The notes below the pieces were generated by a model. The model did no database searches. It was not told the DNA's origin and saw only the letters and a list, made by a program, of their open reading frames with translations. From contig CP002190.1 of assembly GCA_000525675.1 (NCBI GenBank), forward strand, positions 1,984,001 to 2,048,000: 64,000 nucleotides of DNA. Direction: 5' to 3'. A program made the translations under genes and the position numbers. The stretch comes from Bdellovibrio bacteriovorus W (GTDB lineage: Bacteria > Bdellovibrionota > Bdellovibrionia > Bdellovibrionales > Bdellovibrionaceae). Numbering within the stretch: the stretch's first letter is position 1; every line of letters starts with the position of its first letter. Below, in pieces: positions 1 through 64,000 of this stretch.

Positions 1-549
1 AGCTCCCGTTCCTCCCTCTGCGGTAGGACGGAAAACGCGATGGTTTTTATCAAGGCCCGAGTCAATGACAGCGACCACAATTTTATTGGCATTAGATGCG
101 GCTGGCGTCATGACCGACCACGTCTTAGAGACTCCAAAGTCCGTACTCTTCGTCTGCGAATAGACGTAAGGGTTTCTCGAAATATTATTATAATAAACGT
201 AATCAGATGTAGAGAGCGCTTCAACACTTGAATTCAATTCTTCATCAAAGGCTTTCAAAACGTAGTTCGGCTCGATGTACTCCACGTCGGGATCCTGACG
301 AAGTTCCTCGACATTCAGGGACTCTTGATCGGGCTTAAATGCTACTTGCATCATACCCATGGCTGGGAATGATGCCTTTAAATGGGCTTTGCCAGCAAGT
401 TTTCCGTGACCGACGGCCACACCCCCAGCTGAACTTTTGAATTTAATGAGATATTCGCCGGGAACAACGGCAGGAGTTTCTTGAGCATAGGCTGGCGCCT
501 GAATCATCACAAACGCAAACAAGCTCAATGTAACGGATTTTAACGCCAT
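1..549 (-). CDS. Subtilisin-like serine protease (S8), N-terminal part, cut by window edge
   Basis: The reading frame stays open from an ATG at 549 down to base 1 (183 codons). Residues 1-23 form a signal peptide ending in AYA before Gln. Residues 30-98 look like an inhibitor_I9-type propeptide (GEYLIKF at the start, VEYIEPNYV at the end). The catalytic Asp motif VAVIDSGLD follows, with Asp163. The His and Ser parts of the triad lie outside the window. A good ribosome site (AAAGGAG) precedes the ATG. It is likely an exported protease that matures by propeptide removal, as expected among the degradative enzymes of a predator. The family assignment is firm; the substrate is unknown. Confidence 0.88.
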   Translation of the reverse strand, partial: MALKSVTLSLFAFVMIQAPAYAQETPAVVPGEYLIKFKSSAGGVAVGHGKLAGKAHLKASFPAMGMMQVAFKPDQESLNVEELRQDPDVEYIEPNYVLKAFDEELNSSVEALSTSDYVYYNNISRNPYVYSQTKSTDFGVSKTWSVMTPAASNANKIVVAVIDSGLDKNHRVFRPTAEGGTGA

Positions 550-723
550 GGAACGTGCTCCTTTCCGCTGTCTAAATTCTTCGGCACAACCCCGCCAAAA
601 GTTAAGAGAAGTTTAACTCCTATTTGCTGACCTATTCTGAGACATGCTAAGAGCTTGAAGACATTGAACTAAGCTGATATTTATTTTTACCGATAAGTTT
701 CTTGAAAAGGGAAGCATCTAGAT

Positions 724-1332
724 ATGAAACAACTTCAGAAAATTTTCTTACAAGGTCTTGTGACCTTTCTCCCCATTGCTTTGACTATATATATCATCTA
801 CGCAGGCGTCGCCATTGTCGATAGCTTCTTAGGCGATAGCTTACGAGTGGTTTTGCCAATTTATATTCCTGGATTTGGTTTCCTACTCACAGTGCTTCTA
901 ATTTTCCTTTTGGGATTATTGCTAAACAGCCTCATTGCAGGTGGAATCTTTCAAAAGTTTGAACAACGGCTGACTCAAGTTCCTTTTATTAAAGCAATCT
1001 ACAGTCCCCTGCGCGATTTGATGAATCTCTTTTCCAAAGGTGGCGGTCCGGGCGGCCTTCAGAAGGTTGTTCTTGTCGACATGACAGACACAGGCGTTCG
1101 CGCCTTGGGTCTTGTTACACGAGAAAGTTTTAAAGATGTGCCTGCTATTGAAGCCCATGCTGACGATCGTATCTCGGTTTACATTCCGATGAGTTATGGG
1201 CTGGGAGGTTTCACACTGATGGTTCCTCGATCACGCCTAACCCCGATTGATATGCCTATTGAAAAAGCGATGAGCCTTGCTATTACGGGTTGGGTTAAAA
1301 CGGACAAAAACGATGGTGAAAACCGTGAGTAA
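724..1332 (+). CDS. DUF502 family inner-membrane protein
   Basis: This 202-residue protein has two hydrophobic segments near residues 10-30 and 46-70, followed by a soluble part with FSKGGGPGGLQKVVLVD and the GYGLGGFT-like stretch SYGLGGFTLMVPRS typical of the DUF502 family. No biochemical function is established for the family. A purine-rich AAAAGGGAAG lies upstream of the ATG. The next gene starts inside its last codons (20-nt overlap if the start at 1313 is right), so the two are probably translated together. Confidence 0.85.
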   Translation: MKQLQKIFLQGLVTFLPIALTIYIIYAGVAIVDSFLGDSLRVVLPIYIPGFGFLLTVLLIFLLGLLLNSLIAGGIFQKFEQRLTQVPFIKAIYSPLRDLMNLFSKGGGPGGLQKVVLVDMTDTGVRALGLVTRESFKDVPAIEAHADDRISVYIPMSYGLGGFTLMVPRSRLTPIDMPIEKAMSLAITGWVKTDKNDGENRE

Positions 1333-2752
1333 TCCGCAATCTCCAGACACGACTCTTGGAAAAGCTCTGCGCATTAATAAGGACACAAATCGTTACGGTG
1401 CATTTGCTGAGATCGGCGCTGGTCAAGAAGTCGCCCGTCATTTTTTCCAAGCTGGTAAAGCTTCGCAAACCATTGCAAAAACTATTTCTGCCTATGACAT
1501 GACTGTCAGTGATGACATTTACGGCCGCGAACCCAACGGGCGCTACGTATGTGAACCGCGTTTAGAAAAAATGCTCACCCACGAGTATGACTTAGTTGTG
1601 GATCGCCTCACTTCAGTGCGAGGAAAAGAATCGCGCTTTTTTGCTTTTGCAAATACTGTCGCGACCGCTTCAATCTCTGGAAACAAGCAAACTCAAAAAC
1701 AATCCCATGGCTGGATGGGAGTTCGCTTCCAGACCGAACCCGGTGGTCCTGCCAACGATATTATTCTTCATGTGCGCATGCTTGACCGCGCTCGCCTGCA
1801 ACAACAAGAGGCCTTGGGCGTCCTCGGTGTGAATCTTCTCGACTGCGCGTTTTATCATCTTGATAAAGCCGAAGATTTTATTTCCTACCTTGTTGAAAAC
1901 TTACGTGATGGGCAAATCGTCATCGATGTGATTCGCTTTAAAGGCCCCGCCTTAGCGCACTTTCACCAAGGCTTGATGAATCTAGAGCTAGTGAACCGAG
2001 GTCTGGCAGAAGCTATTTTATTTTCACCGAAAAACGAAATCCTCAATATCTCCGATGCGATCTATGGAAAATCCTTGCTGATTCAACGTGGCACCTTCCG
2101 TCCCGTCACAACCACTCACATCGACGTCTTACAAAAAGGCCTAAAGCAACTCCAAGGAGAAATCCAGAACCACGAGAAAGCCGGCACTGAAATTTTGCCT
2201 ATCATGGAATTGACCATGCATAACCTTCAGACCGATGGTCATATTAACGAAAAAGATTTTTTAGATCGCGTCGAAGCTCTGACGAGTCTTGGAATGCACG
2301 TCATGATTTCAAACTTCTTTTTATTCTATGGACTGAAAAGATTTATTCGTCGCTATAACACTCACTTCATGGCCCTTGTCGTTGGTGCGAGTCACCTCAA
2401 CAAACTCTTCAATGAAAAACATTACGAGAACCTCGAAGGAGGAATTCTCGAAGGTCTTGGTAAGCTGATGGAGCCGAAAACAAAGCTCTACGTCTATCCT
2501 CATAAAACGTCGGATCTTTGCTTAACAACGCGGAGCTTTTTCCCTGATCCTCAACTGCGCCATATCTATTCTTATTTTATTGAGAACAAACAGATTCAAG
2601 ATATTTCGGGCTGCGATGAGACCGATGAGTATCTGCACTCGATTGACGTCATGAAGATGATAGAAAACAGCGATCCCCGCTGGGAATCCTGCGTTCCTGA
2701 GACCGTTCGCGATCTGATTAAAAGCAAAAAATTATTTGGATATCACTCATAA
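1313..2752 (+). CDS. Conserved protein of unknown function, 479 aa
   Basis: A soluble-looking protein without signal peptide or membrane segments. I do not recognise a catalytic motif with confidence. Related proteins of this length have, as I recall, been labelled 'TonB-dependent receptor' or 'nicotinate-nucleotide adenylyltransferase', but nothing in this sequence (no barrel, no plug, no nucleotidyl-transferase HxGH) supports either name. The frame stays open upstream to 1277, but I chose the ATG at 1313, which gives only a 20-nt overlap with the DUF502 gene. It is probably co-transcribed with that gene. Confidence 0.8.
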   Translation: MVKTVSNPQSPDTTLGKALRINKDTNRYGAFAEIGAGQEVARHFFQAGKASQTIAKTISAYDMTVSDDIYGREPNGRYVCEPRLEKMLTHEYDLVVDRLTSVRGKESRFFAFANTVATASISGNKQTQKQSHGWMGVRFQTEPGGPANDIILHVRMLDRARLQQQEALGVLGVNLLDCAFYHLDKAEDFISYLVENLRDGQIVIDVIRFKGPALAHFHQGLMNLELVNRGLAEAILFSPKNEILNISDAIYGKSLLIQRGTFRPVTTTHIDVLQKGLKQLQGEIQNHEKAGTEILPIMELTMHNLQTDGHINEKDFLDRVEALTSLGMHVMISNFFLFYGLKRFIRRYNTHFMALVVGASHLNKLFNEKHYENLEGGILEGLGKLMEPKTKLYVYPHKTSDLCLTTRSFFPDPQLRHIYSYFIENKQIQDISGCDETDEYLHSIDVMKMIENSDPRWESCVPETVRDLIKSKKLFGYHS

Positions 2753-2782
2753 TGCGTGAATGAACTTTCGTTTGTTCACGCA
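2753..2782 (+). other. Stem-loop after the 479-aa gene
   Basis: TGCGTGAA (2753-2760) pairs with TTCACGCA (2775-2782) directly after the stop codon. There is no T-tract behind it, so it is not a convincing intrinsic terminator; it may stabilise the mRNA 3' end. Confidence 0.35.
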
Positions 2783-2930
2783 CCATCGTCCGTAAATAAA
2801 TTGAAGATCCTCACCTTTTCACAGTACTAGGTCTTAAATTTTCCATAATTTTAATGAAAATTGCTCCGTGGCAATCCTTCTTGTGTACATTTGCCCAAAC
2901 ACAACAAGCGTCTTTTTTCACGGAGGAATG

Positions 2931-3683
2931 ATGACGAAAAGCAATCTGTTCAAAAACGCCCTGATGATGACTGCCTTCCTTGCCCTAGCGGCCTGTGCCG
3001 GCAGCAACGGAGAAGAAACCAACCTCGCATCAGGAGTCGAACCAGACGATACTACAATCGAACAACCCTATGACAGCTCTGCTCAGAGCGAAACCCCAGA
3101 CGAAATGGAGATGGTTCAAGAAGCAGCCCTCTCTTCAAGTCAGAAAGCAGCTATCCTAAGAAAATATGATCACTTAGATCGCTCAAGAGTGGTTCCAACA
3201 AAAGCACTTGAAACAGCGGTTCTTTATTTCGATCAAAACAAATCAAAATTGAAAAACCAAAAGTATATTTCCATTCTTGATTTCGGCAAAAGATCGAGCG
3301 TTAAGAGATTCCACATTGTCGATATGAAAACTGGAAAAGTATGGAGCCTGCACGTTTCTCACGGCAAAGGTTCTGATAAAAACCATGACGGCTATGCAGA
3401 GTCATTCAGCAATAGGTCAGGTTCACATGCAAGCTCTATCGGTTACTATATCACCGGCAGTACTTACAATGGATCCAATGGTCTTTCTTTGAGACTTGAT
3501 GGTAAGTCTTCAACAAATTCAGCTGCCCGCGGTCGTGCGATTGTGATCCATGGAGCAAGCTATGTTAAAGATTCCAATAGAATTCAAGGCCGAAGCTGGG
3601 GTTGCCCTGCATTCTCTAAGGCTAACTATAAAGAAGTTATCAGTAAGCTAAAAGGTGGAAGCCTTATCTACGCTCTTAAATAA
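2931..3683 (+). CDS. L,D-transpeptidase-like (YkuD_2-type) lipoprotein
   Basis: A 250-residue lipoprotein with a lipobox LALAAC (Cys22), an acidic linker, and a C-terminal catalytic domain. That domain carries the His motif VIHGAS (His207) and SWGCPAFS with the likely nucleophile Cys225, the H...(S)xGC pattern of murein L,D-transpeptidases in the YkuD_2/PF13645 group. It would act on peptidoglycan stem peptides from the outer-membrane or periplasmic side. The frame runs back to 2868, but GGAGG at 2922-2926 and the signal peptide point to the ATG at 2931 (2928 is also possible). Bdellovibrio uses many such enzymes to modify its own and prey walls. The role here is inferred. Confidence 0.86.
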   Translation: MTKSNLFKNALMMTAFLALAACAGSNGEETNLASGVEPDDTTIEQPYDSSAQSETPDEMEMVQEAALSSSQKAAILRKYDHLDRSRVVPTKALETAVLYFDQNKSKLKNQKYISILDFGKRSSVKRFHIVDMKTGKVWSLHVSHGKGSDKNHDGYAESFSNRSGSHASSIGYYITGSTYNGSNGLSLRLDGKSSTNSAARGRAIVIHGASYVKDSNRIQGRSWGCPAFSKANYKEVISKLKGGSLIYALK

Positions 3684-3698
3684 GTTTTAAAAACAGCC

Positions 3699-3723
3699 GG
3701 GTTCTTAATCGAACCCTCTTTTT
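3699..3723 (+). terminator. Intrinsic terminator, probably bidirectional
   Basis: GGGTTC (3699-3704), loop TTAATC, GAACCC (3711-3716) and a T-rich run on the plus strand; on the minus strand the stem is followed by TTTTT after a short gap. It lies between the convergent L,D-transpeptidase and aminopeptidase genes. Confidence 0.75.
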
Positions 3724-3727
3724 ACGG

Positions 3728-3775
3728 CCCTCTTGCGCTTTCATTCCCTGCGCAAGAGGGCTGATTCTTTTTTCT
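3728..3775 (+). terminator. Second hairpin between convergent genes
   Basis: A perfect 11-bp stem, CCCTCTTGCGC (3728-3738) with GCGCAAGAGGG (3750-3760), followed after seven bases by a T-rich stretch. It backs up the preceding terminator. Confidence 0.65.
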
Positions 3776-3778
3776 AAA

Positions 3779-5332
3779 TTACTTTTCTAAACGCTGAGTT
3801 AAGAAATCAATCAAACACTGCACAGGTTGACCATTGCCACCTGCTGCCGAGTAAACGCCTTGAGCCTTATCTGTCCACGAGTAAACATCTAAGTGCGCCC
3901 ATTTTTTTGCGCCAACAAATCTTTGTAAGAACAATGCCGCAGTGATCGCCCCGCCAAATCCACCGCCTGAATTTTTATAATCAGCAAACGGTGATGAAAG
4001 ATCTGAGATATACTTTTCATAGAGCGGCATTCTCCAGTTGAGATCACCAGAGCGCTGTCCCGATTGAGTCAACTCTTGAGCTAGTTCATCGTCATTAGAG
4101 AAAAGCCCTGCGATATCAACTCCCAACCCCACTTTGATAGCGCCAGTAAGTGTTGCCACGTTGATCACATGACTTGGTTCATCAGCTCCTTTTTGTGTGC
4201 ACGCTACATCTAAGGCATCTGCTAAAACTAAACGACCTTCCGCATCTGTGTTATCGATCTCAACTTTAATTCCATTTCTTGCCGTGATGATGTCACTTGG
4301 ACGGAAAGATTTTCCATCCACTGCATTTTCAGCCAAAGCTAAATAGAAATCCAAAGGAGCTGGATACTGAGAATCAGAAGCCCATTTTGCCAGAGCTAAA
4401 ACACTGGCTGCGCCTCCCATATCTTTTTTCATAAGACGCATCGCCGAGGAAGGTTTGATATCCAAACCACCCGTATCAAATGTAATACCTTTCCCCACAA
4501 GCGCCACAGGCTTTAAAGAACTCTTCTTCGTTGGACGGTAGCTAATGTGGACTAGGCATGGAGGAAACTCAGCACCTGCACCCACAGCTAAGTGTAAGCC
4601 CATCCCCTCTTGCGCAAGCTTTGCGGCATTCCAAACAGTGACTTTCGAATTTTTAGAAAGCTTTAACTCTTTAATGAACTCCGTCGACATACTAGATGGA
4701 TTGATAATGTTCGGTGGTAGGTTCACAAAGTGGCGCGCCAAATTAATTGCCAATGCACGCTGAGAAGCGTCTGCAATGACTTTCTTATCCACTTTTGTTG
4801 CCAGACTTCCCTTCGGCAGGCCATCCATATGTTTACCGGCTTGGTGGACTTTGAAGTTATAAACACCCAAGTCTAATCCGATCAAGGCACCTAGCTCTTG
4901 CTCTTTTTCTAAGGACTCAAAATGGAAAACCACTTGATCCAATTGGTGCGCTTTGATTTGTCCTACTAAGGAACCAAATTGATCACGGGCCCAAGTATAA
5001 GAGTGCTCATCTAAAAGCCCCCCATGGCCTACGCTGTTTTTTGCTTTTGGTTTTAAGAGCCAGACTGGGCCGTCTTGACCGATAAAGTAAACAAACTCTT
5101 TTTCACTCTTGGTAAGAGCTTCTTTTTGCCACTTCAAGCTCTGGCTTTTTACGATTTCTTGAAATCTCTTTGTGGTATCCCCACCTAGGAAGTAAATTTG
5201 CCCCGTTTGGCCCTTGGCAGATGCTTTCTTTCCCTGCTCAAATGAAGAAACCCATGAAGAAATATCTAGGTTGATTTTAGGAGTCGTTTTTTTTGCGCTT
5301 GGCGCTTTCGTTTTTGCCACGTCTTTCCTCAT
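3779..5332 (-). CDS. Leucyl aminopeptidase (M17 family)
   Basis: This is a 517-residue cytosolic metallo-aminopeptidase that removes N-terminal residues from peptides using two metal ions. The catalytic half has the family block VGKGITFDTGG (Lys281 region) and the signature NTDAEGRL at residues 361-368, supplying metal ligands and the catalytic Arg. The N-terminal ~20 residues are Lys/Ala-rich and atypical; the rest has normal family length. It is convergent with the L,D-transpeptidase gene and divergent from the EEP-family gene at 5376. In a predator it fits the final digestion of prey-derived peptides, but that is inference. Confidence 0.93.
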   Translation of the reverse strand: MRKDVAKTKAPSAKKTTPKINLDISSWVSSFEQGKKASAKGQTGQIYFLGGDTTKRFQEIVKSQSLKWQKEALTKSEKEFVYFIGQDGPVWLLKPKAKNSVGHGGLLDEHSYTWARDQFGSLVGQIKAHQLDQVVFHFESLEKEQELGALIGLDLGVYNFKVHQAGKHMDGLPKGSLATKVDKKVIADASQRALAINLARHFVNLPPNIINPSSMSTEFIKELKLSKNSKVTVWNAAKLAQEGMGLHLAVGAGAEFPPCLVHISYRPTKKSSLKPVALVGKGITFDTGGLDIKPSSAMRLMKKDMGGAASVLALAKWASDSQYPAPLDFYLALAENAVDGKSFRPSDIITARNGIKVEIDNTDAEGRLVLADALDVACTQKGADEPSHVINVATLTGAIKVGLGVDIAGLFSNDDELAQELTQSGQRSGDLNWRMPLYEKYISDLSSPFADYKNSGGGFGGAITAALFLQRFVGAKKWAHLDVYSWTDKAQGVYSAAGGNGQPVQCLIDFLTQRLEK

Positions 5333-5375
5333 TATTTGATTGTGATAGTGGAGTTAATGTCCGTAAAATCATAGT

Positions 5376-6395
5376 ATGACGGCATCTGGGTTCACAAATA
5401 TAAAATTTTGCTTATTCAATGCGGAAAATCTGTTTTTAATGTTTGACCGTGAACCCGACGAGAGCGTCCTTGATTTAAAGGATGCGCAATGGAAACGCCT
5501 ATCCAGCTCTATCTATCCGAATAAGTCTTTAAAAAAAGTCCTCGATATCAGCAAAGCCCTTCAAGAAATCGATGCCGATATCGTTATGCTGATTGAAGTC
5601 GGAGGCTTAGAGTCTCTTGCAAATTTGAATAAACTTTTTTTAAGCTCTCAGTACTCCTGCTACCTTGTCGAGGGAAACTCGGACCGTAATATCGATGTCG
5701 GCTTTTTAGTTAAAAAGAATCTACCTTTTGATATTGAACTCAAAAGCAATAAAAACCGCCCTATCAATTATCTCTATCCTCACGAAAGAGAATCCATCGA
5801 AAAAGGCTACTCGGACTCTCAGAACTCCAGCCACTACTTCTCGCGTGATGTGGTGGAATTGCGCTTAAGCCAAGGCGAAAACCCTGCGTTTTTACAAATC
5901 CTATTGACCCATTTAAAATCTCGACTGGATCCAGAGCGCATCGACCCCAATGGTTTTGAACGCCGCCAAGCTGAACTTAAAACCTTGCTTGATATCTACA
6001 CTGAATCTCGCTCTCAAAATAAGATCCCCACAGTGGTGGCAGGCGACTTCAATGGCAACGCCAGCCGTATAGAAACAGATGAAGAGTTTAAAGAGATTTA
6101 CACTCGCACAGATCTTTTAGATGTCTTAGAAGTTTGCCAATTACCACAAGAGGAACGCGCGACTTTTTACCAAGTCAGAAATGGCGGTAGAGCTGATGGA
6201 CGACAGATCGACTTTGTGTTTCTATCAGAAGAACTGCATCCACTTGTGAAACCGCAAAGCGCCTTCGTCTATCAATACAAAAACCACCGTGGAGAAACTC
6301 TTCCCCCACCGCGCAGTTTAGATGCAAAATCACAATTGCCATCAGATCACTACCCCTTGGTTTTTGAAATCGAAAATCTTAAATTGAGTCTCTAA
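5376..6395 (+). CDS. Endonuclease/exonuclease/phosphatase (EEP) family protein
   Basis: A 339-residue protein of the EEP/DNase I-like metal-dependent phosphoesterase fold. Motifs in order: FNAENLF near the N-terminus (Asn), IVMLIEV (metal-binding Glu), VAGDFNGN (catalytic Asp/Asn), and a C-terminal SDHYPLVFE (catalytic His). No signal peptide is evident, so it is probably cytoplasmic. The substrate (nucleic acid, phosphoinositide or other phosphodiester) cannot be told from sequence. No clear Shine-Dalgarno is seen before the ATG. Confidence 0.86.
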   Translation: MTASGFTNIKFCLFNAENLFLMFDREPDESVLDLKDAQWKRLSSSIYPNKSLKKVLDISKALQEIDADIVMLIEVGGLESLANLNKLFLSSQYSCYLVEGNSDRNIDVGFLVKKNLPFDIELKSNKNRPINYLYPHERESIEKGYSDSQNSSHYFSRDVVELRLSQGENPAFLQILLTHLKSRLDPERIDPNGFERRQAELKTLLDIYTESRSQNKIPTVVAGDFNGNASRIETDEEFKEIYTRTDLLDVLEVCQLPQEERATFYQVRNGGRADGRQIDFVFLSEELHPLVKPQSAFVYQYKNHRGETLPPPRSLDAKSQLPSDHYPLVFEIENLKLSL

Positions 6396-6486
6396 AAAAC
6401 TTCCTTCTTGTTTTATTGCAGATTAAATCTTCGCCACGTTCTGAATGATTGACGATTTTGTAAGACAAATTTATCTTTATGACATT

Positions 6487-6876
6487 ATGGCAATGCAAAA
6501 AACGACGATTCCTGAATTTCAAATTTCGACAAAAGTGGTCTACATCCCTTCCGAATCCAAGCCAGAAGAGGGTTACCACTTTTTTGCCTATAAAATTTCA
6601 ATCACAAATACGGGCAATTCACCCGCTCAATTGATGAGTCGCCATTGGACTATCACTGATGCTCTTGGCAAAAAAGAAGAAGTGCGCGGCCCTGGTGTTG
6701 TCGGCATGCAGCCAAAAATCCAACCTGGGCAAACATTTGAGTACGACAGTGCCTGCCCACTTTCGACTAATACCGGCAGTATGCTGGGGAAATACTACTT
6801 CGTAGCCGAAAGTGGCGAGAGTTTTACGGTCGAAGTGCCCGAGTTCTATTTAATTGCTCCACAGGCACTGCATTAA
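6487..6876 (+). CDS. apaG: ApaG domain protein (DUF525)
   Basis: A 129-residue beta-rich protein matching the ApaG/FxLD fold. It has the conserved run NTGNSPAQLMSRHW, the glycine-rich GPGVVG, and a C-terminal FYLIAP. E. coli ApaG is about 125 residues, so I prefer the ATG at 6487 over the upstream in-frame ATG at 6445, which would add 14 residues of poor similarity. The family was once linked to cobalt/magnesium efflux, but its function is not settled. It is a single gene with a 30-60 nt leader. Confidence 0.88.
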   Translation: MAMQKTTIPEFQISTKVVYIPSESKPEEGYHFFAYKISITNTGNSPAQLMSRHWTITDALGKKEEVRGPGVVGMQPKIQPGQTFEYDSACPLSTNTGSMLGKYYFVAESGESFTVEVPEFYLIAPQALH

Positions 6877-6963
6877 AAGCAAAAGTCTAGTTTTCGGAAT
6901 TTTCCTAGCTCTTTCGTAAAAAGCCATGCTAAACCTCGGCCGTTTCAAATTGTCGGGGGTAAA

Positions 6964-7272
6964 ATGGCTTTCTTTACGAATCTGCGCGAGTTTTTAGGTT
7001 TTCCAAAACAAGAAACTTGCCTATGCATGATCGTAAGCGAGCAAGAAGGCGCTGAGATTTGGATCAATGGAGAAAGAACAGAGCACCTCACTCCAAAAGC
7101 CATCGCAATTCCACGAAACTCTGAAGTGAATATCATGCTGCGCCTATACGCCCATGAGGATCACTACGCGACAATCAAATCAGGACATCACCTATCGTTC
7201 TACCACTGCGAACTAGACAGAACTCCCCTACGCCTCGTCCAAGGCGGAAATTACCATTCTCTAGAATACTAA
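6964..7272 (+). CDS. Small PEGA-like domain protein
   Basis: A 102-residue protein. The pattern GAEIWINGERTEHLTPKAI followed by an alternating beta pattern resembles PEGA-type surface-layer beta-sandwich modules (A-I-x-I-N-G...TP). There is no signal peptide, so it may be cytoplasmic, which is unusual for PEGA domains. A GGGGG ribosome site lies just before the ATG. Function unknown. It is the last gene before the structured inverted-repeat region. Confidence 0.7.
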   Translation: MAFFTNLREFLGFPKQETCLCMIVSEQEGAEIWINGERTEHLTPKAIAIPRNSEVNIMLRLYAHEDHYATIKSGHHLSFYHCELDRTPLRLVQGGNYHSLEY

Positions 7273-7614
7273 TTTTTTATAACCACACTCTACGGCGATG
7301 GCTTTTCTTGAAGTAAATACTTCGAGCTTCTGCGTATAACAATCTCAACGTCGTCAAAAGAACGTCAGTATTTAAAGCGAATTTTTTGAAGGCAATAAGG
7401 CTGTGGGCTGGAGAACCCCCTATAAAGTGGGGCTTCGGCGGGCACGACGCCCGCGACCGCCTTTGGCGGTCAAGACAGCCGATTGAGCCTGGACAAAAAT
7501 AGCAGGATGCTATTTTTGAGCTTCAGCCCCAAAGGGGTCAAGGGCAGGAGCCCGCGACATCGCGTCCCCACTTTATAGGGGGTTCTCCAGCTCACGGCCG
7601 TTCGACTTCTTTAA
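7273..7614. other. Gene-free interval dominated by a structured element
   Basis: The 342-bp gap between two convergent genes contains no convincing reading frame. Its first ~125 bp show nothing recognisable; the rest is the inverted-repeat element annotated separately. Confidence 0.8.
7399..7599. repeat. Large inverted-repeat element with nested hairpins (element A)
   Basis: The outer arms, 7399-7432 and 7566-7599, pair over 34 of 34 positions; the only two non-Watson-Crick pairs (7402/7596 and 7406/7592) are G-T, that is G-U wobbles on one RNA strand. Inside lie at least five further hairpins: GCGGGC/GCCCGC (7438-7454), GACCGCC/GGCGGTC with loop TTT (7455-7471), AAAAATAGC/GCTATTTTT with loop AGGAT (7495-7517), GGGC/GCCC with loop AGGA (7542-7553) and CGCG/CGCG (7553-7564), plus CCCC/GGGG at 7527-7537. 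It is far too elaborate for a terminator. It may be a structured RNA, a palindromic mobile repeat, or both. A sibling element lies at 26498-26648. Confidence 0.85.
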
Positions 7615-8202
7615 CTAAGGACTGCGAAGGAAAGTTTTCCAGCCAGAACCATCGCGCTGATAGATGTAGCGTTCATGAAGTCGACCGTCGAGGCCAAACC
7701 AAAATTCTATTTCTTGAGGAACAACCCTCCAACCGCCCCAATTGAGAGGCCGAGGAACAGACTGTCCTTCGAATTGCTTTTCAAACTCTGCCACTCGGCG
7801 CGCAAGCCATTCACGATCTGGAATTTCTTGGCTTTGCTCAGAAGCCCATGCACCGATCTGACTTAGGCGAGAACGAGTTGCAAAATAGTTATCGCTTTCT
7901 GTCGCTGAGATCTTTTTTGCAATACCAGTGATGCGGATTTGTCGCCACATTTGTGGCCAATGAAAATTCAGGCATATATTCGGATTCACCGAAATATCTT
8001 GTCCTTTATGGCTATTGTAGTTGCCAAAAAAAACAAAACCCTCTGAAGAGAAGTCTTTTAAATAGACCACTCTCACAGAGGGAACTCCTTTTGCATCTAC
8101 CGTAGCAACAGACATCGCTGTTGGCTCTGGGATGTTTTGCTCGACCGCCTCTTTTAAAAGGCGATCGAAGTGTTCAAAAGGACTGATCGAAAGATCAAAC
8201 AT
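7615..8202 (-). CDS. pdxH: Pyridoxamine 5'-phosphate oxidase
   Basis: A 195-residue FMN enzyme that oxidises pyridoxamine or pyridoxine 5'-phosphate to pyridoxal 5'-phosphate, the last step of PLP supply. Visible family blocks: RVVYLKDF, the FMN-contacting FFGNYNSHKG, SRLSQIGAWAS, WGGWRV and the C-terminal LHERYIYQRD with the substrate-binding Arg/His. It is slightly shorter than E. coli PdxH because the N-terminal lid is short. Its ATG overlaps the stop codon of the FKBP gene by one base (TAATG), so the two are translationally linked. Confidence 0.95.
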   Translation of the reverse strand: MFDLSISPFEHFDRLLKEAVEQNIPEPTAMSVATVDAKGVPSVRVVYLKDFSSEGFVFFGNYNSHKGQDISVNPNICLNFHWPQMWRQIRITGIAKKISATESDNYFATRSRLSQIGAWASEQSQEIPDREWLARRVAEFEKQFEGQSVPRPLNWGGWRVVPQEIEFWFGLDGRLHERYIYQRDGSGWKTFLRSP

Positions 8203-8888
8203 TATTTCTTCTTTTGTTTTACAACTTCAAGAAGTTCAACGTCAAAAACTAGAACTGAATTTGGTGGAATACCAGGGCGTCCTGATGGTCCGTATGCAAG
8301 CTCAGCAGGGATGAAAAGTTTTGCTTTTCCACCTGGTTTCATAAGTTGAAGAGCTTCTGTCCAACCTGGGATAACACCGCTTACTGGAAATTCAGCAGGT
8401 TGACCACGGTCGTAAGAAGAGTCGAATTGCTCACCGTTAGTTAAAGCACCTTTGTAGTGAACTTTTACTACGTCATCTTTAGAAGGAGATGCACCAGTGC
8501 CCTCTTTCTCCATGATGTACTGAAGACCAGAAGTTGTTGTTTTAACTCCAGCAGCAGACTTGTTTTTTTCTAAGAATGCTTTGCCTTCTTTTTCATTAGA
8601 GTCAGCAACTTCTTGTTGTTTTTGCATTGCTAGCTCTTGAAGTTTCATCATAGCAGCTTGCATGTCGTCTTTAGACATTTCATTTTTGCCTGCAGCAGCG
8701 TCTTTAAGAGCCATTGCTAAAGCATCAGAATCAAAATCAATATTTTGTTGCTTCAAGTTGCCACCGATTTGTTGACCGATTGCATAGCTCGCCTTCTTGA
8801 TGTCCGTATCAAGTTTAACTTTTTTCTGGCAAGCTGTCGTAAGTGCCATCGCCACAACGACAAATGCACCTAGAATCATTCTATTCAT
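8202..8888 (-). CDS. FKBP-type peptidyl-prolyl isomerase, lipoprotein
   Basis: A 228-residue periplasmic or outer-membrane folding catalyst. The N-terminus has a lipobox ending LTTAC (Cys20). Residues ~30-110 match the FKBP N-terminal dimerisation domain (SYAIGQQIGGNLK...), and the C-terminal half is a full FKBP domain (VKVHYKGALTNG, FDSSYDRG, VIPGWTEAL, GKAKLFIPAELAYG, LVFDVELL). It resembles FkpA/Mip-like proteins, but is lipid-anchored. It is transcribed with pdxH downstream. The ~200-bp leader region holds the tatA terminator and a short GTTCC/GGAAC hairpin. Confidence 0.94.
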   Translation of the reverse strand: MNRMILGAFVVVAMALTTACQKKVKLDTDIKKASYAIGQQIGGNLKQQNIDFDSDALAMALKDAAAGKNEMSKDDMQAAMMKLQELAMQKQQEVADSNEKEGKAFLEKNKSAAGVKTTTSGLQYIMEKEGTGASPSKDDVVKVHYKGALTNGEQFDSSYDRGQPAEFPVSGVIPGWTEALQLMKPGGKAKLFIPAELAYGPSGRPGIPPNSVLVFDVELLEVVKQKKK

Positions 8889-9040
8889 GCTGTCTCCCTA
8901 TTAAGGTTGTTTTACTAACGATTTATCTTGCGATGATTTGAAGCATTTTCAAACAGATAACGCAGAGAGCGATGAAAGATTCATCGAAGAATGTTCCGAA
9001 AGGAACCTTTACTAAACTTAGACTTTTTTTGAACCCATTC

Positions 9041-9076
9041 AAAAAGCATCCCTGACTTCTTGCAAATCAGGGATGC
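9041..9076 (-). terminator. Terminator of tatA
   Basis: A perfect 10-bp stem: GCATCCCTGA (9046-9055) with TCAGGGATGC (9067-9076). In the minus-strand direction it is followed directly by TTTTT, only a dozen bases after the tatA stop. Confidence 0.88.
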
Positions 9077-9087
9077 ACTCAACGAGT

Positions 9088-9324
9088 TTATGAGTTGGAG
9101 TTTTTATCTTTCTCAGTTTGAGTCTGAGAGTTTAAAGGCTGCTCTTCGTTTTGAGTAATCTGCGGCCCCACAGAACGTGTGTCTGTGCTATCCTCATTGA
9201 GTCCTTTTTTAAAGCCTCGAATAGCCTCACCCATAGAACGTCCCAAACTGGGAAGTTTTTTAGGCCCAAATAGCAATAGAGCAATACCGCCAATCAATAG
9301 AATTTCAGTCCATCCGAGATTCAT
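9088..9324 (-). CDS. tatA: Twin-arginine translocase subunit TatA/TatE
   Basis: A 78-residue protein with the standard TatA layout: a short N-terminal membrane helix (residues 4-20), the LFGPKKLP hinge, an amphipathic helix (SLGRSMGEAIRGFKKG), and a disordered acidic/polar tail. It forms the protein-conducting component for folded Tat substrates. It stands alone here: no tatB or tatC is next to it, as in many delta-type genomes. A hairpin terminator follows immediately. Confidence 0.94.
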   Translation of the reverse strand: MNLGWTEILLIGGIALLLFGPKKLPSLGRSMGEAIRGFKKGLNEDSTDTRSVGPQITQNEEQPLNSQTQTEKDKNSNS

Positions 9325-9446
9325 GTTATTCTCCTAGTTAACTCAAACTACTATAATGCCGAAACGGTGGCAATAGATGTCAGAGGATTGGCTTAAAAGC
9401 GTATTATGCAAATTCTCTGTTCTGATTTTTCAGCCAAGGAGAAACA

Positions 9447-9878
9447 ATGCTCGCTCACATCTTACTCCCCTTACTTCTAACTCCCACCTTTGCTCAATCC
9501 GGCTCAGGCCTGAAGCCGACAACGCCTCAAGCCTCTAAAGTTCAGGCTACCAAAATGAGCCGCGACATCTTTGAAAAAGAAGAAGATCCAGACAAACAAA
9601 ACGCATCCTTCAGCGCAAAAGTTAAAGTGATTCGTCAAGAATCAGATGGGGTGGAAATATTTTTCGAAGGCACTAAGCAAAAAGGTGGCTACCTTCTTTT
9701 GAGCTCTAAAAAAGGTTATGGAAAAATGCTCGATGCTTTAGAGAAAAGCAGAAAGCCTCAAGGACCTTCGGTCTCTGTTCAGGCAGACCCCGATCAAAGA
9801 ATCTTAGCCGTAGAGATTAAAGAATCCGAAGGTAAGAACGATGGTAAAATAGATTTTGGAACTCTTCCGGATCTATAA
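9447..9878 (+). CDS. Small exported protein of unknown function
   Basis: A 143-residue protein with a signal peptide (HILLPLLLTPTFAQ, cleavage after about residue 16). The mature part is Lys/Glu-rich with probable short beta strands (KVKVIRQESDGVEIFFEG). No known domain recognised. AAGGAG precedes the ATG and a clear terminator follows, so it is a monocistronic unit. Confidence 0.75.
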   Translation: MLAHILLPLLLTPTFAQSGSGLKPTTPQASKVQATKMSRDIFEKEEDPDKQNASFSAKVKVIRQESDGVEIFFEGTKQKGGYLLLSSKKGYGKMLDALEKSRKPQGPSVSVQADPDQRILAVEIKESEGKNDGKIDFGTLPDL

Positions 9879-9909
9879 AAAAAGCTCCTTCGGTTGAAGG
9901 AGCCTTTCT
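9877..9909. terminator. Bidirectional terminator
   Basis: GCTCCTTC (9884-9891), loop GGTT, GAAGGAGC (9896-9903), with an A-run on the left (9877-9883) and T-rich sequence on the right. It serves both the small exported-protein gene and the convergent antiporter gene. Confidence 0.88.
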
Positions 9910-9932
9910 CGTCTTTAGAACTAGAAAATTTC

Positions 9933-11222
9933 TCAGAGTAACCACAAGCATGCTAAAGCCACAGCTGTGGGAACCAGCGCCGCAAGAAGCAAATTCAAAG
10001 GCTTGATTCCACCGTCAAATTTACGACTTAAGATCGAGTAGCCAGCCGCATTCGGAGCATTGGCAATAATCGTCAATCCACCACCAGCAATCGCGCCGGC
10101 AACAAGTGCGTAGCGACTTCCTTCAGAAAGCCCCTCCACTTGAGATCCTAAATACGTCAAAGCCGCATTATCTGTAATCGCCGTCAATCCAGCGGCAGCT
10201 TTAAACAAAGCAAGATCACTCATGCTTGAAATCAAAGGCGTTAACCACCACTTTTGAAAGGCCCCAAACTGGATAATACCGCCAAGGAAAAGAGCCACAA
10301 GAAGAGACTCTTTTAACCTTAGAGTGTCTTGATATCTCTGAGTCACAGTTGCGACACCTAAGAATAGTAAAAACAAACCAAGGAAGGCATTTTGATAGTG
10401 CCCTGTAACCACCACGCCGACTAAGAATATCAAGTGGACAATCGTCACACCCATTGGGATTTTAGCGTGACTGCCCGTGATTCTTTTTTCAACTTCTTCA
10501 AGAGTAATGCAATTTTCTGAAAACTGCTTACGATAGAACGCCAAAAGAATGACAGTGTTAATAACAACTGCAACTGCTGACTTCCAACCTAGATGAGTGA
10601 AAACGTAAGAAAAATCCCATCCCCATTTACTAGCAACCATTAAGATCGGCGGCGCAGCAAATGGCGTCAAAGCTCCCCCAATGGATACGTTCACGAACAA
10701 GAAAGCAATGAGAGGATAAATAATCTTCTTAGCATCCTTTGAAATCATCGAGTTCAACATAAATGCTGTCACAGTCATCGCCGCTGGCTCTGTGATAAAG
10801 CTTCCTGACAACGGCCCTATGATCATAACTACAAAGAGATCTGTCACAACAGCCGGAGTCTTGAAGATCTTTTGAATAAATAGACTGATCGCTAAAATCC
10901 CTTGGCGCGCCACCGTTAGAATCGGACGTGTAGAGCAGACCACCATGATTGCAAAGATAAAGAATGGCTCTACAAATGACAGCCCCTCTTGGTATTCAAT
11001 AGCGGACTTCCAACCCTCTAAAGAGATATAAACAATCATGAACAAACTTGCCCAGATTGCAAAAACGGCTTCGATTTCACCTAGCAGATGAAATACGTGT
11101 CTCCCCATAGAATCTTGAGGATAGCGGTGAGAGATTTGAAGAAACTTGCCGACCAAAAAGGTATGGATAACGGCAACACCAAAGAATATTGTTCCGAGTA
11201 ATTCGATCTGTGTATATTGCAT
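9933..11222 (-). CDS. Putative Na+/H+ antiporter (Na_H_antiport_3 type)
   Basis: A 429-residue polytopic inner-membrane protein with about eleven hydrophobic segments spread over the whole length. Conserved stretches such as GPLSGSFITEPAAMT, NVSIGGALTPFAAPP and AITDNAALTYLGS match the putative Na+/H+ antiporter family (PF07399) in which acidic residues sit inside membrane helices. It would exchange cytoplasmic Na+ for protons. Ion specificity is inferred from the family name, not from direct evidence. Confidence 0.85.
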   Translation of the reverse strand: MQYTQIELLGTIFFGVAVIHTFLVGKFLQISHRYPQDSMGRHVFHLLGEIEAVFAIWASLFMIVYISLEGWKSAIEYQEGLSFVEPFFIFAIMVVCSTRPILTVARQGILAISLFIQKIFKTPAVVTDLFVVMIIGPLSGSFITEPAAMTVTAFMLNSMISKDAKKIIYPLIAFLFVNVSIGGALTPFAAPPILMVASKWGWDFSYVFTHLGWKSAVAVVINTVILLAFYRKQFSENCITLEEVEKRITGSHAKIPMGVTIVHLIFLVGVVVTGHYQNAFLGLFLLFLGVATVTQRYQDTLRLKESLLVALFLGGIIQFGAFQKWWLTPLISSMSDLALFKAAAGLTAITDNAALTYLGSQVEGLSEGSRYALVAGAIAGGGLTIIANAPNAAGYSILSRKFDGGIKPLNLLLAALVPTAVALACLWLL

Positions 11223-11330
11223 GGGTCAATGATAGACAGTAAGAATTCTATCTGCCAATTTAAACCGGAAGAGAAAATGTCGATTCTGCATCGAGTCCAA
11301 ACCCCTGACTCAGGGATACTTTTTATTTAC

Positions 11331-12251
11331 CTACTGAGCCACACACAAAGACATATTTTCTTGCATAAACTGTCTCTGTGCTTTCAATTGCTGAGCAGTA
11401 AAAATAAGATCCTGCGAAGAACAACGATTTTTTCTCACCAACTCTTCAACTGCTGCCTTCTCTGAAGGCGTGAATCCAAGAGTCCAAATCAATTTGATCT
11501 TCAACCACTCTGCCAAGAACTGGCATTGATATTTAGAATTCGGTGGCATGTACTTCTCAGGAGTTTTATCGCCCTTCGACATATTTTCACGCCCCATCAC
11601 CGACAAGAGGTGATACTCATTACCTAGGAAATTAAAGTAAAGGCAGCGTTTCTGCTTACTCCACTGATAACCACCACTGATATATGCATTTTTAAGAGGA
11701 ACAACGTGGTCAATCTGAACGTCTTGTGCATTAGTAAAAATACGCCCACTGTACGGATCGTCCCACTCTCCCCCGGTAATCGTGCAGCCTGAAGCGTTCG
11801 TTGTTACGGGAACACGAGAGTCCCTTTTCAAAACAACACCACGTGTATTTAAGCACGACCCCTGTTGCCTATCACGAATCCAGGTTCCGAAATGGCGAGA
11901 GCGATTATAAGGCTCATCGTAATCAGCAAACTTCTTATTATGAAAATCAAAATTTAATAAAAGAATCGCACCGGTTTTTGCGCGCAAGCTTCTAGCCAAT
12001 TCTTTGAACTCTTCTAAAAGACGAAAGGGATCCAGCGTAGCAGGAAGTGAGCGAACTGGGACTGCTTTTTCACTGACGGTGAAGAATCCAAGTTCTTCCT
12101 TTTCGGCCCCTTCGTTTTCCTCAAAGAAGTCGAATGTGGTTTGTACCGCCTCATTTTCTAAAGCTGAAAGAGCATTTGCATAAAAACTTGTCCCCAAAGT
12201 GATTTGGAAAACAAATGCAAAGATGAAAGCTCTTAAATGGTTTACTTTCAT
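11331..12251 (-). CDS. Exported HNH-family nuclease (DUF1524/GmrSD-type C-terminus)
   Basis: A 306-residue protein with a signal peptide (about residues 1-28) and a C-terminal HNH-like nuclease domain. The segment VQIDHVVPLKNA carries the Asp-His pair, and NEYHLLSVMGRENMSKGDKTP the following His/Asn motif, as in HNH proteins such as DUF1524. I chose the ATG at 12251 because GGAGGGG lies just upstream; the frame continues nine codons further. It would cut nucleic acids outside the cytoplasm, consistent with digestion of prey DNA. Several Cys residues in the mature part may form disulphides. Confidence 0.83.
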   Translation of the reverse strand: MKVNHLRAFIFAFVFQITLGTSFYANALSALENEAVQTTFDFFEENEGAEKEELGFFTVSEKAVPVRSLPATLDPFRLLEEFKELARSLRAKTGAILLLNFDFHNKKFADYDEPYNRSRHFGTWIRDRQQGSCLNTRGVVLKRDSRVPVTTNASGCTITGGEWDDPYSGRIFTNAQDVQIDHVVPLKNAYISGGYQWSKQKRCLYFNFLGNEYHLLSVMGRENMSKGDKTPEKYMPPNSKYQCQFLAEWLKIKLIWTLGFTPSEKAAVEELVRKNRCSSQDLIFTAQQLKAQRQFMQENMSLCVAQ

Positions 12252-12327
12252 AGTTCCCCTCCACTCCAGATACGCCATTTAATAAATTCATTTAAATGAC
12301 TCTTTGACGATAAGGCAAGGATCTTAA

Positions 12328-13371
12328 TTGTTAGACTTCTGTCAAAACTTGCTCTACCAATCATTTATGCTACGCGCAGGACGATTTCGACATCGATTAC
12401 TAGATGATAATTTTCTTTCTACACACTCTTTACTTGCAGAAGAGTGCCTAACGCCGTTTCTTTCCCTTTGGCGAGCGCAAAAAGTCAGCGATCAAGAAAT
12501 TGTTGCAATCTATATTTTGATTTTTTGTTTTCTGCGAAGTCCCAAAAATTTTCTTGGAGGACCGCACAACGCTAAAATTATTTCCTCTTTTCAGAGTGAA
12601 AATGCCAATTTTTCAAGCAGAGATATTTTACAACTATTTAAGGCGACACTTGATAAACACGATTTCCCAATCACGCCTTGCCTGAGAAGACTGGATTCAG
12701 ACGAATTGTTCGTAAGTCTTTTTTGTCGGCACTCCTGGAGATCCTTGCCGCTGGCTGTACAAGCTTCCATCGCCCAATGGACCCATGGTAACTACCCCCT
12801 CGTACTTCTCACTCACCTCCCTTCGCCACTGGATGTCTTAAAGCTTCAGTGCTCCGGAAAGCGTTGCGTGAGTATGATGGTCGATACGGAATCTCTTCTT
12901 GATGTTATTGATGAGGGCCGAGATTGTTTGGGTTTTATTGTTCACGACTTAATCCATGCCCATCATTTTTTTCAAGACTCTCAACAGGCTCATGCACAAA
13001 TTGATTTCTGCAAAAAGCTTCTCTGGCTTTATGAACACGAGCCGATGCTTGCTAAATGGATGGAGTTAGATTCTGAATTTCAAAAAGAGTTTGAATACAT
13101 CATGTCGGATATGAACTCCGTCCCTCTCCATCTCATTAAGACTTTAAAAGCAATTGTCTTAGGTTCCTTCAAGCGGCAAAACGGTTTTTCCCTAAAGGAT
13201 CAGCTTGATTCTGAAAAGAACCAAGAATTTCAAGAGGTTTTTATTCGTTTTCTCACTCCTTGGAGCTTTCCCGAAAACACTCTCGACGCGGCCCTTCGCC
13301 TGAATACGAAGAATGCTCTTGCCGAAGTGGATGACCTCCTGCTTTCTAAGGCACTTTTTCATTTTTTATAG
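12328..13371 (+). CDS. Unknown protein with an HDxxH motif
   Basis: A 347-residue soluble protein with no signal peptide. The central VHDLIHAHHFF (His-Asp-x-x-His plus extra His) looks like a metal-binding site; HDxxH also occurs in Coq4-like proteins, but the Glu expected 11 residues later is absent. The best start is a TTG at 12328, preceded by GCAAGGA at suitable spacing; the ATG at 12367 has no ribosome site. It ends 48 bp before the Fnr-like regulator gene in the same direction. Function unknown. Confidence 0.68.
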   Translation: MLDFCQNLLYQSFMLRAGRFRHRLLDDNFLSTHSLLAEECLTPFLSLWRAQKVSDQEIVAIYILIFCFLRSPKNFLGGPHNAKIISSFQSENANFSSRDILQLFKATLDKHDFPITPCLRRLDSDELFVSLFCRHSWRSLPLAVQASIAQWTHGNYPLVLLTHLPSPLDVLKLQCSGKRCVSMMVDTESLLDVIDEGRDCLGFIVHDLIHAHHFFQDSQQAHAQIDFCKKLLWLYEHEPMLAKWMELDSEFQKEFEYIMSDMNSVPLHLIKTLKAIVLGSFKRQNGFSLKDQLDSEKNQEFQEVFIRFLTPWSFPENTLDAALRLNTKNALAEVDDLLLSKALFHFL

Positions 13372-13419
13372 CATTTCCCAAGTGCAGAGAAGCGGCGCTT
13401 AGGGTAAGATGGATGCTCT

Positions 13420-14121
13420 ATGACGAAGCCTAAAGGTGATTGCCAACCCACTCCACTTTCTTGTTCAGCCTGCGGGATGAAAGCAGACTCTTTGTTATGC
13501 TCATCCCCTGATGTCCTATTGGCTGTAGAGAAAGTTCGTACTTCCTGCCACTATAAAGCGGGGCAGGTGATCTTCTACTCTGGAAATATGTCTTTAGGTA
13601 TTTTTACGATTCAGTCGGGCTTGGTAAAGCTCGAGGCCGTTTCACCCAATGGAGCCGCGCACACCCTACGATTGGTGGGAGCTGGAGGAGCCTTGGGCTA
13701 CCGCTCTTTATTTGCCAACGAACCCTACCATGCCTCGGCCATCGCCGTGGAGGATTGCGAACTCTGCTTTATTCCAAAAGCAGAAATCATGAGTATTTTC
13801 GCAGCCCACCCTCACCTTGCTATGAAGCTTCTGACCCATGTCTCTAAGGACTTGCGCATGGCCGAAGAAAAATGGGTGGGACAGATGGATAAAGGGGCTC
13901 CCGAGCGAGTCGCCGAAGCCTTGGTCTTTCTACAAGATCACTTCTCTCAACAGCAATGGACCCGTCGTGAAATTGCTCAATGGGCAGGCACGACACCAGA
14001 AACCGTGATTCGCACCTTGGCTCAGTTTGAAAAAGACGGATTAATTGACCAATCAGATGGAAGAAATATTCGCATCCTATCTAAAGAGCGCCTTGCCGCT
14101 CGAATGAATGGCCTAGGGTAA
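13420..14121 (+). CDS. Crp/Fnr-family regulator with N-terminal cysteines
   Basis: A 233-residue regulator: N-terminal Cys8, Cys15, Cys18, Cys27; a cyclic-nucleotide-type beta-roll (residues ~40-150); a dimerisation helix; and a C-terminal winged HTH (WTRREIAQWAGTTPETVIRTL). The recognition helix keeps Glu and Arg of the E-x-x-x-R pattern that reads TTGAT half-sites. A further Cys pair in EDCELCF sits where E. coli FNR has its internal [4Fe-4S] ligand. The Cys set could hold an oxygen-sensing cluster. It lies just upstream of the cbb3 operon, whose promoter has a matching box. Orthology to FNR is inferred. Confidence 0.85.
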   Translation: MTKPKGDCQPTPLSCSACGMKADSLLCSSPDVLLAVEKVRTSCHYKAGQVIFYSGNMSLGIFTIQSGLVKLEAVSPNGAAHTLRLVGAGGALGYRSLFANEPYHASAIAVEDCELCFIPKAEIMSIFAAHPHLAMKLLTHVSKDLRMAEEKWVGQMDKGAPERVAEALVFLQDHFSQQQWTRREIAQWAGTTPETVIRTLAQFEKDGLIDQSDGRNIRILSKERLAARMNGLG

Positions 14122-14247
14122 TTACTCAACCGCCCCACTGGCACCAGGCCACTAAATAACTTTATATTCACTGACGCAACGTTTTGATGCTGTAAAATCC
14201 CTCAACACGAGTTGAAATGGAAAGAATTAATTCGTATTCATGCAAAC

Positions 14248-14261
14248 ATGATCGGCATCAT
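14248..14261 (+). promoter_or_regulatory. Fnr-type operator upstream of ccoI
   Basis: ATGAT-CGGC-ATCAT, a perfect palindrome one base per half away from the TTGAT-N4-ATCAA consensus. A -10-like TAAAAT lies at 14282-14287, so the box would be centred near -40, the class II activation position. The start site predicted this way (about 14295) favours the ccoI start at 14314. Confidence 0.7.
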
Positions 14262-14313
14262 ATTCTTTTCCTTCTCTTTAGTAAAATATGGGGTTTAGAT
14301 GGAGACATTTAAA

Positions 14314-16596
14314 ATGAAGTCGAACCTAAACTCAATCTGCGCTCACTGCGGTAGCCCCTCGCCCGAAGGGGAGGCCTATTGCTGTCAAGGGTGCCAAACT
14401 CTTGCGCAATCAGCAGAGTCTGTTGTTGGAGCCAGCATCGCTCTTGCTAATGAGTTTGAGTTTCTCGATGAAGAAGACTTTCGCCGCCTTTACCGTGTCA
14501 ACCCTTGGGACCCAAGCTCTGAACTCTATCACTTCCATGTCGAAGGACTTCACTGTTCTTCTTGTGTTCATCTTATCGAAAAACTTCCTGAGTTTGATCC
14601 CAACTGCCTCGAGTCGCGTGTGAACTTTGCGCAATCCACTGTGACTGTGGAGCTTAAGTCTGGGGGATCTCTTGCCAACACAGCGCAAATCCTTTTGGAA
14701 CTTGGCTACCGCCCGTCTTTGTCTCAACAAGAGCAAAGCCTTCACCAGCAGCAGGTCTTAGAAAACAGAGCCTTTCTAACTAGAATTGCAGTGGCGGGTT
14801 TTGCGGCAGGCAATACAATGCTCTTTGTAATCCCTGTATACGCAGGACTTGTTGGTACTTGGGAGAAAGTTTTTAACTTTATTAGCTTCCTCTTATTCCT
14901 ACCAATTCTGTTCTATAGCGCCGTGCCTTTTTACAAGGGGGCATTGAACTCCCTCAAGTATAAGGTCATTAGCGCGGATCTTCCAATCGCCATCGCGATG
15001 CTTTCTGGATTCATTCTTTCAACAGTGAATTTGATTCGTGGTAACGGCGCGATCTACTACGACTCTACGGCTAGCTTTATGTTCTTTATCTTGTCTGCTC
15101 GCTATATTTTAAAACGCGTGCAGCAACATTATCTTGCGACTCCTCACACTGAAACTCAATTCATCAACGAGCGCTATTGGAAACTTTCTGAAGATGGTCG
15201 TAAAAGCATCCCGTGGGATCGAGCTTTACCAGGAGACATTATTGAGGTGAGTAAAAGACAGAACATCCCTGCCGATGGTCTGCTCATCTCGGAAACAGCC
15301 TCTATTGATATGTCTCTATTAAATGGAGAATCCTTGCCGCGCACTTTCTCAAAAAACATGAAAGTCTTTGCCGGCACAAAGCTCTTGAGTGAAAAAGCTC
15401 TGGTAAAAATTGAATCCCCGTTCGCAGAAAGCAAACTTGGAAAACTCATCCATGACCTCAACAATGGAAAACAAGCAAAGAGTCAGTTTGTAGCGCTTTC
15501 AGATAAGCTCGCACAGATTCTGATCGTGACTGTTTTTTCCATCGCCATTATTTTCTTCTTAGCCTATATGCATATTAATGCGGAAGAGGCTATGAACAGA
15601 GCCTTGGCGTTAATCGTTCTTGCTTGCCCCTGCGCTTTGGCCTTTGGCTCGCCTCTAACTTTTGGAATGGCTGTAAAAAAAGCTCAAAGCCTTGGCATTT
15701 TAATTCGCAACTCATCAAGCCTTGAACGTGTTAATAATATCCAAAATCTATTCTTTGATAAAACTGGTACTTTAACTGAGGGCGTACTGAAGTTTTCACA
15801 CTCTGAGCCTGCTATCTTAAGTAAGGATTTGAAAGAAAAAATCGTCAGCCTTGAGTCATTCTCTTCCCATCCCATTGCCTTTGCAGTCAGAGAAGCTTGG
15901 GCTCAGGAATCAAATCAGCGTTCGGTCGAATTTCCCGAAGAGATTATCGGTCAAGGCGTGCGCGGACTGTTTGATGGAGTCAAATACGAAGTTCGTTCTT
16001 TAGAAAACAACGAACACAACGAGATTGCGGTGCAAGTTCTTCAAGATGGAAACGCCATTGCCAAACTCTATTTCGTCGACCAAGTTCGCGAAGATGCCAA
16101 AGAAACAATCGCGCACTTTCAAAAATTAGGCATTCAAACACATCTGATATCTGGTGATCGCGCGCCGATCGTCTCCAGCATTGCTGCTGAAACAGGAATT
16201 CCTCTAGAAAATGCCTTGGGCGACCTCATGCCCGAAGAAAAACGTGAAAAGATCGCAAACTCGGCCAATAGCTGCATGATCGGCGATGGCGCCAACGATG
16301 CCCTTGCCATTCAGACTGCAGATGTGGGTATTGCGATGAAAGGTTCTGTCGATATGAGCAAACAGAACGCCGATATTTATTTCTTAAAAGGTGGGTTAGC
16401 ACCGCTGAAAGATCTCTTTGAAATTTCAGCCCTGACAAAAAAAGTTTTAGTTCGCAATCTGACAATATCATTGGTTTACAATTTCATCGGAGGAGTTCTT
16501 TCTTTGATGGGATTTATTGACCCAATGATGGCGGCCATCTTAATGCCCGTCAGTTCAGTCGCGATCATCGGTTCGTCGATATGGGGGTTCAAATGA
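14314..16596 (+). CDS. ccoI: Copper-translocating P-type ATPase for cbb3 assembly
   Basis: A 760-residue P1B-type ATPase. The N-terminus has a Cys-rich CAHCG...YCCQGC module and an HMA-like domain with GLHCSSC. The membrane part contains the Cu-binding ACPCAL (Cys-Pro-Cys, residues 438-440), followed by the phosphorylation motif DKTGTLTEG (Asp482), then the hinge GDGANDALA. CcoI exports copper toward the periplasm for insertion into the CuB site of the cbb3 oxidase. I chose 14314 (GGAGA at 14301-14305) over 14299. It overlaps ccoS by ATGA and begins the cco operon. Confidence 0.95.
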   Translation: MKSNLNSICAHCGSPSPEGEAYCCQGCQTLAQSAESVVGASIALANEFEFLDEEDFRRLYRVNPWDPSSELYHFHVEGLHCSSCVHLIEKLPEFDPNCLESRVNFAQSTVTVELKSGGSLANTAQILLELGYRPSLSQQEQSLHQQQVLENRAFLTRIAVAGFAAGNTMLFVIPVYAGLVGTWEKVFNFISFLLFLPILFYSAVPFYKGALNSLKYKVISADLPIAIAMLSGFILSTVNLIRGNGAIYYDSTASFMFFILSARYILKRVQQHYLATPHTETQFINERYWKLSEDGRKSIPWDRALPGDIIEVSKRQNIPADGLLISETASIDMSLLNGESLPRTFSKNMKVFAGTKLLSEKALVKIESPFAESKLGKLIHDLNNGKQAKSQFVALSDKLAQILIVTVFSIAIIFFLAYMHINAEEAMNRALALIVLACPCALAFGSPLTFGMAVKKAQSLGILIRNSSSLERVNNIQNLFFDKTGTLTEGVLKFSHSEPAILSKDLKEKIVSLESFSSHPIAFAVREAWAQESNQRSVEFPEEIIGQGVRGLFDGVKYEVRSLENNEHNEIAVQVLQDGNAIAKLYFVDQVREDAKETIAHFQKLGIQTHLISGDRAPIVSSIAAETGIPLENALGDLMPEEKREKIANSANSCMIGDGANDALAIQTADVGIAMKGSVDMSKQNADIYFLKGGLAPLKDLFEISALTKKVLVRNLTISLVYNFIGGVLSLMGFIDPMMAAILMPVSSVAIIGSSIWGFK

Positions 16597-16748
16597 ATGT
16601 AATGGCTTTAATGATCCCCATGGCCCTGGTTTTAGGAGTTGGCTTCGTAGCTGCTTTTTTTTGGGCAAGCTCTCGGGGACAATTCGATGATCTCGATACA
16701 CCAGCACACAGAATGTTAAAAGATGAAAACGAAAGGAAACATCAGTGA
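16593..16748 (+). CDS. ccoS: cbb3 oxidase assembly protein CcoS (51 aa)
   Basis: A 51-residue protein with one N-terminal membrane helix (residues ~2-24) followed by SSRGQFDDLDTPAHRML, the short acidic motif typical of CcoS (GQFDDLxxPA). CcoS is needed for cofactor insertion into the CcoN subunit. It overlaps ccoI upstream (ATGA) and ccoN downstream (GTGA), fixing its limits. It is small enough to be missed by automated calling. Confidence 0.93.
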   Translation: MNVMALMIPMALVLGVGFVAAFFWASSRGQFDDLDTPAHRMLKDENERKHQ

Positions 16749-18868
16749 AAACACAGAACGACCTGATTGAAAAATTTTTTTACGATGATGAGATCGTCAA
16801 AAAATTTCTTCTGGCGACAATGATCTGGGGAGGCGCGGCCTTTCTCTTCGGACTTCTAGCCGCTTTACAACTTGTATATTGGCCACTCAATGCCAATTTA
16901 GAATGGATCACATTCGGTAGATTGAGACCGCTTCATACAAATGCGGCGATCTTTGCATTTGCCGGAAATGCGATCTTTGCCGGTATTTATCACTCTTCTC
17001 AGCGCCTTATGAAAACCCGAATGGCATCGGATGTATTGTCCAAGATCCACTTCTGGGGATGGCAGCTTATTATTCTATCTGCGGCTATCACTCTTCCATT
17101 AGGATACTCGCAGTCCAAAGAATATGCTGAATTAGAGTGGCCTATCGACATTGCCATTGCAGTTGTGTGGGTTATTTTTGCAGCGAACTTCTTCCTGACT
17201 ATCAAAAAACGTCGTGAGAAACACATGTACGTTGCGATTTGGTTCTATATTGCAACGATCATCACTGTAGCGACTTTACACATTGTGAACTCTATTGAAA
17301 TTCCAGTAGGAATGCTTCAATCCTACCCTGTCTATGCGGGTATACAAGATGCCCTTGTTCAGTGGTGGTATGGTCACAACGCGGTGGCGTTCTTCCTAAC
17401 AACTCCATTCTTAGGTTTGATGTACTACTATGTGCCGAAAGCCGCTAATCGCCCTATTTATTCTTATAGACTTTCGATCATTCACTTTTGGTCCCTCGTC
17501 TTTATCTATATCTGGGCTGGTCCGCATCACTTGCTTTACACTTCTCTTCCTGCGTGGGCGCAAACATTAGGGATGATTTTCTCTATTATGCTTTTTGCTC
17601 CATCATGGGGTGGAATGATCAACGGTCTTTTAACTCTAAAAGGGTCTTGGCACCTTCTCAGAACAGAGCCGCTGATTAAATTCTTCGTAGCAGCTTTAAC
17701 ATTCTACGGTATGGCTACTTTTGAAGGCCCTTTGCTTTCCATCAAGTCTGTATCGGCTCTAGGTCACTACACTGATTGGATTGTGGGACACGTTCACAGT
17801 GGTGCACTTGGTTGGAATGGTTTTCTAACTTTTGGTATGATCTACTATCTAGTACCAAGACTTTGGAATACAGAGCTTTACTCTAAAAAACTTTTAGAAA
17901 ACCATTTCTGGATCGGTCTAACTGGTATTCTGTTCTATTACATTTCTTTAGTGGTCGCAGGTATCACTCAAGGGATGATGTGGCTTGCTGTCGATGGCGA
18001 AGGAAACTTAATGTATCCTGACTTCATCGAAACAGTGGTGCGTATCGTGCCTCTCTATTGGGTGCGTGCTTTAGGTGGTGCTCTGTTCATCATCGGTTTC
18101 TTACTAATGTGTTACAACATTTATAAGACAATCAAATTGGCGCCGAAAAACGTTCCGCAGGTCCCTGTTTCAGTAAAACGTTTAGGTTTTGATGAAGTTA
18201 CAGACCATCCTCACCGTAAACTTGAAGGTAAGGGTTTTGTATTCTCAGTACTTGCTTTCTTAGCAATCGTGGTGGGTTCAGTGATTGAGATCTACCCGAC
18301 TCTTTCTCTGCATAAATACGTCAGTCCGGATAAAATTGTAGCGCCTTACACTCCGCTTGAACTTGCAGGCCGTGATATTTACGTCAAAGAAGGATGTTAC
18401 ACTTGTCACTCTCAACAGATTCGCCCGATCGCTGCGGAAGTTCTTCGCTATGGACCGGCTTCAACTATTGAAGAGTCTATGTGGGATCGACCTCACCAAT
18501 GGGGTTCAAAACGCACAGGCCCAGATCTATCCCGTGTCGGCTTGAAGTATCCAAACCTATGGCACTTCAACCACATGATGGACCCACGCTCTGTAATTCC
18601 TCAAAGTATCATGCCGAACTATCCTTGGTTGGCTGATAAAGACACAGATTTCTTAGTTCTTAGACGTAAGCTTTCTGTGATGAAGCAACTAGGTGTGCCT
18701 TATGAGCAAGACGTTATCGCCAATGCCGACATCCATGCTCAGAAACAAGCCTTGGAAGTTGCTGCGGACTTAGAAGCAAACGGAGCTCCGAAGGGTCTAT
18801 CAAAAAAACAAATCGTTGCTTTGATTGCCTACCTTCAAGCGTTAGGTCAGAAAGGACAAACTGAATGA
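16745..18868 (+). CDS. ccoNO: Fused cbb3 cytochrome oxidase subunits I and II
   Basis: A 707-residue fusion. Residues ~1-480 are CcoN, the haem-copper catalytic subunit, with haem and CuB histidine motifs LRPLHTNAAIFAF, WWYGHNAVAFFL, AGPHHLLYTSLP and GHVHSGALGWNG. Residues ~495-707 are CcoO, a membrane-anchored cytochrome c with CYTCH (Cys551, Cys554, His555) and the later methionine region (SIMPNYPW). The complex reduces O2 with high affinity and pumps protons. Start is GTG, overlapping ccoS by four bases. The N-O fusion is unusual compared with the separate genes of most proteobacteria. Confidence 0.95.
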   Translation: MKTQNDLIEKFFYDDEIVKKFLLATMIWGGAAFLFGLLAALQLVYWPLNANLEWITFGRLRPLHTNAAIFAFAGNAIFAGIYHSSQRLMKTRMASDVLSKIHFWGWQLIILSAAITLPLGYSQSKEYAELEWPIDIAIAVVWVIFAANFFLTIKKRREKHMYVAIWFYIATIITVATLHIVNSIEIPVGMLQSYPVYAGIQDALVQWWYGHNAVAFFLTTPFLGLMYYYVPKAANRPIYSYRLSIIHFWSLVFIYIWAGPHHLLYTSLPAWAQTLGMIFSIMLFAPSWGGMINGLLTLKGSWHLLRTEPLIKFFVAALTFYGMATFEGPLLSIKSVSALGHYTDWIVGHVHSGALGWNGFLTFGMIYYLVPRLWNTELYSKKLLENHFWIGLTGILFYYISLVVAGITQGMMWLAVDGEGNLMYPDFIETVVRIVPLYWVRALGGALFIIGFLLMCYNIYKTIKLAPKNVPQVPVSVKRLGFDEVTDHPHRKLEGKGFVFSVLAFLAIVVGSVIEIYPTLSLHKYVSPDKIVAPYTPLELAGRDIYVKEGCYTCHSQQIRPIAAEVLRYGPASTIEESMWDRPHQWGSKRTGPDLSRVGLKYPNLWHFNHMMDPRSVIPQSIMPNYPWLADKDTDFLVLRRKLSVMKQLGVPYEQDVIANADIHAQKQALEVAADLEANGAPKGLSKKQIVALIAYLQALGQKGQTE

Positions 18869-19029
18869 AACAAGAAGGACTAAAGTTTTTTACGGATACG
18901 TACATGACTTCAATGGGCCTGATCATCTTCTTCGCGTTCTTCGTAGGTGTTCTGCTTTGGGTGTATCGTAAATCCAGCACAGAAACCTATGCACAGCTTG
19001 AAAAAATGCCTTTAGATGGAGATCTATAA
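18865..19029 (+). CDS. ccoQ: cbb3 oxidase subunit CcoQ (54 aa)
   Basis: A 54-residue single-span protein: short N-terminus, membrane helix at about residues 16-34, then WVYRKSSTETYAQLEKMPLDGD, ending as CcoQ/FixQ proteins do. It stabilises the CcoP interaction with the core. It overlaps ccoNO by ATGA and shares one base with ccoP (TAATG). Confidence 0.92.
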   Translation: MKQEGLKFFTDTYMTSMGLIIFFAFFVGVLLWVYRKSSTETYAQLEKMPLDGDL

Positions 19030-19589
19030 TGAGCGACGATAAAACAAACTTTGAAGAATACGACGGGATTATCGAACACGATAATCCCCTACCAACTTGG
19101 TGGCTGTGGAGCTTTCTAATCTCGATTATTTTCGCTTTCATCTATTTCATTCATTATGAATTAGGCGGTGGCGGACATAGTTTAGAAAAAGAGCTTGAAG
19201 TGGCCATGCAACAAATTGAAACCACTCGCCAGAAGGCGAACACTTCAGCTCCTTTAGAAACCGAAGAAAGCCTTGCTGCGGCCTTCGGTAAAGACGGTGT
19301 ACTTGAATTGGGAGCGGCTCAGTACGCAAGTAAATGTGCCGCTTGCCACGGAAATGAACTTCAGGGACTGATTGGTCCAAACCTCGTAGACAACTACTGG
19401 GTGCATGGCAAAGGAACTCGTATGGACATCTTAAATGTCGTGCGTGAAGGGGTGGCTTCCAAAGGCATGCCTCCTTGGGGACCCGTCATGAAACGTGAAG
19501 AACTTTACGCCGTTACAGCATTTCTTTTTTCAAAAAAAGGAACTAAGGTAGAAGGCGGAAAAGCTGCGGAAGGAAATCTCGTAGAATGA
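19029..19589 (+). CDS. ccoP: cbb3 oxidase subunit III, single-haem form
   Basis: A 186-residue protein with the usual CcoP N-terminus (YDGIIEHDNPLPTWW, then one membrane helix) and a periplasmic cytochrome c domain with CAACH (Cys103, Cys106, His107) and the GMPPWG axial-methionine region. Typical CcoP proteins are ~290 residues with two CXXCH motifs; this one has only one, so one haem domain is missing. It passes electrons to CcoO. Four-base overlap with ccoG. Confidence 0.94.
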   Translation: MSDDKTNFEEYDGIIEHDNPLPTWWLWSFLISIIFAFIYFIHYELGGGGHSLEKELEVAMQQIETTRQKANTSAPLETEESLAAAFGKDGVLELGAAQYASKCAACHGNELQGLIGPNLVDNYWVHGKGTRMDILNVVREGVASKGMPPWGPVMKREELYAVTAFLFSKKGTKVEGGKAAEGNLVE

Positions 19590-20983
19590 AAACACTCGAT
19601 CCAGGAAAACTAACAAGCGTCGATGCTCACGGAGATAGAATCACCATCATCCCTGCCGAAGTGAAGGGTTTCTTTCGCAAACACAGGACATGGACACAAC
19701 TCGTTCTCCTAGCTATCTTCCTTGCAATTCCCTGGACTGAGATCAATGGTCATCAAACGATTCTTTTAGACATTCCGAACAGAGATTTTGCTCTGTTCGG
19801 GATGAGCTTCAAAGCCCATGATGTTCCTCTTCTATTTTTCGTACTTGCAATCTTAACGCTTGGACTGGCTTTTATAACTTCTATCTGGGGACGCGTTTGG
19901 TGTGGTTGGGCCTGCCCGCAGACAGTTTTCATTGATGCCGTCTATCGCCGTATCGAACAGTGGACCGAAGGTAACTATATCGAACGACGACGCCTCAAAA
20001 ACGGCCCAATGAACGCTGAAAAAGTTCGTAAGTCAGGCCTAAAATGGGTTCTTTTCGTCATCACTTCTTCTCTGATAGCGCACAGTTTTGTCGCTTACTT
20101 CGTAGGTTCAAAATCTTTAATAAAGATGATGCAAGGACCCCCTTCAGAAAATCTTACTTACTTCATTATCGTTTCTTTTTTCACGGCTATTACTCTTTTT
20201 GACTTTGCTTGGTTCCGTGAACAGTTTTGTGTGATCATGTGCCCCTACGGGCGTATTCAATCTCTCTTACTCGATCAAAAATCTTTAGCTGTGGTTTATG
20301 ACGTTAAACGCGGCGAACCTCGCCGTGGAGCTGTGCCGACTGGCCAACAACAAGGTGATTGTGTTAGTTGCAATCGCTGCGTTCAGGTTTGCCCAACGGG
20401 AATTGATATTCGCAACGGATTACAAATGGAGTGCATTGCGTGCACTGCTTGTATTGATGCTTGCGATGAAATTATGACGAAAACAAATAAACCAAAAGGT
20501 CTGATCAAATACGACACCCTTGATGGTTCTAAAATTAACTATAAGCGCCCTCGCTCGGTAATTTACTTTACCGCGATCATGCTTTTAATCGGTGGATTTG
20601 TTTACGCTCTTTCTACTCATGAACCGGTACACTTCACGATTCTGCGCAGTGCGGGCCTTCCCTACTCTATCAATCAAGATGCCGAGGGAAATGAAATTAT
20701 CCTCAACCAATTTAAAATGCATATTCAGAATCAAGGTTCCCAGCACGCCTCCTATCAACTTTCTCTTCCGCAGGAACTCATAGATAAGGGCTATAACCTC
20801 ACCGCTGGAGAAAACCCGCTACCATTACCAGTCGGTCAATCTCGAGAGTGGTTCTTCTTTATTCGTACGCCACGCTCTGAGTTTCAGACAGATAAAATTT
20901 CAATTCGCGTTTCAGTTAAAGATCTTTACGGAAAACCAAAGTCCTATGAACGCACAATTCAATTAGTAGGTCCTCGTCAATGA
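19586..20983 (+). CDS. ccoG: cbb3 oxidase accessory ferredoxin-like protein CcoG
   Basis: A 465-residue membrane protein with several N-terminal helices (WGRVWCGWACPQ motif near residue 110) and two 4Fe-4S binding segments: CVSCNRCVQVCP (from Cys259) and CIACTACIDACD. A final membrane helix and an Ig-like periplasmic C-terminal domain follow. CcoG/RdxA/FixG is implicated in reducing copper for cbb3 assembly. It follows ccoP with an ATGA overlap. No ccoH frame was found between ccoG and the next gene. Confidence 0.94.
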   Translation: MKTLDPGKLTSVDAHGDRITIIPAEVKGFFRKHRTWTQLVLLAIFLAIPWTEINGHQTILLDIPNRDFALFGMSFKAHDVPLLFFVLAILTLGLAFITSIWGRVWCGWACPQTVFIDAVYRRIEQWTEGNYIERRRLKNGPMNAEKVRKSGLKWVLFVITSSLIAHSFVAYFVGSKSLIKMMQGPPSENLTYFIIVSFFTAITLFDFAWFREQFCVIMCPYGRIQSLLLDQKSLAVVYDVKRGEPRRGAVPTGQQQGDCVSCNRCVQVCPTGIDIRNGLQMECIACTACIDACDEIMTKTNKPKGLIKYDTLDGSKINYKRPRSVIYFTAIMLLIGGFVYALSTHEPVHFTILRSAGLPYSINQDAEGNEIILNQFKMHIQNQGSQHASYQLSLPQELIDKGYNLTAGENPLPLPVGQSREWFFFIRTPRSEFQTDKISIRVSVKDLYGKPKSYERTIQLVGPRQ

Positions 20984-21600
20984 CCTCATCCCTTATCCTC
21001 GCAGCTGGAATCATTTCCTCCAGCTTCTTCGGAAGCTGGCACTGTGCTGCGATGTGTGGGCCCATAGCAAGTTTGATGAGAGAAAAAAAGGACCTTTGGA
21101 AGTATCACCTCTCACGTGGTTTTTCATACACCTTGCTAGGGGCGCTTGCTGGCGGCGTTGGCTCCTCATTTTTAGGGAGTCACGTCGAAGCCCTTCGTCT
21201 ATCCGCAACGGTTATTATGTGTTTTTTCTTGTTCGCCTATGGAGTGCAACTTCTGCGAAATAACACCAGTCCCCGTTTTTTAAATTGGCATCTTCCTTTG
21301 AAGCCCTTCTTTAAATCAGGTTCGCCTTGGGTGATTGGAGCGATGACAGCCCTCTTACCTTGTGGTTGGCTTTATACCTATGTTCTTGCTGCTGTCGCAA
21401 CACAGAGTGCGTGGAGTGGAGCATTCGTGATGTCTTTGTTTTGGTTGGGAGGACTTCCTGCCCTCAATGCCCTTCCTGCTCTAGTTCGACGCATGGTCAA
21501 TCAAGCGGGCCTAAGACATCAAAAAATCGCCGGCATTGTCTTAATTATTGCGAGCCTCTATTCGGGCTTTGCTTTTTTCTGGCATCACAACGTTCATTGA
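20980..21600 (+). CDS. Sulfite-exporter/DsbD_2-like membrane protein of the cco operon
   Basis: A 206-residue polytopic protein with about six hydrophobic segments. Motifs FGSWHCAAMCGPI near the N-terminus and TALLPCGWLYTYV in the middle supply a Cys pair and a Pro-Cys-Gly as in the UreH/DsbD_2 ('sulfite exporter TauE/SafE') group found in many cbb3 clusters, where it is thought to move copper or reductant. It overlaps ccoG by ATGA and closes the operon. Exact substrate unknown. Confidence 0.85.
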   Translation: MTSSLILAAGIISSSFFGSWHCAAMCGPIASLMREKKDLWKYHLSRGFSYTLLGALAGGVGSSFLGSHVEALRLSATVIMCFFLFAYGVQLLRNNTSPRFLNWHLPLKPFFKSGSPWVIGAMTALLPCGWLYTYVLAAVATQSAWSGAFVMSLFWLGGLPALNALPALVRRMVNQAGLRHQKIAGIVLIIASLYSGFAFFWHHNVH

Positions 21601-21844
21601 TTCATTTCCATTCCTTTTAACGCCTGCACTTGCAAAGCAACATACAAATATAAGTATATAATAGATTTATAATTTAGCTCTTGCTTGTTGCCATAAAACC
21701 TTTCCAAATATTCTTGTTAATAATCAAATTTCTAGAGATTACATTTGTTTCAGTTGTGACCTTTCTACGAAGAGCCGTAGCCTATACTAGTCATATATAC
21801 GAAATGTTCATTTATCTTGAAAGTGCTAGACAAAGGAGTCACTT

Positions 21845-23156
21845 ATGAAATTACGCAATCACCTTTCTCTATCAGGCTTGCTTGTGGCCGCAGTCCTCGT
21901 CGTCGGTTGCGCTAGCAAACCCCCTCAGTACGAAAACATTTCATCCAGCGCGAATCCAAGCTCTGAGATCGAAAGGACTGAAGAAATGCTTCGCGAAGCG
22001 CGTGAGCGCCAAGTGGATGTACTTTCTCCAGATAACTACGCGGATGCTCGAAAAGCTTTAGAAAAAGCTAAAGAACAACGTCGCAATGGCGCCTCTAACG
22101 AAAAAGTTCTGACGGAAGTGGCCTATGCTCGCGGGTGGCTCGATGAAGCCAACGCGAAATCCCAAATCACGGAAACCGCTATTAGTGATATTAGAGATGC
22201 CCGCGCTGGCGCCTTGCGTGCCGGAGCTCCACAAATGTTTTCGTCTGAATGGGATAAGTATGAAAAAGAGCTAAAGAGTGTCACCTCTTCAATTGAAAAA
22301 AACAATCTTTCTCCGGCCGAGAAAAAAGGAAACGACCTAGTCACTCGCTATCGTGACCTTGAAATAAAATCCGTTCGCCATGCACAGCTCGGTGAGGCGG
22401 AAAAAATACTCGAATCAGCTCGTAAAGATGATGCCGAAAAAAGAGCACCAAAAACATACGAGATGGCTTCAACGACATTTAGAAACGCCGAAAGAACGAT
22501 TGCCCGTGACTCTCGCAATATGGCAATGATTCAGGAAGTTTCGCGTGATGCTGATATGAGAGCTCGCCATCTTTCAGAAGTGATGGAGAAAGTAAAAGCT
22601 GGTAATACGGAAGCCTTGGTTCTTACCGCCGAAAGACAACGTCATGATCTCAAAGATCTTCGCCGCGATTATGCTTCTACGGAAAGTGAACTGAATCAGA
22701 CTTCCCAAGAGCGCGACCGACTTCAACAAACTTATATTGCATCAACCTCTGCAGAAAAAATTCGTAAACACTTTAAGCCAAACGAAGCCGAAGTCTTTAC
22801 ACAAAATGGCAAAGTCATGGTTCGCCTCAAAGGTCTGCAATTCCCGACAGGAAAAGACACCATCGGGCCTCGCAACCAAGCTCTGCTTAACAAAGTCGAG
22901 TCCGCTCTTGAGCAAGTGGATCCGGACAAAAATTATTATTGAAGGCCACACAGATAACACTGGAAATGCTGATATCAACACCGAGCTTTCACAAAAAAGA
23001 GCCCAAGCTGTTGAGACCTTCCTCCAAAAAGGTCACATGGCTCAAGTAGAGATGGAAGCCGTGGGTAAAGGTTCTAGCAGTCCTATTAGTGATAATAAAA
23101 CAGCTAAAGGCCGCGCTGAGAATAGACGTATTGATCTCGTCATTGAAACAAACTAA
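21845..23156 (+). pseudogene. OmpA-family lipoprotein gene interrupted by a frameshift
   Basis: The first frame (21845-22942) encodes a lipoprotein (lipobox VVGCAS), a long helical region with DUF4398-like repeats and a coiled coil, and the start of an OmpA C-terminal domain (QFPTGKDTIG). It stops at TGA 22940-22942. The second frame continues the same domain: IIIEGHTDNTGNADIN, then AENRRIDLVIE to the stop at 23156. The join lies in an A5 run at 22928-22932; deleting one A restores the protein (about 437 residues). The intact product would be a peptidoglycan-binding outer-membrane lipoprotein. It may be a real mutation, a variable run, or a sequencing error. AAGGAG precedes the start. Confidence 0.88.
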
Positions 23157-23470
23157 TGACAAGACCTATATTGCCCATAGAAAAATGGAATGAATTAAAA
23201 AGAGAGTTGATGCGCAATTGGCATCAACTCTCTGATTCTGAGTTTGAAAATCTTGAACGCAATACTCAGTCAGCTCTGGATCTTTTAAAACGTCGTGTGG
23301 ATTTTTCTCTAGATGAAAACTCAGTGAAAGTGCGAGAGATTCTTGAACGCTTTCAGCGAGTTGAAAAAGAACATGAGTATCCCACCTCTTTAAGCAAAAA
23401 TCAGTTCGGTTTCAAAAACAAACCTAAGCAGCGAAAACTTGACCCTCCACGAGGACCTAGGCAGCCTTAA
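23156..23470 (+). CDS. CsbD-like small protein
   Basis: A 104-residue, charged, helical protein. WNELKRELMRNWHQLSDSEFENL resembles the CsbD/UPF0337 pattern (W-x-x-x-K...W-x-x-L-T/S-D...); the Lys/Pro-rich C-terminus is extra. CsbD proteins accumulate under general stress but their action is unknown. Its ATG shares a base with the stop of the second OmpA-domain frame, so it would be coupled to the intact upstream gene. Confidence 0.65.
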   Translation: MTRPILPIEKWNELKRELMRNWHQLSDSEFENLERNTQSALDLLKRRVDFSLDENSVKVREILERFQRVEKEHEYPTSLSKNQFGFKNKPKQRKLDPPRGPRQP

Positions 23471-23473
23471 TAT

Positions 23474-24223
23474 ATGGGTGCATCCTTTTTAAATGCCATT
23501 ATTGGGGGCCTCGTAACAGGTCTTTCGACGATCATTGGCGCTCTTCCCGTTCGCTTTCAACGCTCTTCCGGCGTATGGAATCCTTGGCGCCTTCTCAATC
23601 TAGATTTTGCATTAGGCATGATGATTGTCGCCGCGGTGATGAACCTTATCATGCCCGCTTTTCAAAGCACTCCTGACTCTTTGAGTATTATCTTTTGCAT
23701 ACTTTCTGGCATCGTGAGTCTGCGAGTTTTAAGTCGCCTCTTGCATCGCTCTAGCCCTGAGCATTGGAAAACCCATGGACGCACAACTTTATTTATTATT
23801 GCGATGATGTTGCATAACTTTCCTGAAGGCATGGCCTCGGGAGCGGCTTTGAGTGACTCTATTTCTGACGCCAGGAACTGGGGAGTTGTCCTAGCTATTG
23901 TTCTGCAAAACTTTCCCGAAGGGCTTGCCACGGCCGCGGCCTTTCTGTCTTTGGGAGTTTCTCGTAAGACGGCCTTCTGGGGAGCTGCACTGACAGGTTT
24001 TGTAGAAATCTTTGGTGGTTTGGTTGCAGGGCTCTTTGCGACGGTCACACATAATAGTTTGCCCTTTATATTGGCTTTTGCTGGTGGTGCCATGCTGATA
24101 GTGACCATCGAAGAAATTGCTCATAAGATCCACGATCAGGGCTTTAAGTATCTTGGGCGTCTGGATTTCCTCTTGGGATTAGGTCTAATTCTGATTCTAA
24201 ATCTCTCTCTTTCCTTCTCATAA
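23474..24223 (+). CDS. ZIP-family metal transporter
   Basis: A 249-residue inner-membrane protein with about eight hydrophobic segments. The paired helices carry HNFPEGMASG and QNFPEGLATA, the metal-binding HNxPEG signature of ZIP transporters (zinc or other divalent ions), with a later E-E-I-A-H. It imports metal ions toward the cytoplasm. It starts three bases after the CsbD-like gene. Confidence 0.9.
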   Translation: MGASFLNAIIGGLVTGLSTIIGALPVRFQRSSGVWNPWRLLNLDFALGMMIVAAVMNLIMPAFQSTPDSLSIIFCILSGIVSLRVLSRLLHRSSPEHWKTHGRTTLFIIAMMLHNFPEGMASGAALSDSISDARNWGVVLAIVLQNFPEGLATAAAFLSLGVSRKTAFWGAALTGFVEIFGGLVAGLFATVTHNSLPFILAFAGGAMLIVTIEEIAHKIHDQGFKYLGRLDFLLGLGLILILNLSLSFS

Positions 24224-24278
24224 CAAGATCTGTGATATTACCTAGACAGTACCCATGAGAAGCTCTAGGCTTTCTTAT

Positions 24279-25457
24279 ATGAATTTTACGAATTTGCAGA
24301 CCTTAGCTATCGCAGCCCTTGTTGTTTATTTCGGAATGTATCTAAAGAAAAAAATTTCTTTTATTGATCGTTACAATCTTCCCGCTCCCGTCATTGGTGG
24401 ATTTATTTTTGCTCTCGCCGTGTCGGTTCTTAAATCCTATGATTTTGTTGAGCTCAAGTTTTTAAAAAACTACGAAGAAAGCTTGATGATTGCGTTCTTT
24501 GCTTCCATTGGGTACTCAGCCTCTTTACGCCTTCTGAAAGAGGGTGGAAAACTAGTTCTTATCTTTCTAGCACTGGCGGTCGGTGGTCTTTTACTGCAAG
24601 TGGGTGCCGGACTTGGTGTTGCTAAAGTCCTCGGAGAACACCCCCTCATGGGAATTCTAACGGGCCCTATCGCCCTGACAGGTGGCCCAGGGACTGCTCT
24701 TGCCTTTGCGCCGTTGATAGAAGCAAAAGGCGTGGAAGGGGCTTCAATCATTGGCCTGACTGCCGCTATGGGAGGAATCCTTATTGGGGGTCTTTTAGGA
24801 AACCCTATCGCCACCTATTTAATTCGTAAGCATCGCCTGAAAGATGAAGTCACTTCTCAGAATATCAAAAAGTCTGAAGAGCTGATTTTGAAAGCATATC
24901 CCGGCAAAGATATTATCGTTACGATTTTAGCACTTTGTTTTATTATGGGGATCGGGACAACACTCAGTTCATGGATTAATGATCTTGGAGTTACCTTGCC
25001 CGTTTATATCGGCTCTATGGTCATTGCTGCCATTGTCAGAAATATTGAAGATGTAAAACCTATCTTCCGAATTAATCCAGATTGGATTGAAGAAATCGGA
25101 GGAGTTGCATTAACACTATTTATCGCAACAGCAATTATGACCCTTCGCCTCGAAGAACTGCGCCATGCGGCTTTGCCTCTGATCATGTTCCTAGTTACTC
25201 AAGCATTGTTTGTAGCCTTAGTAGCTTTAGGCCCCTCGTTTAGACTTACTGGCAAAGATTATGAAGCCTCAGTGATTAGTGCTGGATACGTTGGTTTTAT
25301 GATGGGAACTTCAGCAAACGCCATGGCAAATATGTCATCACTTGTGCAAAAATATGGCCCTTCTCCAAAGGCCTTCTTGGTAGTTCCACTTGTAGGATCG
25401 TGTTTTATTGATTTTATAAATGCTGCGATCATCACTTTATTTATTAACTTATTTTAA
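24279..25457 (+). CDS. gltS: Sodium/glutamate symporter
   Basis: A 392-residue polytopic permease with the GltS duplicated architecture: LPAPVIGGF in the first helix set, GPIALTGGPGTALAF in the first re-entrant loop, and GTSANAMANM in the second. It takes up glutamate with Na+. The frame opens at 24255, but the ATG at 24279 (MNFTNLQTL) fits the family N-terminus better; neither has a strong ribosome site. Confidence 0.92.
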   Translation: MNFTNLQTLAIAALVVYFGMYLKKKISFIDRYNLPAPVIGGFIFALAVSVLKSYDFVELKFLKNYEESLMIAFFASIGYSASLRLLKEGGKLVLIFLALAVGGLLLQVGAGLGVAKVLGEHPLMGILTGPIALTGGPGTALAFAPLIEAKGVEGASIIGLTAAMGGILIGGLLGNPIATYLIRKHRLKDEVTSQNIKKSEELILKAYPGKDIIVTILALCFIMGIGTTLSSWINDLGVTLPVYIGSMVIAAIVRNIEDVKPIFRINPDWIEEIGGVALTLFIATAIMTLRLEELRHAALPLIMFLVTQALFVALVALGPSFRLTGKDYEASVISAGYVGFMMGTSANAMANMSSLVQKYGPSPKAFLVVPLVGSCFIDFINAAIITLFINLF

Positions 25458-25506
25458 ACTGATCCATCACCATGGCGAAGGCTTTAACGGCCCTATTCCG
25501 ATTATC

Positions 25507-25540
25507 GGCGCAAAGATCTCTTTAGACTTTGCGCCTTTAT
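25507..25540 (+). terminator. Terminator after gltS
   Basis: GGCGCAAAG (25507-25515) pairs with CTTTGCGCC (25527-25535), followed by TTTAT. Confidence 0.75.
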
Positions 25541-25581
25541 ACTTTTAAGCCAGTAAGATTCTTGCTTCGGTATAGGCTTGT

Positions 25582-26454
25582 ATGTCTCAGCTATCCATTA
25601 AGCACTTCAGATGCCCCCATTGTGGAGAAAAAAACTTCTCCAAGCGAGGTTACTTCTATAAAAAGAGCACTAAAACTTACATCCCAAGATATCAGTGTTT
25701 GGCCTGCAAGAAGTCCTTTTCTACTAGAACTTTATCCCCTACATTTGGACAAAAAAGAGTCGATCTTAATGTACAGATTTTTAAACTTGCAACCTCAGGA
25801 GTAGCTCTAAGAGAGATCGCAAGACTATTAAACTGTAACTATAAAACCGTGTACTATAAATTTAAATGGCTCGGCCATAGAGCAAAAGAGTTTCACAAGA
25901 ATCAACATTTCAATTCCAAAGAAGTGTTTTTTGATGAAATGGAATCTATTGAACATACAAAACTCAAACCCCTTACTATTGCACTAGCAGTTAATGAACA
26001 TTACCAATTATTAGGTGTTCAGGTAGGAAGTATTCCCGCCAAGGGACATCTTGCGAATATAGCTTATAGAAAATACGGGTATAGAGCTAACGAGTCCTCT
26101 GATAAAATCAATGAGCTTCTTTTAAGCATCAGATCCAAAGCGGAATCCATTCAAGAAATCAAATCGGATGCAAAACCACTTTATAAGAAACTCGTACAAA
26201 ATATCTTCCCGAATGTTCCCTATAAACAGTTCACTAGCAGAGATAATAAAGAAAAAAGAAGAGAACAAAAGTATCTAAGCTCTGAAAAAAGAATCCATGA
26301 TCCACTTTTCCCACTCAACCATACCTGTGCTGTATTAAGAGATCACATCAAAAGACTTGCTAGAAAAAGTTGGTGTACATCCAAAATCAAAGAACATCTC
26401 GAACTGAATATCTATTTGTACATAGCTAAGCTGAATCAATACAGATTCATGTAG
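25582..26454 (+). CDS. DDE-type transposase-like protein with zinc ribbon
   Basis: A 290-residue protein: an N-terminal zinc ribbon (Cys11, Cys14, Cys39, Cys42), a helix-turn-helix (VALREIARLLNCNYKTVYYKF), and a RNase H-like core with Asp118 (VFFDEMES) and Asp196 (IKSDAKPL); a C-terminal Glu lies in KIKEHLELN. The layout resembles IS1/IS1595-type transposases. No terminal inverted repeats or target duplication were found immediately around the gene, so it may be an isolated or domesticated copy. The structured element B starts 43 bp downstream. Confidence 0.72.
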   Translation: MSQLSIKHFRCPHCGEKNFSKRGYFYKKSTKTYIPRYQCLACKKSFSTRTLSPTFGQKRVDLNVQIFKLATSGVALREIARLLNCNYKTVYYKFKWLGHRAKEFHKNQHFNSKEVFFDEMESIEHTKLKPLTIALAVNEHYQLLGVQVGSIPAKGHLANIAYRKYGYRANESSDKINELLLSIRSKAESIQEIKSDAKPLYKKLVQNIFPNVPYKQFTSRDNKEKRREQKYLSSEKRIHDPLFPLNHTCAVLRDHIKRLARKSWCTSKIKEHLELNIYLYIAKLNQYRFM

Positions 26455-26497
26455 TTCAAAAATAAGAAAATATTCCAATAGATTCCTTGAAAGCAAA

Positions 26498-26648
26498 ATT
26501 TGTGGAGAAGTCTAAGTGAGTCTCTGGCCGAAAGCGGCCTTTGCGGGGGCCTGGATGGCCCGAACCGATGCCAAAGGCAGCGGCCGCAATTGAGCTAGGA
26601 TGGCGTGCCGCTGAAGCGCTAGAGACTCACTTAGATTGCTCCGCAAAT
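26498..26648. repeat. Large inverted-repeat element with nested hairpins (element B)
   Basis: Outer arms 26498-26528 and 26618-26648 pair at 30 of 31 positions, three of these as G-T (wobble) pairs; the one mismatch is 26508/26638. Inner hairpins: GGCCG/CGGCC with loop AAAG (26526-26539, competing with the arm end), GGGCC/GGCCC with loop TGGAT (26547-26561), GCC/GGC (26570-26578), and CAGCGG/CCGCTG (26578-26613) enclosing CGC/GCG with AGGA in its loop. Architecture, size class, GGA loops and the shared ATTGAGC...AGGATG core match element A, although the arm sequences differ. Confidence 0.83.
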
Positions 26649-26682
26649 CCCTCGCTTAAAACCAGTCTAGTGGATCAGTTTA

Positions 26683-28092
26683 CTAGGTGCACTGCTTTCC
26701 CTGAGAGCCATCACCTTTGCAGCCAAGAGCCTCACGCATTTTAGGATCAGCCATCATGATCTTATTCACACGATCGCTGGCCTTAGGGTGGCTTGAGTAA
26801 TCATCATCTGCATCTGCCTCTTGAAGATAATTTTCATAGTCCTCAAGAGCTGAGCAGGCCTTCCCTGCGGCTGCCTTCACGCGATCCATAGTTACTTGTT
26901 TAATATTCTGACAGTCTAACCCCAAAAAAATGGCCTGAGATGAAAAGGCAAACTCTTTCGCCTTAGAAGATTCTTTCATTCCTTTGATCTTCGCAGTGAC
27001 AGCTTGGGTCGCTATCCAATCAGAAAAAGCTTCTTGCATGTGACCACTACCAATAAAACTTGCACAGTGTTTTTGAGAATCATAGAACTGACCTACTTCA
27101 GAAATTCGATCTGCAAACATCGCCTCGGTTCCATCCGTGAAGTTATCTTCACTCCCTTCAGCATCGCCCATCTCTTTCATCTCCGCGAGAAGCTCATCGC
27201 GTTCTTCTTCTATTCGTTTTTCTAAGTCATCCTTAGATGGCACCTTCGCCCCAATAGATTGAGCTGACTGCAGGCAACTTAGAACTCCTTTAAGGGGGTT
27301 TTTATCAGGATAAATCTCTTTACCCTGCTCTGGATGATTTGCGACGTTACACGAATCAATAGAGTGCCCTAGTTCGTGAGCGATCACGCTATAAAGTCCG
27401 CCATCGGGATAGTTTAAAATTTGTGGACACAATGTTACCGTGTTTTCTCCCGGAGTGTAGTAAGCATTCGGCGCCTCACAACCCTGCATCGCCAATTCTT
27501 CCCACTCTATAGGGACTGAGAGAGATTTCATCTGCACAGCTTTTACCTGCGCGATCATCTGGTTGATATCTTTGGCATTGGCGGAATTACGACGCCCCTC
27601 TAACATTTTAACAATGTGACCTTTTGCCTCGACAAAAAGTTTTTCAGATCTTTTAATTTCATCCGCATAGAGTGCTAACATTTTCTTTTTGTCTTCTGGG
27701 CTCAGATTGTTATCTTTCTCAGAAAGAAGTTCAGGAAATAAAAAAGGATCTTGAGTGATGGGTTCCGGATATTTCTTTTGGATACAATTCTCAACGGAAC
27801 CAAGCGTGCTTAAATAATTAAAGTTAGCAATTTTTTTTCCTTGAGCATCTTGATAGAGGTACATCTCCTGCGCTCGTTCCCCTAGTTTTCCGCAATAGCT
27901 CTGAAGACTGCAGGCCGTCACCGAAGGAGCTACGCAGTGATCACCGTTGGCAGCCGAAACTTTTAAAAGCGACTTCATGTTTTCAATTTTTCGTAGGGCT
28001 TCAGTAACATCTGCTTGAGAGTCTTCCTCTGCCAACGCAGCCCCCGCTGACAAAGCTATTCCTAATACGGCCACTCCTAAAATTCTTTTCAT
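26683..28092 (-). CDS. Exported zinc metallopeptidase (HExxH)
   Basis: A 469-residue protein with a signal peptide (AGAALA, residues ~1-21). The zinc motif HELGH is at residues 239-243, and EAFSDW (Glu354, Asp358) probably gives the third ligand, a gluzincin-like arrangement reminiscent of M13 peptidases. SHPKASDRVNKI near the C-terminus resembles a substrate-site segment. Many Cys residues suggest disulphides. It shares one base with the small upstream gene. Prey or envelope protein digestion is inferred. Confidence 0.8.
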   Translation of the reverse strand: MKRILGVAVLGIALSAGAALAEEDSQADVTEALRKIENMKSLLKVSAANGDHCVAPSVTACSLQSYCGKLGERAQEMYLYQDAQGKKIANFNYLSTLGSVENCIQKKYPEPITQDPFLFPELLSEKDNNLSPEDKKKMLALYADEIKRSEKLFVEAKGHIVKMLEGRRNSANAKDINQMIAQVKAVQMKSLSVPIEWEELAMQGCEAPNAYYTPGENTVTLCPQILNYPDGGLYSVIAHELGHSIDSCNVANHPEQGKEIYPDKNPLKGVLSCLQSAQSIGAKVPSKDDLEKRIEEERDELLAEMKEMGDAEGSEDNFTDGTEAMFADRISEVGQFYDSQKHCASFIGSGHMQEAFSDWIATQAVTAKIKGMKESSKAKEFAFSSQAIFLGLDCQNIKQVTMDRVKAAAGKACSALEDYENYLQEADADDDYSSHPKASDRVNKIMMADPKMREALGCKGDGSQGKQCT

Positions 28093-28463
28093 TACTTCAC
28101 CGTCTCTGAATACTTACGAATAGTTCTTAAATTCTTCATCAAAGCCACATATTCTTTGCCCTGTACACAGCCTTTGATAGCCGTCGTCTTTTTTCCATTC
28201 TTCTTTGTGATTTTATAGTCACCTGCTGGGCAATTTTTTGTGGTTTTTTTTGGTTTATAATTTTCAAGATTCTTCCAAGCCGCAAGGACATCTTTGGGCA
28301 AGGATGTTCCTAAATCTTTCCCTTGCAGAAAATAGTGCTCATTTTCTTTTTTTAGAATATCCACAAGACGTGTCCCTGAATGGAACTGACGATCTAAGAC
28401 AATTTGATTTGCAAATACCGGAGAAGAAATAAGAATTGAAAATAGAATCGCTAAGCATTTCAT
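28092..28463 (-). CDS. Small exported protein of unknown function
   Basis: A 123-residue protein with signal peptide ([11 protein letters not shown]) and a basic mature part with two Cys (CPAGDYKI and GCVQGKEYV), possibly a disulphide. Its last base is the first base of the metallopeptidase ATG, so the two form an operon and it may be a partner or inhibitor of that enzyme. No family recognised. Confidence 0.7.
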
Positions 28464-28602
28464 ACTTTCATTTTATAAAAATTCTCTGACAGAGGCTCGT
28501 AATGTTTTCTATTTTGATAGCTACTGGACCTTAATAGAGGGAGGTTCATCACTTGCTGCCCCGAACCTAGCTCCCACGCTAGAAGCATGTTTTACTACTG
28601 CC

Positions 28603-28962
28603 ATGTCAGATACAAATAATTGCCCGAAATGTTCTTCACAGTATGTTTATCAGGACCAAAATCTATGGGTTTGTCCCGAGTGCTCCCATGAGTGGAGTGT
28701 CCACAAAGACGGCGCAGACGATGCTGCCTCTGTTGTTGATGATGGTACGATCAAAGACGCCAATGGCAATATCTTGCAAGACGGTGATTCTGTAATCGTG
28801 ATTAAGGACCTCAAACTAAAGGGCTCTTCAGGAGTCATCAAAGGCGGCACTAAGGTAAAAAGCATTCGCCTTACCGATGCCGGAGATGGCCATGATATCG
28901 CCTGCAAAATTGATGGGTTTGGCGCGATCAATCTTAAATCTGAATTCGTTAGAAAAGCCTAA
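28603..28962 (+). CDS. yjdM: YjdM/PhnA-family zinc-ribbon protein
   Basis: A 119-residue protein: N-terminal zinc ribbon ([12 protein letters not shown]...CPECSHEW), a linker, and the beta-barrel PhnA domain (VKDANGN-like [25 protein letters not shown]...[10 protein letters not shown]). This family was named after the phosphonate operon but has no demonstrated role in it. Full family length. A terminator follows at once. Confidence 0.93.
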
Positions 28963-28980
28963 TTAGAATATTTTAAAAAC

Positions 28981-29009
28981 GGGAGTCTTAGGACTCCCCT
29001 TCTTCTTTT
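28981..29009 (+). terminator. Terminator after yjdM
   Basis: GGGAGTC (28981-28987), loop TTAG, GACTCCC (28992-28998), then a T-rich run to 29009. The right half overlaps the last codons of the convergent globin gene. Confidence 0.8.
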
Positions 29010-29389
29010 ATGTTTCGCATATGATCTGCAAGTCTTAAAAGAGAATGAAGAAGTTCGCTCCGAATCGGCTCTGCGACCCCGACGTCCTCAAAAGCTTGAA
29101 CCATACATATCATCCATTGATCTCTTTCTGACTTTCCAATTTGAAAAGGAAAGTGGCGCATACGCATTCTGGGATGACCGTGATTTTCAACGAAGAGATT
29201 CGGTCCCCCCAACCATCCTGATAAAAACATGAAAAGCTTTTCTTCGGAACCGCTTAAATCCCGAGGATGCATCTGGCGCACTCCTTGAGCTTCAGGCAGA
29301 GTATCCATAATCTCGTAAAAGCGTTTAGTAATCTGGCGAAGGACTGATTCTCCACCCAGTTGTTCGTAAGCGGTCTTTGCGTCTGTCAT
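28988..29389 (-). CDS. Group II truncated haemoglobin
   Basis: A 133-residue globin. YEQLGGESVLRQITKRFYEIMD is the A/B helix region, MHPRDL and FLSGWLGGPNLFVENHGHPRMRMRHFPF (proximal His in MRHF, with GGP and HGHP) are hallmarks of group II truncated haemoglobins, and WMICM the G/H region. These bind O2 and NO. It is convergent with yjdM and divergent from the 2OG-oxygenase gene. Confidence 0.92.
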   Translation of the reverse strand: MTDAKTAYEQLGGESVLRQITKRFYEIMDTLPEAQGVRQMHPRDLSGSEEKLFMFLSGWLGGPNLFVENHGHPRMRMRHFPFQIGKSERDQWMICMVQAFEDVGVAEPIRSELLHSLLRLADHMRNIKEEGES

Positions 29390-29595
29390 GGGTATGGTCT
29401 ATCAGGATCTAATGCTGAACGCCATTATAAATTGCTCAATGTCAAATTCCCTATACCTTCTCATAATTTAGGAATTGATGCCTATTTAAGGCCCTACCCT
29501 ACGTCCCTGTTTTTTAAGCCGTCTTTACGAAATTATTTGTAGAGAAAAAAAACTTCGTGCATAAAATATTACCGCGAAATTTCTAAGGAGATTTT

Positions 29596-30213
29596 ATGAT
29601 CATCCCAGGGGTCGAACTGCTACTCCAAGAACTGGCTGAAAAAGGCTGGGTGGCGGTTTCAAATATATTCCCGGCAAATCTTGTCGAGGCCCTCGCCCAA
29701 GAGTGTCTCCAACTCCAATCTCTAGGAGCGCTACAAGCGGCTTCGATTGGAGTTCAAGGTAAAAGTATCAATAGTCATATCCGCGGCGACTCTACCTACT
29801 GGCTCGAAGAGAATAGCCTTTCCCCTGATCAAAAAATATTTTTTGCATACCTCAAGGCGCTTCAAGAACAACTCAATCAAGCCTTCTTCATCGGCATTCA
29901 AAGAGTAGAATCGCATTTCGCTATCTATCCCCCCTCTGCGCGCTATGCAAAACACCTCGACACACCCCCAGGTCAACAAAATCGAAAAATCACCTTTGTC
30001 CTTTATCTCAACCGCCAATGGCAAAGTTCTTGTGGCGGTCAGCTCAGTCTTTTTAAACCAGAAGCTAGCGATGAACTTCTCACCCAAATCGAACCTCGGT
30101 TCGGAAGTTTCGTACTTTTTAGAAGTGACCTCTTCCCCCATCAAGTCGAAGTCTGCGGCTGCGATCGATTGAGCCTGACGGGCTGGTTTCGCAGTGATGG
30201 GGCCGTTTTTTAA
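29596..30213 (+). CDS. 2-oxoglutarate/Fe(II)-dependent oxygenase (PHD-like)
   Basis: A 205-residue protein with the double-stranded beta-helix motifs: HLDTPP (His-x-Asp), FVLYLNRQW, GGQLSLF, FPHQV (distal His) and a later Arg (RLSLTGWFR) for 2-oxoglutarate. It resembles prolyl-hydroxylase-like proteins. Substrate unknown. AAGGAG precedes the ATG. A single-gene unit. Confidence 0.87.
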   Translation: MIIPGVELLLQELAEKGWVAVSNIFPANLVEALAQECLQLQSLGALQAASIGVQGKSINSHIRGDSTYWLEENSLSPDQKIFFAYLKALQEQLNQAFFIGIQRVESHFAIYPPSARYAKHLDTPPGQQNRKITFVLYLNRQWQSSCGGQLSLFKPEASDELLTQIEPRFGSFVLFRSDLFPHQVEVCGCDRLSLTGWFRSDGAVF

Positions 30214-30356
30214 GGGCTCCCCCTGTCTTAAAACTCAATTCCTTGCTCTAGAGGTGTCTGATTTTTTGACAGTCCTAAAAAAACGAAAGATTCATCCTTT
30301 GCCTTAGTGTTTTTAAGGATTTTCCAGTATCACAGTGAGGACTGAAGGGAAGATCT

Positions 30357-30995
30357 ATGCAAAGACCCTATATTATTGGTGTTGCTGGCGGCAGTGGTTC
30401 TGGAAAAACATATTTTGCGAAAGCTCTTTTAGAAAAGCTCGGCGAAGAGCACTGCACCCTCATCCTTCAGGATAACTACTACATCGATCAATCGGCTAAG
30501 TTTGATTCTGATGGTGGTTCTGTAAATTTCGATCACCCCGATGCTTTAGATTTTTCTTTACTAGCACAAGGTTTAAAAACACTTAAAAAAAATCAAACGC
30601 TGCACGTACCGGTCTATGATTTTGTCACGCACTCACGGCTTGAGAAAACCATCTTGGCTTTGCCAAAACCTGTTATCATTGTCGATGGTATTCTGATTCT
30701 CAACTCTCCAGAGGTTCGTGCTGAATTAGATGCTTCCATCTTTTTTGACACTCCGGAAGCTTTGAGATTTGAACGACGTCTTGCGAGAGATGTTCACGAG
30801 CGAGGGAGAACTCCCGAAGGAGTCTTGCGCCAGTTCGAATTACAAGTACGCCCTATGCACGATCTTTTCGTCGAACCTTCGAAAGTATATGCCGACAGGA
30901 TTGTGAAAGACTCTGGTGACTTTACGGGAGTCTTGAATTCTTTAAGCAAGGACCTCATGCCCTATATGCAAAAAATGAATTCGTTGAACACTTAA
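30357..30995 (+). CDS. udk: Uridine kinase
   Basis: A 212-residue cytosolic enzyme that phosphorylates uridine and cytidine (pyrimidine salvage). P-loop GVAGGSGSGKT at residues 8-18, QDNYYID, NFDHPDALDF, VPVYDFVTHSR and RRLARDVHERGR all match uridine kinases; length is standard. GAAGGGA lies upstream of the ATG. A predator would use it to recycle prey RNA nucleosides. Confidence 0.95.
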   Translation: MQRPYIIGVAGGSGSGKTYFAKALLEKLGEEHCTLILQDNYYIDQSAKFDSDGGSVNFDHPDALDFSLLAQGLKTLKKNQTLHVPVYDFVTHSRLEKTILALPKPVIIVDGILILNSPEVRAELDASIFFDTPEALRFERRLARDVHERGRTPEGVLRQFELQVRPMHDLFVEPSKVYADRIVKDSGDFTGVLNSLSKDLMPYMQKMNSLNT

Positions 30996-31036
30996 TCCTG
31001 CAAAGACCTTCACCTCAAATATCGGAAAAGAACTTC

Positions 31037-32368
31037 CTACCCCTCAGAGACTATTGCTTGAACAGTTTGGGGCTCTCTTCTGATCCAATAGAGATACGCA
31101 AAGCTTCCGCAAAGTACACTGAAGGCTGAGATATAAACTAGATACTGAAAATCAGCACTTTCTTGAATAAGGCTGCTGATTAAGAAAATAAAAAGATTCG
31201 CAGTGGTCGCCATTAGTACGGCTAGAGAATTGAGTTCTCCGCGAATTTGTTCAGGCACCATTCTTTGTCGAATCTCAAATTCACCATTATTAAAACCATA
31301 AAGTCCAATACGCGAAACGAGAATAGACGCTAGAAACAGAACATATCCCCACTTGGTATGGGTCGCAAAGGCAAGTACTCCGGCGCACAACGAAAGTCCC
31401 TGCAAAAGAATGTGCGAAAAAGTACTTCTCAAAAGCCCCCAGCGCCTTACTAGAAATGGAAAGCTCAACGTCGAAATCAAACCGAAAAGCGCCCCCAGTG
31501 CTCGGAACAGACTAATTTCCGATTCAACCATTTGCACTTGTTCTTTCAAATACGCCGTTAATAATACGCCATGGGGACTTAGAACAGAGAACCATAAAAA
31601 GGTATTACTCACCAAGAGCCAGAACAAAGGACTTCGTGTGGCGACTCGATGATCAATCTTAAATAAGCTCTTCCACTCCTGTGTCACTGCGCGAGCACTG
31701 CGCTCAGGCGTTACTTTTAAAATCCCTCGAAGGATTCCGTACTCAGGGACGAAAGAAATAAGATTCCATAAAGCGACCACAATCAATCCTAGAAGATGAT
31801 GCCAAGAAGTTGGATTCAAGACATAGATAAACCCCGCTAGAATGGGAGCCCCAACTTCTGTGGATAAATCAATGCGCCTCATCCACGCATTGAACCAAGT
31901 TAACTTCGTTGTCGGAACAAGCGCTGGGACTAAGTCATTGCCAATGGCAAGGTCTGTAATGTGTGAACCCAAAGAAGCAAAAATTCCCGCCGCACACAAT
32001 CCCGCAAAATATAAACTGATCTGCCAAGCAGCCTCAGTGGACTGATGCACTACCGAATCTAAGATAAGAAAGAAAATGATTCCAAAAAGAACTCCAATAA
32101 ATTGAAAACCAATCCCAACGCGAACGACATTTTTTCGCGCCGTCGTATCCATCCACTTCCCACTGGCACTGGTTAACATTAAAGTCCCTAACTTTATGAC
32201 TAGATAATAAAATGCAGCGGCCTGAAGCTTGCCTGGAAAGACATGAAGTAAGGCAAATGGAACTACAAAATCCCAGGCCTGATCTCCTGTGCGAGTCAAA
32301 AGCCGACTAAGTAAAAGCTTGATTTCTGTTGTGATGGGATGCTCCTGGCTCAGGCGTTTCTCAGTCAA
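31037..32368 (-). CDS. Ferroportin-family metal exporter
   Basis: A 443-residue, 12-helix membrane protein. The start LLLSRLLTRTGDQAWDFVVP, the WMRRIDLSTEVGAP segment and LSPHGVLLTAYLK closely match my memory of the B. bacteriovorus ferroportin used for crystal structures; it exports ferrous iron or similar divalent metals. The frame extends upstream to a TTG at 32404, but GAGGG eight bases before a TTG at 32368 makes that the better start and gives the expected length. The gene is divergent from the Dnr-like regulator. Confidence 0.88.
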   Translation of the reverse strand: MTEKRLSQEHPITTEIKLLLSRLLTRTGDQAWDFVVPFALLHVFPGKLQAAAFYYLVIKLGTLMLTSASGKWMDTTARKNVVRVGIGFQFIGVLFGIIFFLILDSVVHQSTEAAWQISLYFAGLCAAGIFASLGSHITDLAIGNDLVPALVPTTKLTWFNAWMRRIDLSTEVGAPILAGFIYVLNPTSWHHLLGLIVVALWNLISFVPEYGILRGILKVTPERSARAVTQEWKSLFKIDHRVATRSPLFWLLVSNTFLWFSVLSPHGVLLTAYLKEQVQMVESEISLFRALGALFGLISTLSFPFLVRRWGLLRSTFSHILLQGLSLCAGVLAFATHTKWGYVLFLASILVSRIGLYGFNNGEFEIRQRMVPEQIRGELNSLAVLMATTANLFIFLISSLIQESADFQYLVYISAFSVLCGSFAYLYWIRREPQTVQAIVSEG

Positions 32369-32487
32369 GATATAGACCCTCAGCCTGTATTCTTGCAAGA
32401 GCAATCTTGTCCATTCGGCTCCGTTTTTATGGACGCCTCCACTAAAGAAGACTATACTTAGTGCCTATAAAGGAGCTGGAGAGAATT

Positions 32488-33141
32488 ATGACCAAGATTC
32501 AAATCGACAAGTGCCCCATCTGCTCTAGCCAAGAAGAAAAAGTCACTGATATTATTATTCCTCTTATTCGCAGTCTAAAGTTTAAGAAAAACAGCGTACT
32601 CTTAGAGCAGGGCGAATCTTTAAATGGCTTTTATCTGATTCATAAAGGAAAAGTTAAAATTTCTAAAGTTTCGCCATTAGGTAAAGAAGTCATTTTGGGC
32701 TTCTTAGGCCCAGGAAAAACTTTCGGTGAAGCCAGTCTTTTCAATTCTGAAACGTCTTCTGATCTTTTGACTATAACAGAGAATTCTGAAATTTACTTTA
32801 TTCCTAAAGAAGACTTTCAAAAAATTCTCCAACACCGCCCTGAACTCTATCATTCCGTCATCGCTTCCATTGTTAAATGGATGGATCAGCTAAATTCAGT
32901 GATTGAAAATATCGGCGTCAGTTCAGCCAAAGAAAGAGTCGTTAAATTTCTAATAGGCCTTCAAAAAGATCAGCAGAGCGACATTCTAGAGCTCAAAGAG
33001 AAAAAGCACGAGGTGGCCATGATGTTAGGCCTTCGTCCCGAAACCTTTTCACGAACGCTTGCAGAGCTTGAAGAAGAAGGCTTACTAAAATTAGATCATC
33101 GTAAGATCAAAGTTCTTCAAACTCTTTCTAGCTTTCTTTAG
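32488..33141 (+). CDS. Crp/Fnr-family regulator, Dnr/NnrR-like
   Basis: A 217-residue regulator: sensor beta-roll (residues ~20-125), dimer helix, and winged HTH with LGLRPETFSRTL. The E-x-x-S-R recognition helix reads TTGAT half-sites; PETFSR is typical of NO-responsive Dnr/NnrR proteins. It has only two N-terminal Cys (CPIC) and no internal Cys, so a 4Fe-4S cluster is unlikely. The ATG at 32488 has GGAGAG at good spacing (frame open from a GTG at 32461). It converges with nnrS, overlapping by 14 bp. Confidence 0.87.
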   Translation: MTKIQIDKCPICSSQEEKVTDIIIPLIRSLKFKKNSVLLEQGESLNGFYLIHKGKVKISKVSPLGKEVILGFLGPGKTFGEASLFNSETSSDLLTITENSEIYFIPKEDFQKILQHRPELYHSVIASIVKWMDQLNSVIENIGVSSAKERVVKFLIGLQKDQQSDILELKEKKHEVAMMLGLRPETFSRTLAELEEEGLLKLDHRKIKVLQTLSSFL

Positions 33142-34273
33142 TCGGCTTTCCTCGTACACTGATCATTTTAGGAATGAAAACAAACGCCCATACAACAAGT
33201 CCTATAATCCATGTATAAAATGCATAAATTAAATGGGATTGATAAATATGGAGAGCAAATCCCGCAGAGAGCCTTGTGAATCCTGCAAGGCTTACCAATA
33301 ATGCCCCAACAAATAATACCTTGGAGTTTTTCTCTAAACCAAGATCATGCTTCCCATGAGCCAATGAGACCCGAGTTGCGATCATGAACGTCATCAGAGC
33401 TAAGCCCGAAACTAAAATGACGTGCAAAAGATGAATGCGATAGTCGGAAAAGAATATCATCGCAGCTTGACCTAAAAGTAAAGACCACGCCGAAGCCCAT
33501 AGCCACCATGTTTGCACTCCACGGCGTGCTGGAAACTTATGAATCCTCCAGAATTTAAAAGCTATATAACCTATCACAAGGCCCCTCAGCGCCTGCGCCC
33601 AAATCCCCACTTGAGCCGCCTCAAGAATGTAGCTGCCAATAAATGCAAATGCTAAAAAGGTAAATAGGAAGACTCTTTTTTGCGGCGAACCTTCCTGCGG
33701 GCTCTCTACCCATCCTAAAAGAGCCGGTATCAAACGAGATCCCACCCCTAGGACAAGACAAAAGATATAAGCCTGCAAGAAGAACAATCTTGATAACTGA
33801 AATAGGAATGATGGCAAATTAGTAGTATAACCTAATAGCAGACCGACACTTCCTGCGAGTCCTGCAAGTACGCCGACCCCCACAAACAAAAAGGCATCCG
33901 GAGGATTGGAGCGTCTTTTTAAAAATCTTCGAACCAAAAAAATCATTAAAAACAGAAACAATAGAACGACAGTGAAATAGAAATACACTTTCGAAAAAAA
34001 CACCACCGCTGAAATTAGTAGTGCAATTAAAGCAAAGGCCGTTCTCTGCTCTGCCATTGTCGGCTCAAAACTAGAAGTGAATTTTGGAGCCGCCGTCATT
34101 AAAAAACCGCAAACAAAACTTAGAAAGAAACCACCCAGCATGAGATCGGGATGGGTCTGCCCAGGATATTGCACCCAACCGAGCGGAAAAAGAATCCAAA
34201 GAAACACTCCCCAGACTCCGAGCCCCCATCCCACGGGAAAAAAATATCTATAGGCATCGATCACTTTGTTCAC
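33128..34273 (-). CDS. nnrS: NnrS family membrane protein
   Basis: A 381-residue, ~12-helix inner-membrane haem-copper protein. Family marks: RYFFPVGWGLG at the start, TAAPKFT, GVGSRLIPALLG and RIHLLHVILVSGLAL with His residues in helices. NnrS relieves nitrosative stress and is co-regulated with nitrite/NO respiration. Start is GTG at 34273. It follows the DUF2249 gene in the same direction and is likely in its transcript, downstream of a perfect Fnr-type box. Confidence 0.92.
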   Translation of the reverse strand: MNKVIDAYRYFFPVGWGLGVWGVFLWILFPLGWVQYPGQTHPDLMLGGFFLSFVCGFLMTAAPKFTSSFEPTMAEQRTAFALIALLISAVVFFSKVYFYFTVVLLFLFLMIFLVRRFLKRRSNPPDAFLFVGVGVLAGLAGSVGLLLGYTTNLPSFLFQLSRLFFLQAYIFCLVLGVGSRLIPALLGWVESPQEGSPQKRVFLFTFLAFAFIGSYILEAAQVGIWAQALRGLVIGYIAFKFWRIHKFPARRGVQTWWLWASAWSLLLGQAAMIFFSDYRIHLLHVILVSGLALMTFMIATRVSLAHGKHDLGLEKNSKVLFVGALLVSLAGFTRLSAGFALHIYQSHLIYAFYTWIIGLVVWAFVFIPKMISVRGKPTKES

Positions 34274-34314
34274 GGTTTTTCCTTATCTACAAGCGCACTC
34301 TTTTCACGTCACAA

Positions 34315-34575
34315 CTATTCGCCGCCACAAAATCCACAGCAGCTTTCTTTTTTTCTTTTGATCTTCACCTTCCACTCCTGCGTGCCTGTTTTTTCCATCT
34401 CATAGCTAAATCGTTCTGATTCTTGTTCCATGAATGATTTCAGAAGTAACGCAGGATCTTCTTTGAAAAGAATCACCATTTCCTCACCAGGTTCTAAATC
34501 GTCAGACTGGCGACGGAAAAACAATTCTCTTTCTTGTGGGGCCATTTGATCTAAGTGGATTCTTTGTTCAGACAT
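34315..34575 (-). CDS. DUF2249-like protein with C-terminal Cys cluster
   Basis: An 86-residue protein. LDPGEEM-like DLEPGEEMVILFKEDPALLLKSF and WKVKIKRKK match DUF2249 proteins, which often sit in nitrite/NO-respiration clusters; the tail CCGFCGG could bind a metal. AAAGGAG precedes the ATG. It lies between the Fnr box and nnrS, so it is the first gene of that unit. Confidence 0.82.
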   Translation of the reverse strand: MSEQRIHLDQMAPQERELFFRRQSDDLEPGEEMVILFKEDPALLLKSFMEQESERFSYEMEKTGTQEWKVKIKRKKESCCGFCGGE

Positions 34576-34623
34576 TTTACTATCTCCTTTTCTTCACTCT
34601 AGAAAAATTGGAGATTTCATTCA

Positions 34624-34637
34624 TTGATCTGAATCAA
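34624..34637 (-). promoter_or_regulatory. Perfect Fnr-type box before DUF2249-nnrS
   Basis: TTGAT-CTGA-ATCAA, exact consensus. A -10-like TAGAGT (minus strand, 34601-34596) lies about 32 bp from its centre, placing the box near -41 of the DUF2249-nnrS unit. It overlaps the end of the globin gene. Confidence 0.85.
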
Positions 34638-35044
34638 GTTTTTTGATTTTCTTGCTTTAGCAACTCATTGCGAAATGACAGGGATTCTCCCATTTTTTCA
34701 ACCACCATTCCCCATAACTGAATCTGCTGAGGTTTCAGTCGCTCTGAGAGAGTCTCTTTAAACAGTCCTAACCATCTCTCTAAAAGTTGATCATTAAATC
34801 CTGCATGAAAATGCTTATGGACTGGGTTGTAATGCGTGAACATATAAGGTGTTCCGCCGAAACGAATCCACCAAAAGTGCGTCAACCTTTGAATATGTTC
34901 AGGCCAGTCGTGGACCGACTGAAAAGGAATAGATAACTCAGGATCTTTTTCAACCTTGCGATAGAAGTCTTCGATCACAATAAAAATATCCCAATGAGTA
35001 AATTCAACTCCATTCACAATGATCTTATCTTGAGGTGAAACCAT
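34634..35044 (-). CDS. Group III-like truncated haemoglobin
   Basis: A 136-residue globin: FYRKVEKDPELSIPFQSV, WPEHIQRLTHFWWIRFGGTPYM and KHFHAGF...ERWLGLFKET follow the group III pattern, with the proximal His in the KHF segment. Likely binds NO or O2. It is the last gene of the nirK operon, 21 bp after the SCO gene. NO detoxification is inferred from context. Confidence 0.85.
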   Translation of the reverse strand: MVSPQDKIIVNGVEFTHWDIFIVIEDFYRKVEKDPELSIPFQSVHDWPEHIQRLTHFWWIRFGGTPYMFTHYNPVHKHFHAGFNDQLLERWLGLFKETLSERLKPQQIQLWGMVVEKMGESLSFRNELLKQENQKT

Positions 35045-35065
35045 CGTCTTAACCTTCTTAACCTT

Positions 35066-35740
35066 TTATCCATGATGGTGCTCTTTAGAACCACCGAAGA
35101 GATTCTTAAAGTACTGTTTGGTTTTTTCAAAAAAGTTCGGCTTTGCAGCTGGAACCAACGAAGACTGAATCTTTTTTATAAATTGAGAATCAACCTTATT
35201 CAACCCATCTTGTTGAGCAACCAAATTTCCTTTTGAATCTATAAAAAAGATAGAATTGGAATGAACATACTCTCCATCTGGCAAACGTTTGAAGTTCACT
35301 CCTAGAACCGCCGCTAAGGTTGCTACGTCCTTTGAGTTTGACCTAGCCACAGTCCATGAAGAAGGCATTTTCTTAGACTTATAAAAATCGGCCAGACTTT
35401 CCATGGTTTCCGATTCAGAATCTATAGAGAATAGTACGACTTCAATGCCTTGCTGATCTTGAGGTAGCGAAGTCACAACCTTCTTCACATCTTCTACTAA
35501 AATAGGACAAGCCGTTTGGCAGCGAGTATATAGCATCGCAAATAGATGAGGTTTGCCAGAAAGATCATGAAGTTTGAAACTCTTGCCTTCTTGGTTTTCC
35601 CAATCTCCGCTAATACCAAATAGCGTTTCTTCATAGGCACTTTTTTGCGGCTCTAGCTCTTCGTGATGATCATGATGGTTATGATTGACTTCAGCCAAAC
35701 TCATTTGAAACAGAAGTTGTATTAACATAACGAACCTCAT
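35066..35740 (-). CDS. SCO family copper-binding protein
   Basis: A 224-residue exported thioredoxin-fold protein. The signal segment (residues 1-16) precedes a His/Glu-rich NHNHHDHHEE stretch and the Cu motif TRCQTACP (C-x-x-x-C); the distal His lies in EYVHSNSIFF. SCO proteins deliver copper to or reduce Cu sites of oxidases and other cuproenzymes. It starts two bases after nirV ends, so copper supply to NirK is likely. It ends in KEHHHG. Confidence 0.9.
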   Translation of the reverse strand: MRFVMLIQLLFQMSLAEVNHNHHDHHEELEPQKSAYEETLFGISGDWENQEGKSFKLHDLSGKPHLFAMLYTRCQTACPILVEDVKKVVTSLPQDQQGIEVVLFSIDSESETMESLADFYKSKKMPSSWTVARSNSKDVATLAAVLGVNFKRLPDGEYVHSNSIFFIDSKGNLVAQQDGLNKVDSQFIKKIQSSLVPAAKPNFFEKTKQYFKNLFGGSKEHHHG

Positions 35741-35742
35741 TC

Positions 35743-36459
35743 TTAATTCCTTTCTTTCACACAGCGAAAACCCAAACGAGAACTCGTCGATTTCCCTTTT
35801 AAGCTTGCACGCATTGCATAGCGAACGAAGCTTGCGTACTTGGATGGATCTTTAGCCCCCACAGCGGCTCCTGCACAGAACATATCTTTTTCAAATCCTT
35901 GCCGAGAATCCGCCGTCATAAAGACACTGTTAAAGTCTTCGACCCATTCCCAGACTAGAGAGTGAGTGTCATAAAGCCCAAACTTGTTAGGATTGCCTTT
36001 ACCAACTGCTCTTAAACTTTCTTTTGCTTTAGAGTACCACTGCAAAGCTTTCTCCTCGTATTCTGGAGTCGTGGTCTGAGAGAAATACTCCCACTCGGAG
36101 GTTGAGGGCAATCTCTTACCTTGAGAAAAGCAATATTCACGAGCCGCAAACCATGACACATTCACAACGGGCTCATCGGCTTCCTCAACAATAAACTCTG
36201 CAGTTTTCGGCCAGTGCTTTAAGTATCCCTCATCCACATAAAGCTTCTTAGCCTTCCCTTTTTGCCATTGTGGATGCTTCTGAACAAATTTTAAAAACTC
36301 AGCATTTGTAACAGGAGTTTTATCAACCCAAAGTCTTTCAACGCGAATCTTTTCTTCTCCTTGATCTTTAAAGACCGGATTCAAATAGCCTGAGGGAACC
36401 ATAGTCCCTCCCTGTGGATTCCCCCAAGCTAGCAGAAAGAAAAGTTTCAATAAAGTCAC
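35743..36459 (-). CDS. nirV: Formylglycine-generating-enzyme-like protein NirV
   Basis: A 238-residue protein with the SUMF1/FGE fold: PVTNAEFLKFV, VNVSWFAAREYCFSQGKRLPSTSEWEY, WEWVEDFNS and SRLGFRCVKE. The catalytic Cys pair of true sulphatase activators is not evident, so formylglycine activity is doubtful. A hydrophobic N-terminus suggests export. GTG start overlapping nirK's stop (GTGA). FGE-like genes beside copper nitrite reductase are called nirV; role not established. Confidence 0.86.
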   Translation of the reverse strand: MTLLKLFFLLAWGNPQGGTMVPSGYLNPVFKDQGEEKIRVERLWVDKTPVTNAEFLKFVQKHPQWQKGKAKKLYVDEGYLKHWPKTAEFIVEEADEPVVNVSWFAAREYCFSQGKRLPSTSEWEYFSQTTTPEYEEKALQWYSKAKESLRAVGKGNPNKFGLYDTHSLVWEWVEDFNSVFMTADSRQGFEKDMFCAGAAVGAKDPSKYASFVRYAMRASLKGKSTSSRLGFRCVKERN

Positions 36460-37949
36460 TTCAAGGCCTTTTTAACTTCATCTTGAGTGACCATATCCGC
36501 CTTATTTCCAAAGCTATTCATGATATAAGTCACTACGTTTGCAATATCGTCATCAGATAAGCCTAGAGCTGGCATTGCACTGTTATACAATTTTCCATTC
36601 ACAGTGATCGGTCCCTCCAGACCATTTTTTACCAAGCGTATTGCACGTTTGCGGTCCGCCATTAGGTAGTCTGATTTGGCCAATGGCGGGAAGGCATTCG
36701 GAATTCCCATTCCACTTTCTTGGTGACACGCTAAACAGTTCTGATTGTAAACAATCTTACCGACGCGCATTCTGGCTTCAAATGAATCTCCCGCTGCCGG
36801 ATCTTTGTGTTCATCCTGAGAGATAGGCTTAATGTTTTGCCCCTCTGGCAGATAAACACGATCACTCGTTTTTCCAGTGTAGATTTTTGGATTATTATCC
36901 CCTGCAACGCGAATCGCACCTAAAGCTCCTTTATTGAAAGCTCGGAAGATGGCGTGGTCCACTAAAGTATAATGTCCCGGAGTATCGACCTTAAACTCTA
37001 CAAGAGCTGCCCCACCTGGAGGAACCGCCGTTGTTTGTACGTTCTTCTGGTTGATCTTACTTCCACCTTCGCCATAGACACGGTCAAAGATCTCGCCAAT
37101 TAAATGGAATGATGAACTTAAGTTTGGCCCACCATTACCAAAGAAAACTCGAACAACATCACCGACATCTGCTTGTAATGCTTTCTCATCTGTTAAAGCA
37201 CCGACGCGACCGTTAAAGACAACATAGTCAGCCTCTTCGCGGATAGCCTTGTCCATGTCAAAAGCTTGCAAACCACGCTCTCCAAATTTACCTTTCGTGT
37301 AGAAGTCACCTTGGACGATATAGAATTCTTTATCGACCTTTGGAAGTCCCTCAGATGGCTCTACCAAAATCAATCCGTACATACCATTCGCAATATGCAT
37401 ACCCACCGGAGCTGTTGCACAGTGATAGATATACAACCCCGGATTCAATGCTCGAAAAGAGAACGTCGAAGAATGCCCTGGAGCCGTGAAAGACCCTTCA
37501 GCGCCTCCCCCAGTTCCAGTCACGGCATGTAGGTCGATATTATGCGGCACTTTACTATCTGGATGATTCGAAAGGGTGAAGTCCACGTAATCGCCTTCAC
37601 GAATACGCAACATCGGTCCCGGAACAGTTCCTCCAAATGTCCAAAAAGTATAACGAACACCATCAGCTAGCTCACTAACTTGCTCACGCACTTCTAGGTG
37701 AACCTTCACCCGAGCAGGAGTTTTTCTATTTATTGGTTCTGGAGCATGCGGTGGGGCCAGAATTTTATGCTCAATCGTAGGTAGTTTTTCAAGATCAATT
37801 GGCGATTTTGCAACATCTGCCGATTGAGACTTCCAAGTATCTTTTGATGTAGGTTCCGCGTCGTTTTTCTGAGTACAACTTGCCAATGCAACACAGAGCA
37901 CTCCCGCGTAAATCATCTTTTGATGCAATCTCTGTTTTGATAATCCCAT
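36456..37949 (-). CDS. nirK: Copper nitrite reductase with C-terminal cytochrome c, lipoprotein
   Basis: A 497-residue periplasmic lipoprotein (lipobox LASC) that reduces nitrite to NO. Two cupredoxin domains: PHNIDLHAVTG, YIYHCATAPVGMHIANGMYG (type 1 Cys/His/Met and type 2 His), SFHLIGEIFDRVY and LVDHAIF. The EIFD-type motif recalls AniA-like class II enzymes. A C-terminal cytochrome c domain follows (CLACH, Cys405-His409) that could feed electrons to the type 1 site. GAGGAG six bases before the ATG at 37949 sets the start; a TTG lies two codons upstream. First gene of nirK-nirV-SCO-globin. Confidence 0.95.
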   Translation of the reverse strand: MGLSKQRLHQKMIYAGVLCVALASCTQKNDAEPTSKDTWKSQSADVAKSPIDLEKLPTIEHKILAPPHAPEPINRKTPARVKVHLEVREQVSELADGVRYTFWTFGGTVPGPMLRIREGDYVDFTLSNHPDSKVPHNIDLHAVTGTGGGAEGSFTAPGHSSTFSFRALNPGLYIYHCATAPVGMHIANGMYGLILVEPSEGLPKVDKEFYIVQGDFYTKGKFGERGLQAFDMDKAIREEADYVVFNGRVGALTDEKALQADVGDVVRVFFGNGGPNLSSSFHLIGEIFDRVYGEGGSKINQKNVQTTAVPPGGAALVEFKVDTPGHYTLVDHAIFRAFNKGALGAIRVAGDNNPKIYTGKTSDRVYLPEGQNIKPISQDEHKDPAAGDSFEARMRVGKIVYNQNCLACHQESGMGIPNAFPPLAKSDYLMADRKRAIRLVKNGLEGPITVNGKLYNSAMPALGLSDDDIANVVTYIMNSFGNKADMVTQDEVKKALK

Positions 37950-38017
37950 TCTCAACTCCTCTTCATTTGACGTTGGAACTTCTTATCAAAACATAAAATA
38001 TTTAAAATACAATTTAT

Positions 38018-38031
38018 ATGATCTAGATCAA
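38018..38031 (-). promoter_or_regulatory. Fnr-type box upstream of nirK
   Basis: On the minus strand TTGAT-CTAG-ATCAT, one base from consensus. A -10-like TATGTT (37995-37990) lies ~32 bp from its centre, so the box would be near -41, about 70 bp before the nirK start. Confidence 0.8.
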
Positions 38032-38141
38032 GATTTTGGAGATAAAAAAGTGAGGACACTTCATTGGGTTAAAGTGACAGCTTAATCCACTCTAGCAGTT
38101 GAATTAAGCAATCTCTTTTTTATAAGGACAAGTGTCGGTTT

Positions 38142-38795
38142 TCAGCGATGCCCTTTTTTAGGTGCGCTCTCTACGGGAACTGCTGACTTTTCTTTTGACA
38201 CCTGAGGCTTCGTATTTTTTGCCATAATGACTTCGCAAGTTTTATTTGCTGCCGTCAATACTTCGCGTGAAGTATCTGAGAGATAACTACATTTCTCTAA
38301 AAGTTTTTCCTTAGAAAGTGGCATAACTCTTTCACACTCAGACGCTTTAAAATAACAGCGACTTCCACCATCGACATAAACACCCTCTTTGACAGAGCAA
38401 TCAGGGTTGAGTGTTACCCAAGCTTGTTTTTGTTTTCCAAAATCTAGAGTGTAACCAATGGAATTTGATTTTTCACGATCTGTGAAAACTCTGAGTTTGC
38501 GCTGAGGACCTTTGTATTCCTGAGCTTCAGTAAAACTTTCTTCAAGCTCAATGAAGTGAGTCAAATCATCTTCAAGATCAAAAAGTGGACCTGAATAAAC
38601 GTACTTCTTTACCAAAGCTTCTCTTTTGGCTTTGATCTTTTTACCGTTCATTTTTTCTTTTCCCAAGGTCATCAACGAGGGTTTTGCTACTTGCACTTCA
38701 GAAACTTTCAAAATTTCTGAAGTCATGCCATCACAGACTTCCGCTTGAGCCAAAGAAACACCGATGAGGATGAATAGGAAAATTGTATATTTCAT
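38142..38795 (-). CDS. Exported Cys-rich protein of unknown function
   Basis: A 217-residue protein with signal peptide (FILIGVSLAQA) and seven Cys in the mature part; a C-terminal basic, Ser/Pro-rich tail ends in KKGHR. No family recognised. It is isolated between the nirK operon and a terminator. Confidence 0.72.
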   Translation of the reverse strand: MKYTIFLFILIGVSLAQAEVCDGMTSEILKVSEVQVAKPSLMTLGKEKMNGKKIKAKREALVKKYVYSGPLFDLEDDLTHFIELEESFTEAQEYKGPQRKLRVFTDREKSNSIGYTLDFGKQKQAWVTLNPDCSVKEGVYVDGGSRCYFKASECERVMPLSKEKLLEKCSYLSDTSREVLTAANKTCEVIMAKNTKPQVSKEKSAVPVESAPKKGHR

Positions 38796-38836
38796 ATAGA
38801 TCTATTCTAGATCCAAGAGGGTCTGCTGATCTTGTC

Positions 38837-38863
38837 AAAAAAAAAGCCCAGTAAAAACTGGGC
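38837..38863 (-). terminator. Terminator of the subtilase gene
   Basis: GCCCAGT (38846-38852), loop AAAA, ACTGGGC (38857-38863); the A-run 38837-38845 is a T-run on the minus strand, downstream of the gene ending at 38976. Confidence 0.85.
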
Positions 38864-38975
38864 CTTTAAATAGCTTGGGTGCTTTAAAAGCTCTTTAACT
38901 CTTAGCAATTATAAGTTTTCCCTCTCTCAGCCCCCCCAAAAAGGCTCGATATCTACACGATTTTTTTTTGATTAG

Positions 38976-40466
38976 TTATTTCTCAACGAATGAGAATCCA
39001 CGAGCAGAACTCTTAGATGGGACGCGAATTTTAGAGGTTTTACTAAAGGCTTCTAGCAAAATCCCCGCGCGGTACTTACCAATACCCGATTCCTCTTTAT
39101 CTGCTAGAACTTTTTTTAGAGCTTGTTCAAATCGCGAGTCTAGAATTTCTAAATCTCTCAGCGCGGCACTCTCACGATAGCCTTTTAGAACCGCTTCACT
39201 TGCTAACCTTTGAACCTTCTCTTGAAGAGCAGAAGGGTTTGTTTGAATAAGCACTAAGTTAAAATAATAATCAGCATTGATGTTATACCCCTCGTTGCGA
39301 TAGGCACAGCCCAAGGCTCGGGTAGCTTGAAGGCTTTGGCTTAAAAGGTGAGCCCTACGCAAGGCCTTCATATCTTCTTCACCTAAAACCTCTTTTGATT
39401 CACAAAGATTTTTCGCTCTTTCTGACAGAGTCATTTTAAATTCATAGAGATCAGATTTAAGAATTTCTTGAGCCATACACGAAGAATCCAATTGGCAACG
39501 ATCCTTTAAACGCTCTGCCACCTTAAAAGCTTTATAAGAGTTTAAAAGTCCTGTTTTGTTTTCCTGAGAATATAAAGCATGAAATGATCGAAAGGCCGTT
39601 CTCTTAAGAAGATACTCTACTTGCTGTCGAGTCATTGCCGGCAAAAGAGATTTAATATTTGCAATGGTGCCCGACACCAAAGGTGTTGCTCCACTGGTTT
39701 CACCAAAAAGCTCATGCTCGCCAACGCCGTTGATAGAGGCTTGGTACTGATCCGCCGGAGCAAGAATGTCTAATTGATCTGACTCTTGCGAAGTCAGCGT
39801 TTGCAAGCCACGCGGCGAATAGGACCCGACACTTACCACGGGGGCTACTCTTTCATGTTCGACAATTTTTTGAGGATGATCGTTCCCAGCCGCCATCACC
39901 CAGATGACTCCAAGGGAGTCAACTTCCTGAGCCAGAGGCAAAACTTCGGGACTGGTCCAACCCATCGAATTTGAGATAACCCACGGCTTAGTCGTCATCT
40001 CTTTAACTTCTCGAACTGCCGAATAGTAATAAATTGACGGAGAAACTTTGCGCAACTGAACATAGTTAATGTTTTCAGAAACTGACATCATGCCTTGGCC
40101 ATTAATCAAAGCAGCCACACTGGTTCCATGGTCTCCACGCATAGGACGTGAGCCACTAGTGGCACGATCCACTTCAATGTCATTTAGAAGCTTGATATAC
40201 TTCTTTTCAAAACCTGCATCGAAAATGGAAAATGGGACAAAGGCTAAGTCTGTTTTCTTGCGCATTTCCTCTTTCACAAGATCTGCCCCGATATACTCTT
40301 GCGCCCAAAACGGCGACAACTGACCACCCTCAAAATCTAAAGGCTTTCGGTCTTCAAGCTCAACAAAAGCACCCACAGGAAGTGCTCCCCACAAAATGGT
40401 AGTGGCCAAGAAGGTTTTTAGTGATCTTGAGAGCCAATAGCGGGGTTTTAGAGAGTTCTTTTTCAT
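38976..40466 (-). CDS. Subtilisin-like serine protease (S8), short form
   Basis: A 496-residue exported protease. N-terminal membrane/signal segment (residues ~17-33). Catalytic triad visible: Asp83 in FDAGF, His113 in GDHGTS, Ser258 in ETSGATPLVSG; the oxyanion Asn is in AAGND. There is no classical I9 propeptide. A C-terminal ~180-residue helical part follows the protease domain, with Cys pairs, of unknown role. Convergent with nothing close; upstream region faces the TamA gene. Confidence 0.88.
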   Translation of the reverse strand: MKKNSLKPRYWLSRSLKTFLATTILWGALPVGAFVELEDRKPLDFEGGQLSPFWAQEYIGADLVKEEMRKKTDLAFVPFSIFDAGFEKKYIKLLNDIEVDRATSGSRPMRGDHGTSVAALINGQGMMSVSENINYVQLRKVSPSIYYYSAVREVKEMTTKPWVISNSMGWTSPEVLPLAQEVDSLGVIWVMAAGNDHPQKIVEHERVAPVVSVGSYSPRGLQTLTSQESDQLDILAPADQYQASINGVGEHELFGETSGATPLVSGTIANIKSLLPAMTRQQVEYLLKRTAFRSFHALYSQENKTGLLNSYKAFKVAERLKDRCQLDSSCMAQEILKSDLYEFKMTLSERAKNLCESKEVLGEEDMKALRRAHLLSQSLQATRALGCAYRNEGYNINADYYFNLVLIQTNPSALQEKVQRLASEAVLKGYRESAALRDLEILDSRFEQALKKVLADKEESGIGKYRAGILLEAFSKTSKIRVPSKSSARGFSFVEK

Positions 40467-40657
40467 AGGTATAACTCTTTGCGATTTCTATTCCCAGCCA
40501 AGTGAATCCTATAGCTTTTGAGGCGGTAAATTTGTCAAAAATCGAGACAGCTTCCCAGTATTGGGCCCCTTGCAAAAGCCCTTGAAATGACTGGCAAAAA
40601 CTCTTTGGTTTTCGTTCTCGCCTTGCCCTTTAATCAAAGAACTGTTAACTCCAAAGG

Positions 40658-42394
40658 ATGCCTCTTCTCATTGCTCTACTTCTCACTTTATGGTCCCTTC
40701 CCACATTGGCTCAGCCAGTGAAATATGAGGTTTGTGGTCTGCAAATTGAGTCTGAGGAACAGAGCTTTCAACTTACAAAAACTGAAGAAGACTGGCTCTG
40801 TGGGACTGCAGGAAGCCCCTCATGGAAAGGCTCTCCGGATTCCCAAAAGATATTGTTTCTGACTGCATTTTTACAAAGCAGAGGTTTTCACCAACCGGTG
40901 ATCGAGTATCTGCCTCAGTCCGTTCATATTCAAACCGGCCCTCAATCCAAGCTTCAACTTTTAGAGTTGCAAAATGCACCGAATGCTTGGAACTGGAAAC
41001 GTCGCCGCGACGTAAAGAATCGCCCCTTCACTCCTGTTGTCCTTAACGAATTCACGAAGTGGGCGCAAAGGCGACTTCAAGAAAATGGACACCCCTGCCC
41101 CGTTGTTAAGTCTGAGGCCATTGTTGAAGAAGAAACTTTTATCTTAAAAGTTGAAGAGGACCTTGAGTCCATCTTCGGCCCCGTAGAAACCAGTGGAGAG
41201 TCTGATCTTGATCCAAAAATCTTAGATCGATATTCAGCTTACTTTGAAAGAAAAGAATTCGATATTCGTCTTCTGGAAATCACCGCCAATCGTATCTTGG
41301 TTGATGATCTTTACTTGAGTGCATATTTTGACATTATCTGCGACGGAAAAGAGAACTTCAAAATTGTTCGCAGAGTAGTGCCAGCAAAACCTCATCTTCT
41401 AACTTTCGGTTTGGGTTTTGACTCTGAAGGCGGTGTGATTTTTCGCTCACTTTTAAAGAAATCTCGTCTGACAGATAAGGCTGACTCTCTACAGGTCAAT
41501 CTCTACTCTTCGTTTATTGAACAAACTCTTTCAGCGCAATATAGACATTTCTATCTTGAGGACTTAAGCCTGCGCCATCATCTTCTATTCAGTCCGTCCA
41601 TCAAGAGACAAAAGGAATCCAACTACGAAACCGTGAGCTATCAAATGGGCGCAAGTCTTGTTTTCGGATGGGAGCAAGAATCTCACTCCATCGAAGCAAA
41701 AGCCGGCCCCTTGCTCGAGCGCTTAGATCTTATAGCTGACACTGGAAACGAAAGAATTGATTCCTTAAAAATTGAGACTGAGATTCGCTTCCTCAGCCAC
41801 CTCTATGAGTATTTCTTAAATGACCCACAAAAAGGCTGGGTCGTTGTGGTCAACACTTCCACTCAGTTTGCAGGTGCCAGAGCCCATGAAAATATTCATA
41901 AAGTGCAATTGCGCCACCAAATTTTATGGAACCTTTGGGACTGGGACCCTGCTCTGCTGATCTTAGCTTGGCGTGGCTGGGCTGGTACTTATGTGATTTC
42001 AGATGGAAAGACCGATACTAATGAAATTCCGATCAATCAAAGATTCTTTCTAGGGGGGGATAATACTCTTAGAGGTTTCGTCCGTCAGAAACTTCCATTT
42101 TCTAATGATGGTTTTTTAAGCGTGCTCTATCAGGGCTTTGAACTTCGCTTGGGCAAATGGCTACCTTACAATTTGCAGCCCTATGTCCTCTTCGATTTTG
42201 CAAAAGGTGGAGAAACCGCCAATGAACTTGCCAAAGAAAATTACTATTCTCTAGGGTTGGGGATGCGCTGGGCCTCGCCTTTAGGAACTGTGCGCGGAAC
42301 ATTGGCACAAGGATTTATGACGCCCGATCCTTCTCCGAGTGTAGGTGGAGCCCATGATCTTATGTTGATCTTCAGCTTCGGAAGGGAGTTCTAG
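40658..42394 (+). CDS. tamA: TamA-like Omp85 outer-membrane protein
   Basis: A 578-residue protein with signal peptide (LWSLPTLAQ), an N-terminal region (~20-250) compatible with POTRA domains, and a C-terminal 16-strand barrel region. The barrel bears the Omp85 motif LGGDNTLRGF and ends in Phe (FGREF), the usual C-terminal signal for barrel insertion. It is likely TamA, working with the TamB-like protein encoded two bases downstream. Confidence 0.87.
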   Translation: MPLLIALLLTLWSLPTLAQPVKYEVCGLQIESEEQSFQLTKTEEDWLCGTAGSPSWKGSPDSQKILFLTAFLQSRGFHQPVIEYLPQSVHIQTGPQSKLQLLELQNAPNAWNWKRRRDVKNRPFTPVVLNEFTKWAQRRLQENGHPCPVVKSEAIVEEETFILKVEEDLESIFGPVETSGESDLDPKILDRYSAYFERKEFDIRLLEITANRILVDDLYLSAYFDIICDGKENFKIVRRVVPAKPHLLTFGLGFDSEGGVIFRSLLKKSRLTDKADSLQVNLYSSFIEQTLSAQYRHFYLEDLSLRHHLLFSPSIKRQKESNYETVSYQMGASLVFGWEQESHSIEAKAGPLLERLDLIADTGNERIDSLKIETEIRFLSHLYEYFLNDPQKGWVVVVNTSTQFAGARAHENIHKVQLRHQILWNLWDWDPALLILAWRGWAGTYVISDGKTDTNEIPINQRFFLGGDNTLRGFVRQKLPFSNDGFLSVLYQGFELRLGKWLPYNLQPYVLFDFAKGGETANELAKENYYSLGLGMRWASPLGTVRGTLAQGFMTPDPSPSVGGAHDLMLIFSFGREF

Positions 42395-42396
42395 AA

Positions 42397-44724
42397 ATGT
42401 TAAAAATATTTTTTAGTACTCTCGCTGCTGTCTTTTTTATCCTTATAGGTGCTCTGGTATTTATTTGGTTTAAGCCTGATCTCATCGTCAACGAGAAGAA
42501 TATTCGCTGGGGCCTTCAGTACACCCCCGAGGATCTTAAAGTTTCCTGGAAGACCTTAGATATTCGTTTTGAAAACCCACGATGGTATGAAAAAAGAATC
42601 GCTTTAGATGCGGGTGATCTTTGCATCCAGTACCAAACTTTATTAGACACTTGTCTTTCTGAACTCGTTGCAGAAGCTTATATTTCCTTTGAAGGTTTCC
42701 GCTTCTCCCTTTTAGAAGTGACGGAAGTTAAAGTTCACGCCACGCATCTCAATGTGCTCTTGCCAAAGTCAGAAGAAAAAGAAGTAAAAAAAGATAGCAG
42801 CATTCTCCCGCGTTTGTCTTTACCTCCTTTTGCAAAGCTCTTCCCGCAAAAGCTCGATCTAAGCCTGATTAGAGATTTTGCGATCATAGTGGATGACTTT
42901 TCGATTCAACTCTCACCTGAGGCCCTTCCCTATCGAGGAAAGATTTCATTAGAGCGCGAGATTCTGAAAGATCGCCTGAACGAACTTAATTTGAATTTAA
43001 AAGCGTCTGCCAACCAAGACGATAAACTGCAGGTTCAAACATCCCTCAGAGCTTTTATTGATTCCAAAAACTTAAATATTAACGGCAATGCCAATATAAA
43101 AATTCCTGCTGCTAAGGTTGCCATTCCTATAGATCTAAAGTGGCAAAACGAGTTAACTCTCAGTTCAGCTCCCGTGATTGAAATGGAGAAGCTAACACTG
43201 GCTCCAAAAGTGTCTTTGAAATGGAATCAAAGAGAGATTCTTCTTACTCTAGAGGATGTGAAAAATAAAAATATTTGGCGAGGTGCTGAGCTTGGGATGA
43301 GAACTTGTATCTTGCAAGCCGAGCTCTCTCAAAAACTAGGTCACCCTGAGAACATTGATTTGAAATGTTCTCTTCTTGCGCGCCCCCTTAAAAAAATTAA
43401 ATACATTGATACGGTTGATACCGAACTGCGTGTCAGAATTAAAACCGTCTCTTTCGGTGAGGATATTTCTGAAAAACTCTCCCTTGAAGGAGAAGTCGAA
43501 CTCTCTGGAGCGACAGCCCTAGTACAAGGAAATATTGAAGCCTTGGGCAATATCAGCATGCAGCTAAAGCCACATTTCAAAATTACCGAACTGCGCTCGC
43601 ACCTTTTATGGGACCTTGCAGTACCTGAATTCGCTCTGTGGAAAGATCTTACGGAGCGCACTGCTTTTGCGATCCCCGCTCCTTTGCATGTTTTAAAAGG
43701 GCCTATCACACTTAAAGGGAGTGCCGTCATTCCTGAGAAGGATTCAGCCCTGAACGCAAAAGCTGAACTAAAAACAATATTGAAATCAGAACGCCAAAAA
43801 TTTTATTCCACCACTCAAGTACAGGCAGAGCTGCGCAATTCCGTGCTTGATCCTAAAGGTCTTAAAGTTGCTGTTCAGGCGCTTTTAGAAGAAATCGTTT
43901 TAGAGGCTCCCCCACTGCGCTTAGAGGCTCCTCCGCAAGTTTTACCGGACGGTCGCTTTAAACTCACACGAGACGCAGACCTTCAAAAAAAGAAAAAGAA
44001 AGAAGAGGCCAAGAAACCAACATTCCCCATCGAGTGGAGTGTTGAGGTCAAAAACGAAAAGCCTATTTTAGTTTCAAATCAAATTTTTAAAACGCCACTT
44101 CCGTTTGCGGTAGATATTCAAGTCGATCAAAACCTCAGCCCTCAAGGAAAAGCTTCACTATTAAAGTATCCGTTTGAGATCTTTAAAAAAGCAGCCACGG
44201 TTGAGCGTATAGATGTGATTCTTCATCCGAACTCACAAACCCCAGAACTATCAGGCAAAGTGACTTATAAAAATCCTGAGGTGGATATTGATATTTTACT
44301 TTTGGGTAGCACTGCTAAACCACGCGTAGAGTTTGAAAGCGATCCTCCTCTGAACCGCCAGCAGATCATCTCTGTCTTGCTATTTAATAAATCCTTAGAT
44401 GAATTGAACGAAGAAGAAGTCTCTTCAGCGACTAATATTTCTCATGCTATGTCGGATGGAGCCTTTGGATTGTTCTCTTTGATTTTCCTGTCTTCTACTC
44501 CGATACAATCCATTGGCTATGATCCCGTCAGCCAAAACTATACGGCCCGTCTGAAAATTGACGATTCGACGACGTTAAGTATTGGTTCTAATTTTGATGA
44601 ACGCCGCCAATTTACGGTGCGCCGAAGACTGGGCGGCCCGTGGTCGGTACGCACGGAATTGCGCCAAACAGAAGAGCAACCCGACGTAGTTTTGACATTG
44701 CTTGAGTGGCTGAAGAGGTTTTAG
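42397..44724 (+). CDS. tamB: TamB-like translocation/assembly protein
   Basis: A 775-residue protein: N-terminal membrane anchor (residues ~5-27), long beta-rich repeat region (AsmA/DUF490 type), and the C-terminal DUF490 domain (PPLNRQQIISVLLFNKSL, YDPVSQNYTARLKI, VRRRLGGPWSVRTEL). TamB spans the periplasm and moves lipids or outer-membrane proteins with TamA. It is much shorter than E. coli TamB (~1,260 residues). A KKKKKEEAKK stretch near residue 530 is a likely linker. Confidence 0.87.
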   Translation: MLKIFFSTLAAVFFILIGALVFIWFKPDLIVNEKNIRWGLQYTPEDLKVSWKTLDIRFENPRWYEKRIALDAGDLCIQYQTLLDTCLSELVAEAYISFEGFRFSLLEVTEVKVHATHLNVLLPKSEEKEVKKDSSILPRLSLPPFAKLFPQKLDLSLIRDFAIIVDDFSIQLSPEALPYRGKISLEREILKDRLNELNLNLKASANQDDKLQVQTSLRAFIDSKNLNINGNANIKIPAAKVAIPIDLKWQNELTLSSAPVIEMEKLTLAPKVSLKWNQREILLTLEDVKNKNIWRGAELGMRTCILQAELSQKLGHPENIDLKCSLLARPLKKIKYIDTVDTELRVRIKTVSFGEDISEKLSLEGEVELSGATALVQGNIEALGNISMQLKPHFKITELRSHLLWDLAVPEFALWKDLTERTAFAIPAPLHVLKGPITLKGSAVIPEKDSALNAKAELKTILKSERQKFYSTTQVQAELRNSVLDPKGLKVAVQALLEEIVLEAPPLRLEAPPQVLPDGRFKLTRDADLQKKKKKEEAKKPTFPIEWSVEVKNEKPILVSNQIFKTPLPFAVDIQVDQNLSPQGKASLLKYPFEIFKKAATVERIDVILHPNSQTPELSGKVTYKNPEVDIDILLLGSTAKPRVEFESDPPLNRQQIISVLLFNKSLDELNEEEVSSATNISHAMSDGAFGLFSLIFLSSTPIQSIGYDPVSQNYTARLKIDDSTTLSIGSNFDERRQFTVRRRLGGPWSVRTELRQTEEQPDVVLTLLEWLKRF

Positions 44725-44860
44725 ATTTGACACCAAGGTACCCTGTTTCCCTAAGACTTCATCGTTAAAGGGTGAGACCTTTTTTTCGCGAAGCTTGGTA
44801 CAAACTTTCCATGATCGTTGTCCAGTTCAAATAGAATTTAATAAAGACTGTCTTCAAACG

Positions 44861-44895
44861 AAAAAAAACCCGGAGTAAAGACATACCCGGGTTTT
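44861..44895 (-). terminator. Terminator of the trypsin gene
   Basis: AAAACCCGG (44865-44873) pairs with CCGGGTTTT (44887-44895), flanked by A-run (T-run on minus). It works for the minus-strand gene and perhaps both ways. Confidence 0.85.
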
Positions 44896-44921
44896 CTATA
44901 TTTCTATCTTCTAAATTCAAA

Positions 44922-45689
44922 TCACTGAGCTGTTTCTGCAATCCAGTTATAAGCGTTGCTGACTTTAGCATAAACGCCGTAGTAATTCGCACGTGCACAC
45001 CCCTGTCCCCAGCTCACTACACCCACAAGGTAAGTTTGATTGTTTTGATCTTGAGCCACTAGTGGACCACCAGAATCACCTTGGCAAGAGTCTTTACCGC
45101 CGGATTCATATCCCGCGCAGATCATGCTGTCTGTGATTGAGTCTCGATAAGCCTTGTTGCAAGCCTCAGTAGAAACCAATGGCACGCTTACTTTCTGCAA
45201 TACATTTGGCAAAGAGTAAGATCCTTCACGAGTTGCACCCCAACCAGCAATTGTTGTCATGATCTCAGAACCGTCTTCCGGAAGAACAATTTCAGACGGA
45301 TTCAAAGCAACAGGTGCGTAAGAAGAATCCTCAGATAGCTCGATCAATGCAAAATCATTTTCCATTGTACGGCTGTTATATTCAGGGTGAGCGATAATTC
45401 TTTTTGGAACGATAGTTTCGGCATTCACTGCATTTGAACGATCATGAAGACCAATGACAACTTTCCTCACAGAGGCACCACGAACGCAATGAGCCGCTGT
45501 TAATACCCAGTTTTTCTTGATGAGAGAACCGCCGCAAAAGTGACTGCTGCTCTGTAGCGACACAATGTATGGGAACTCACCGATGGATGCCTCAACGCCG
45601 CCAACGATTTTACCTTCTACAGGACCAGACTTCGCAAATACCGGAGCAGACATCATCATGAGGCCTGCGATTAAGAAATTCATTTTCAT
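44922..45689 (-). CDS. Trypsin-like serine protease (S1)
   Basis: A 255-residue secreted protease: signal peptide (~19 residues), IVGGVEASIGEFPYIVSLQ as the mature N-terminus after a short propeptide, triad His in LTAAHC, Asp in NDFALIEL, Ser in GDSGGP; Asp in KDSC before it predicts trypsin-like Arg/Lys specificity. Six Cys fit three disulphides. A strong GGAGGGG site precedes the ATG. Secreted trypsins are numerous in Bdellovibrio and fit prey digestion. Confidence 0.95.
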   Translation of the reverse strand: MKMNFLIAGLMMMSAPVFAKSGPVEGKIVGGVEASIGEFPYIVSLQSSSHFCGGSLIKKNWVLTAAHCVRGASVRKVVIGLHDRSNAVNAETIVPKRIIAHPEYNSRTMENDFALIELSEDSSYAPVALNPSEIVLPEDGSEIMTTIAGWGATREGSYSLPNVLQKVSVPLVSTEACNKAYRDSITDSMICAGYESGGKDSCQGDSGGPLVAQDQNNQTYLVGVVSWGQGCARANYYGVYAKVSNAYNWIAETAQ

Positions 45690-45830
45690 TTTTTCCCCTC
45701 CGAACGTGAATCCTTCACGATCTGGTATTTATCCTTGTCTGCTTTTCTGCAATGCTCAAAGAGTAGTCGCGTCCCAGTTTGGAACTGGCCCTCTTTTGGA
45801 CTTTTGCAGGGGGAAATTTAAGGTCTCAAC

Positions 45831-47570
45831 TTACTCAAAAACCTTCTCGCGAATACTCCAGAACTGCTTCTGTTTTCTTGCGACCACAAACAACGGGCTT
45901 CGGAAAAGATGCTGCCGATTAAGTAGATCATCCACATCTTTGATGAAGATCTTCACCTCAGGTCTTTTGGTGTGCATGCGGATAAAGTTATAATAAAAAG
46001 CCTGCACACTTTCAGAAGAGTTTAGATAGAAATACTCTGTCAAAAAATTGGCTTCCACATCATAGTAGCGCACTTCGAGTCTCTCATTGCCGCGCTTATC
46101 AAAACCTTTTTGATAAGTCATCGAGTCCACACGCAAAACATGGGCATCTTTGAGACTCATAGCCTCTTTGAGTTTCTTATCTGTATCTACTAAGAGATGA
46201 TCACAGGCAGTGCAACTGCGCGCTGAGATATCGTTTTCTTCCCCACAGCGATCACAGAGCTTAAAGCGAAATCTAAAACCACAGGGCTCAATTTCATTGG
46301 TGACTGGATCTTCGAAGGCCCCTTTACAGCGTCTACCGAAATGCTCAGTCACTTCTCCGTCACTATCTTTGAGTCCCCAGAAATGATTGATAGACCCGCA
46401 GGAAGGACACGGTACTTCAACGATGACAGATTGATTCGAGGGTTTGTCATCATCAATTTCCGGTGAGTACAAATCATGATTTTGGCCTGTGTAATCAAGA
46501 ATCAGACAATCTTCTTTTTTGGGACTCAGCCGCAAGCCTCTGCCAATAATTTGCTGATAAAGACTTATAGATTCAGTAGGCCGCAAGATCGCAATCACAT
46601 CGACATGAGGCGCATCAAAGCCCGTCGTGAGCACAGACACATTGACCAAGAATTTTAGTTTACGCGCCTTGAAGGCCTCAATGATTTCATCGCGATCTTT
46701 ATTGTCAGTATCCCCTACCACCAAGGCTGCTACATAAGGTGGCAAACACTGCATGATTTCAATAGCGTGATTCACCGAGCTTGTAAAAATCATGACGCCA
46801 TGACGGTCTTTCGACATTTCAATAATGTTTTTGATAATTAAGGGCGTGATTCTTTTTTGATCTTTAAGAATTTCTTCGACTTGTGACTGCAAATAACTCA
46901 TCCCATGAATTTTCAAACTGGAGAAATCATAGCAGGCCACGGGTGAGTCAATTTTCACAGGCCTCGTCAGGTAACCATTTTTAATCATGTACTTGATACT
47001 CAAATCATAAATACATTTTTTAAAGAAGCGCTCTTCCGTAGTCTGCTGAATTTTTAAGTGAGAATTATAATTATAGATCCAACCTAAGCCTAAGCGATAA
47101 GGAGTCGCCGTGAGTCCCAAGATACAAAGATCCGAATTATGTTTTTTTAACTTTTCAATGACTTGAAAGTATTGTGTTTCGCCCGTGACAGAAACCCGAT
47201 GGCACTCGTCGATAACAACTAGGGAAAAATTCTCGAAAAACTCTTCTTCGGCTCTGGCCACGGACTGGATACTGCCAAAAATGACCTTTTGTTCAAAATC
47301 TTTGCGCTGCAAACCCGCTGAAAATATCCCGGCCTCAAGCCCAAAGCTTTTATATTTCCCGTGGTTTTGCTCCACCAGTTCTTTGACATGGGCAAGGACT
47401 AAAACCCGCCCGCGAGCAAGCCTTGCAAGCTCTGCGATCACTAAGCTCTTCCCGGCCCCTGTCGGTAAAACAATAACAGCCGGTGCCTTTTCCCTACGGA
47501 AATGATTTAAAGTCGCTTTGACGGCTTCTTGTTGATAGGGGCGCAGTTGATACATGGATCTTTTATACAT
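45831..47570 (-). CDS. radD: RadD-like superfamily 2 DNA helicase
   Basis: A 579-residue ATPase: Q-motif RPYQQEAV, Walker A LPTGAGKS, DECH box, TATPYRLG, and motif VI QIIGRGLR. A zinc-finger region with CPSCGS and CDRCGEE...CTACD follows, as in E. coli RadD/YejH (586 residues), which helps RecA strand exchange and repair. An alternative start is the ATG at 47555. It follows the candidate immunity gene on the same strand. Confidence 0.87.
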   Translation of the reverse strand: MYKRSMYQLRPYQQEAVKATLNHFRREKAPAVIVLPTGAGKSLVIAELARLARGRVLVLAHVKELVEQNHGKYKSFGLEAGIFSAGLQRKDFEQKVIFGSIQSVARAEEEFFENFSLVVIDECHRVSVTGETQYFQVIEKLKKHNSDLCILGLTATPYRLGLGWIYNYNSHLKIQQTTEERFFKKCIYDLSIKYMIKNGYLTRPVKIDSPVACYDFSSLKIHGMSYLQSQVEEILKDQKRITPLIIKNIIEMSKDRHGVMIFTSSVNHAIEIMQCLPPYVAALVVGDTDNKDRDEIIEAFKARKLKFLVNVSVLTTGFDAPHVDVIAILRPTESISLYQQIIGRGLRLSPKKEDCLILDYTGQNHDLYSPEIDDDKPSNQSVIVEVPCPSCGSINHFWGLKDSDGEVTEHFGRRCKGAFEDPVTNEIEPCGFRFRFKLCDRCGEENDISARSCTACDHLLVDTDKKLKEAMSLKDAHVLRVDSMTYQKGFDKRGNERLEVRYYDVEANFLTEYFYLNSSESVQAFYYNFIRMHTKRPEVKIFIKDVDDLLNRQHLFRSPLFVVARKQKQFWSIREKVFE

Positions 47571-47607
47571 GAAGATCGATTAAAGAAATAGAATGAATGC
47601 AGGATAC

Positions 47608-48006
47608 CTACCGATATCTGTCGATAACTTTTCCTGAATAAATATCAATAACGAATTGATCCATTCTTGCTGAACCAATGACAGACTCTTTTGAAGGCAA
47701 TATATACTTGAATCCGGGCAATGGTTCCAAGAATGATGGCTCTTCCACGGTCCATATAAGGTCACCCTGGGAATTATACGCCAAAATATTTCGATTGTTT
47801 GTTTCCCCATCGACAAGGACTACACAAACTCCATTCACTTCGATCTTCATTTTAAATGCTGAAGGGAGATTGACTTCATTTCCATTAATATGAATTCGAA
47901 AATCGCCAATACTTGCGTCGACCCGAATAGTCGACTCTGATGATTCTTGAGAAATTTCATCTAAAGTCATCCCACGGCCTAGAATCTTTTTTAACCACAA
48001 CTTCAT
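47608..48006 (-). CDS. Candidate immunity protein
   Basis: A 132-residue protein without signal peptide, beta-rich. NRNILAYNSQGDLIWTVEEP and IDIYSGKVIDRY resemble a group of small hypothetical proteins of the type 'N-R-N-V/I-x-A-x-x-x-x-G-x-I-W-x-I-E' that I recall but cannot name. The frame opens at 48060 but AGGA before the ATG at 48006 fits better and leaves 10 nt after the large toxin-like gene. Position and small cytosolic nature suggest it neutralises that toxin in the producer. Inference. Confidence 0.7.
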   Translation of the reverse strand: MKLWLKKILGRGMTLDEISQESSESTIRVDASIGDFRIHINGNEVNLPSAFKMKIEVNGVCVVLVDGETNNRNILAYNSQGDLIWTVEEPSFLEPLPGFKYILPSKESVIGSARMDQFVIDIYSGKVIDRYR

Positions 48007-48016
48007 ATGTTCAATC

Positions 48017-51000
48017 CTATTTAAAAACATTTCCAATGGGCTTTGGAATTTGAAAGTCAACTTTTACAGCACTCGAAGAAAGATCGGGAATCCAAATCTG
48101 CATAAGTTCACGAACACCTTTGCCAGTATTATTTGCTATGCGCCCAGTAATGACTGAAGCACCCTTCGGCACGGTCACCAATGAATAGTGCGTGGGAACT
48201 TGCGTGATTTGCAAGACATCTTTAATTCGCTCAGGCGATAGTCCTCTTAATATTTCTTCCGGAACCATCCATTCACCCACATAACTACGCTTTGAACCCT
48301 CCTCATATCGGAGAACGCGAACGAATTTCTTTTCCTTAGAAAGAACTCCTTTCATCGCCCCTAGAGACTTATCAAAGGCATCAAAAGCACCTGGTCCTAC
48401 TTTGTCGGCAACAGCTCTATTAAGAGCAGCCGGATCAAGAAAATCATATTTTTCAAATGACCTTAAAGTATCTAAAAGTTTTTCTTCAGAACGCAGTATA
48501 AGCTGAGCATCCGTGATCTCTCGACTAACAGGCTTAAACATTTTCAAAAGTTTAGAGCCAGTTTCAAAGATCCTATCGCCAACAATTTGCATAGGTTTCT
48601 TTAAACGCTGCAAAGCTTCGTTCGCAAACATCATAGAGGCTTCAACAACCTTTGAATCTTTAATGACAGAGCTCTTCGCAACGGACTTTAAAAGTGTTCC
48701 CGAGCCAAGAACAATTCCTAGACCAGACAATGCACGGTCCGTCGTCGAAAGGATCTCGCCTTCCGGCAAACACAAAGATCGCCCTGTCACTAATTCACAA
48801 AAGTCTAAAAACTTTCCTGCAGGTGTAAAGGAAACTCCAAAGCGAAACCCCGCCTCTGCCATTTTTAGAAGGCCTGACTCCACTTCGCCTCTAACCTGAG
48901 CGTTCACACCTCTTTGAGTATCCTCTTGTTTATCATATCCAAATACGTCTGCGTATCCACGTAGCACCTGATAGAAGTTACCTTGATTCTTCTTTTGAAG
49001 ATCGGACAACATACCATCATCGTTCTTATTCATCGCAATTTTAATTTTTTTTGCAAATGAACTTTTGGCTGCGGTAATGGAAGTTCGAATATCTAATGGT
49101 ATTTTGGCAGATAGTGCAAATCCATCCTTATCGAAGTATTTGGATACAAATTGATCTACACTTGCACTGAAATTTTGAAAGGCCTGAACCTCTCTAGGCC
49201 CTGCTTTGCGATCTTTCAGCTTTTGTAAAAGATAGCCCTTCGTCGCAGCCCAGCTGTCTAAGATTTCATCGGCTTTTAGGTAATTCTTTTGATGAACAGC
49301 CTTCTCAAGAGAGCGACTGACCTCATCATACATTTTGTCGTAGGAAGTGATTACCTCTTTGGCTAGAGTCTCTCCTTTATCGTTGGAATACGACGCTGCT
49401 AATTTCGCTTCAATGATTTTAAAATTGGGCAAGACCCACTCAGCTAATATCTGATCTTTTTCATACTGATAGTCTTTACCGAGAACTTCCTTAAGAGCCT
49501 CTTCAGGAGTTCGCATCATAGAAATCGTTTGTGCAATAGCTTGCTGCATTTCTTTAACTGTCGTGGCTTGCTCTAGACGAATTTCATCAATCAGCATCGC
49601 GACTTCCTGAAGTTCCTCAGAAATCCTTGCAATCTCATTGGAATCCATCTGATCGAAATTAATTCGTTCATATTTTTTTAAGAGTGCTAGCGCCTCATCT
49701 AATTGAGTATTTACCTTCAAGGCATCTTGTTTTAACTTGATGACTTCGGTTTTCATGCCCTCTATTTGTCGCTTAAATTCAGGATCTATTTGCTCCAGAT
49801 CTAAGTTCATAGTTCGGTTGCAGGCATAGACCCCCGTTGTGACTCCGCTAGAGGACGCCTGACAAACGGTTCTTTGATGAGCCGATCCATAGTTAACATA
49901 GAACACGGTGGAATGGGAACCCTGCAGCTGTGAACCATCACCGAAAAGGTAGCTAATCGTTATGCTATTTGTCCCAACACGTAAATACCCTCTTTGGATG
50001 CAACCTTTTGAAAGTGCTAAAATTTTCTGATTCTGGTAATAACGGGTCTTTGATGCATCTTCGTAAAAGGGAACACCAATACCATTAATACTCAAGAAAT
50101 GCAGTCCTGGCCTTTGAGGACCAGCATCTAAATTGGAATTCGGAGAGACTTCTGTTTGCATGGTAAAGCAAACTTCACCACTCAAAGCATTCTGTGCAGA
50201 TAGCTCTGAAAAAGCTGCTGTTGCACCCGAAAGGGTTTTAACAGGCATTGAGTATAGTTTACCAGCTCCCCCTCTGGGAAAGGGACTTGGAAAAGGGCGT
50301 GGCCCAATATCTTTCGGTGGAATTTTAGGAGTTAAAACACCGCCCCCTGAATGAGGGTATGGCTCGTACGGAGAGGTAAAGGGAGAATGCCATGTGAAAT
50401 TTTCTTTACAATACTTCTCTGAAGCGTACTTCTCGCAGAGCATCTTGTTCAAGAATCGAGTGTGGAGATTCTGTAAATCTCTTAATTGCTCTTGATTTTC
50501 AAAAACAGAGCGAGTGATCTCCTCAACTTTTGCTTTATAAAGCCCCAACTCATTCTTAACTGATGCAATACCAATAGCAAAAGAGATATCATCTTTCACA
50601 AAGTAATTCTGAAGACGCTGAATATCGACTGCATGGGAGGCTTCAAACTCTTCAATGAAGCGGAGTTGCTTTGTATACTCCGCAAAAGAGTCATCCCTCG
50701 ATTTTTCAACTCGCACTTTCCATTCATCTAGATTAAAGAAACTCATTGCGGGAGGTAACTGTGGAAGACCATCTTTCCTTCCCGTTAATGCCTCACGAAT
50801 CTTTCTCAATTGAGCATTTTCCGGTCCAAAAAGGTCATTGAGAGCCTTGGCATACTTCTCTATGTTCGATTCGACGTAAAATTCTGAAGAATAGAAATCA
50901 AGAATTGGATGAACCGTTAAATGTAGACTCTCTAATTTCTTAGGGAGAAGATTTAGCTGCTTAGATTTTTCTAAAAAATTCCTACGTAATTTCTCTAAAT

Positions 51001-51625
51001 GATCCTTCATGAGCTTTAATTGAGAAACTTGAGAACTGCGAATCAGATCATTCTGCGACGACCGAGCTTTAGCTTTATCCAAAACGACTTCTTTAATTTT
51101 AGACACAGCGTGATTTTTTTTGATCTTTAAAAGTTCAAGTTCACATTTTTCTTTTCGAATCTGTAATTCAGAATCGCGAACGTAGTCCGCAGCATTCTGC
51201 GTGTTCAAATCCGGTATCCTTGCCAAAGGATCACAGGCATTTTCTAAAACATAAATTTTAAACTTAACATGAATAGATGATGTATTCTCCCGGACCCAAA
51301 CCCCTCCCACTTGGAAACATTCATCATGGGCTTGAGATTCAACCTTCATTAAAACAGTGCGACTTACTGGATCATAGGAAGAAGACTTCCAGGCATTACC
51401 TTTATCCTTATAGACCTCATACTCAACTCGATCAAAAGCTAAGACTGCATCTAGTGGAATGTTAACGGCTTCAACCCTATTTCTTTTATCACCATCTCGA
51501 CATTCGGATTTATGCTGTAGAGTCACCTCTCGATAGAGTTTGCTCTGAACAGTCTCGGCATTAACAGCACTTGATGAAATGATCATCAATAGAGCTAGCA
51601 AAACTTGAAATGTACCGATATTCAT
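48017..51625 (-). CDS. Large exported polymorphic-toxin-like protein
   Basis: A 1,202-residue protein. Signal peptide ~1-23; helical/coiled-coil region ~150-420; Gly/Pro-rich linker near ~455-490; a beta-rich segment ~490-650; more helices; then PAGKFLDFCELVTGRSLC...GEILSTTDRALSG (~934-970), resembling the pre-toxin TG domain. The last ~100 residues (SYVGEWMVPEEILRGLSPERIKD, QVPTHYSLVTVPKGASVITG) match a C-terminal pattern seen in contact/secreted toxins. I chose ATG 51625 because AAAGGAAA precedes it and it starts the signal peptide. Toxin activity is not identifiable from sequence. Secretion route unknown. Confidence 0.75.
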   Translation of the reverse strand: MNIGTFQVLLALLMIISSSAVNAETVQSKLYREVTLQHKSECRDGDKRNRVEAVNIPLDAVLAFDRVEYEVYKDKGNAWKSSSYDPVSRTVLMKVESQAHDECFQVGGVWVRENTSSIHVKFKIYVLENACDPLARIPDLNTQNAADYVRDSELQIRKEKCELELLKIKKNHAVSKIKEVVLDKAKARSSQNDLIRSSQVSQLKLMKDHLEKLRRNFLEKSKQLNLLPKKLESLHLTVHPILDFYSSEFYVESNIEKYAKALNDLFGPENAQLRKIREALTGRKDGLPQLPPAMSFFNLDEWKVRVEKSRDDSFAEYTKQLRFIEEFEASHAVDIQRLQNYFVKDDISFAIGIASVKNELGLYKAKVEEITRSVFENQEQLRDLQNLHTRFLNKMLCEKYASEKYCKENFTWHSPFTSPYEPYPHSGGGVLTPKIPPKDIGPRPFPSPFPRGGAGKLYSMPVKTLSGATAAFSELSAQNALSGEVCFTMQTEVSPNSNLDAGPQRPGLHFLSINGIGVPFYEDASKTRYYQNQKILALSKGCIQRGYLRVGTNSITISYLFGDGSQLQGSHSTVFYVNYGSAHQRTVCQASSSGVTTGVYACNRTMNLDLEQIDPEFKRQIEGMKTEVIKLKQDALKVNTQLDEALALLKKYERINFDQMDSNEIARISEELQEVAMLIDEIRLEQATTVKEMQQAIAQTISMMRTPEEALKEVLGKDYQYEKDQILAEWVLPNFKIIEAKLAASYSNDKGETLAKEVITSYDKMYDEVSRSLEKAVHQKNYLKADEILDSWAATKGYLLQKLKDRKAGPREVQAFQNFSASVDQFVSKYFDKDGFALSAKIPLDIRTSITAAKSSFAKKIKIAMNKNDDGMLSDLQKKNQGNFYQVLRGYADVFGYDKQEDTQRGVNAQVRGEVESGLLKMAEAGFRFGVSFTPAGKFLDFCELVTGRSLCLPEGEILSTTDRALSGLGIVLGSGTLLKSVAKSSVIKDSKVVEASMMFANEALQRLKKPMQIVGDRIFETGSKLLKMFKPVSREITDAQLILRSEEKLLDTLRSFEKYDFLDPAALNRAVADKVGPGAFDAFDKSLGAMKGVLSKEKKFVRVLRYEEGSKRSYVGEWMVPEEILRGLSPERIKDVLQITQVPTHYSLVTVPKGASVITGRIANNTGKGVRELMQIWIPDLSSSAVKVDFQIPKPIGNVFK

Positions 51626-51904
51626 GCCGTATTTCCTTTTTTGAATAATTTGAAATAGTGCAAAGATATCGCCAAACAAGTTTGTGTAAATTGCGGCCGA
51701 ATCGAAACTATTGGGTATTAAAACCAATAGATGAGAATTCTTATAATGAAACGTCTAAACTCCAGTCAAGGCGCCGATTTGCGCTAAAATTGTCATTCCG
51801 TTAAAGAAACGACAGGTCCTCTCATCTCAAAACTCATTACGCCGTCCATTGACTCGGCACTAAAATCGCAAAGAGTTTAGCAAACCCTTTTAAGGACCTA
51901 AAAC

Positions 51905-52483
51905 ATGAGCTGGCAGAACGTTATTATCTTACTCATATGTTTAAGCTTTACCCCGTCTCTTCAAGCCCAGTACCGCACTAAGCATTCTCAATGGGTGCAC
52001 GCTGGTTTTGGTTTTGTCACTGCCGAACAAATTCAAAGAGCCGTTGAAGAGACCAATAGGGACCGCCAATTCCAGGGTCGCCGCGTGATTGTTATTGATA
52101 ACACGGGAGCAAGTAAAGAAGGTCAGCCTGTCTTTAGAACGATGGGCTTTACGGAAAAAGACGTCTTAAATATGGTCAATGACGAAAACGGGGCTACTTG
52201 TTCGCAAAAGCATTTACAAGGGGATCTCGCGAACCGCTGGTGCCACGCTTCAGTCGTTAAAGTCATTGATCGGTCCTTGCGCGCGCAAGGCCTTTCTCCA
52301 GTACTTGCTGCCATCGCAGGAGCTGCGTTTTTTGTGCCTAAGGAATTTTTGATCGATAAAAACCCATCGGCTTCAGATCTTGTCACCGCCGACCTAGAAG
52401 CCTATAAAAATAAAAACACCAAGGTTGAAGTTTCTATCTTTGGCGACGGAGCCATTTTTATCACTCTGAATAAGCGCTTCTAA
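51905..52483 (+). CDS. Exported protein of unknown function
   Basis: A 192-residue protein with signal peptide (LICLSFTPSLQAQ) and a mature part with two Cys (ATCSQ and RWCH) probably disulphide-bonded. QFQGRRVIVIDNTGA may form a beta-alpha unit. No family recognised. It stands alone, 180 bp from the divergent toxin-like gene's start. Confidence 0.72.
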   Translation: MSWQNVIILLICLSFTPSLQAQYRTKHSQWVHAGFGFVTAEQIQRAVEETNRDRQFQGRRVIVIDNTGASKEGQPVFRTMGFTEKDVLNMVNDENGATCSQKHLQGDLANRWCHASVVKVIDRSLRAQGLSPVLAAIAGAAFFVPKEFLIDKNPSASDLVTADLEAYKNKNTKVEVSIFGDGAIFITLNKRF

Positions 52484-52499
52484 AAGTCAGACGAAAAAA

Positions 52500-53141
52500 T
52501 TATGACAACGGCACTTGCGCGGCAAGGTCACGGACCTCTTCGCTAGTGCTCTGCGCTTCTTCTTGTTGCCACTCTGGCGATTCCCCTTTTGAAACTCGCA
52601 GGTTGCGGTGGTTCGCCAAACAAAGGGCACGAACCGAAGCGGGAAAGTCTTTGCGAGAAAAACACTTTACATAAAAATCTTGCGCTTCAGGGAAGAACTC
52701 CGGATGAGCCGCTAAGACCTCGGCGACCAGTCCAAGACTGTCGCCCGCTCTATTAATAATTTCAGGTGTGTGATGAGCTTCGCGTTGAGATAACTTTTTA
52801 AAATCGTTTAGCACCGGAAGATCTTGCAGAGTCTTATGCGTGAGCTTCTGAAAGTCTTGCTGACTCCACACTCTGTCTTGAGTGCTTGTTTCATGATGGA
52901 CCTCAGCAGTACCTTTAGACTCACTCAGGCCATTGGTGCCTAGCTCCCCCTCGGGAGCCGATGTCGCGTTACTTTCATCGCCGATGATCCCAACGACGGG
53001 AGCTTCAAAATCCCTATCCACGGATGTCTCTGCACTCTTTGGCACAAAGAGTTTATAGCCCCCCACAAGCAAAGCTATAAGAATGATACCTTTAGCAATC
53101 TTAGAATAAGAAATCCCAGAAGCTCTTTTTTGGTTCTTCAA
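52500..53141 (-). CDS. Membrane-anchored protein of unknown function, TTG start
   Basis: A 213-residue protein: short basic N-terminus, one membrane helix (KGIILIALLVGGYKLFV), then a Ser/Glu-rich linker and a helical domain with two Cys (VKCFSRKDF, ALCLANH). A TTG at 53141 is the likely start because GGAGGG (53147-53152) precedes it by five bases. The frame continues upstream inside the neighbour without a ribosome site. It overlaps the end of the metallopeptidase-like gene by 41 nt, so the two are coupled. Confidence 0.72.
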   Translation of the reverse strand: MKNQKRASGISYSKIAKGIILIALLVGGYKLFVPKSAETSVDRDFEAPVVGIIGDESNATSAPEGELGTNGLSESKGTAEVHHETSTQDRVWSQQDFQKLTHKTLQDLPVLNDFKKLSQREAHHTPEIINRAGDSLGLVAEVLAAHPEFFPEAQDFYVKCFSRKDFPASVRALCLANHRNLRVSKGESPEWQQEEAQSTSEEVRDLAAQVPLS

Positions 53142-54144
53142 TTCTACCCTCCGGTTGACTGTCCCAATAAACGGCCTTTGGTATCTCTTCATTGAGTTCA
53201 TCCATACGTTTGATTTCTTCACAGTATGGAATGTTGAAATTATAATCTTTGAGTTTTTCGCAAGCTGCTCTTTGAGCCATTTCAACGTCAGGGGCGATCT
53301 TGCGTTTTTCTTTAATAACTCTGTTGAAAGAATCCAAATAACTTAAACGCATTTTTTCTTTATGTGCAACAGTACAGTCTGTGCAGCTTTCAGTGAGGGC
53401 TTTCCCCATATGGGCAGCCACCGTGTAAGCTCCGTTTAAATTAAAATCACAGGCAAAGTAGCCGCTATAGGAATGATAAGAAGGACACTTCGCGTGCATC
53501 ATCCCTAGATGCTCTCCTCGCCCGTCACTGTGTCGAGCCTCATGAAGTAACGTCACAAGCCTTTCCATGCGCACATCATAGTCTGTCGCCTTTTTATCCT
53601 TAGGAACCGCGAATAGCCCTGGGCCGACCTGAATGATACCCACGCGAGGAGAAGATACGGGAACCTTACCAACCCCTGAAAGCTTCAAGCCGAAAAGCTT
53701 TCCAGCCTTCTTACCAAGATAGTACGTCGTGGGTCCCAAATTTTGCATGACCATCTGTGGGCGCGAAAACTGATATGGAGAATTTCTCACCTTATCAGAA
53801 GAACCAAAATCAGGCAGAATACCGGGAAGTTCAAAGTTATAGTTTTCTTGTTCTGTGTATCGCTTATCGTAGGCCGCGAACTTTTCGCCAACAACATAAG
53901 TCACGCGCTCTTTCATCCAATCTAAAAGCTCGCTCCCGCGGGTGATCTTGCGATCAATATCAGAGACACGATAAAACTCGGGGTCTAAATCCTGAAATTC
54001 GATCTTATCCAGTAATAAAATATCTGATTCTAGGAGCTGGGATTGGTTCTGCGGCACATCTCGGCTGTACTTAAAAGTCTGCGAATTGGCCGTTTGTGCG
54101 ATAATCACAAGGGTGAGGAATGTTGAAAGATAGAACTTCGTCAT
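53101..54144 (-). CDS. Exported HExxH metalloprotease-like protein
   Basis: A 347-residue protein with a signal peptide (~1-21) and the zinc motif HEARH at residues 201-205, followed by SDGRGEH, with several Cys (KCPSYH, YFACDF, CTDC). No named peptidase family fits well. GGAG lies before the ATG. It overlaps the downstream membrane-anchored protein, possibly its partner. Confidence 0.75.
   Translation of the reverse strand: MTKFYLSTFLTLVIIAQTANSQTFKYSRDVPQNQSQLLESDILLLDKIEFQDLDPEFYRVSDIDRKITRGSELLDWMKERVTYVVGEKFAAYDKRYTEQENYNFELPGILPDFGSSDKVRNSPYQFSRPQMVMQNLGPTTYYLGKKAGKLFGLKLSGVGKVPVSSPRVGIIQVGPGLFAVPKDKKATDYDVRMERLVTLLHEARHSDGRGEHLGMMHAKCPSYHSYSGYFACDFNLNGAYTVAAHMGKALTESCTDCTVAHKEKMRLSYLDSFNRVIKEKRKIAPDVEMAQRAACEKLKDYNFNIPYCEEIKRMDELNEEIPKAVYWDSQPEGRIEEPKKSFWDFLF
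53147..53152 (-). promoter_or_regulatory. Shine-Dalgarno deciding a TTG start
   Basis: GGAGGG on the minus strand inside the end of the HEARH protein gene, five bases before TTG 53141-53139. Confidence 0.75.
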
Positions 54145-54383
54145 AATAACTCCGCCCCAGATTATAAGACGAGTTTGGAAAATGCCCTAAGTAGAAGAAC
54201 CCATCAGGAAATATCTTCCTTCCTGTCTATTTCTTGCACATCTAATGAGCAGCATCAAAATCTCACTTTTTTCTTGCCAGTCCTTAGCATTCTAGGAAAT
54301 AACACTCTGGTTTTCCGTATATGACACGAATATGGCGTGACGTTTCTACCAGGCACCGTAAAAGCCTGTCTATGGAGGGACTT

Positions 54384-55241
54384 ATGAAGTCCATTATTAT
54401 GTTAGCATTGCTGACTTGGTTTTCTTATCAAGGACATGCAGCCACTAGTTCCCAAGAAGTTCCGTATTACGGAGAAGCTTTTTACCGCGAACTTGCCAGT
54501 GGTGTGACCAACGACGATCTTAAAGACAGCCTTAAAAAAGTACTTCTGAGTTATCATCAAAAACAAGATGGTGACCTTGATCAAATCGTCAAAGGCTGCA
54601 ACGGAGAGAAGTGCTACGGCCATGTCTCTTTAGGTTACGATCGCGCACGAATTTTTATGATGGGCGTCTACTACCTAACGAAGACCAACAAAGGCTACGC
54701 GATCTACGACGTTTACTGCGATACAAATAAGACCACCGAAGACTTTATCCACGGCAACGGCCCAGGCCCTAAAAATATTCCTGACGGTGAAATCTTAAAC
54801 ACCGAGCACACCTGGCCACAAAGCAGATTCTCTCGCCGCTTTGACAAGAACATGCAAAAATCCGATCTGCATCACCTCTACCCAACAGACAGCGATATGA
54901 ACTCAGTTCGTGGGAACAATCCGTTCGGTGAAGTAGCTAAGGACTCTCGTGTTTTAGAATGCCCAGCATCGCGCACAGGAAAATCCACATCTGGAAGCGA
55001 AGAAGTTTTTGAACCACCAAAAAATCACAAAGGCAACGTGGCGCGCGCTCTATTTTACTTCTCTGTTCGCTATGAAATGCCACTAGGGAAAAACCAAGAA
55101 GCCTTCTTGCGCAAATGGCATAAAGAAGACCCTGTGAACGAAGAAGAAATCCGCCGCAACGATTTCATTCAATCTGTTCAAGGAAATCGCAATCCATTTA
55201 TTGACCACCCAGAGTTGGTGGATCGTATTGATAAGTTCTAA
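54384..55241 (+). CDS. Exported endonuclease I
   Basis: A 285-residue nuclease. Signal peptide to about residue 20 (GHAATS). The EndA/endonuclease I signature TEHTWPQSRFS...KSDLHHLYPTDSDMNSVRGNNPFGE gives the catalytic His and metal-binding Asn (beta-beta-alpha-metal fold). It cuts DNA outside the cytoplasm. I chose the ATG at 54384 because GGAGGG lies just upstream; the frame opens at 54321. Bidirectional terminator follows. Confidence 0.92.
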   Translation: MKSIIMLALLTWFSYQGHAATSSQEVPYYGEAFYRELASGVTNDDLKDSLKKVLLSYHQKQDGDLDQIVKGCNGEKCYGHVSLGYDRARIFMMGVYYLTKTNKGYAIYDVYCDTNKTTEDFIHGNGPGPKNIPDGEILNTEHTWPQSRFSRRFDKNMQKSDLHHLYPTDSDMNSVRGNNPFGEVAKDSRVLECPASRTGKSTSGSEEVFEPPKNHKGNVARALFYFSVRYEMPLGKNQEAFLRKWHKEDPVNEEEIRRNDFIQSVQGNRNPFIDHPELVDRIDKF

Positions 55242-55262
55242 TTTTCAAAAAAATCTTTAAAT

Positions 55263-55296
55263 AAAAAATCCCAGTCATAAAACTGGGATTTTTTTA
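55263..55296. terminator. Bidirectional terminator
   Basis: ATCCCAGT (55268-55275) and ACTGGGAT (55282-55289), with A-run before and T-run after. It serves both the endonuclease I gene and the convergent small gene. Confidence 0.9.
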
Positions 55297-55734
55297 TTCA
55301 GCGTCTGATCTTTCACTGGATTCACTCTCAGTTTCAGAGTCATCGTTTTCTTCTGGTGGTAACTCTTGCTTAGAAGAAGTCTTTGTCTCTTCAATAGCTG
55401 AAGGCGTTTTTGCTAAGATCGTATTGCAAACACCTTTATCGCGGAAAAGATGTTTCCACATCTCTCCATCAATCTTTCCTTTGATTTCTGGCGACTGCAA
55501 CTCAGAGCCCATGTAAGAACCAGAGCTTCTGAAATCAGGCAGACGCTTCAATCCGCGTGGGATCTTGCGTTCTCCATCGCACTCGCCTTGAGAAGCCTTT
55601 CCCCCCTCAGTGATAAAGGTATAGGCCTTCGGAGGAGTGCGCTTGCGGGCGTGAGCCACAGAGTCGGAACTCAGTATCGGATGAATGAAAGTCAGAGTCA
55701 GGAATAGAGCGGAAGTTTTAAGTACAAATTTCAT
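55294..55734 (-). CDS. Small exported protein of unknown function
   Basis: A 146-residue protein with signal peptide (LTLTFIHPILSS), a basic middle part with two Cys (GECDGER, GVCNTIL), and an acidic Ser/Glu tail. No family recognised. Confidence 0.7.
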   Translation of the reverse strand: MKFVLKTSALFLTLTFIHPILSSDSVAHARKRTPPKAYTFITEGGKASQGECDGERKIPRGLKRLPDFRSSGSYMGSELQSPEIKGKIDGEMWKHLFRDKGVCNTILAKTPSAIEETKTSSKQELPPEENDDSETESESSERSDAE

Positions 55735-55965
55735 ATGGGAATTATGCTAGCATATCTAAGGCAAAGCGGAAGGGATCTTTCGAAATTATTTATCAATAAT
55801 AGACGAAGAAAATTTAGCTTCCTTTTCGTCAGCATTGCCTTAGATCGGTGTACAAAGCACCCCTTCTGCTCACCTCACTCTTGAAAGCCTTTGTTCCAAC
55901 GACTAAAAACCCGTTTGAGGCCTTTCCTTATCGACAACACTGGATTCATCTAATAGAAAGAATCT

Positions 55966-56583
55966 ATGAACGAAAATCAAACGACCCACTTTAATGAAAA
56001 AGCAAAAACTTGGGACACTCCTGAGAAAATTGAAAAAGCAGCATCTTATGGACAGAAAATTAAAGAGGTGCTTAAGCAAGATCACTTTTCAAAAGTTCTT
56101 GAGATTGGATGCGGCACAGGATTGCTAGGTTCTCAGTTCTGGCAAAGCAACTCTCAGTATGTCGGATTAGACACCTCTTCAGAGATGCTCTCTGTTTTGC
56201 ACAGCAAGTGCGACGACAAGGACTTGGTCCGCTCTTATCTTTTAAACATGGATACAGAAGAGGTCCCTGAAAAAGATTTTGATCTGGTAGTGTCTTCGAT
56301 GGCCTTCCATCACTTAAAAGATCCAAAGAACACCGTTCAAAGACTTGCAGCGCATTTAAGTGCAAATGCTGCCGTTGCGGTGATTGATTTACGCACGGAA
56401 GATGGCAGCTTTCATCCAGACCCTCAAAGTATGGGAGTTCATCACTCTGGTTTTTCAGAAGAAGAAATCAGCGCGTGGGCCACAGCGCTGGGCGCTGAAG
56501 TTTTATACTTAGACACTATTCATACGGTTCAAAAGAACGGGAAAGAATATCCGTTGTTTTTGGCGGTGTTTAGAAAACGGTAA
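55966..56583 (+). CDS. Class I SAM-dependent methyltransferase
   Basis: A 205-residue methyltransferase: motif I VLEIGCGTGLLG, motif II GLDTSSEML, and motif IV/post LVVSSMAFHHL with the HHL signature. Substrate unknown; it resembles small-molecule or quinone-type methyltransferases. Cytosolic. No clear ribosome site. Confidence 0.9.
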   Translation: MNENQTTHFNEKAKTWDTPEKIEKAASYGQKIKEVLKQDHFSKVLEIGCGTGLLGSQFWQSNSQYVGLDTSSEMLSVLHSKCDDKDLVRSYLLNMDTEEVPEKDFDLVVSSMAFHHLKDPKNTVQRLAAHLSANAAVAVIDLRTEDGSFHPDPQSMGVHHSGFSEEEISAWATALGAEVLYLDTIHTVQKNGKEYPLFLAVFRKR

Positions 56584-56617
56584 TTTATTGAAAATTATTT
56601 CTTAGAGCGCTGAAGGC

Positions 56618-56645
56618 AAAAAAAAACCTGCTGTTACGCAGGTTT
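56618..56645 (-). terminator. Terminator downstream of tRNA-Met
   Basis: AAACCTGC (56624-56631), loop TGTTAC, GCAGGTTT (56638-56645); the A-run before it is a T-run on the minus strand, about 65 bp after the tRNA 3' end. Confidence 0.8.
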
Positions 56646-56710
56646 GATATTTCTCTCAGAGGCTCATTTCTGGAGAAACTTCTTTCGATACACGATCGAA
56701 AGACAAAAAT

Positions 56711-56787
<77 letters not shown>

Positions 56788-56985
56788 ACACAGTAACGCT
56801 TTCGCGTAGAGTGATGATTTTTAATGTTTTGGCCCCGCGAAGTCAATCTCAGGCTTTGCGTCAAAATAAAATATTCTGCGTCTCGACAGAGTGTTGCATA
56901 AAAGTCTCGCCTTTAGTCTTGACCCCGAAGCAGAATCACCATGGAATAACAGGGTATTTAAGATTCCACCACGGAGGGGAAATTT

Positions 56986-58428
56986 ATGAAAATGCTAATG
57001 ACGGCTTTGGCCATTGCCACGGTGGCAACTGGCTGTACGCCCAACCCACATCATACCCAAATGAACGACCTTTCAGGTCAAAATTTTGGCCTTAACGGGA
57101 TCACAACTCCCCACATCCACGTTGCTTCGTTGGATGGAAAACCCTTAGCACAAGCTCAAATCCTGATCGGCGATAGCTTAAATGCTCCATTTATAGGCAA
57201 CTTTATCACGACCGACAATAACGGAATGGCGATGCTGCCAGCTGCTTGGGACAGCGCACTTCCTGTGACGGTCGAAGCACCAGGCTACATGCGTGTGACC
57301 TACATGCACCAAGAGCCCGGTCAGTTAAACTTTAAACTGCGCCCGATGGCGACTCGCACTCAGTATGAGCTGCGTGGAACAACTCCAAGTCTGCCTATCA
57401 AAGACAAAGATGGCTGGGTGGATTTTGGAATCGTGATGCCTGCATTCACAAAACTTGGAATGCTTAACTTTGGTATCGACAGCGTTTTGAGCCCACTGAC
57501 AGATCGTATTACACAAATGGGTCAAGACATGGACATCCCAGCAAACATCGCTCTGCCAAAACAAAGCGAGAAGTTTGCTCTTTTCACAATCACTTTGGAT
57601 AAACCACTGTATCGTATCTATTACGAACAACCCGGCGTAAACCGCGTTTTTGCAGCTCGTGGAAGATTCCCGTTTAAGTCCACTGTTGACGGACTTCGTG
57701 GTGGAGCTGCTTTCCATGATCTATTAAATAACTACACAATCACAAGTGGATCTGTGCGTGACTTTAATACTCAATCAGCAGTTACAAACTTAGATATGAA
57801 TACGACAGAACTTACGTTCAATGAAAAGCGCAACATGGGTGCGCCAACATTCAGAGCCGATGAGGTCTTCATCACTGTTTCTGTCGCGAACCAATCAGGT
57901 CACTTCATCATCGCAGACTTCAAACGTCTTAAATCGACAGAGAAGGTTGCTCTTTCAGTTCTACCTAAATCAGATCAGCAGCTTTTAGGTGTACTTAAGA
58001 AATCAGATGATATGAAAAACAATATCTCTCGCGTGAGCACAACTCTGGTTCCGTTTGCTAACAACGCGACTCCGGTAATGCTTCCATTGATCGCTGATCC
58101 ACAATTTAGTGGTGCTGATATTTTGGTTCCACGCTTGAATCCGGTTCAAGGTATTCATGCCTTGGCAACTTATGCGGTTCTTTCTAAGGAAGAAGACGTC
58201 ACTCGCGGTAAAGACCGTCTAAAAGTATTTAATCCACAATGGGAAGTCTATTCTCAAAATTGGAATGATCGCTTAAAAGTTCCACAATGGCCGACAGATT
58301 CTAAGACTTCAGGCAAGAAACGCTGGGAGATCAATCTAGTTGGTAGCCAAAGCACTTCACAAGCAGCAACTGGACCTGCTATGATTGAAGCTGCAACACA
58401 TGTTACAAATAGCGCGATTACTTTCTAA
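56986..58428 (+). CDS. Lipoprotein of unknown function, 480 aa
   Basis: A lipoprotein with lipobox ATGC (Cys17). Residues ~40-110 look like a carboxypeptidase-regulatory/Ig-type beta domain (VASLDGKPLAQAQILIGD...APGYMRVT). The rest is a long beta-rich region of unknown fold. GGAGGGG lies before the ATG. It overlaps the next lipoprotein gene by 44 nt. Confidence 0.78.
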   Translation: MKMLMTALAIATVATGCTPNPHHTQMNDLSGQNFGLNGITTPHIHVASLDGKPLAQAQILIGDSLNAPFIGNFITTDNNGMAMLPAAWDSALPVTVEAPGYMRVTYMHQEPGQLNFKLRPMATRTQYELRGTTPSLPIKDKDGWVDFGIVMPAFTKLGMLNFGIDSVLSPLTDRITQMGQDMDIPANIALPKQSEKFALFTITLDKPLYRIYYEQPGVNRVFAARGRFPFKSTVDGLRGGAAFHDLLNNYTITSGSVRDFNTQSAVTNLDMNTTELTFNEKRNMGAPTFRADEVFITVSVANQSGHFIIADFKRLKSTEKVALSVLPKSDQQLLGVLKKSDDMKNNISRVSTTLVPFANNATPVMLPLIADPQFSGADILVPRLNPVQGIHALATYAVLSKEEDVTRGKDRLKVFNPQWEVYSQNWNDRLKVPQWPTDSKTSGKKRWEINLVGSQSTSQAATGPAMIEAATHVTNSAITF

Positions 58429-58924
58429 AAGTTCTTTATTAATTATTCTTAGCATTTCAGGCTGCGCCTTAAGTGGTTGCAGCCTGTTTGATAAAAGACC
58501 CTCTGCCCATTCAAGAATGGCGCAAATTAATAAGCAAAAAGTCTTCTTTGCTTCCTACGACAAAGTCTGGCGCGCAGCCCATGCAACTTTGAAATATCCT
58601 ATTGCTCATGAAAATCAAGATACTGGAGTCATTGAAACAGACTACATCAAGGGTCTAGATGGCTGGCTTCCGCCCAACTTAAAACGTCCACCTTCCAGTG
58701 GTATCCGCTACAAGCTGGTTCTGTCTTTTGCAAAAGGTAAAGCCGATGGAAGAGACTCTACTCGCGTGACGATTGATAAGAAAATGGAAATCTTAAGAGA
58801 CTTCTTCTCTGAACCAGAGATGATGGAAAGTGATGGACTTGAAGAAAAGATTCTTTTCTATCGAATTGAGAGAGAGCTCATCATTAATGAGACTCTCGAA
58901 AAGGACCAAGGTGATGGATTCTAA
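58385..58924 (+). CDS. BamC-like lipoprotein
   Basis: A 179-residue lipoprotein with possible lipoboxes at ISGC (Cys27) and LSGC (Cys32). The mature part, SYDKVWRAAHATLKYPIAHENQDTGVIETDY, resembles BamC/NlpB-like helix-grip folds. Start at 58385 is weakly supported; 58400 is an alternative. It overlaps the upstream lipoprotein gene. Confidence 0.7.
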   Translation: MKLQHMLQIARLLSKSSLLIILSISGCALSGCSLFDKRPSAHSRMAQINKQKVFFASYDKVWRAAHATLKYPIAHENQDTGVIETDYIKGLDGWLPPNLKRPPSSGIRYKLVLSFAKGKADGRDSTRVTIDKKMEILRDFFSEPEMMESDGLEEKILFYRIERELIINETLEKDQGDGF

Positions 58925-58925
58925 A

Positions 58926-58961
58926 AATAAAAAAGGCACTTTCAAGAGCGCCCTTTTTTAT
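58926..58961. terminator. Probable bidirectional terminator
   Basis: An imperfect hairpin of AAAAAAGG...CCTTTTTT, with inner GGC/GCC pairing, between the convergent lipoprotein and HEAT-repeat genes. Confidence 0.6.
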
Positions 58962-58985
58962 TTCTATTTAGGAAGACCTACTTCT

Positions 58986-59720
58986 TTACAATCCAAGATT
59001 TTCTTTTTGAACGTACTCTTTCCACATGCCCGCTAGATCATTCGCTTTGGTCTTTTCATCACCCAGCTTTACACCCGTCAATCTCTCAAGCCCACGAACT
59101 GCAGGAAGATGTACCCTCTGATCCGAATCCGACAATAGCTTAGCAAAAGTTTTTGCCTCACCGTTTTGAGGTTTCGTTGCTAAAGCCCCTACGATCTGCG
59201 AGCGGATCCAAAGACTTTGTTTGCTTTTATAATTATAAGACTTCTCAAGCTCGCGCCATAAAAGGTCACGTACATCAGCGGTTACGTTTTTTTGCAAAAC
59301 ATCAACAGCAGCAGAGCGCACCACAAGGGCTTTATCTTGAACCAACTCCAATGCCAACTGTTCACCTTGAGTTGGGTTCACTTCACTCAACGCCACTAAA
59401 GCGGCATTTCGCATGTACCATTCTTTTGATTTTCCGGCTTTTAAAAGATCTGCGGTTGAACCTTTACCTTTTGATTGAGCCCCAGAAACAAGAGCCTTCC
59501 AACGAAGAGCCATCGGATATTTATCGCTGAAAGCAACCTGCATGAAACCGGGATAAAGAGTTTCTCCCTTTTGCTGGACCAAAATCTTGCGGTTTTCCAT
59601 AGGAAGATTCAATACTTCAAGAGCTGAACTTAAGGCTTTACTTGAACTCACTGCAGGTGCCGCGAAAGCACTTGAAGTAAATCCCACAAACACCAACGAA
59701 GACAAAAAGATTCTTTTCAT
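58986..59720 (-). CDS. Exported HEAT-repeat protein
   Basis: A 244-residue protein with signal peptide (FVGFTSSAFA). Most of the mature part is helical repeats such as WYMRNAALVALSEV and ALVVRSAAVDVLQK, as in HEAT/PBS-lyase repeats, which mediate protein binding. Located just downstream of the membrane coiled-coil protein gene. Confidence 0.8.
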   Translation of the reverse strand: MKRIFLSSLVFVGFTSSAFAAPAVSSSKALSSALEVLNLPMENRKILVQQKGETLYPGFMQVAFSDKYPMALRWKALVSGAQSKGKGSTADLLKAGKSKEWYMRNAALVALSEVNPTQGEQLALELVQDKALVVRSAAVDVLQKNVTADVRDLLWRELEKSYNYKSKQSLWIRSQIVGALATKPQNGEAKTFAKLLSDSDQRVHLPAVRGLERLTGVKLGDEKTKANDLAGMWKEYVQKENLGL

Positions 59721-59724
59721 AGGC

Positions 59725-60741
59725 TTAACTCTTCTTGTTTACAAAGTTTTCAAACTCATTCATCAACTGAGCAGATTCATCAGAATCTGCTTTGGCAGCT
59801 TCTTTGCCGTCCCCTGCTTTTTCAGCGACTTTACTTAACGATCCTGATTTTTGATCTTCAACTGCTGCTGCAAACTCGCGCATTAATTCATCATCAATAA
59901 GGTTTGCAGGATCGTCTTCAGCAGGAACTGCCGATGTGCTCTCTGCAATATCTGCGGCCACTTGATCTGGAACTGCCTCGGGCTCAGCGCTAAAATTATC
60001 TGAATTTTCAGCAAGGGCTTGATCGATAAGATCATCAATATTAGCGGGAGCTTCTTCGCTCGCAGTTTCCACCGCCACACTGCCCATGTCTGGAGCTTCA
60101 CTCACCGCAGAAGTTGGATCCGCAGCGACGGGTGCTGAACTCGCATTCGCCAACTGTTCTTTCAGTTTTTCATTTTCTTCACGGTAACGAGTCAGATCCG
60201 CAATGTCTTCACTGATAATCTCGTACTCAGAAAGTCTTGCCTCTAGATCACGAACTTTATCTTCAAGTGCTTTTTTAGCTGCCAAGTCCTCTGGCGCTGG
60301 CGCTCCGACCGCGGCTGGAGCTTCTGAGCTTGCCGCAGACCCCGCACTTGCGAGCTGAGCTTTGAGGTTTTCAACTTCTTCTTCAAGGGTCTGAACTTTA
60401 AGTTGTTTTTCAGCGAGGGCTGTTCTTAATTTCTGGGCTTCAGCGGAATCTTGAGGTGCAGCCCTAGAGACCGGTGCCTCATCTAAATCAAGATCAACGC
60501 CAAGATCTTCCTCGGAGCCAGTCTCTTGCATTTGGCGGTTGCCTTGATTCTCAAGAATACGCTGCAAAGTCTTTTCGATTTCCGTGGTGTCAATGCTGGG
60601 CGCGAGAACTTGCTCTTCTTCTTTTTTTAAGAAGCTTCGGTACGCCAGAAAAAGTGATAGAATAATAACCAAAGCAATCAATGCTTCAATGATGCTTGTG
60701 TTATAGCTTGTCCAAAATGAAAGAAATTTTTCTATCGTCAC
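59725..60741 (-). CDS. Membrane-anchored acidic coiled-coil protein
   Basis: A 338-residue protein: N-terminal membrane helix (residues ~15-35), then a coiled coil (about 100-220, heptads in KLRTALAEKQLKVQTLEEEVENL) with low-complexity acidic Ala/Glu/Asp-rich regions. It starts with GTG. Very low sequence complexity limits any assignment. Four bases separate it from the HEAT gene, so the two are probably co-transcribed. Confidence 0.75.
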   Translation of the reverse strand: MTIEKFLSFWTSYNTSIIEALIALVIILSLFLAYRSFLKKEEEQVLAPSIDTTEIEKTLQRILENQGNRQMQETGSEEDLGVDLDLDEAPVSRAAPQDSAEAQKLRTALAEKQLKVQTLEEEVENLKAQLASAGSAASSEAPAAVGAPAPEDLAAKKALEDKVRDLEARLSEYEIISEDIADLTRYREENEKLKEQLANASSAPVAADPTSAVSEAPDMGSVAVETASEEAPANIDDLIDQALAENSDNFSAEPEAVPDQVAADIAESTSAVPAEDDPANLIDDELMREFAAAVEDQKSGSLSKVAEKAGDGKEAAKADSDESAQLMNEFENFVNKKS

Positions 60742-60848
60742 AGTAAAATTCTCTAATAGTTATAGATGGGCGTCAATGCCAGTATGGATCTAGACCTAAG
60801 ATTGTTTTCAATGTTAGGTTTTTAAGAACATCACCCTGCGAGGTCTAA

Positions 60849-62198
60849 ATGCCAAACCATTACGATATCTTGATAAAAAATGGAACCTGCCTTGTTCCCA
60901 ACTCTGACGAGAGTCACTTAGTCGAAACTCGCTCAGATATTGGTATCAAAGATGGAAAAATCACCGCCATCCAAGAAAACCTTTCCGGCACCGCTACAAA
61001 AGAGATCGATGCCACCGGAAAGCACGTTCTCCCAGGAGTGATTGATAGCCAAGTTCACTTTCGCGAACCCGGCCTGACTCACAAAGAAGACCTTGAGACT
61101 GGAACTCGCGCGGCAGTACTGGGCGGAGTCACAACCATCTTTGAAATGCCCAACACCAACCCACCAACGACATCACAAGCGGCTTTTCAAGAAAAACTAG
61201 ACCTCGCGAAGAACCGCGCTCACAGTAACTACGCTTTTTTCATTGGTGGCTCGCACGACAACGTGAGTGAGCTTGCAAAACTTGAGCGACTTCAGCACTG
61301 CTCAGGTATTAAGATCTTTATGGGTAGCTCCACTGGAACTCTTTTGGTTGAGGACGATGCAACTTTAGAAAAAATCCTACAAAATGGTTCCCGCCGCGTG
61401 ATCTTGCATAGTGAAGACGAAATGCGTCTGCGTGAAAGAAAACACATCGCTGAAGAATCTGGTGACGTTCACGATCACCCCGTTTGGCGCGATGTCACCA
61501 CAGCGACACAATCTACAGAGCGCCTTTTAAGACTTGCACGAAAAACAGGACGTAAAATTCACGTACTTCACGTTTCAACGGGTGAAGAAATGGATTTACT
61601 TAAAAACTCTAAAGACATTGCAACCGTTGAAGTTCTTCCGCAGCACCTCACTCTTTCAGCGCCAGATTGTTATGATCGCCTTGGAACTTTAGCGCAACAA
61701 AATCCGCCGATTCGCGAAAAAAGACATCTGGAAAGAATTTGGCAGGCCGTTCAAGATGGAACTGCCGACATCATCGGGTCCGATCATGCACCTCATACTT
61801 TAGAGGAAAAAGCTCGCCCCTACCCGCAAAGTCCCTCGGGGGTCCCAGGAGTGCAAACTCTGGTTCCTTTGATGCTAAACTTTGTGAACGAAGGCAAGAT
61901 CTCTCTCGCGCGTTTTGTCGAGATGGTGACTTTAAATCCCGTCAAAACTTTTGGAATCCTAAACAAGGGAATGCTGAAAGAAAATTTTGATGCTGATATC
62001 ACCATCGTAGATATGAATAAAACAAAAACTATTTCAAACTCTTGGATCGCCAGTCGAAGTGCGTGGACGCCCTTTGATGGCATGGAAGTCAAAGGCTGGA
62101 TGACTCACACCGTGGTCAACGGCAAAGTCGTGATGGAAAATGATCAAGTTATTTTACCTCATCAAGGCCAGCCCGTATTTTTTAAAGACTGCCAATGA
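60849..62198 (+). CDS. pyrC: Dihydroorotase
   Basis: A 449-residue amidohydrolase, long (class I) form, that cyclises carbamoyl-aspartate to dihydroorotate in pyrimidine synthesis. The N-terminal metal motif is DSQVHFREPG, with Gln where many enzymes have the first His of H-x-H; EMPNTNP, later HSED/HVST, and IGSDHAPHT follow. The Gln form is typical, as I recall, of Bacteroidetes-type dihydroorotases. It overlaps the next gene by ATGA. Confidence 0.9.
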   Translation: MPNHYDILIKNGTCLVPNSDESHLVETRSDIGIKDGKITAIQENLSGTATKEIDATGKHVLPGVIDSQVHFREPGLTHKEDLETGTRAAVLGGVTTIFEMPNTNPPTTSQAAFQEKLDLAKNRAHSNYAFFIGGSHDNVSELAKLERLQHCSGIKIFMGSSTGTLLVEDDATLEKILQNGSRRVILHSEDEMRLRERKHIAEESGDVHDHPVWRDVTTATQSTERLLRLARKTGRKIHVLHVSTGEEMDLLKNSKDIATVEVLPQHLTLSAPDCYDRLGTLAQQNPPIREKRHLERIWQAVQDGTADIIGSDHAPHTLEEKARPYPQSPSGVPGVQTLVPLMLNFVNEGKISLARFVEMVTLNPVKTFGILNKGMLKENFDADITIVDMNKTKTISNSWIASRSAWTPFDGMEVKGWMTHTVVNGKVVMENDQVILPHQGQPVFFKDCQ

Positions 62199-62773
62199 GA
62201 ACACCTGAGAATAAAAAACAAGCCCTGAGCCTTTTCTTCGCTGGACTTCTTCCCGTGATCGCATTCACGGTGATTGAAGAGTATTACGGCATTCTCTATG
62301 GCCTGATTGTCGGAATGATTTTCGGCCTCGGAGAAATTATTTACGAACTTATACGCTATCGTAAAGTTCAAAAGATAACTTGGATCGGTAACGGCGCCTT
62401 GTTGGTTTTAGGGGGAGCCTCCCTCATTGCCTCAGACGGCATTTGGTTTAAACTTCAACCGGCCTTGATGGAGGGCGCTCTTTGCCTTGCTCTCTTAATT
62501 TCCGTCTTGATCGGTAAGCCCTTGTTCTCGTATCTTGCTGAACAACAAGGCCAAAGCCTGCCGAAAATCCTTAAAGACGCAATGGTGGGGCTAACACTAA
62601 GAACTTCATTTTTCTTTGCTATTCACACAGGACTTGCCATCTGGGCCGCCTTTACTTGGAGTACAAGATCTTGGGCCCTGCTAAAAGGTGTGGGCCTCAC
62701 CGTGAGCTTTATCCTGTATCTTATCATCGAAGCTTTCTTTCTTCGCCGGCACATACTAAAAAATAGAGGATGA
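62195..62773 (+). CDS. IspZ/septation-protein-A-like membrane protein
   Basis: A 192-residue, ~5-helix inner-membrane protein similar to intracellular septation protein A (IspZ, PF04279/VC0807-type): FFAGLLPVIAFTVIEEYYG, GKPLFSYL. Function uncertain. It overlaps pyrC and the following lipoprotein gene by ATGA on both sides. Confidence 0.75.
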   Translation: MRTPENKKQALSLFFAGLLPVIAFTVIEEYYGILYGLIVGMIFGLGEIIYELIRYRKVQKITWIGNGALLVLGGASLIASDGIWFKLQPALMEGALCLALLISVLIGKPLFSYLAEQQGQSLPKILKDAMVGLTLRTSFFFAIHTGLAIWAAFTWSTRSWALLKGVGLTVSFILYLIIEAFFLRRHILKNRG

Positions 62774-63594
62774 AGTATTTTATACTACTCCTGCTTTGCT
62801 TGAATATGACTGCCTGCAATCGCGCCGGAGTTGTCTTTCGTTTTGCCGACACACTGATCGTATCAAAGGCCGATGACTATTTAGATCTTGATAGCTCTCA
62901 ACAAGAACGCCTTAAGAAGAGTATTCGAAAAGACCTCGACAAAGTTAAAGAAAAGACTTTACCAGAGATCGCTAAGAACTTGCGCGAAATTGAAGTTGAA
63001 AGTCGAAATGAGAAAATCGACAAAGAAAAAGTTCTCGACTTAAAAAACAAATCTTATGGCGATTTATTAAATGCCGGTCAGTACTTTAAAGACACTGCCG
63101 TTGATATCTCCAACACTCTCAGCAACTCCCAATACGCACATCTAGAGAAGCAAGTCCAAACCGATATTGAAAAGAAAACCAAAGAATATAAAAAAGATGC
63201 AGCGAAACACACTGCTAAGAAATATCTCAAAGCAACAGAGTTCTGGATTGGTTCTGTCTCTAAAAACCAAAAAGAGATGATCACTGATTTTGCAAAGAAG
63301 AACCCCTACCCTTGGGAGCTGAAAGAGAAAAATCGAAAATCCTTGCTCGAAAAATTCTTAAACAGCAAAGACAATAAAACTGCTCGTGAAGAACTTTTGA
63401 CAGCTTACTTTACCGATCACACCAATGCTCAGAATCCTGAATTCAAAGTAGCCATGAATGAATACACCGCCAACTTAGAGAACTTTTATATAGATAAATT
63501 TTGGCCATCGCTGAGCGAGGATCAAAAAAAGACTTTAAGACGAAATCTCTTAAAGCGCGCGAGCGACCTCGAAGAAGTCGCTCAGAAAAAATAA
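62770..63594 (+). CDS. DUF6279-like lipoprotein
   Basis: A 274-residue lipoprotein (lipobox MTAC, Cys16). A helical, Lys/Glu-rich mature part, with FADTLIVSKADDYLDLDSSQQERLKK, resembles DUF6279 lipoproteins whose function is unknown. ATGA overlap with the IspZ-like gene. Confidence 0.8.
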   Translation: MKYFILLLLCLNMTACNRAGVVFRFADTLIVSKADDYLDLDSSQQERLKKSIRKDLDKVKEKTLPEIAKNLREIEVESRNEKIDKEKVLDLKNKSYGDLLNAGQYFKDTAVDISNTLSNSQYAHLEKQVQTDIEKKTKEYKKDAAKHTAKKYLKATEFWIGSVSKNQKEMITDFAKKNPYPWELKEKNRKSLLEKFLNSKDNKTAREELLTAYFTDHTNAQNPEFKVAMNEYTANLENFYIDKFWPSLSEDQKKTLRRNLLKRASDLEEVAQKK

Positions 63595-64000
63595 TTAGAC
63601 GCCAGTGAAGTTTGCCTTCTTTTTTTCAAGCAAAGCCTCTACCCCGATAAAGTGATCTTGAGTTCTTTGCGCGATGCCTTGATAGCTTGCCGCCAAATCA
63701 AGGGCTTGAGCCAGATCACTTAAATAAGCATGTTTAATCGCTTTCTTAGTCATCTGCACTGCCACAGGTGCGTTGTTAGCAATCTTGTTGGCAATTGCTG
63801 AAGTTTCTATTTTTAGATTTTCAGCAGAAACAAAATAGTTCATCAGTCCCCAATGAAAAGCCTCTTGTCCCGCCACAAGATCCCCTGTGAGAGACATCTG
63901 CATAGCACGAGAATATCCAATCACTCTTTGTAACAAAAAGGCACCACCGTCTCCAGGCACCAATCCAAGCTTCACAAAGGTCTCTCCAAAGCGAGAGTTC
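63595..64000 (-). CDS. Enoyl-CoA hydratase/isomerase family protein, C-terminal part, cut by edge
   Basis: The frame is open to the right end (at least 135 residues): NSRFGETFVKLGLVPGDGGAF is the crotonase segment around the active-site Glu/Gly loop; NAPVAVQMTKKAIKH and QRTQDHFIGVEALLEKKKANF give the C-terminal helices. It acts on acyl-CoAs by the family; substrate unknown. The stop follows the convergent lipoprotein gene by one base. Confidence 0.88.
   Translation of the reverse strand, partial: NSRFGETFVKLGLVPGDGGAFLLQRVIGYSRAMQMSLTGDLVAGQEAFHWGLMNYFVSAENLKIETSAIANKIANNAPVAVQMTKKAIKHAYLSDLAQALDLAASYQGIAQRTQDHFIGVEALLEKKKANFTGV

Follow-up and report, generated by a model that had tools for sequence, protein, structure and literature searches.

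Element A and its neighbourhood

The window, the whole 64,000-nt stretch that was analysed, spans positions 1,984,001-2,048,000 of the 3.01-Mb single-contig genome of Bdellovibrio bacteriovorus W, and carries the two inverted repeats termed elements A and B (Table 1). Element A is flanked by a 102-aa ORF and, on its other side, by a convergent pdxH-like gene, whose 3′ end faces it. Its two arms, each of 34 nt and separated by a spacing of 133 nt, are 94% complementary, and pair through 32 Watson-Crick pairs, one T·G and one G·T. This agrees with the original prediction, which held that the outer arms pair over their full length when G-U is allowed and that both departures from a perfect palindrome preserve RNA pairing. 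The calculated folding energy of element A is −137.3 kcal/mol; dinucleotide-shuffled sequences gave −82.7 ± 5.3 kcal/mol (z −10.3), and 0 of 200 folded as well. The five or more local hairpins claimed to lie inside the arms were recovered in the MFE structure, which contains at least P3 and P4 (Table 1) and the hairpins at 7495-7517, 7526-7537 and 7542-7553.

That no gene product explains the element was also borne out, as the ORF list contains no ORF of ≥80 aa within this stretch. An Rfam search of the whole window found no family at threshold for element A, and a known Rfam RNA family was rejected because no match reached the gathering score; the matches in the window were one tRNA and one purine riboswitch, whose aptamer lies at 54295-54392 (RF00167, E 2e-8). 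The 22-nt centre of the element A arm has no second site in the genome at ≤3 mismatches, by which the idea of a guide, with the arm matching another place in the genome, was rejected.

Table 1. Coordinates of the features of element A and of the insertion sequence carrying element B (positions in the window)
Feature	Position	Strand	Basis or remark
Element A (whole)	7399..7599	+ (core-plus strand = + strand)	Inverted repeat, fold z −10.3, CM R1 match
Left outer arm	7399..7432	+	Hypervariable among copies, unique within own genome
Core hairpin P3, GCGGGC-ACGAC-GCCCGC	7438..7454	+	MFE fold; conserved in alignment A5
Core hairpin P4, GACCGCC-TTT-GGCGGTC	7455..7471	+	MFE fold
Conserved linker AAGACAGCCGATTGAGCCTGGA, interrupted P5 region	7472..7493	+	Alignment A3
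Inserted module C: hairpins AAAAATAGCAGGATGCTATTTTT, GCCCC-AAA-GGGG, GGGCAGGAGCCC	7494..7560	+	
Right outer arm	7566..7599	+	Complement of left arm, 34/34 positions including G-U
IS1-like insertion sequence, ~1.23 kb, ~20-bp imperfect terminal inverted repeats (AAACTGATCC...)	25456..26681	+	
290-aa IS1-like transposase of the IS carrying element B	25582..26454	+	NCBIfam NF033558, E 2e-11
Element B, second-subfamily copy 3′ of the transposase inside the IS	26489..26650	+	CM R2, 185 bits; inverted repeat I2

A dispersed, modular hairpin family of Bdellovibrio

Element A is one copy of a dispersed, modular, multi-copy hairpin family of Bdellovibrio, a point that the original prediction had missed; no description of this family was found in the open-access literature. 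A DNA search of its own genome returned partial relatives with similarity confined to the inner part, and each of these has, around the common core, long outer arms of its own, which differ in sequence from copy to copy yet are complementary to each other. Subfamily I comprises element A, L003, L008, L009 and L010, while subfamily B comprises element B, which had been named beforehand as a second element and does exist, and ten more copies; the segment TGAGCC-GGATGGCGT is common to both subfamilies. In the left flank of L010, an ISL3-like transposase gene lies ~100 nt from the subfamily I copy, possibly as a chance neighbour. Module C, a third hairpin module (CAAAAATAGCAGGATGCTATTTTTG...GGGCAGGAGCCC), sits after CCTGGA in element A. 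Two type-B copies, L018 and L021, have it at the identical core position, and L004 and L006 combine it with other arms.

A covariance model (R1) was built from five own-genome copies, and matched element A at 7402-7596 with 114 bits. With a limit of E 1, R1 gave 16 matches in its own genome, among them three that represent a copy read on the opposite strand. Among the 60 genomes searched overall, it gave 171 matches within the genus, distributed over 22 of 24 genomes with up to 21 per genome, compared with 4 matches in 3 of the 36 genomes outside the genus, which double as a false-positive control. The covariance-model search of Bdellovibrio genomes that had been proposed as a check, run here with R1, thus retrieved relatives in nearly all of them. 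Copy numbers range from 0 to 21 per genome and element lengths from 130 to 200 nt (some more), with arms free in sequence; 110 distinct copies were read. The exact core pattern was absent from viral contigs and was found, among named bacterial genomes, only in Bdellovibrio sp. UBA4095, this pattern being too strict for a survey. At five places in several genomes (L069-L073), two elements are divergently oriented 200-450 nt apart, and the intervals between them have nothing in common.

At the site occupied by element A, 3′ of pdxH, four relatives (L185, L190, L191 and L194) carry long-armed hairpins with a different core, GGACAGTCCTCGCG...GCGGAACTYGC, a part of which recurs in the hairpin of an insertion sequence in another genome (G019). 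Because of these other-core hairpins, the shape-defined hairpin family is probably larger than the part detected by R1. L077 is likewise a long-armed hairpin with this core, and some such hairpins have an A-rich loop of 70-100 nt.

The copies prefer intergenic sites between convergent genes (41 convergent vs 12 divergent, with gene calls that are ORF-based and approximate), and the right side of the element often lies ≤50 nt from the stop codon of the convergent gene or its terminator. At two loci, the element is present in G002, G006 and G023 and the site is empty in G020, with both flanks alignable, and the first of the two is also empty in G001 and G018; presence and absence at orthologous sites, the behaviour of mobile DNA, was therefore found at two loci. 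Upstream of a pilM-like gene, one element is common to five species with co-changed arms, a conservation that could reflect host function rather than mobility.

Element B resides in an IS1-like insertion sequence (IS), the boundaries of which were taken from an alignment of L011, L012, L013 and L014. Its transposase scored 44 bits against NF033558 (cut-off 100), and the match to Pfam DDE_Tnp_IS1 is also below its cut-off. A second intact transposase copy in the same genome is 98% identical, and the element B hairpin is also present in the other intact IS copy and in L012 and L014, both of them deletion derivatives. The hairpin stands directly 3′ of the closest transposases in G010, G011 and G013 (E 2e-15 to 4e-19), and in the G019 IS its arms are present with a different core. 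The IS-borne hairpin thus occurs in five Bdellovibrio species, including that of the window, and lies on the sense strand of the transposase, in the 3′ region. No hairpin accompanies a 58% identical transposase from outside the genus (G027), nor was one present at any of the loci examined for transposases with identities of about 44% or lower.

Covariation and strand-specific wobble in the stems

In a 117-row alignment of the family, 51 of 51 pairs vary on both sides, and paired cells account for 89.3%, compared with 53.8% after shuffling. The covariation score was 0.782, against 0.167 for the shuffled and ≤0.137 (about 0.14) for the slid alignment. This alignment had been fitted to the model, and hence two independent checks were made, using same-locus pairs and isolated mismatches. 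Between same-locus copies of 19 species pairs, double changes kept the pairing in 66 cases and broke it in 10, while one-sided stem changes led to wobble in 26 cases and to mismatch in 52, the latter including the outer flanks. Together with the covariation score, the 66 to 10 ratio upholds the earlier proposal of selection on pairing, in that the arms of relatives diverge and still pair.

The second check revealed a strand-specific wobble. Where a stem mismatch has a paired base to either side of it, it is G·T in 26 and A·C in 6 cases on the core strand; with a looser flank, the isolated mismatches were 36 G·T vs 8 A·C (p 3e-5), and 29 vs 5 after orthologues were removed. When orientation was assigned solely from the core motifs, there was agreement for 104 copies and no conflict. 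Since a G·T on one strand is an A·C on the other, it is the core-plus strand whose fold is preserved. Orientation was found to have no relation to replication direction (38/85 copies), nor, for copies between tandem genes, to the transcription of the neighbours (21 vs 19), so that a mutational strand bias is an unlikely cause of the G·T excess. We conclude that the folded shape itself is kept by evolution while arm sequence changes freely between copies; the core is conserved across dispersed copies, and the hypervariable arms go on pairing. The original prediction had read the retained G-U pairs as a sign of selection on RNA structure: the wobble proved significant and strand-specific, and RNA as the selected form is a possible rather than a demonstrated reading of it.

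Probable functional strand and proposed mode of spread

About half of the pairing-preserving double changes (31/66) are of the transversion type, which does not pass through G-U. This share is larger than expected had every change gone by way of G-U, and for this reason the palindromes may owe something to one arm being copied onto the other at the DNA level. An arm block of ~14 nt at one locus (L066) suggests such copying, being wholly different between G002 and G006 on both sides and complementary still, within flanks that are about 88% identical. As the sole cause, with template switching during replication maintaining the palindrome mechanically and no selection acting, this process is unlikely: with orientation unrelated to replication, it would not be expected to give a strand-specific G·T excess, and dispersed copies have kept a conserved core sequence.

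A transcribed core-plus strand acting as a structured RNA, either as a 3′ UTR stabiliser, as an insulator or as a CsrA-type sponge through GGA loops, is a more serious candidate, which we nevertheless consider doubtful. It would fit the excess of G·T over A·C on one strand and the IS-borne hairpin on the sense strand of the transposase. It would also fit the loops, since 123 of 316 loops contain GGA on the core strand vs 2 of 316 on the other, at least one GGA loop is present in 88 of 110 copies, and CsrA is encoded in 60 of the 60 genomes searched. CsrB/RsmZ-type CsrA-binding RNAs carry several GGA-bearing hairpin loops, and the Bdellovibrio elements resemble them in bearing such loops on one strand; unlike them, they have few sites per element and many CGA loops, and no promoter or terminator was seen. 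Against an RNA also stand the P3 loops, which often read CACGATG and lack GGA (40/110), the left flanks, which show no excess of sigma-70 promoters, and the orientation between tandem genes described above. Element A itself has neither a promoter of the sigma-70 type searched for leading in nor a terminator-like site after it. A stand-alone small RNA was rejected on these promoter and terminator results, and the discrete transcript of ~200 nt expected earlier finds no support in the flanks or in the tandem-gene orientation.

Known kinds of mobile repeat were weighed in the same way. One possibility is that its members are ordinary MITEs of the IS1-like IS, mobilised through terminal inverted repeats, and the hairpin within the IS in five species and the deletion derivatives speak for this. 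MITEs are likewise non-autonomous with terminal inverted repeats, and one subfamily here lies within an IS1-like element; MITE copies, however, have common terminal repeats, whereas the Bdellovibrio arms differ between copies and have only their pairing in common. Moreover, the terminal repeats of the IS, seen at the IS-borne copies and at L016, were missing on inspection from the flanks of solo copies, and no close transposase was found in the copy-rich genomes G005, G012, G017 and G021. For these two reasons the IS is regarded as the carrier of element B, not as its demonstrated mover, and the MITE explanation appears improbable, slightly more so than template switching. Lower still, and very improbable, ranks membership of the REP/REPIN elements moved by REP-associated tyrosine transposases (RAYTs). 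The likeness to REP/BIME/REPIN elements (PMC3733652, PMC6006769, PMC3116915) lies in palindromic, repeated, mosaic units between convergent or tandem genes, and Y1 transposases are present in most relatives, the two most copy-rich genomes having 12 and 10 (10-12 RAYT-like Y1 genes per genome were noted in G012 and G022). Yet copy number is independent of RAYT genes, the genome of element A having no RAYT (Y1_Tnp, PF01797) gene but a dozen copies or more. None of the eight best-scoring Y1 loci gave a model match, and no flanking hairpin was seen at the six that were inspected. REP palindromes measure 20-40 nt, their stem is fixed and they bear a GTAG tag (PMC3733652) or a CGTC tag, whereas the Bdellovibrio elements have 130-200 nt with long, hypervariable, covarying arms, no GTAG tag was found, and CGTCGC follows only some copies. 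REP/REPIN membership was rejected on the missing RAYT, the missing RAYT adjacency and the length and freedom of the arms.

What we hold to be probable, with real room for doubt, is that these are genus-wide, non-autonomous, modular palindromic elements of mobile type, comparable with MITEs, REPs and the double-hairpin elements of mitochondria, whose functional form is the folded, single-stranded core-plus strand. In each, three short hairpins make up a conserved branched core, which is carried by a long outer stem that is free in sequence as long as pairing is kept. A protein supplied in trans would presumably recognise the folded strand, which may be the substrate of spreading to intergenic sites, mostly between convergent genes; arm-to-arm copying may help to keep the palindromes, and one subfamily forms part of an IS1-like insertion sequence, at its 3′ end. 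Both RNA and ssDNA are possible as the functional strand. In 76 of 85 copies P4 has a three-base loop, almost always with a C-G closing pair and the sequence AAA, GAA or GCA, and a GNA/GNA internal loop is a recurrent feature beneath the arms. Three-base, C-G-closed loops and GNA/GNA motifs are unusually stable in DNA, and these features were therefore counted for an ssDNA form. A lagging-strand ssDNA element of the IS200/IS605-like kind was rejected, given the absence of a replication orientation bias in the 85 copies.

Other systems share this architecture in part. In parvovirus-type terminal hairpins, as in the Bdellovibrio element, a long outer stem surrounds short hairpins whose loops have three bases; the Bdellovibrio element differs in being an internal chromosomal repeat of a bacterial host, with no linear replicon. 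The mobile double-hairpin elements of organelles are dispersed, intergenic, GC-rich nested hairpins with no obvious transposase, in which structure is conserved more than sequence. The Bdellovibrio elements share this nested-hairpin, structure-over-sequence character. Unlike the organelle double hairpins and palindromic repeats (e.g. PMC2670323), they are chromosomal, bacterial, larger (130-200 nt or more) and partly embedded in an IS, with a multi-branched core. More tentatively than the reading favoured above, they could form a class of mobile elements recognised by shape, with a branched single-strand hairpin, a stem of any sequence, interchangeable cores, a putative enzyme and an IS1-like carrier.

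Bacterial repeat families are normally defined by sequence, whereas the long stem here has only pairing in common, so that searches by sequence similarity see just fragments of the core. The ~170 matches, the filled and empty orthologous sites and the IS copy provide a test bed for structure-defined spread and for the upkeep of palindromes. In predatory Bdellovibrio the elements adjoin many genes, and they may shape transcription termination or mRNA ends there.
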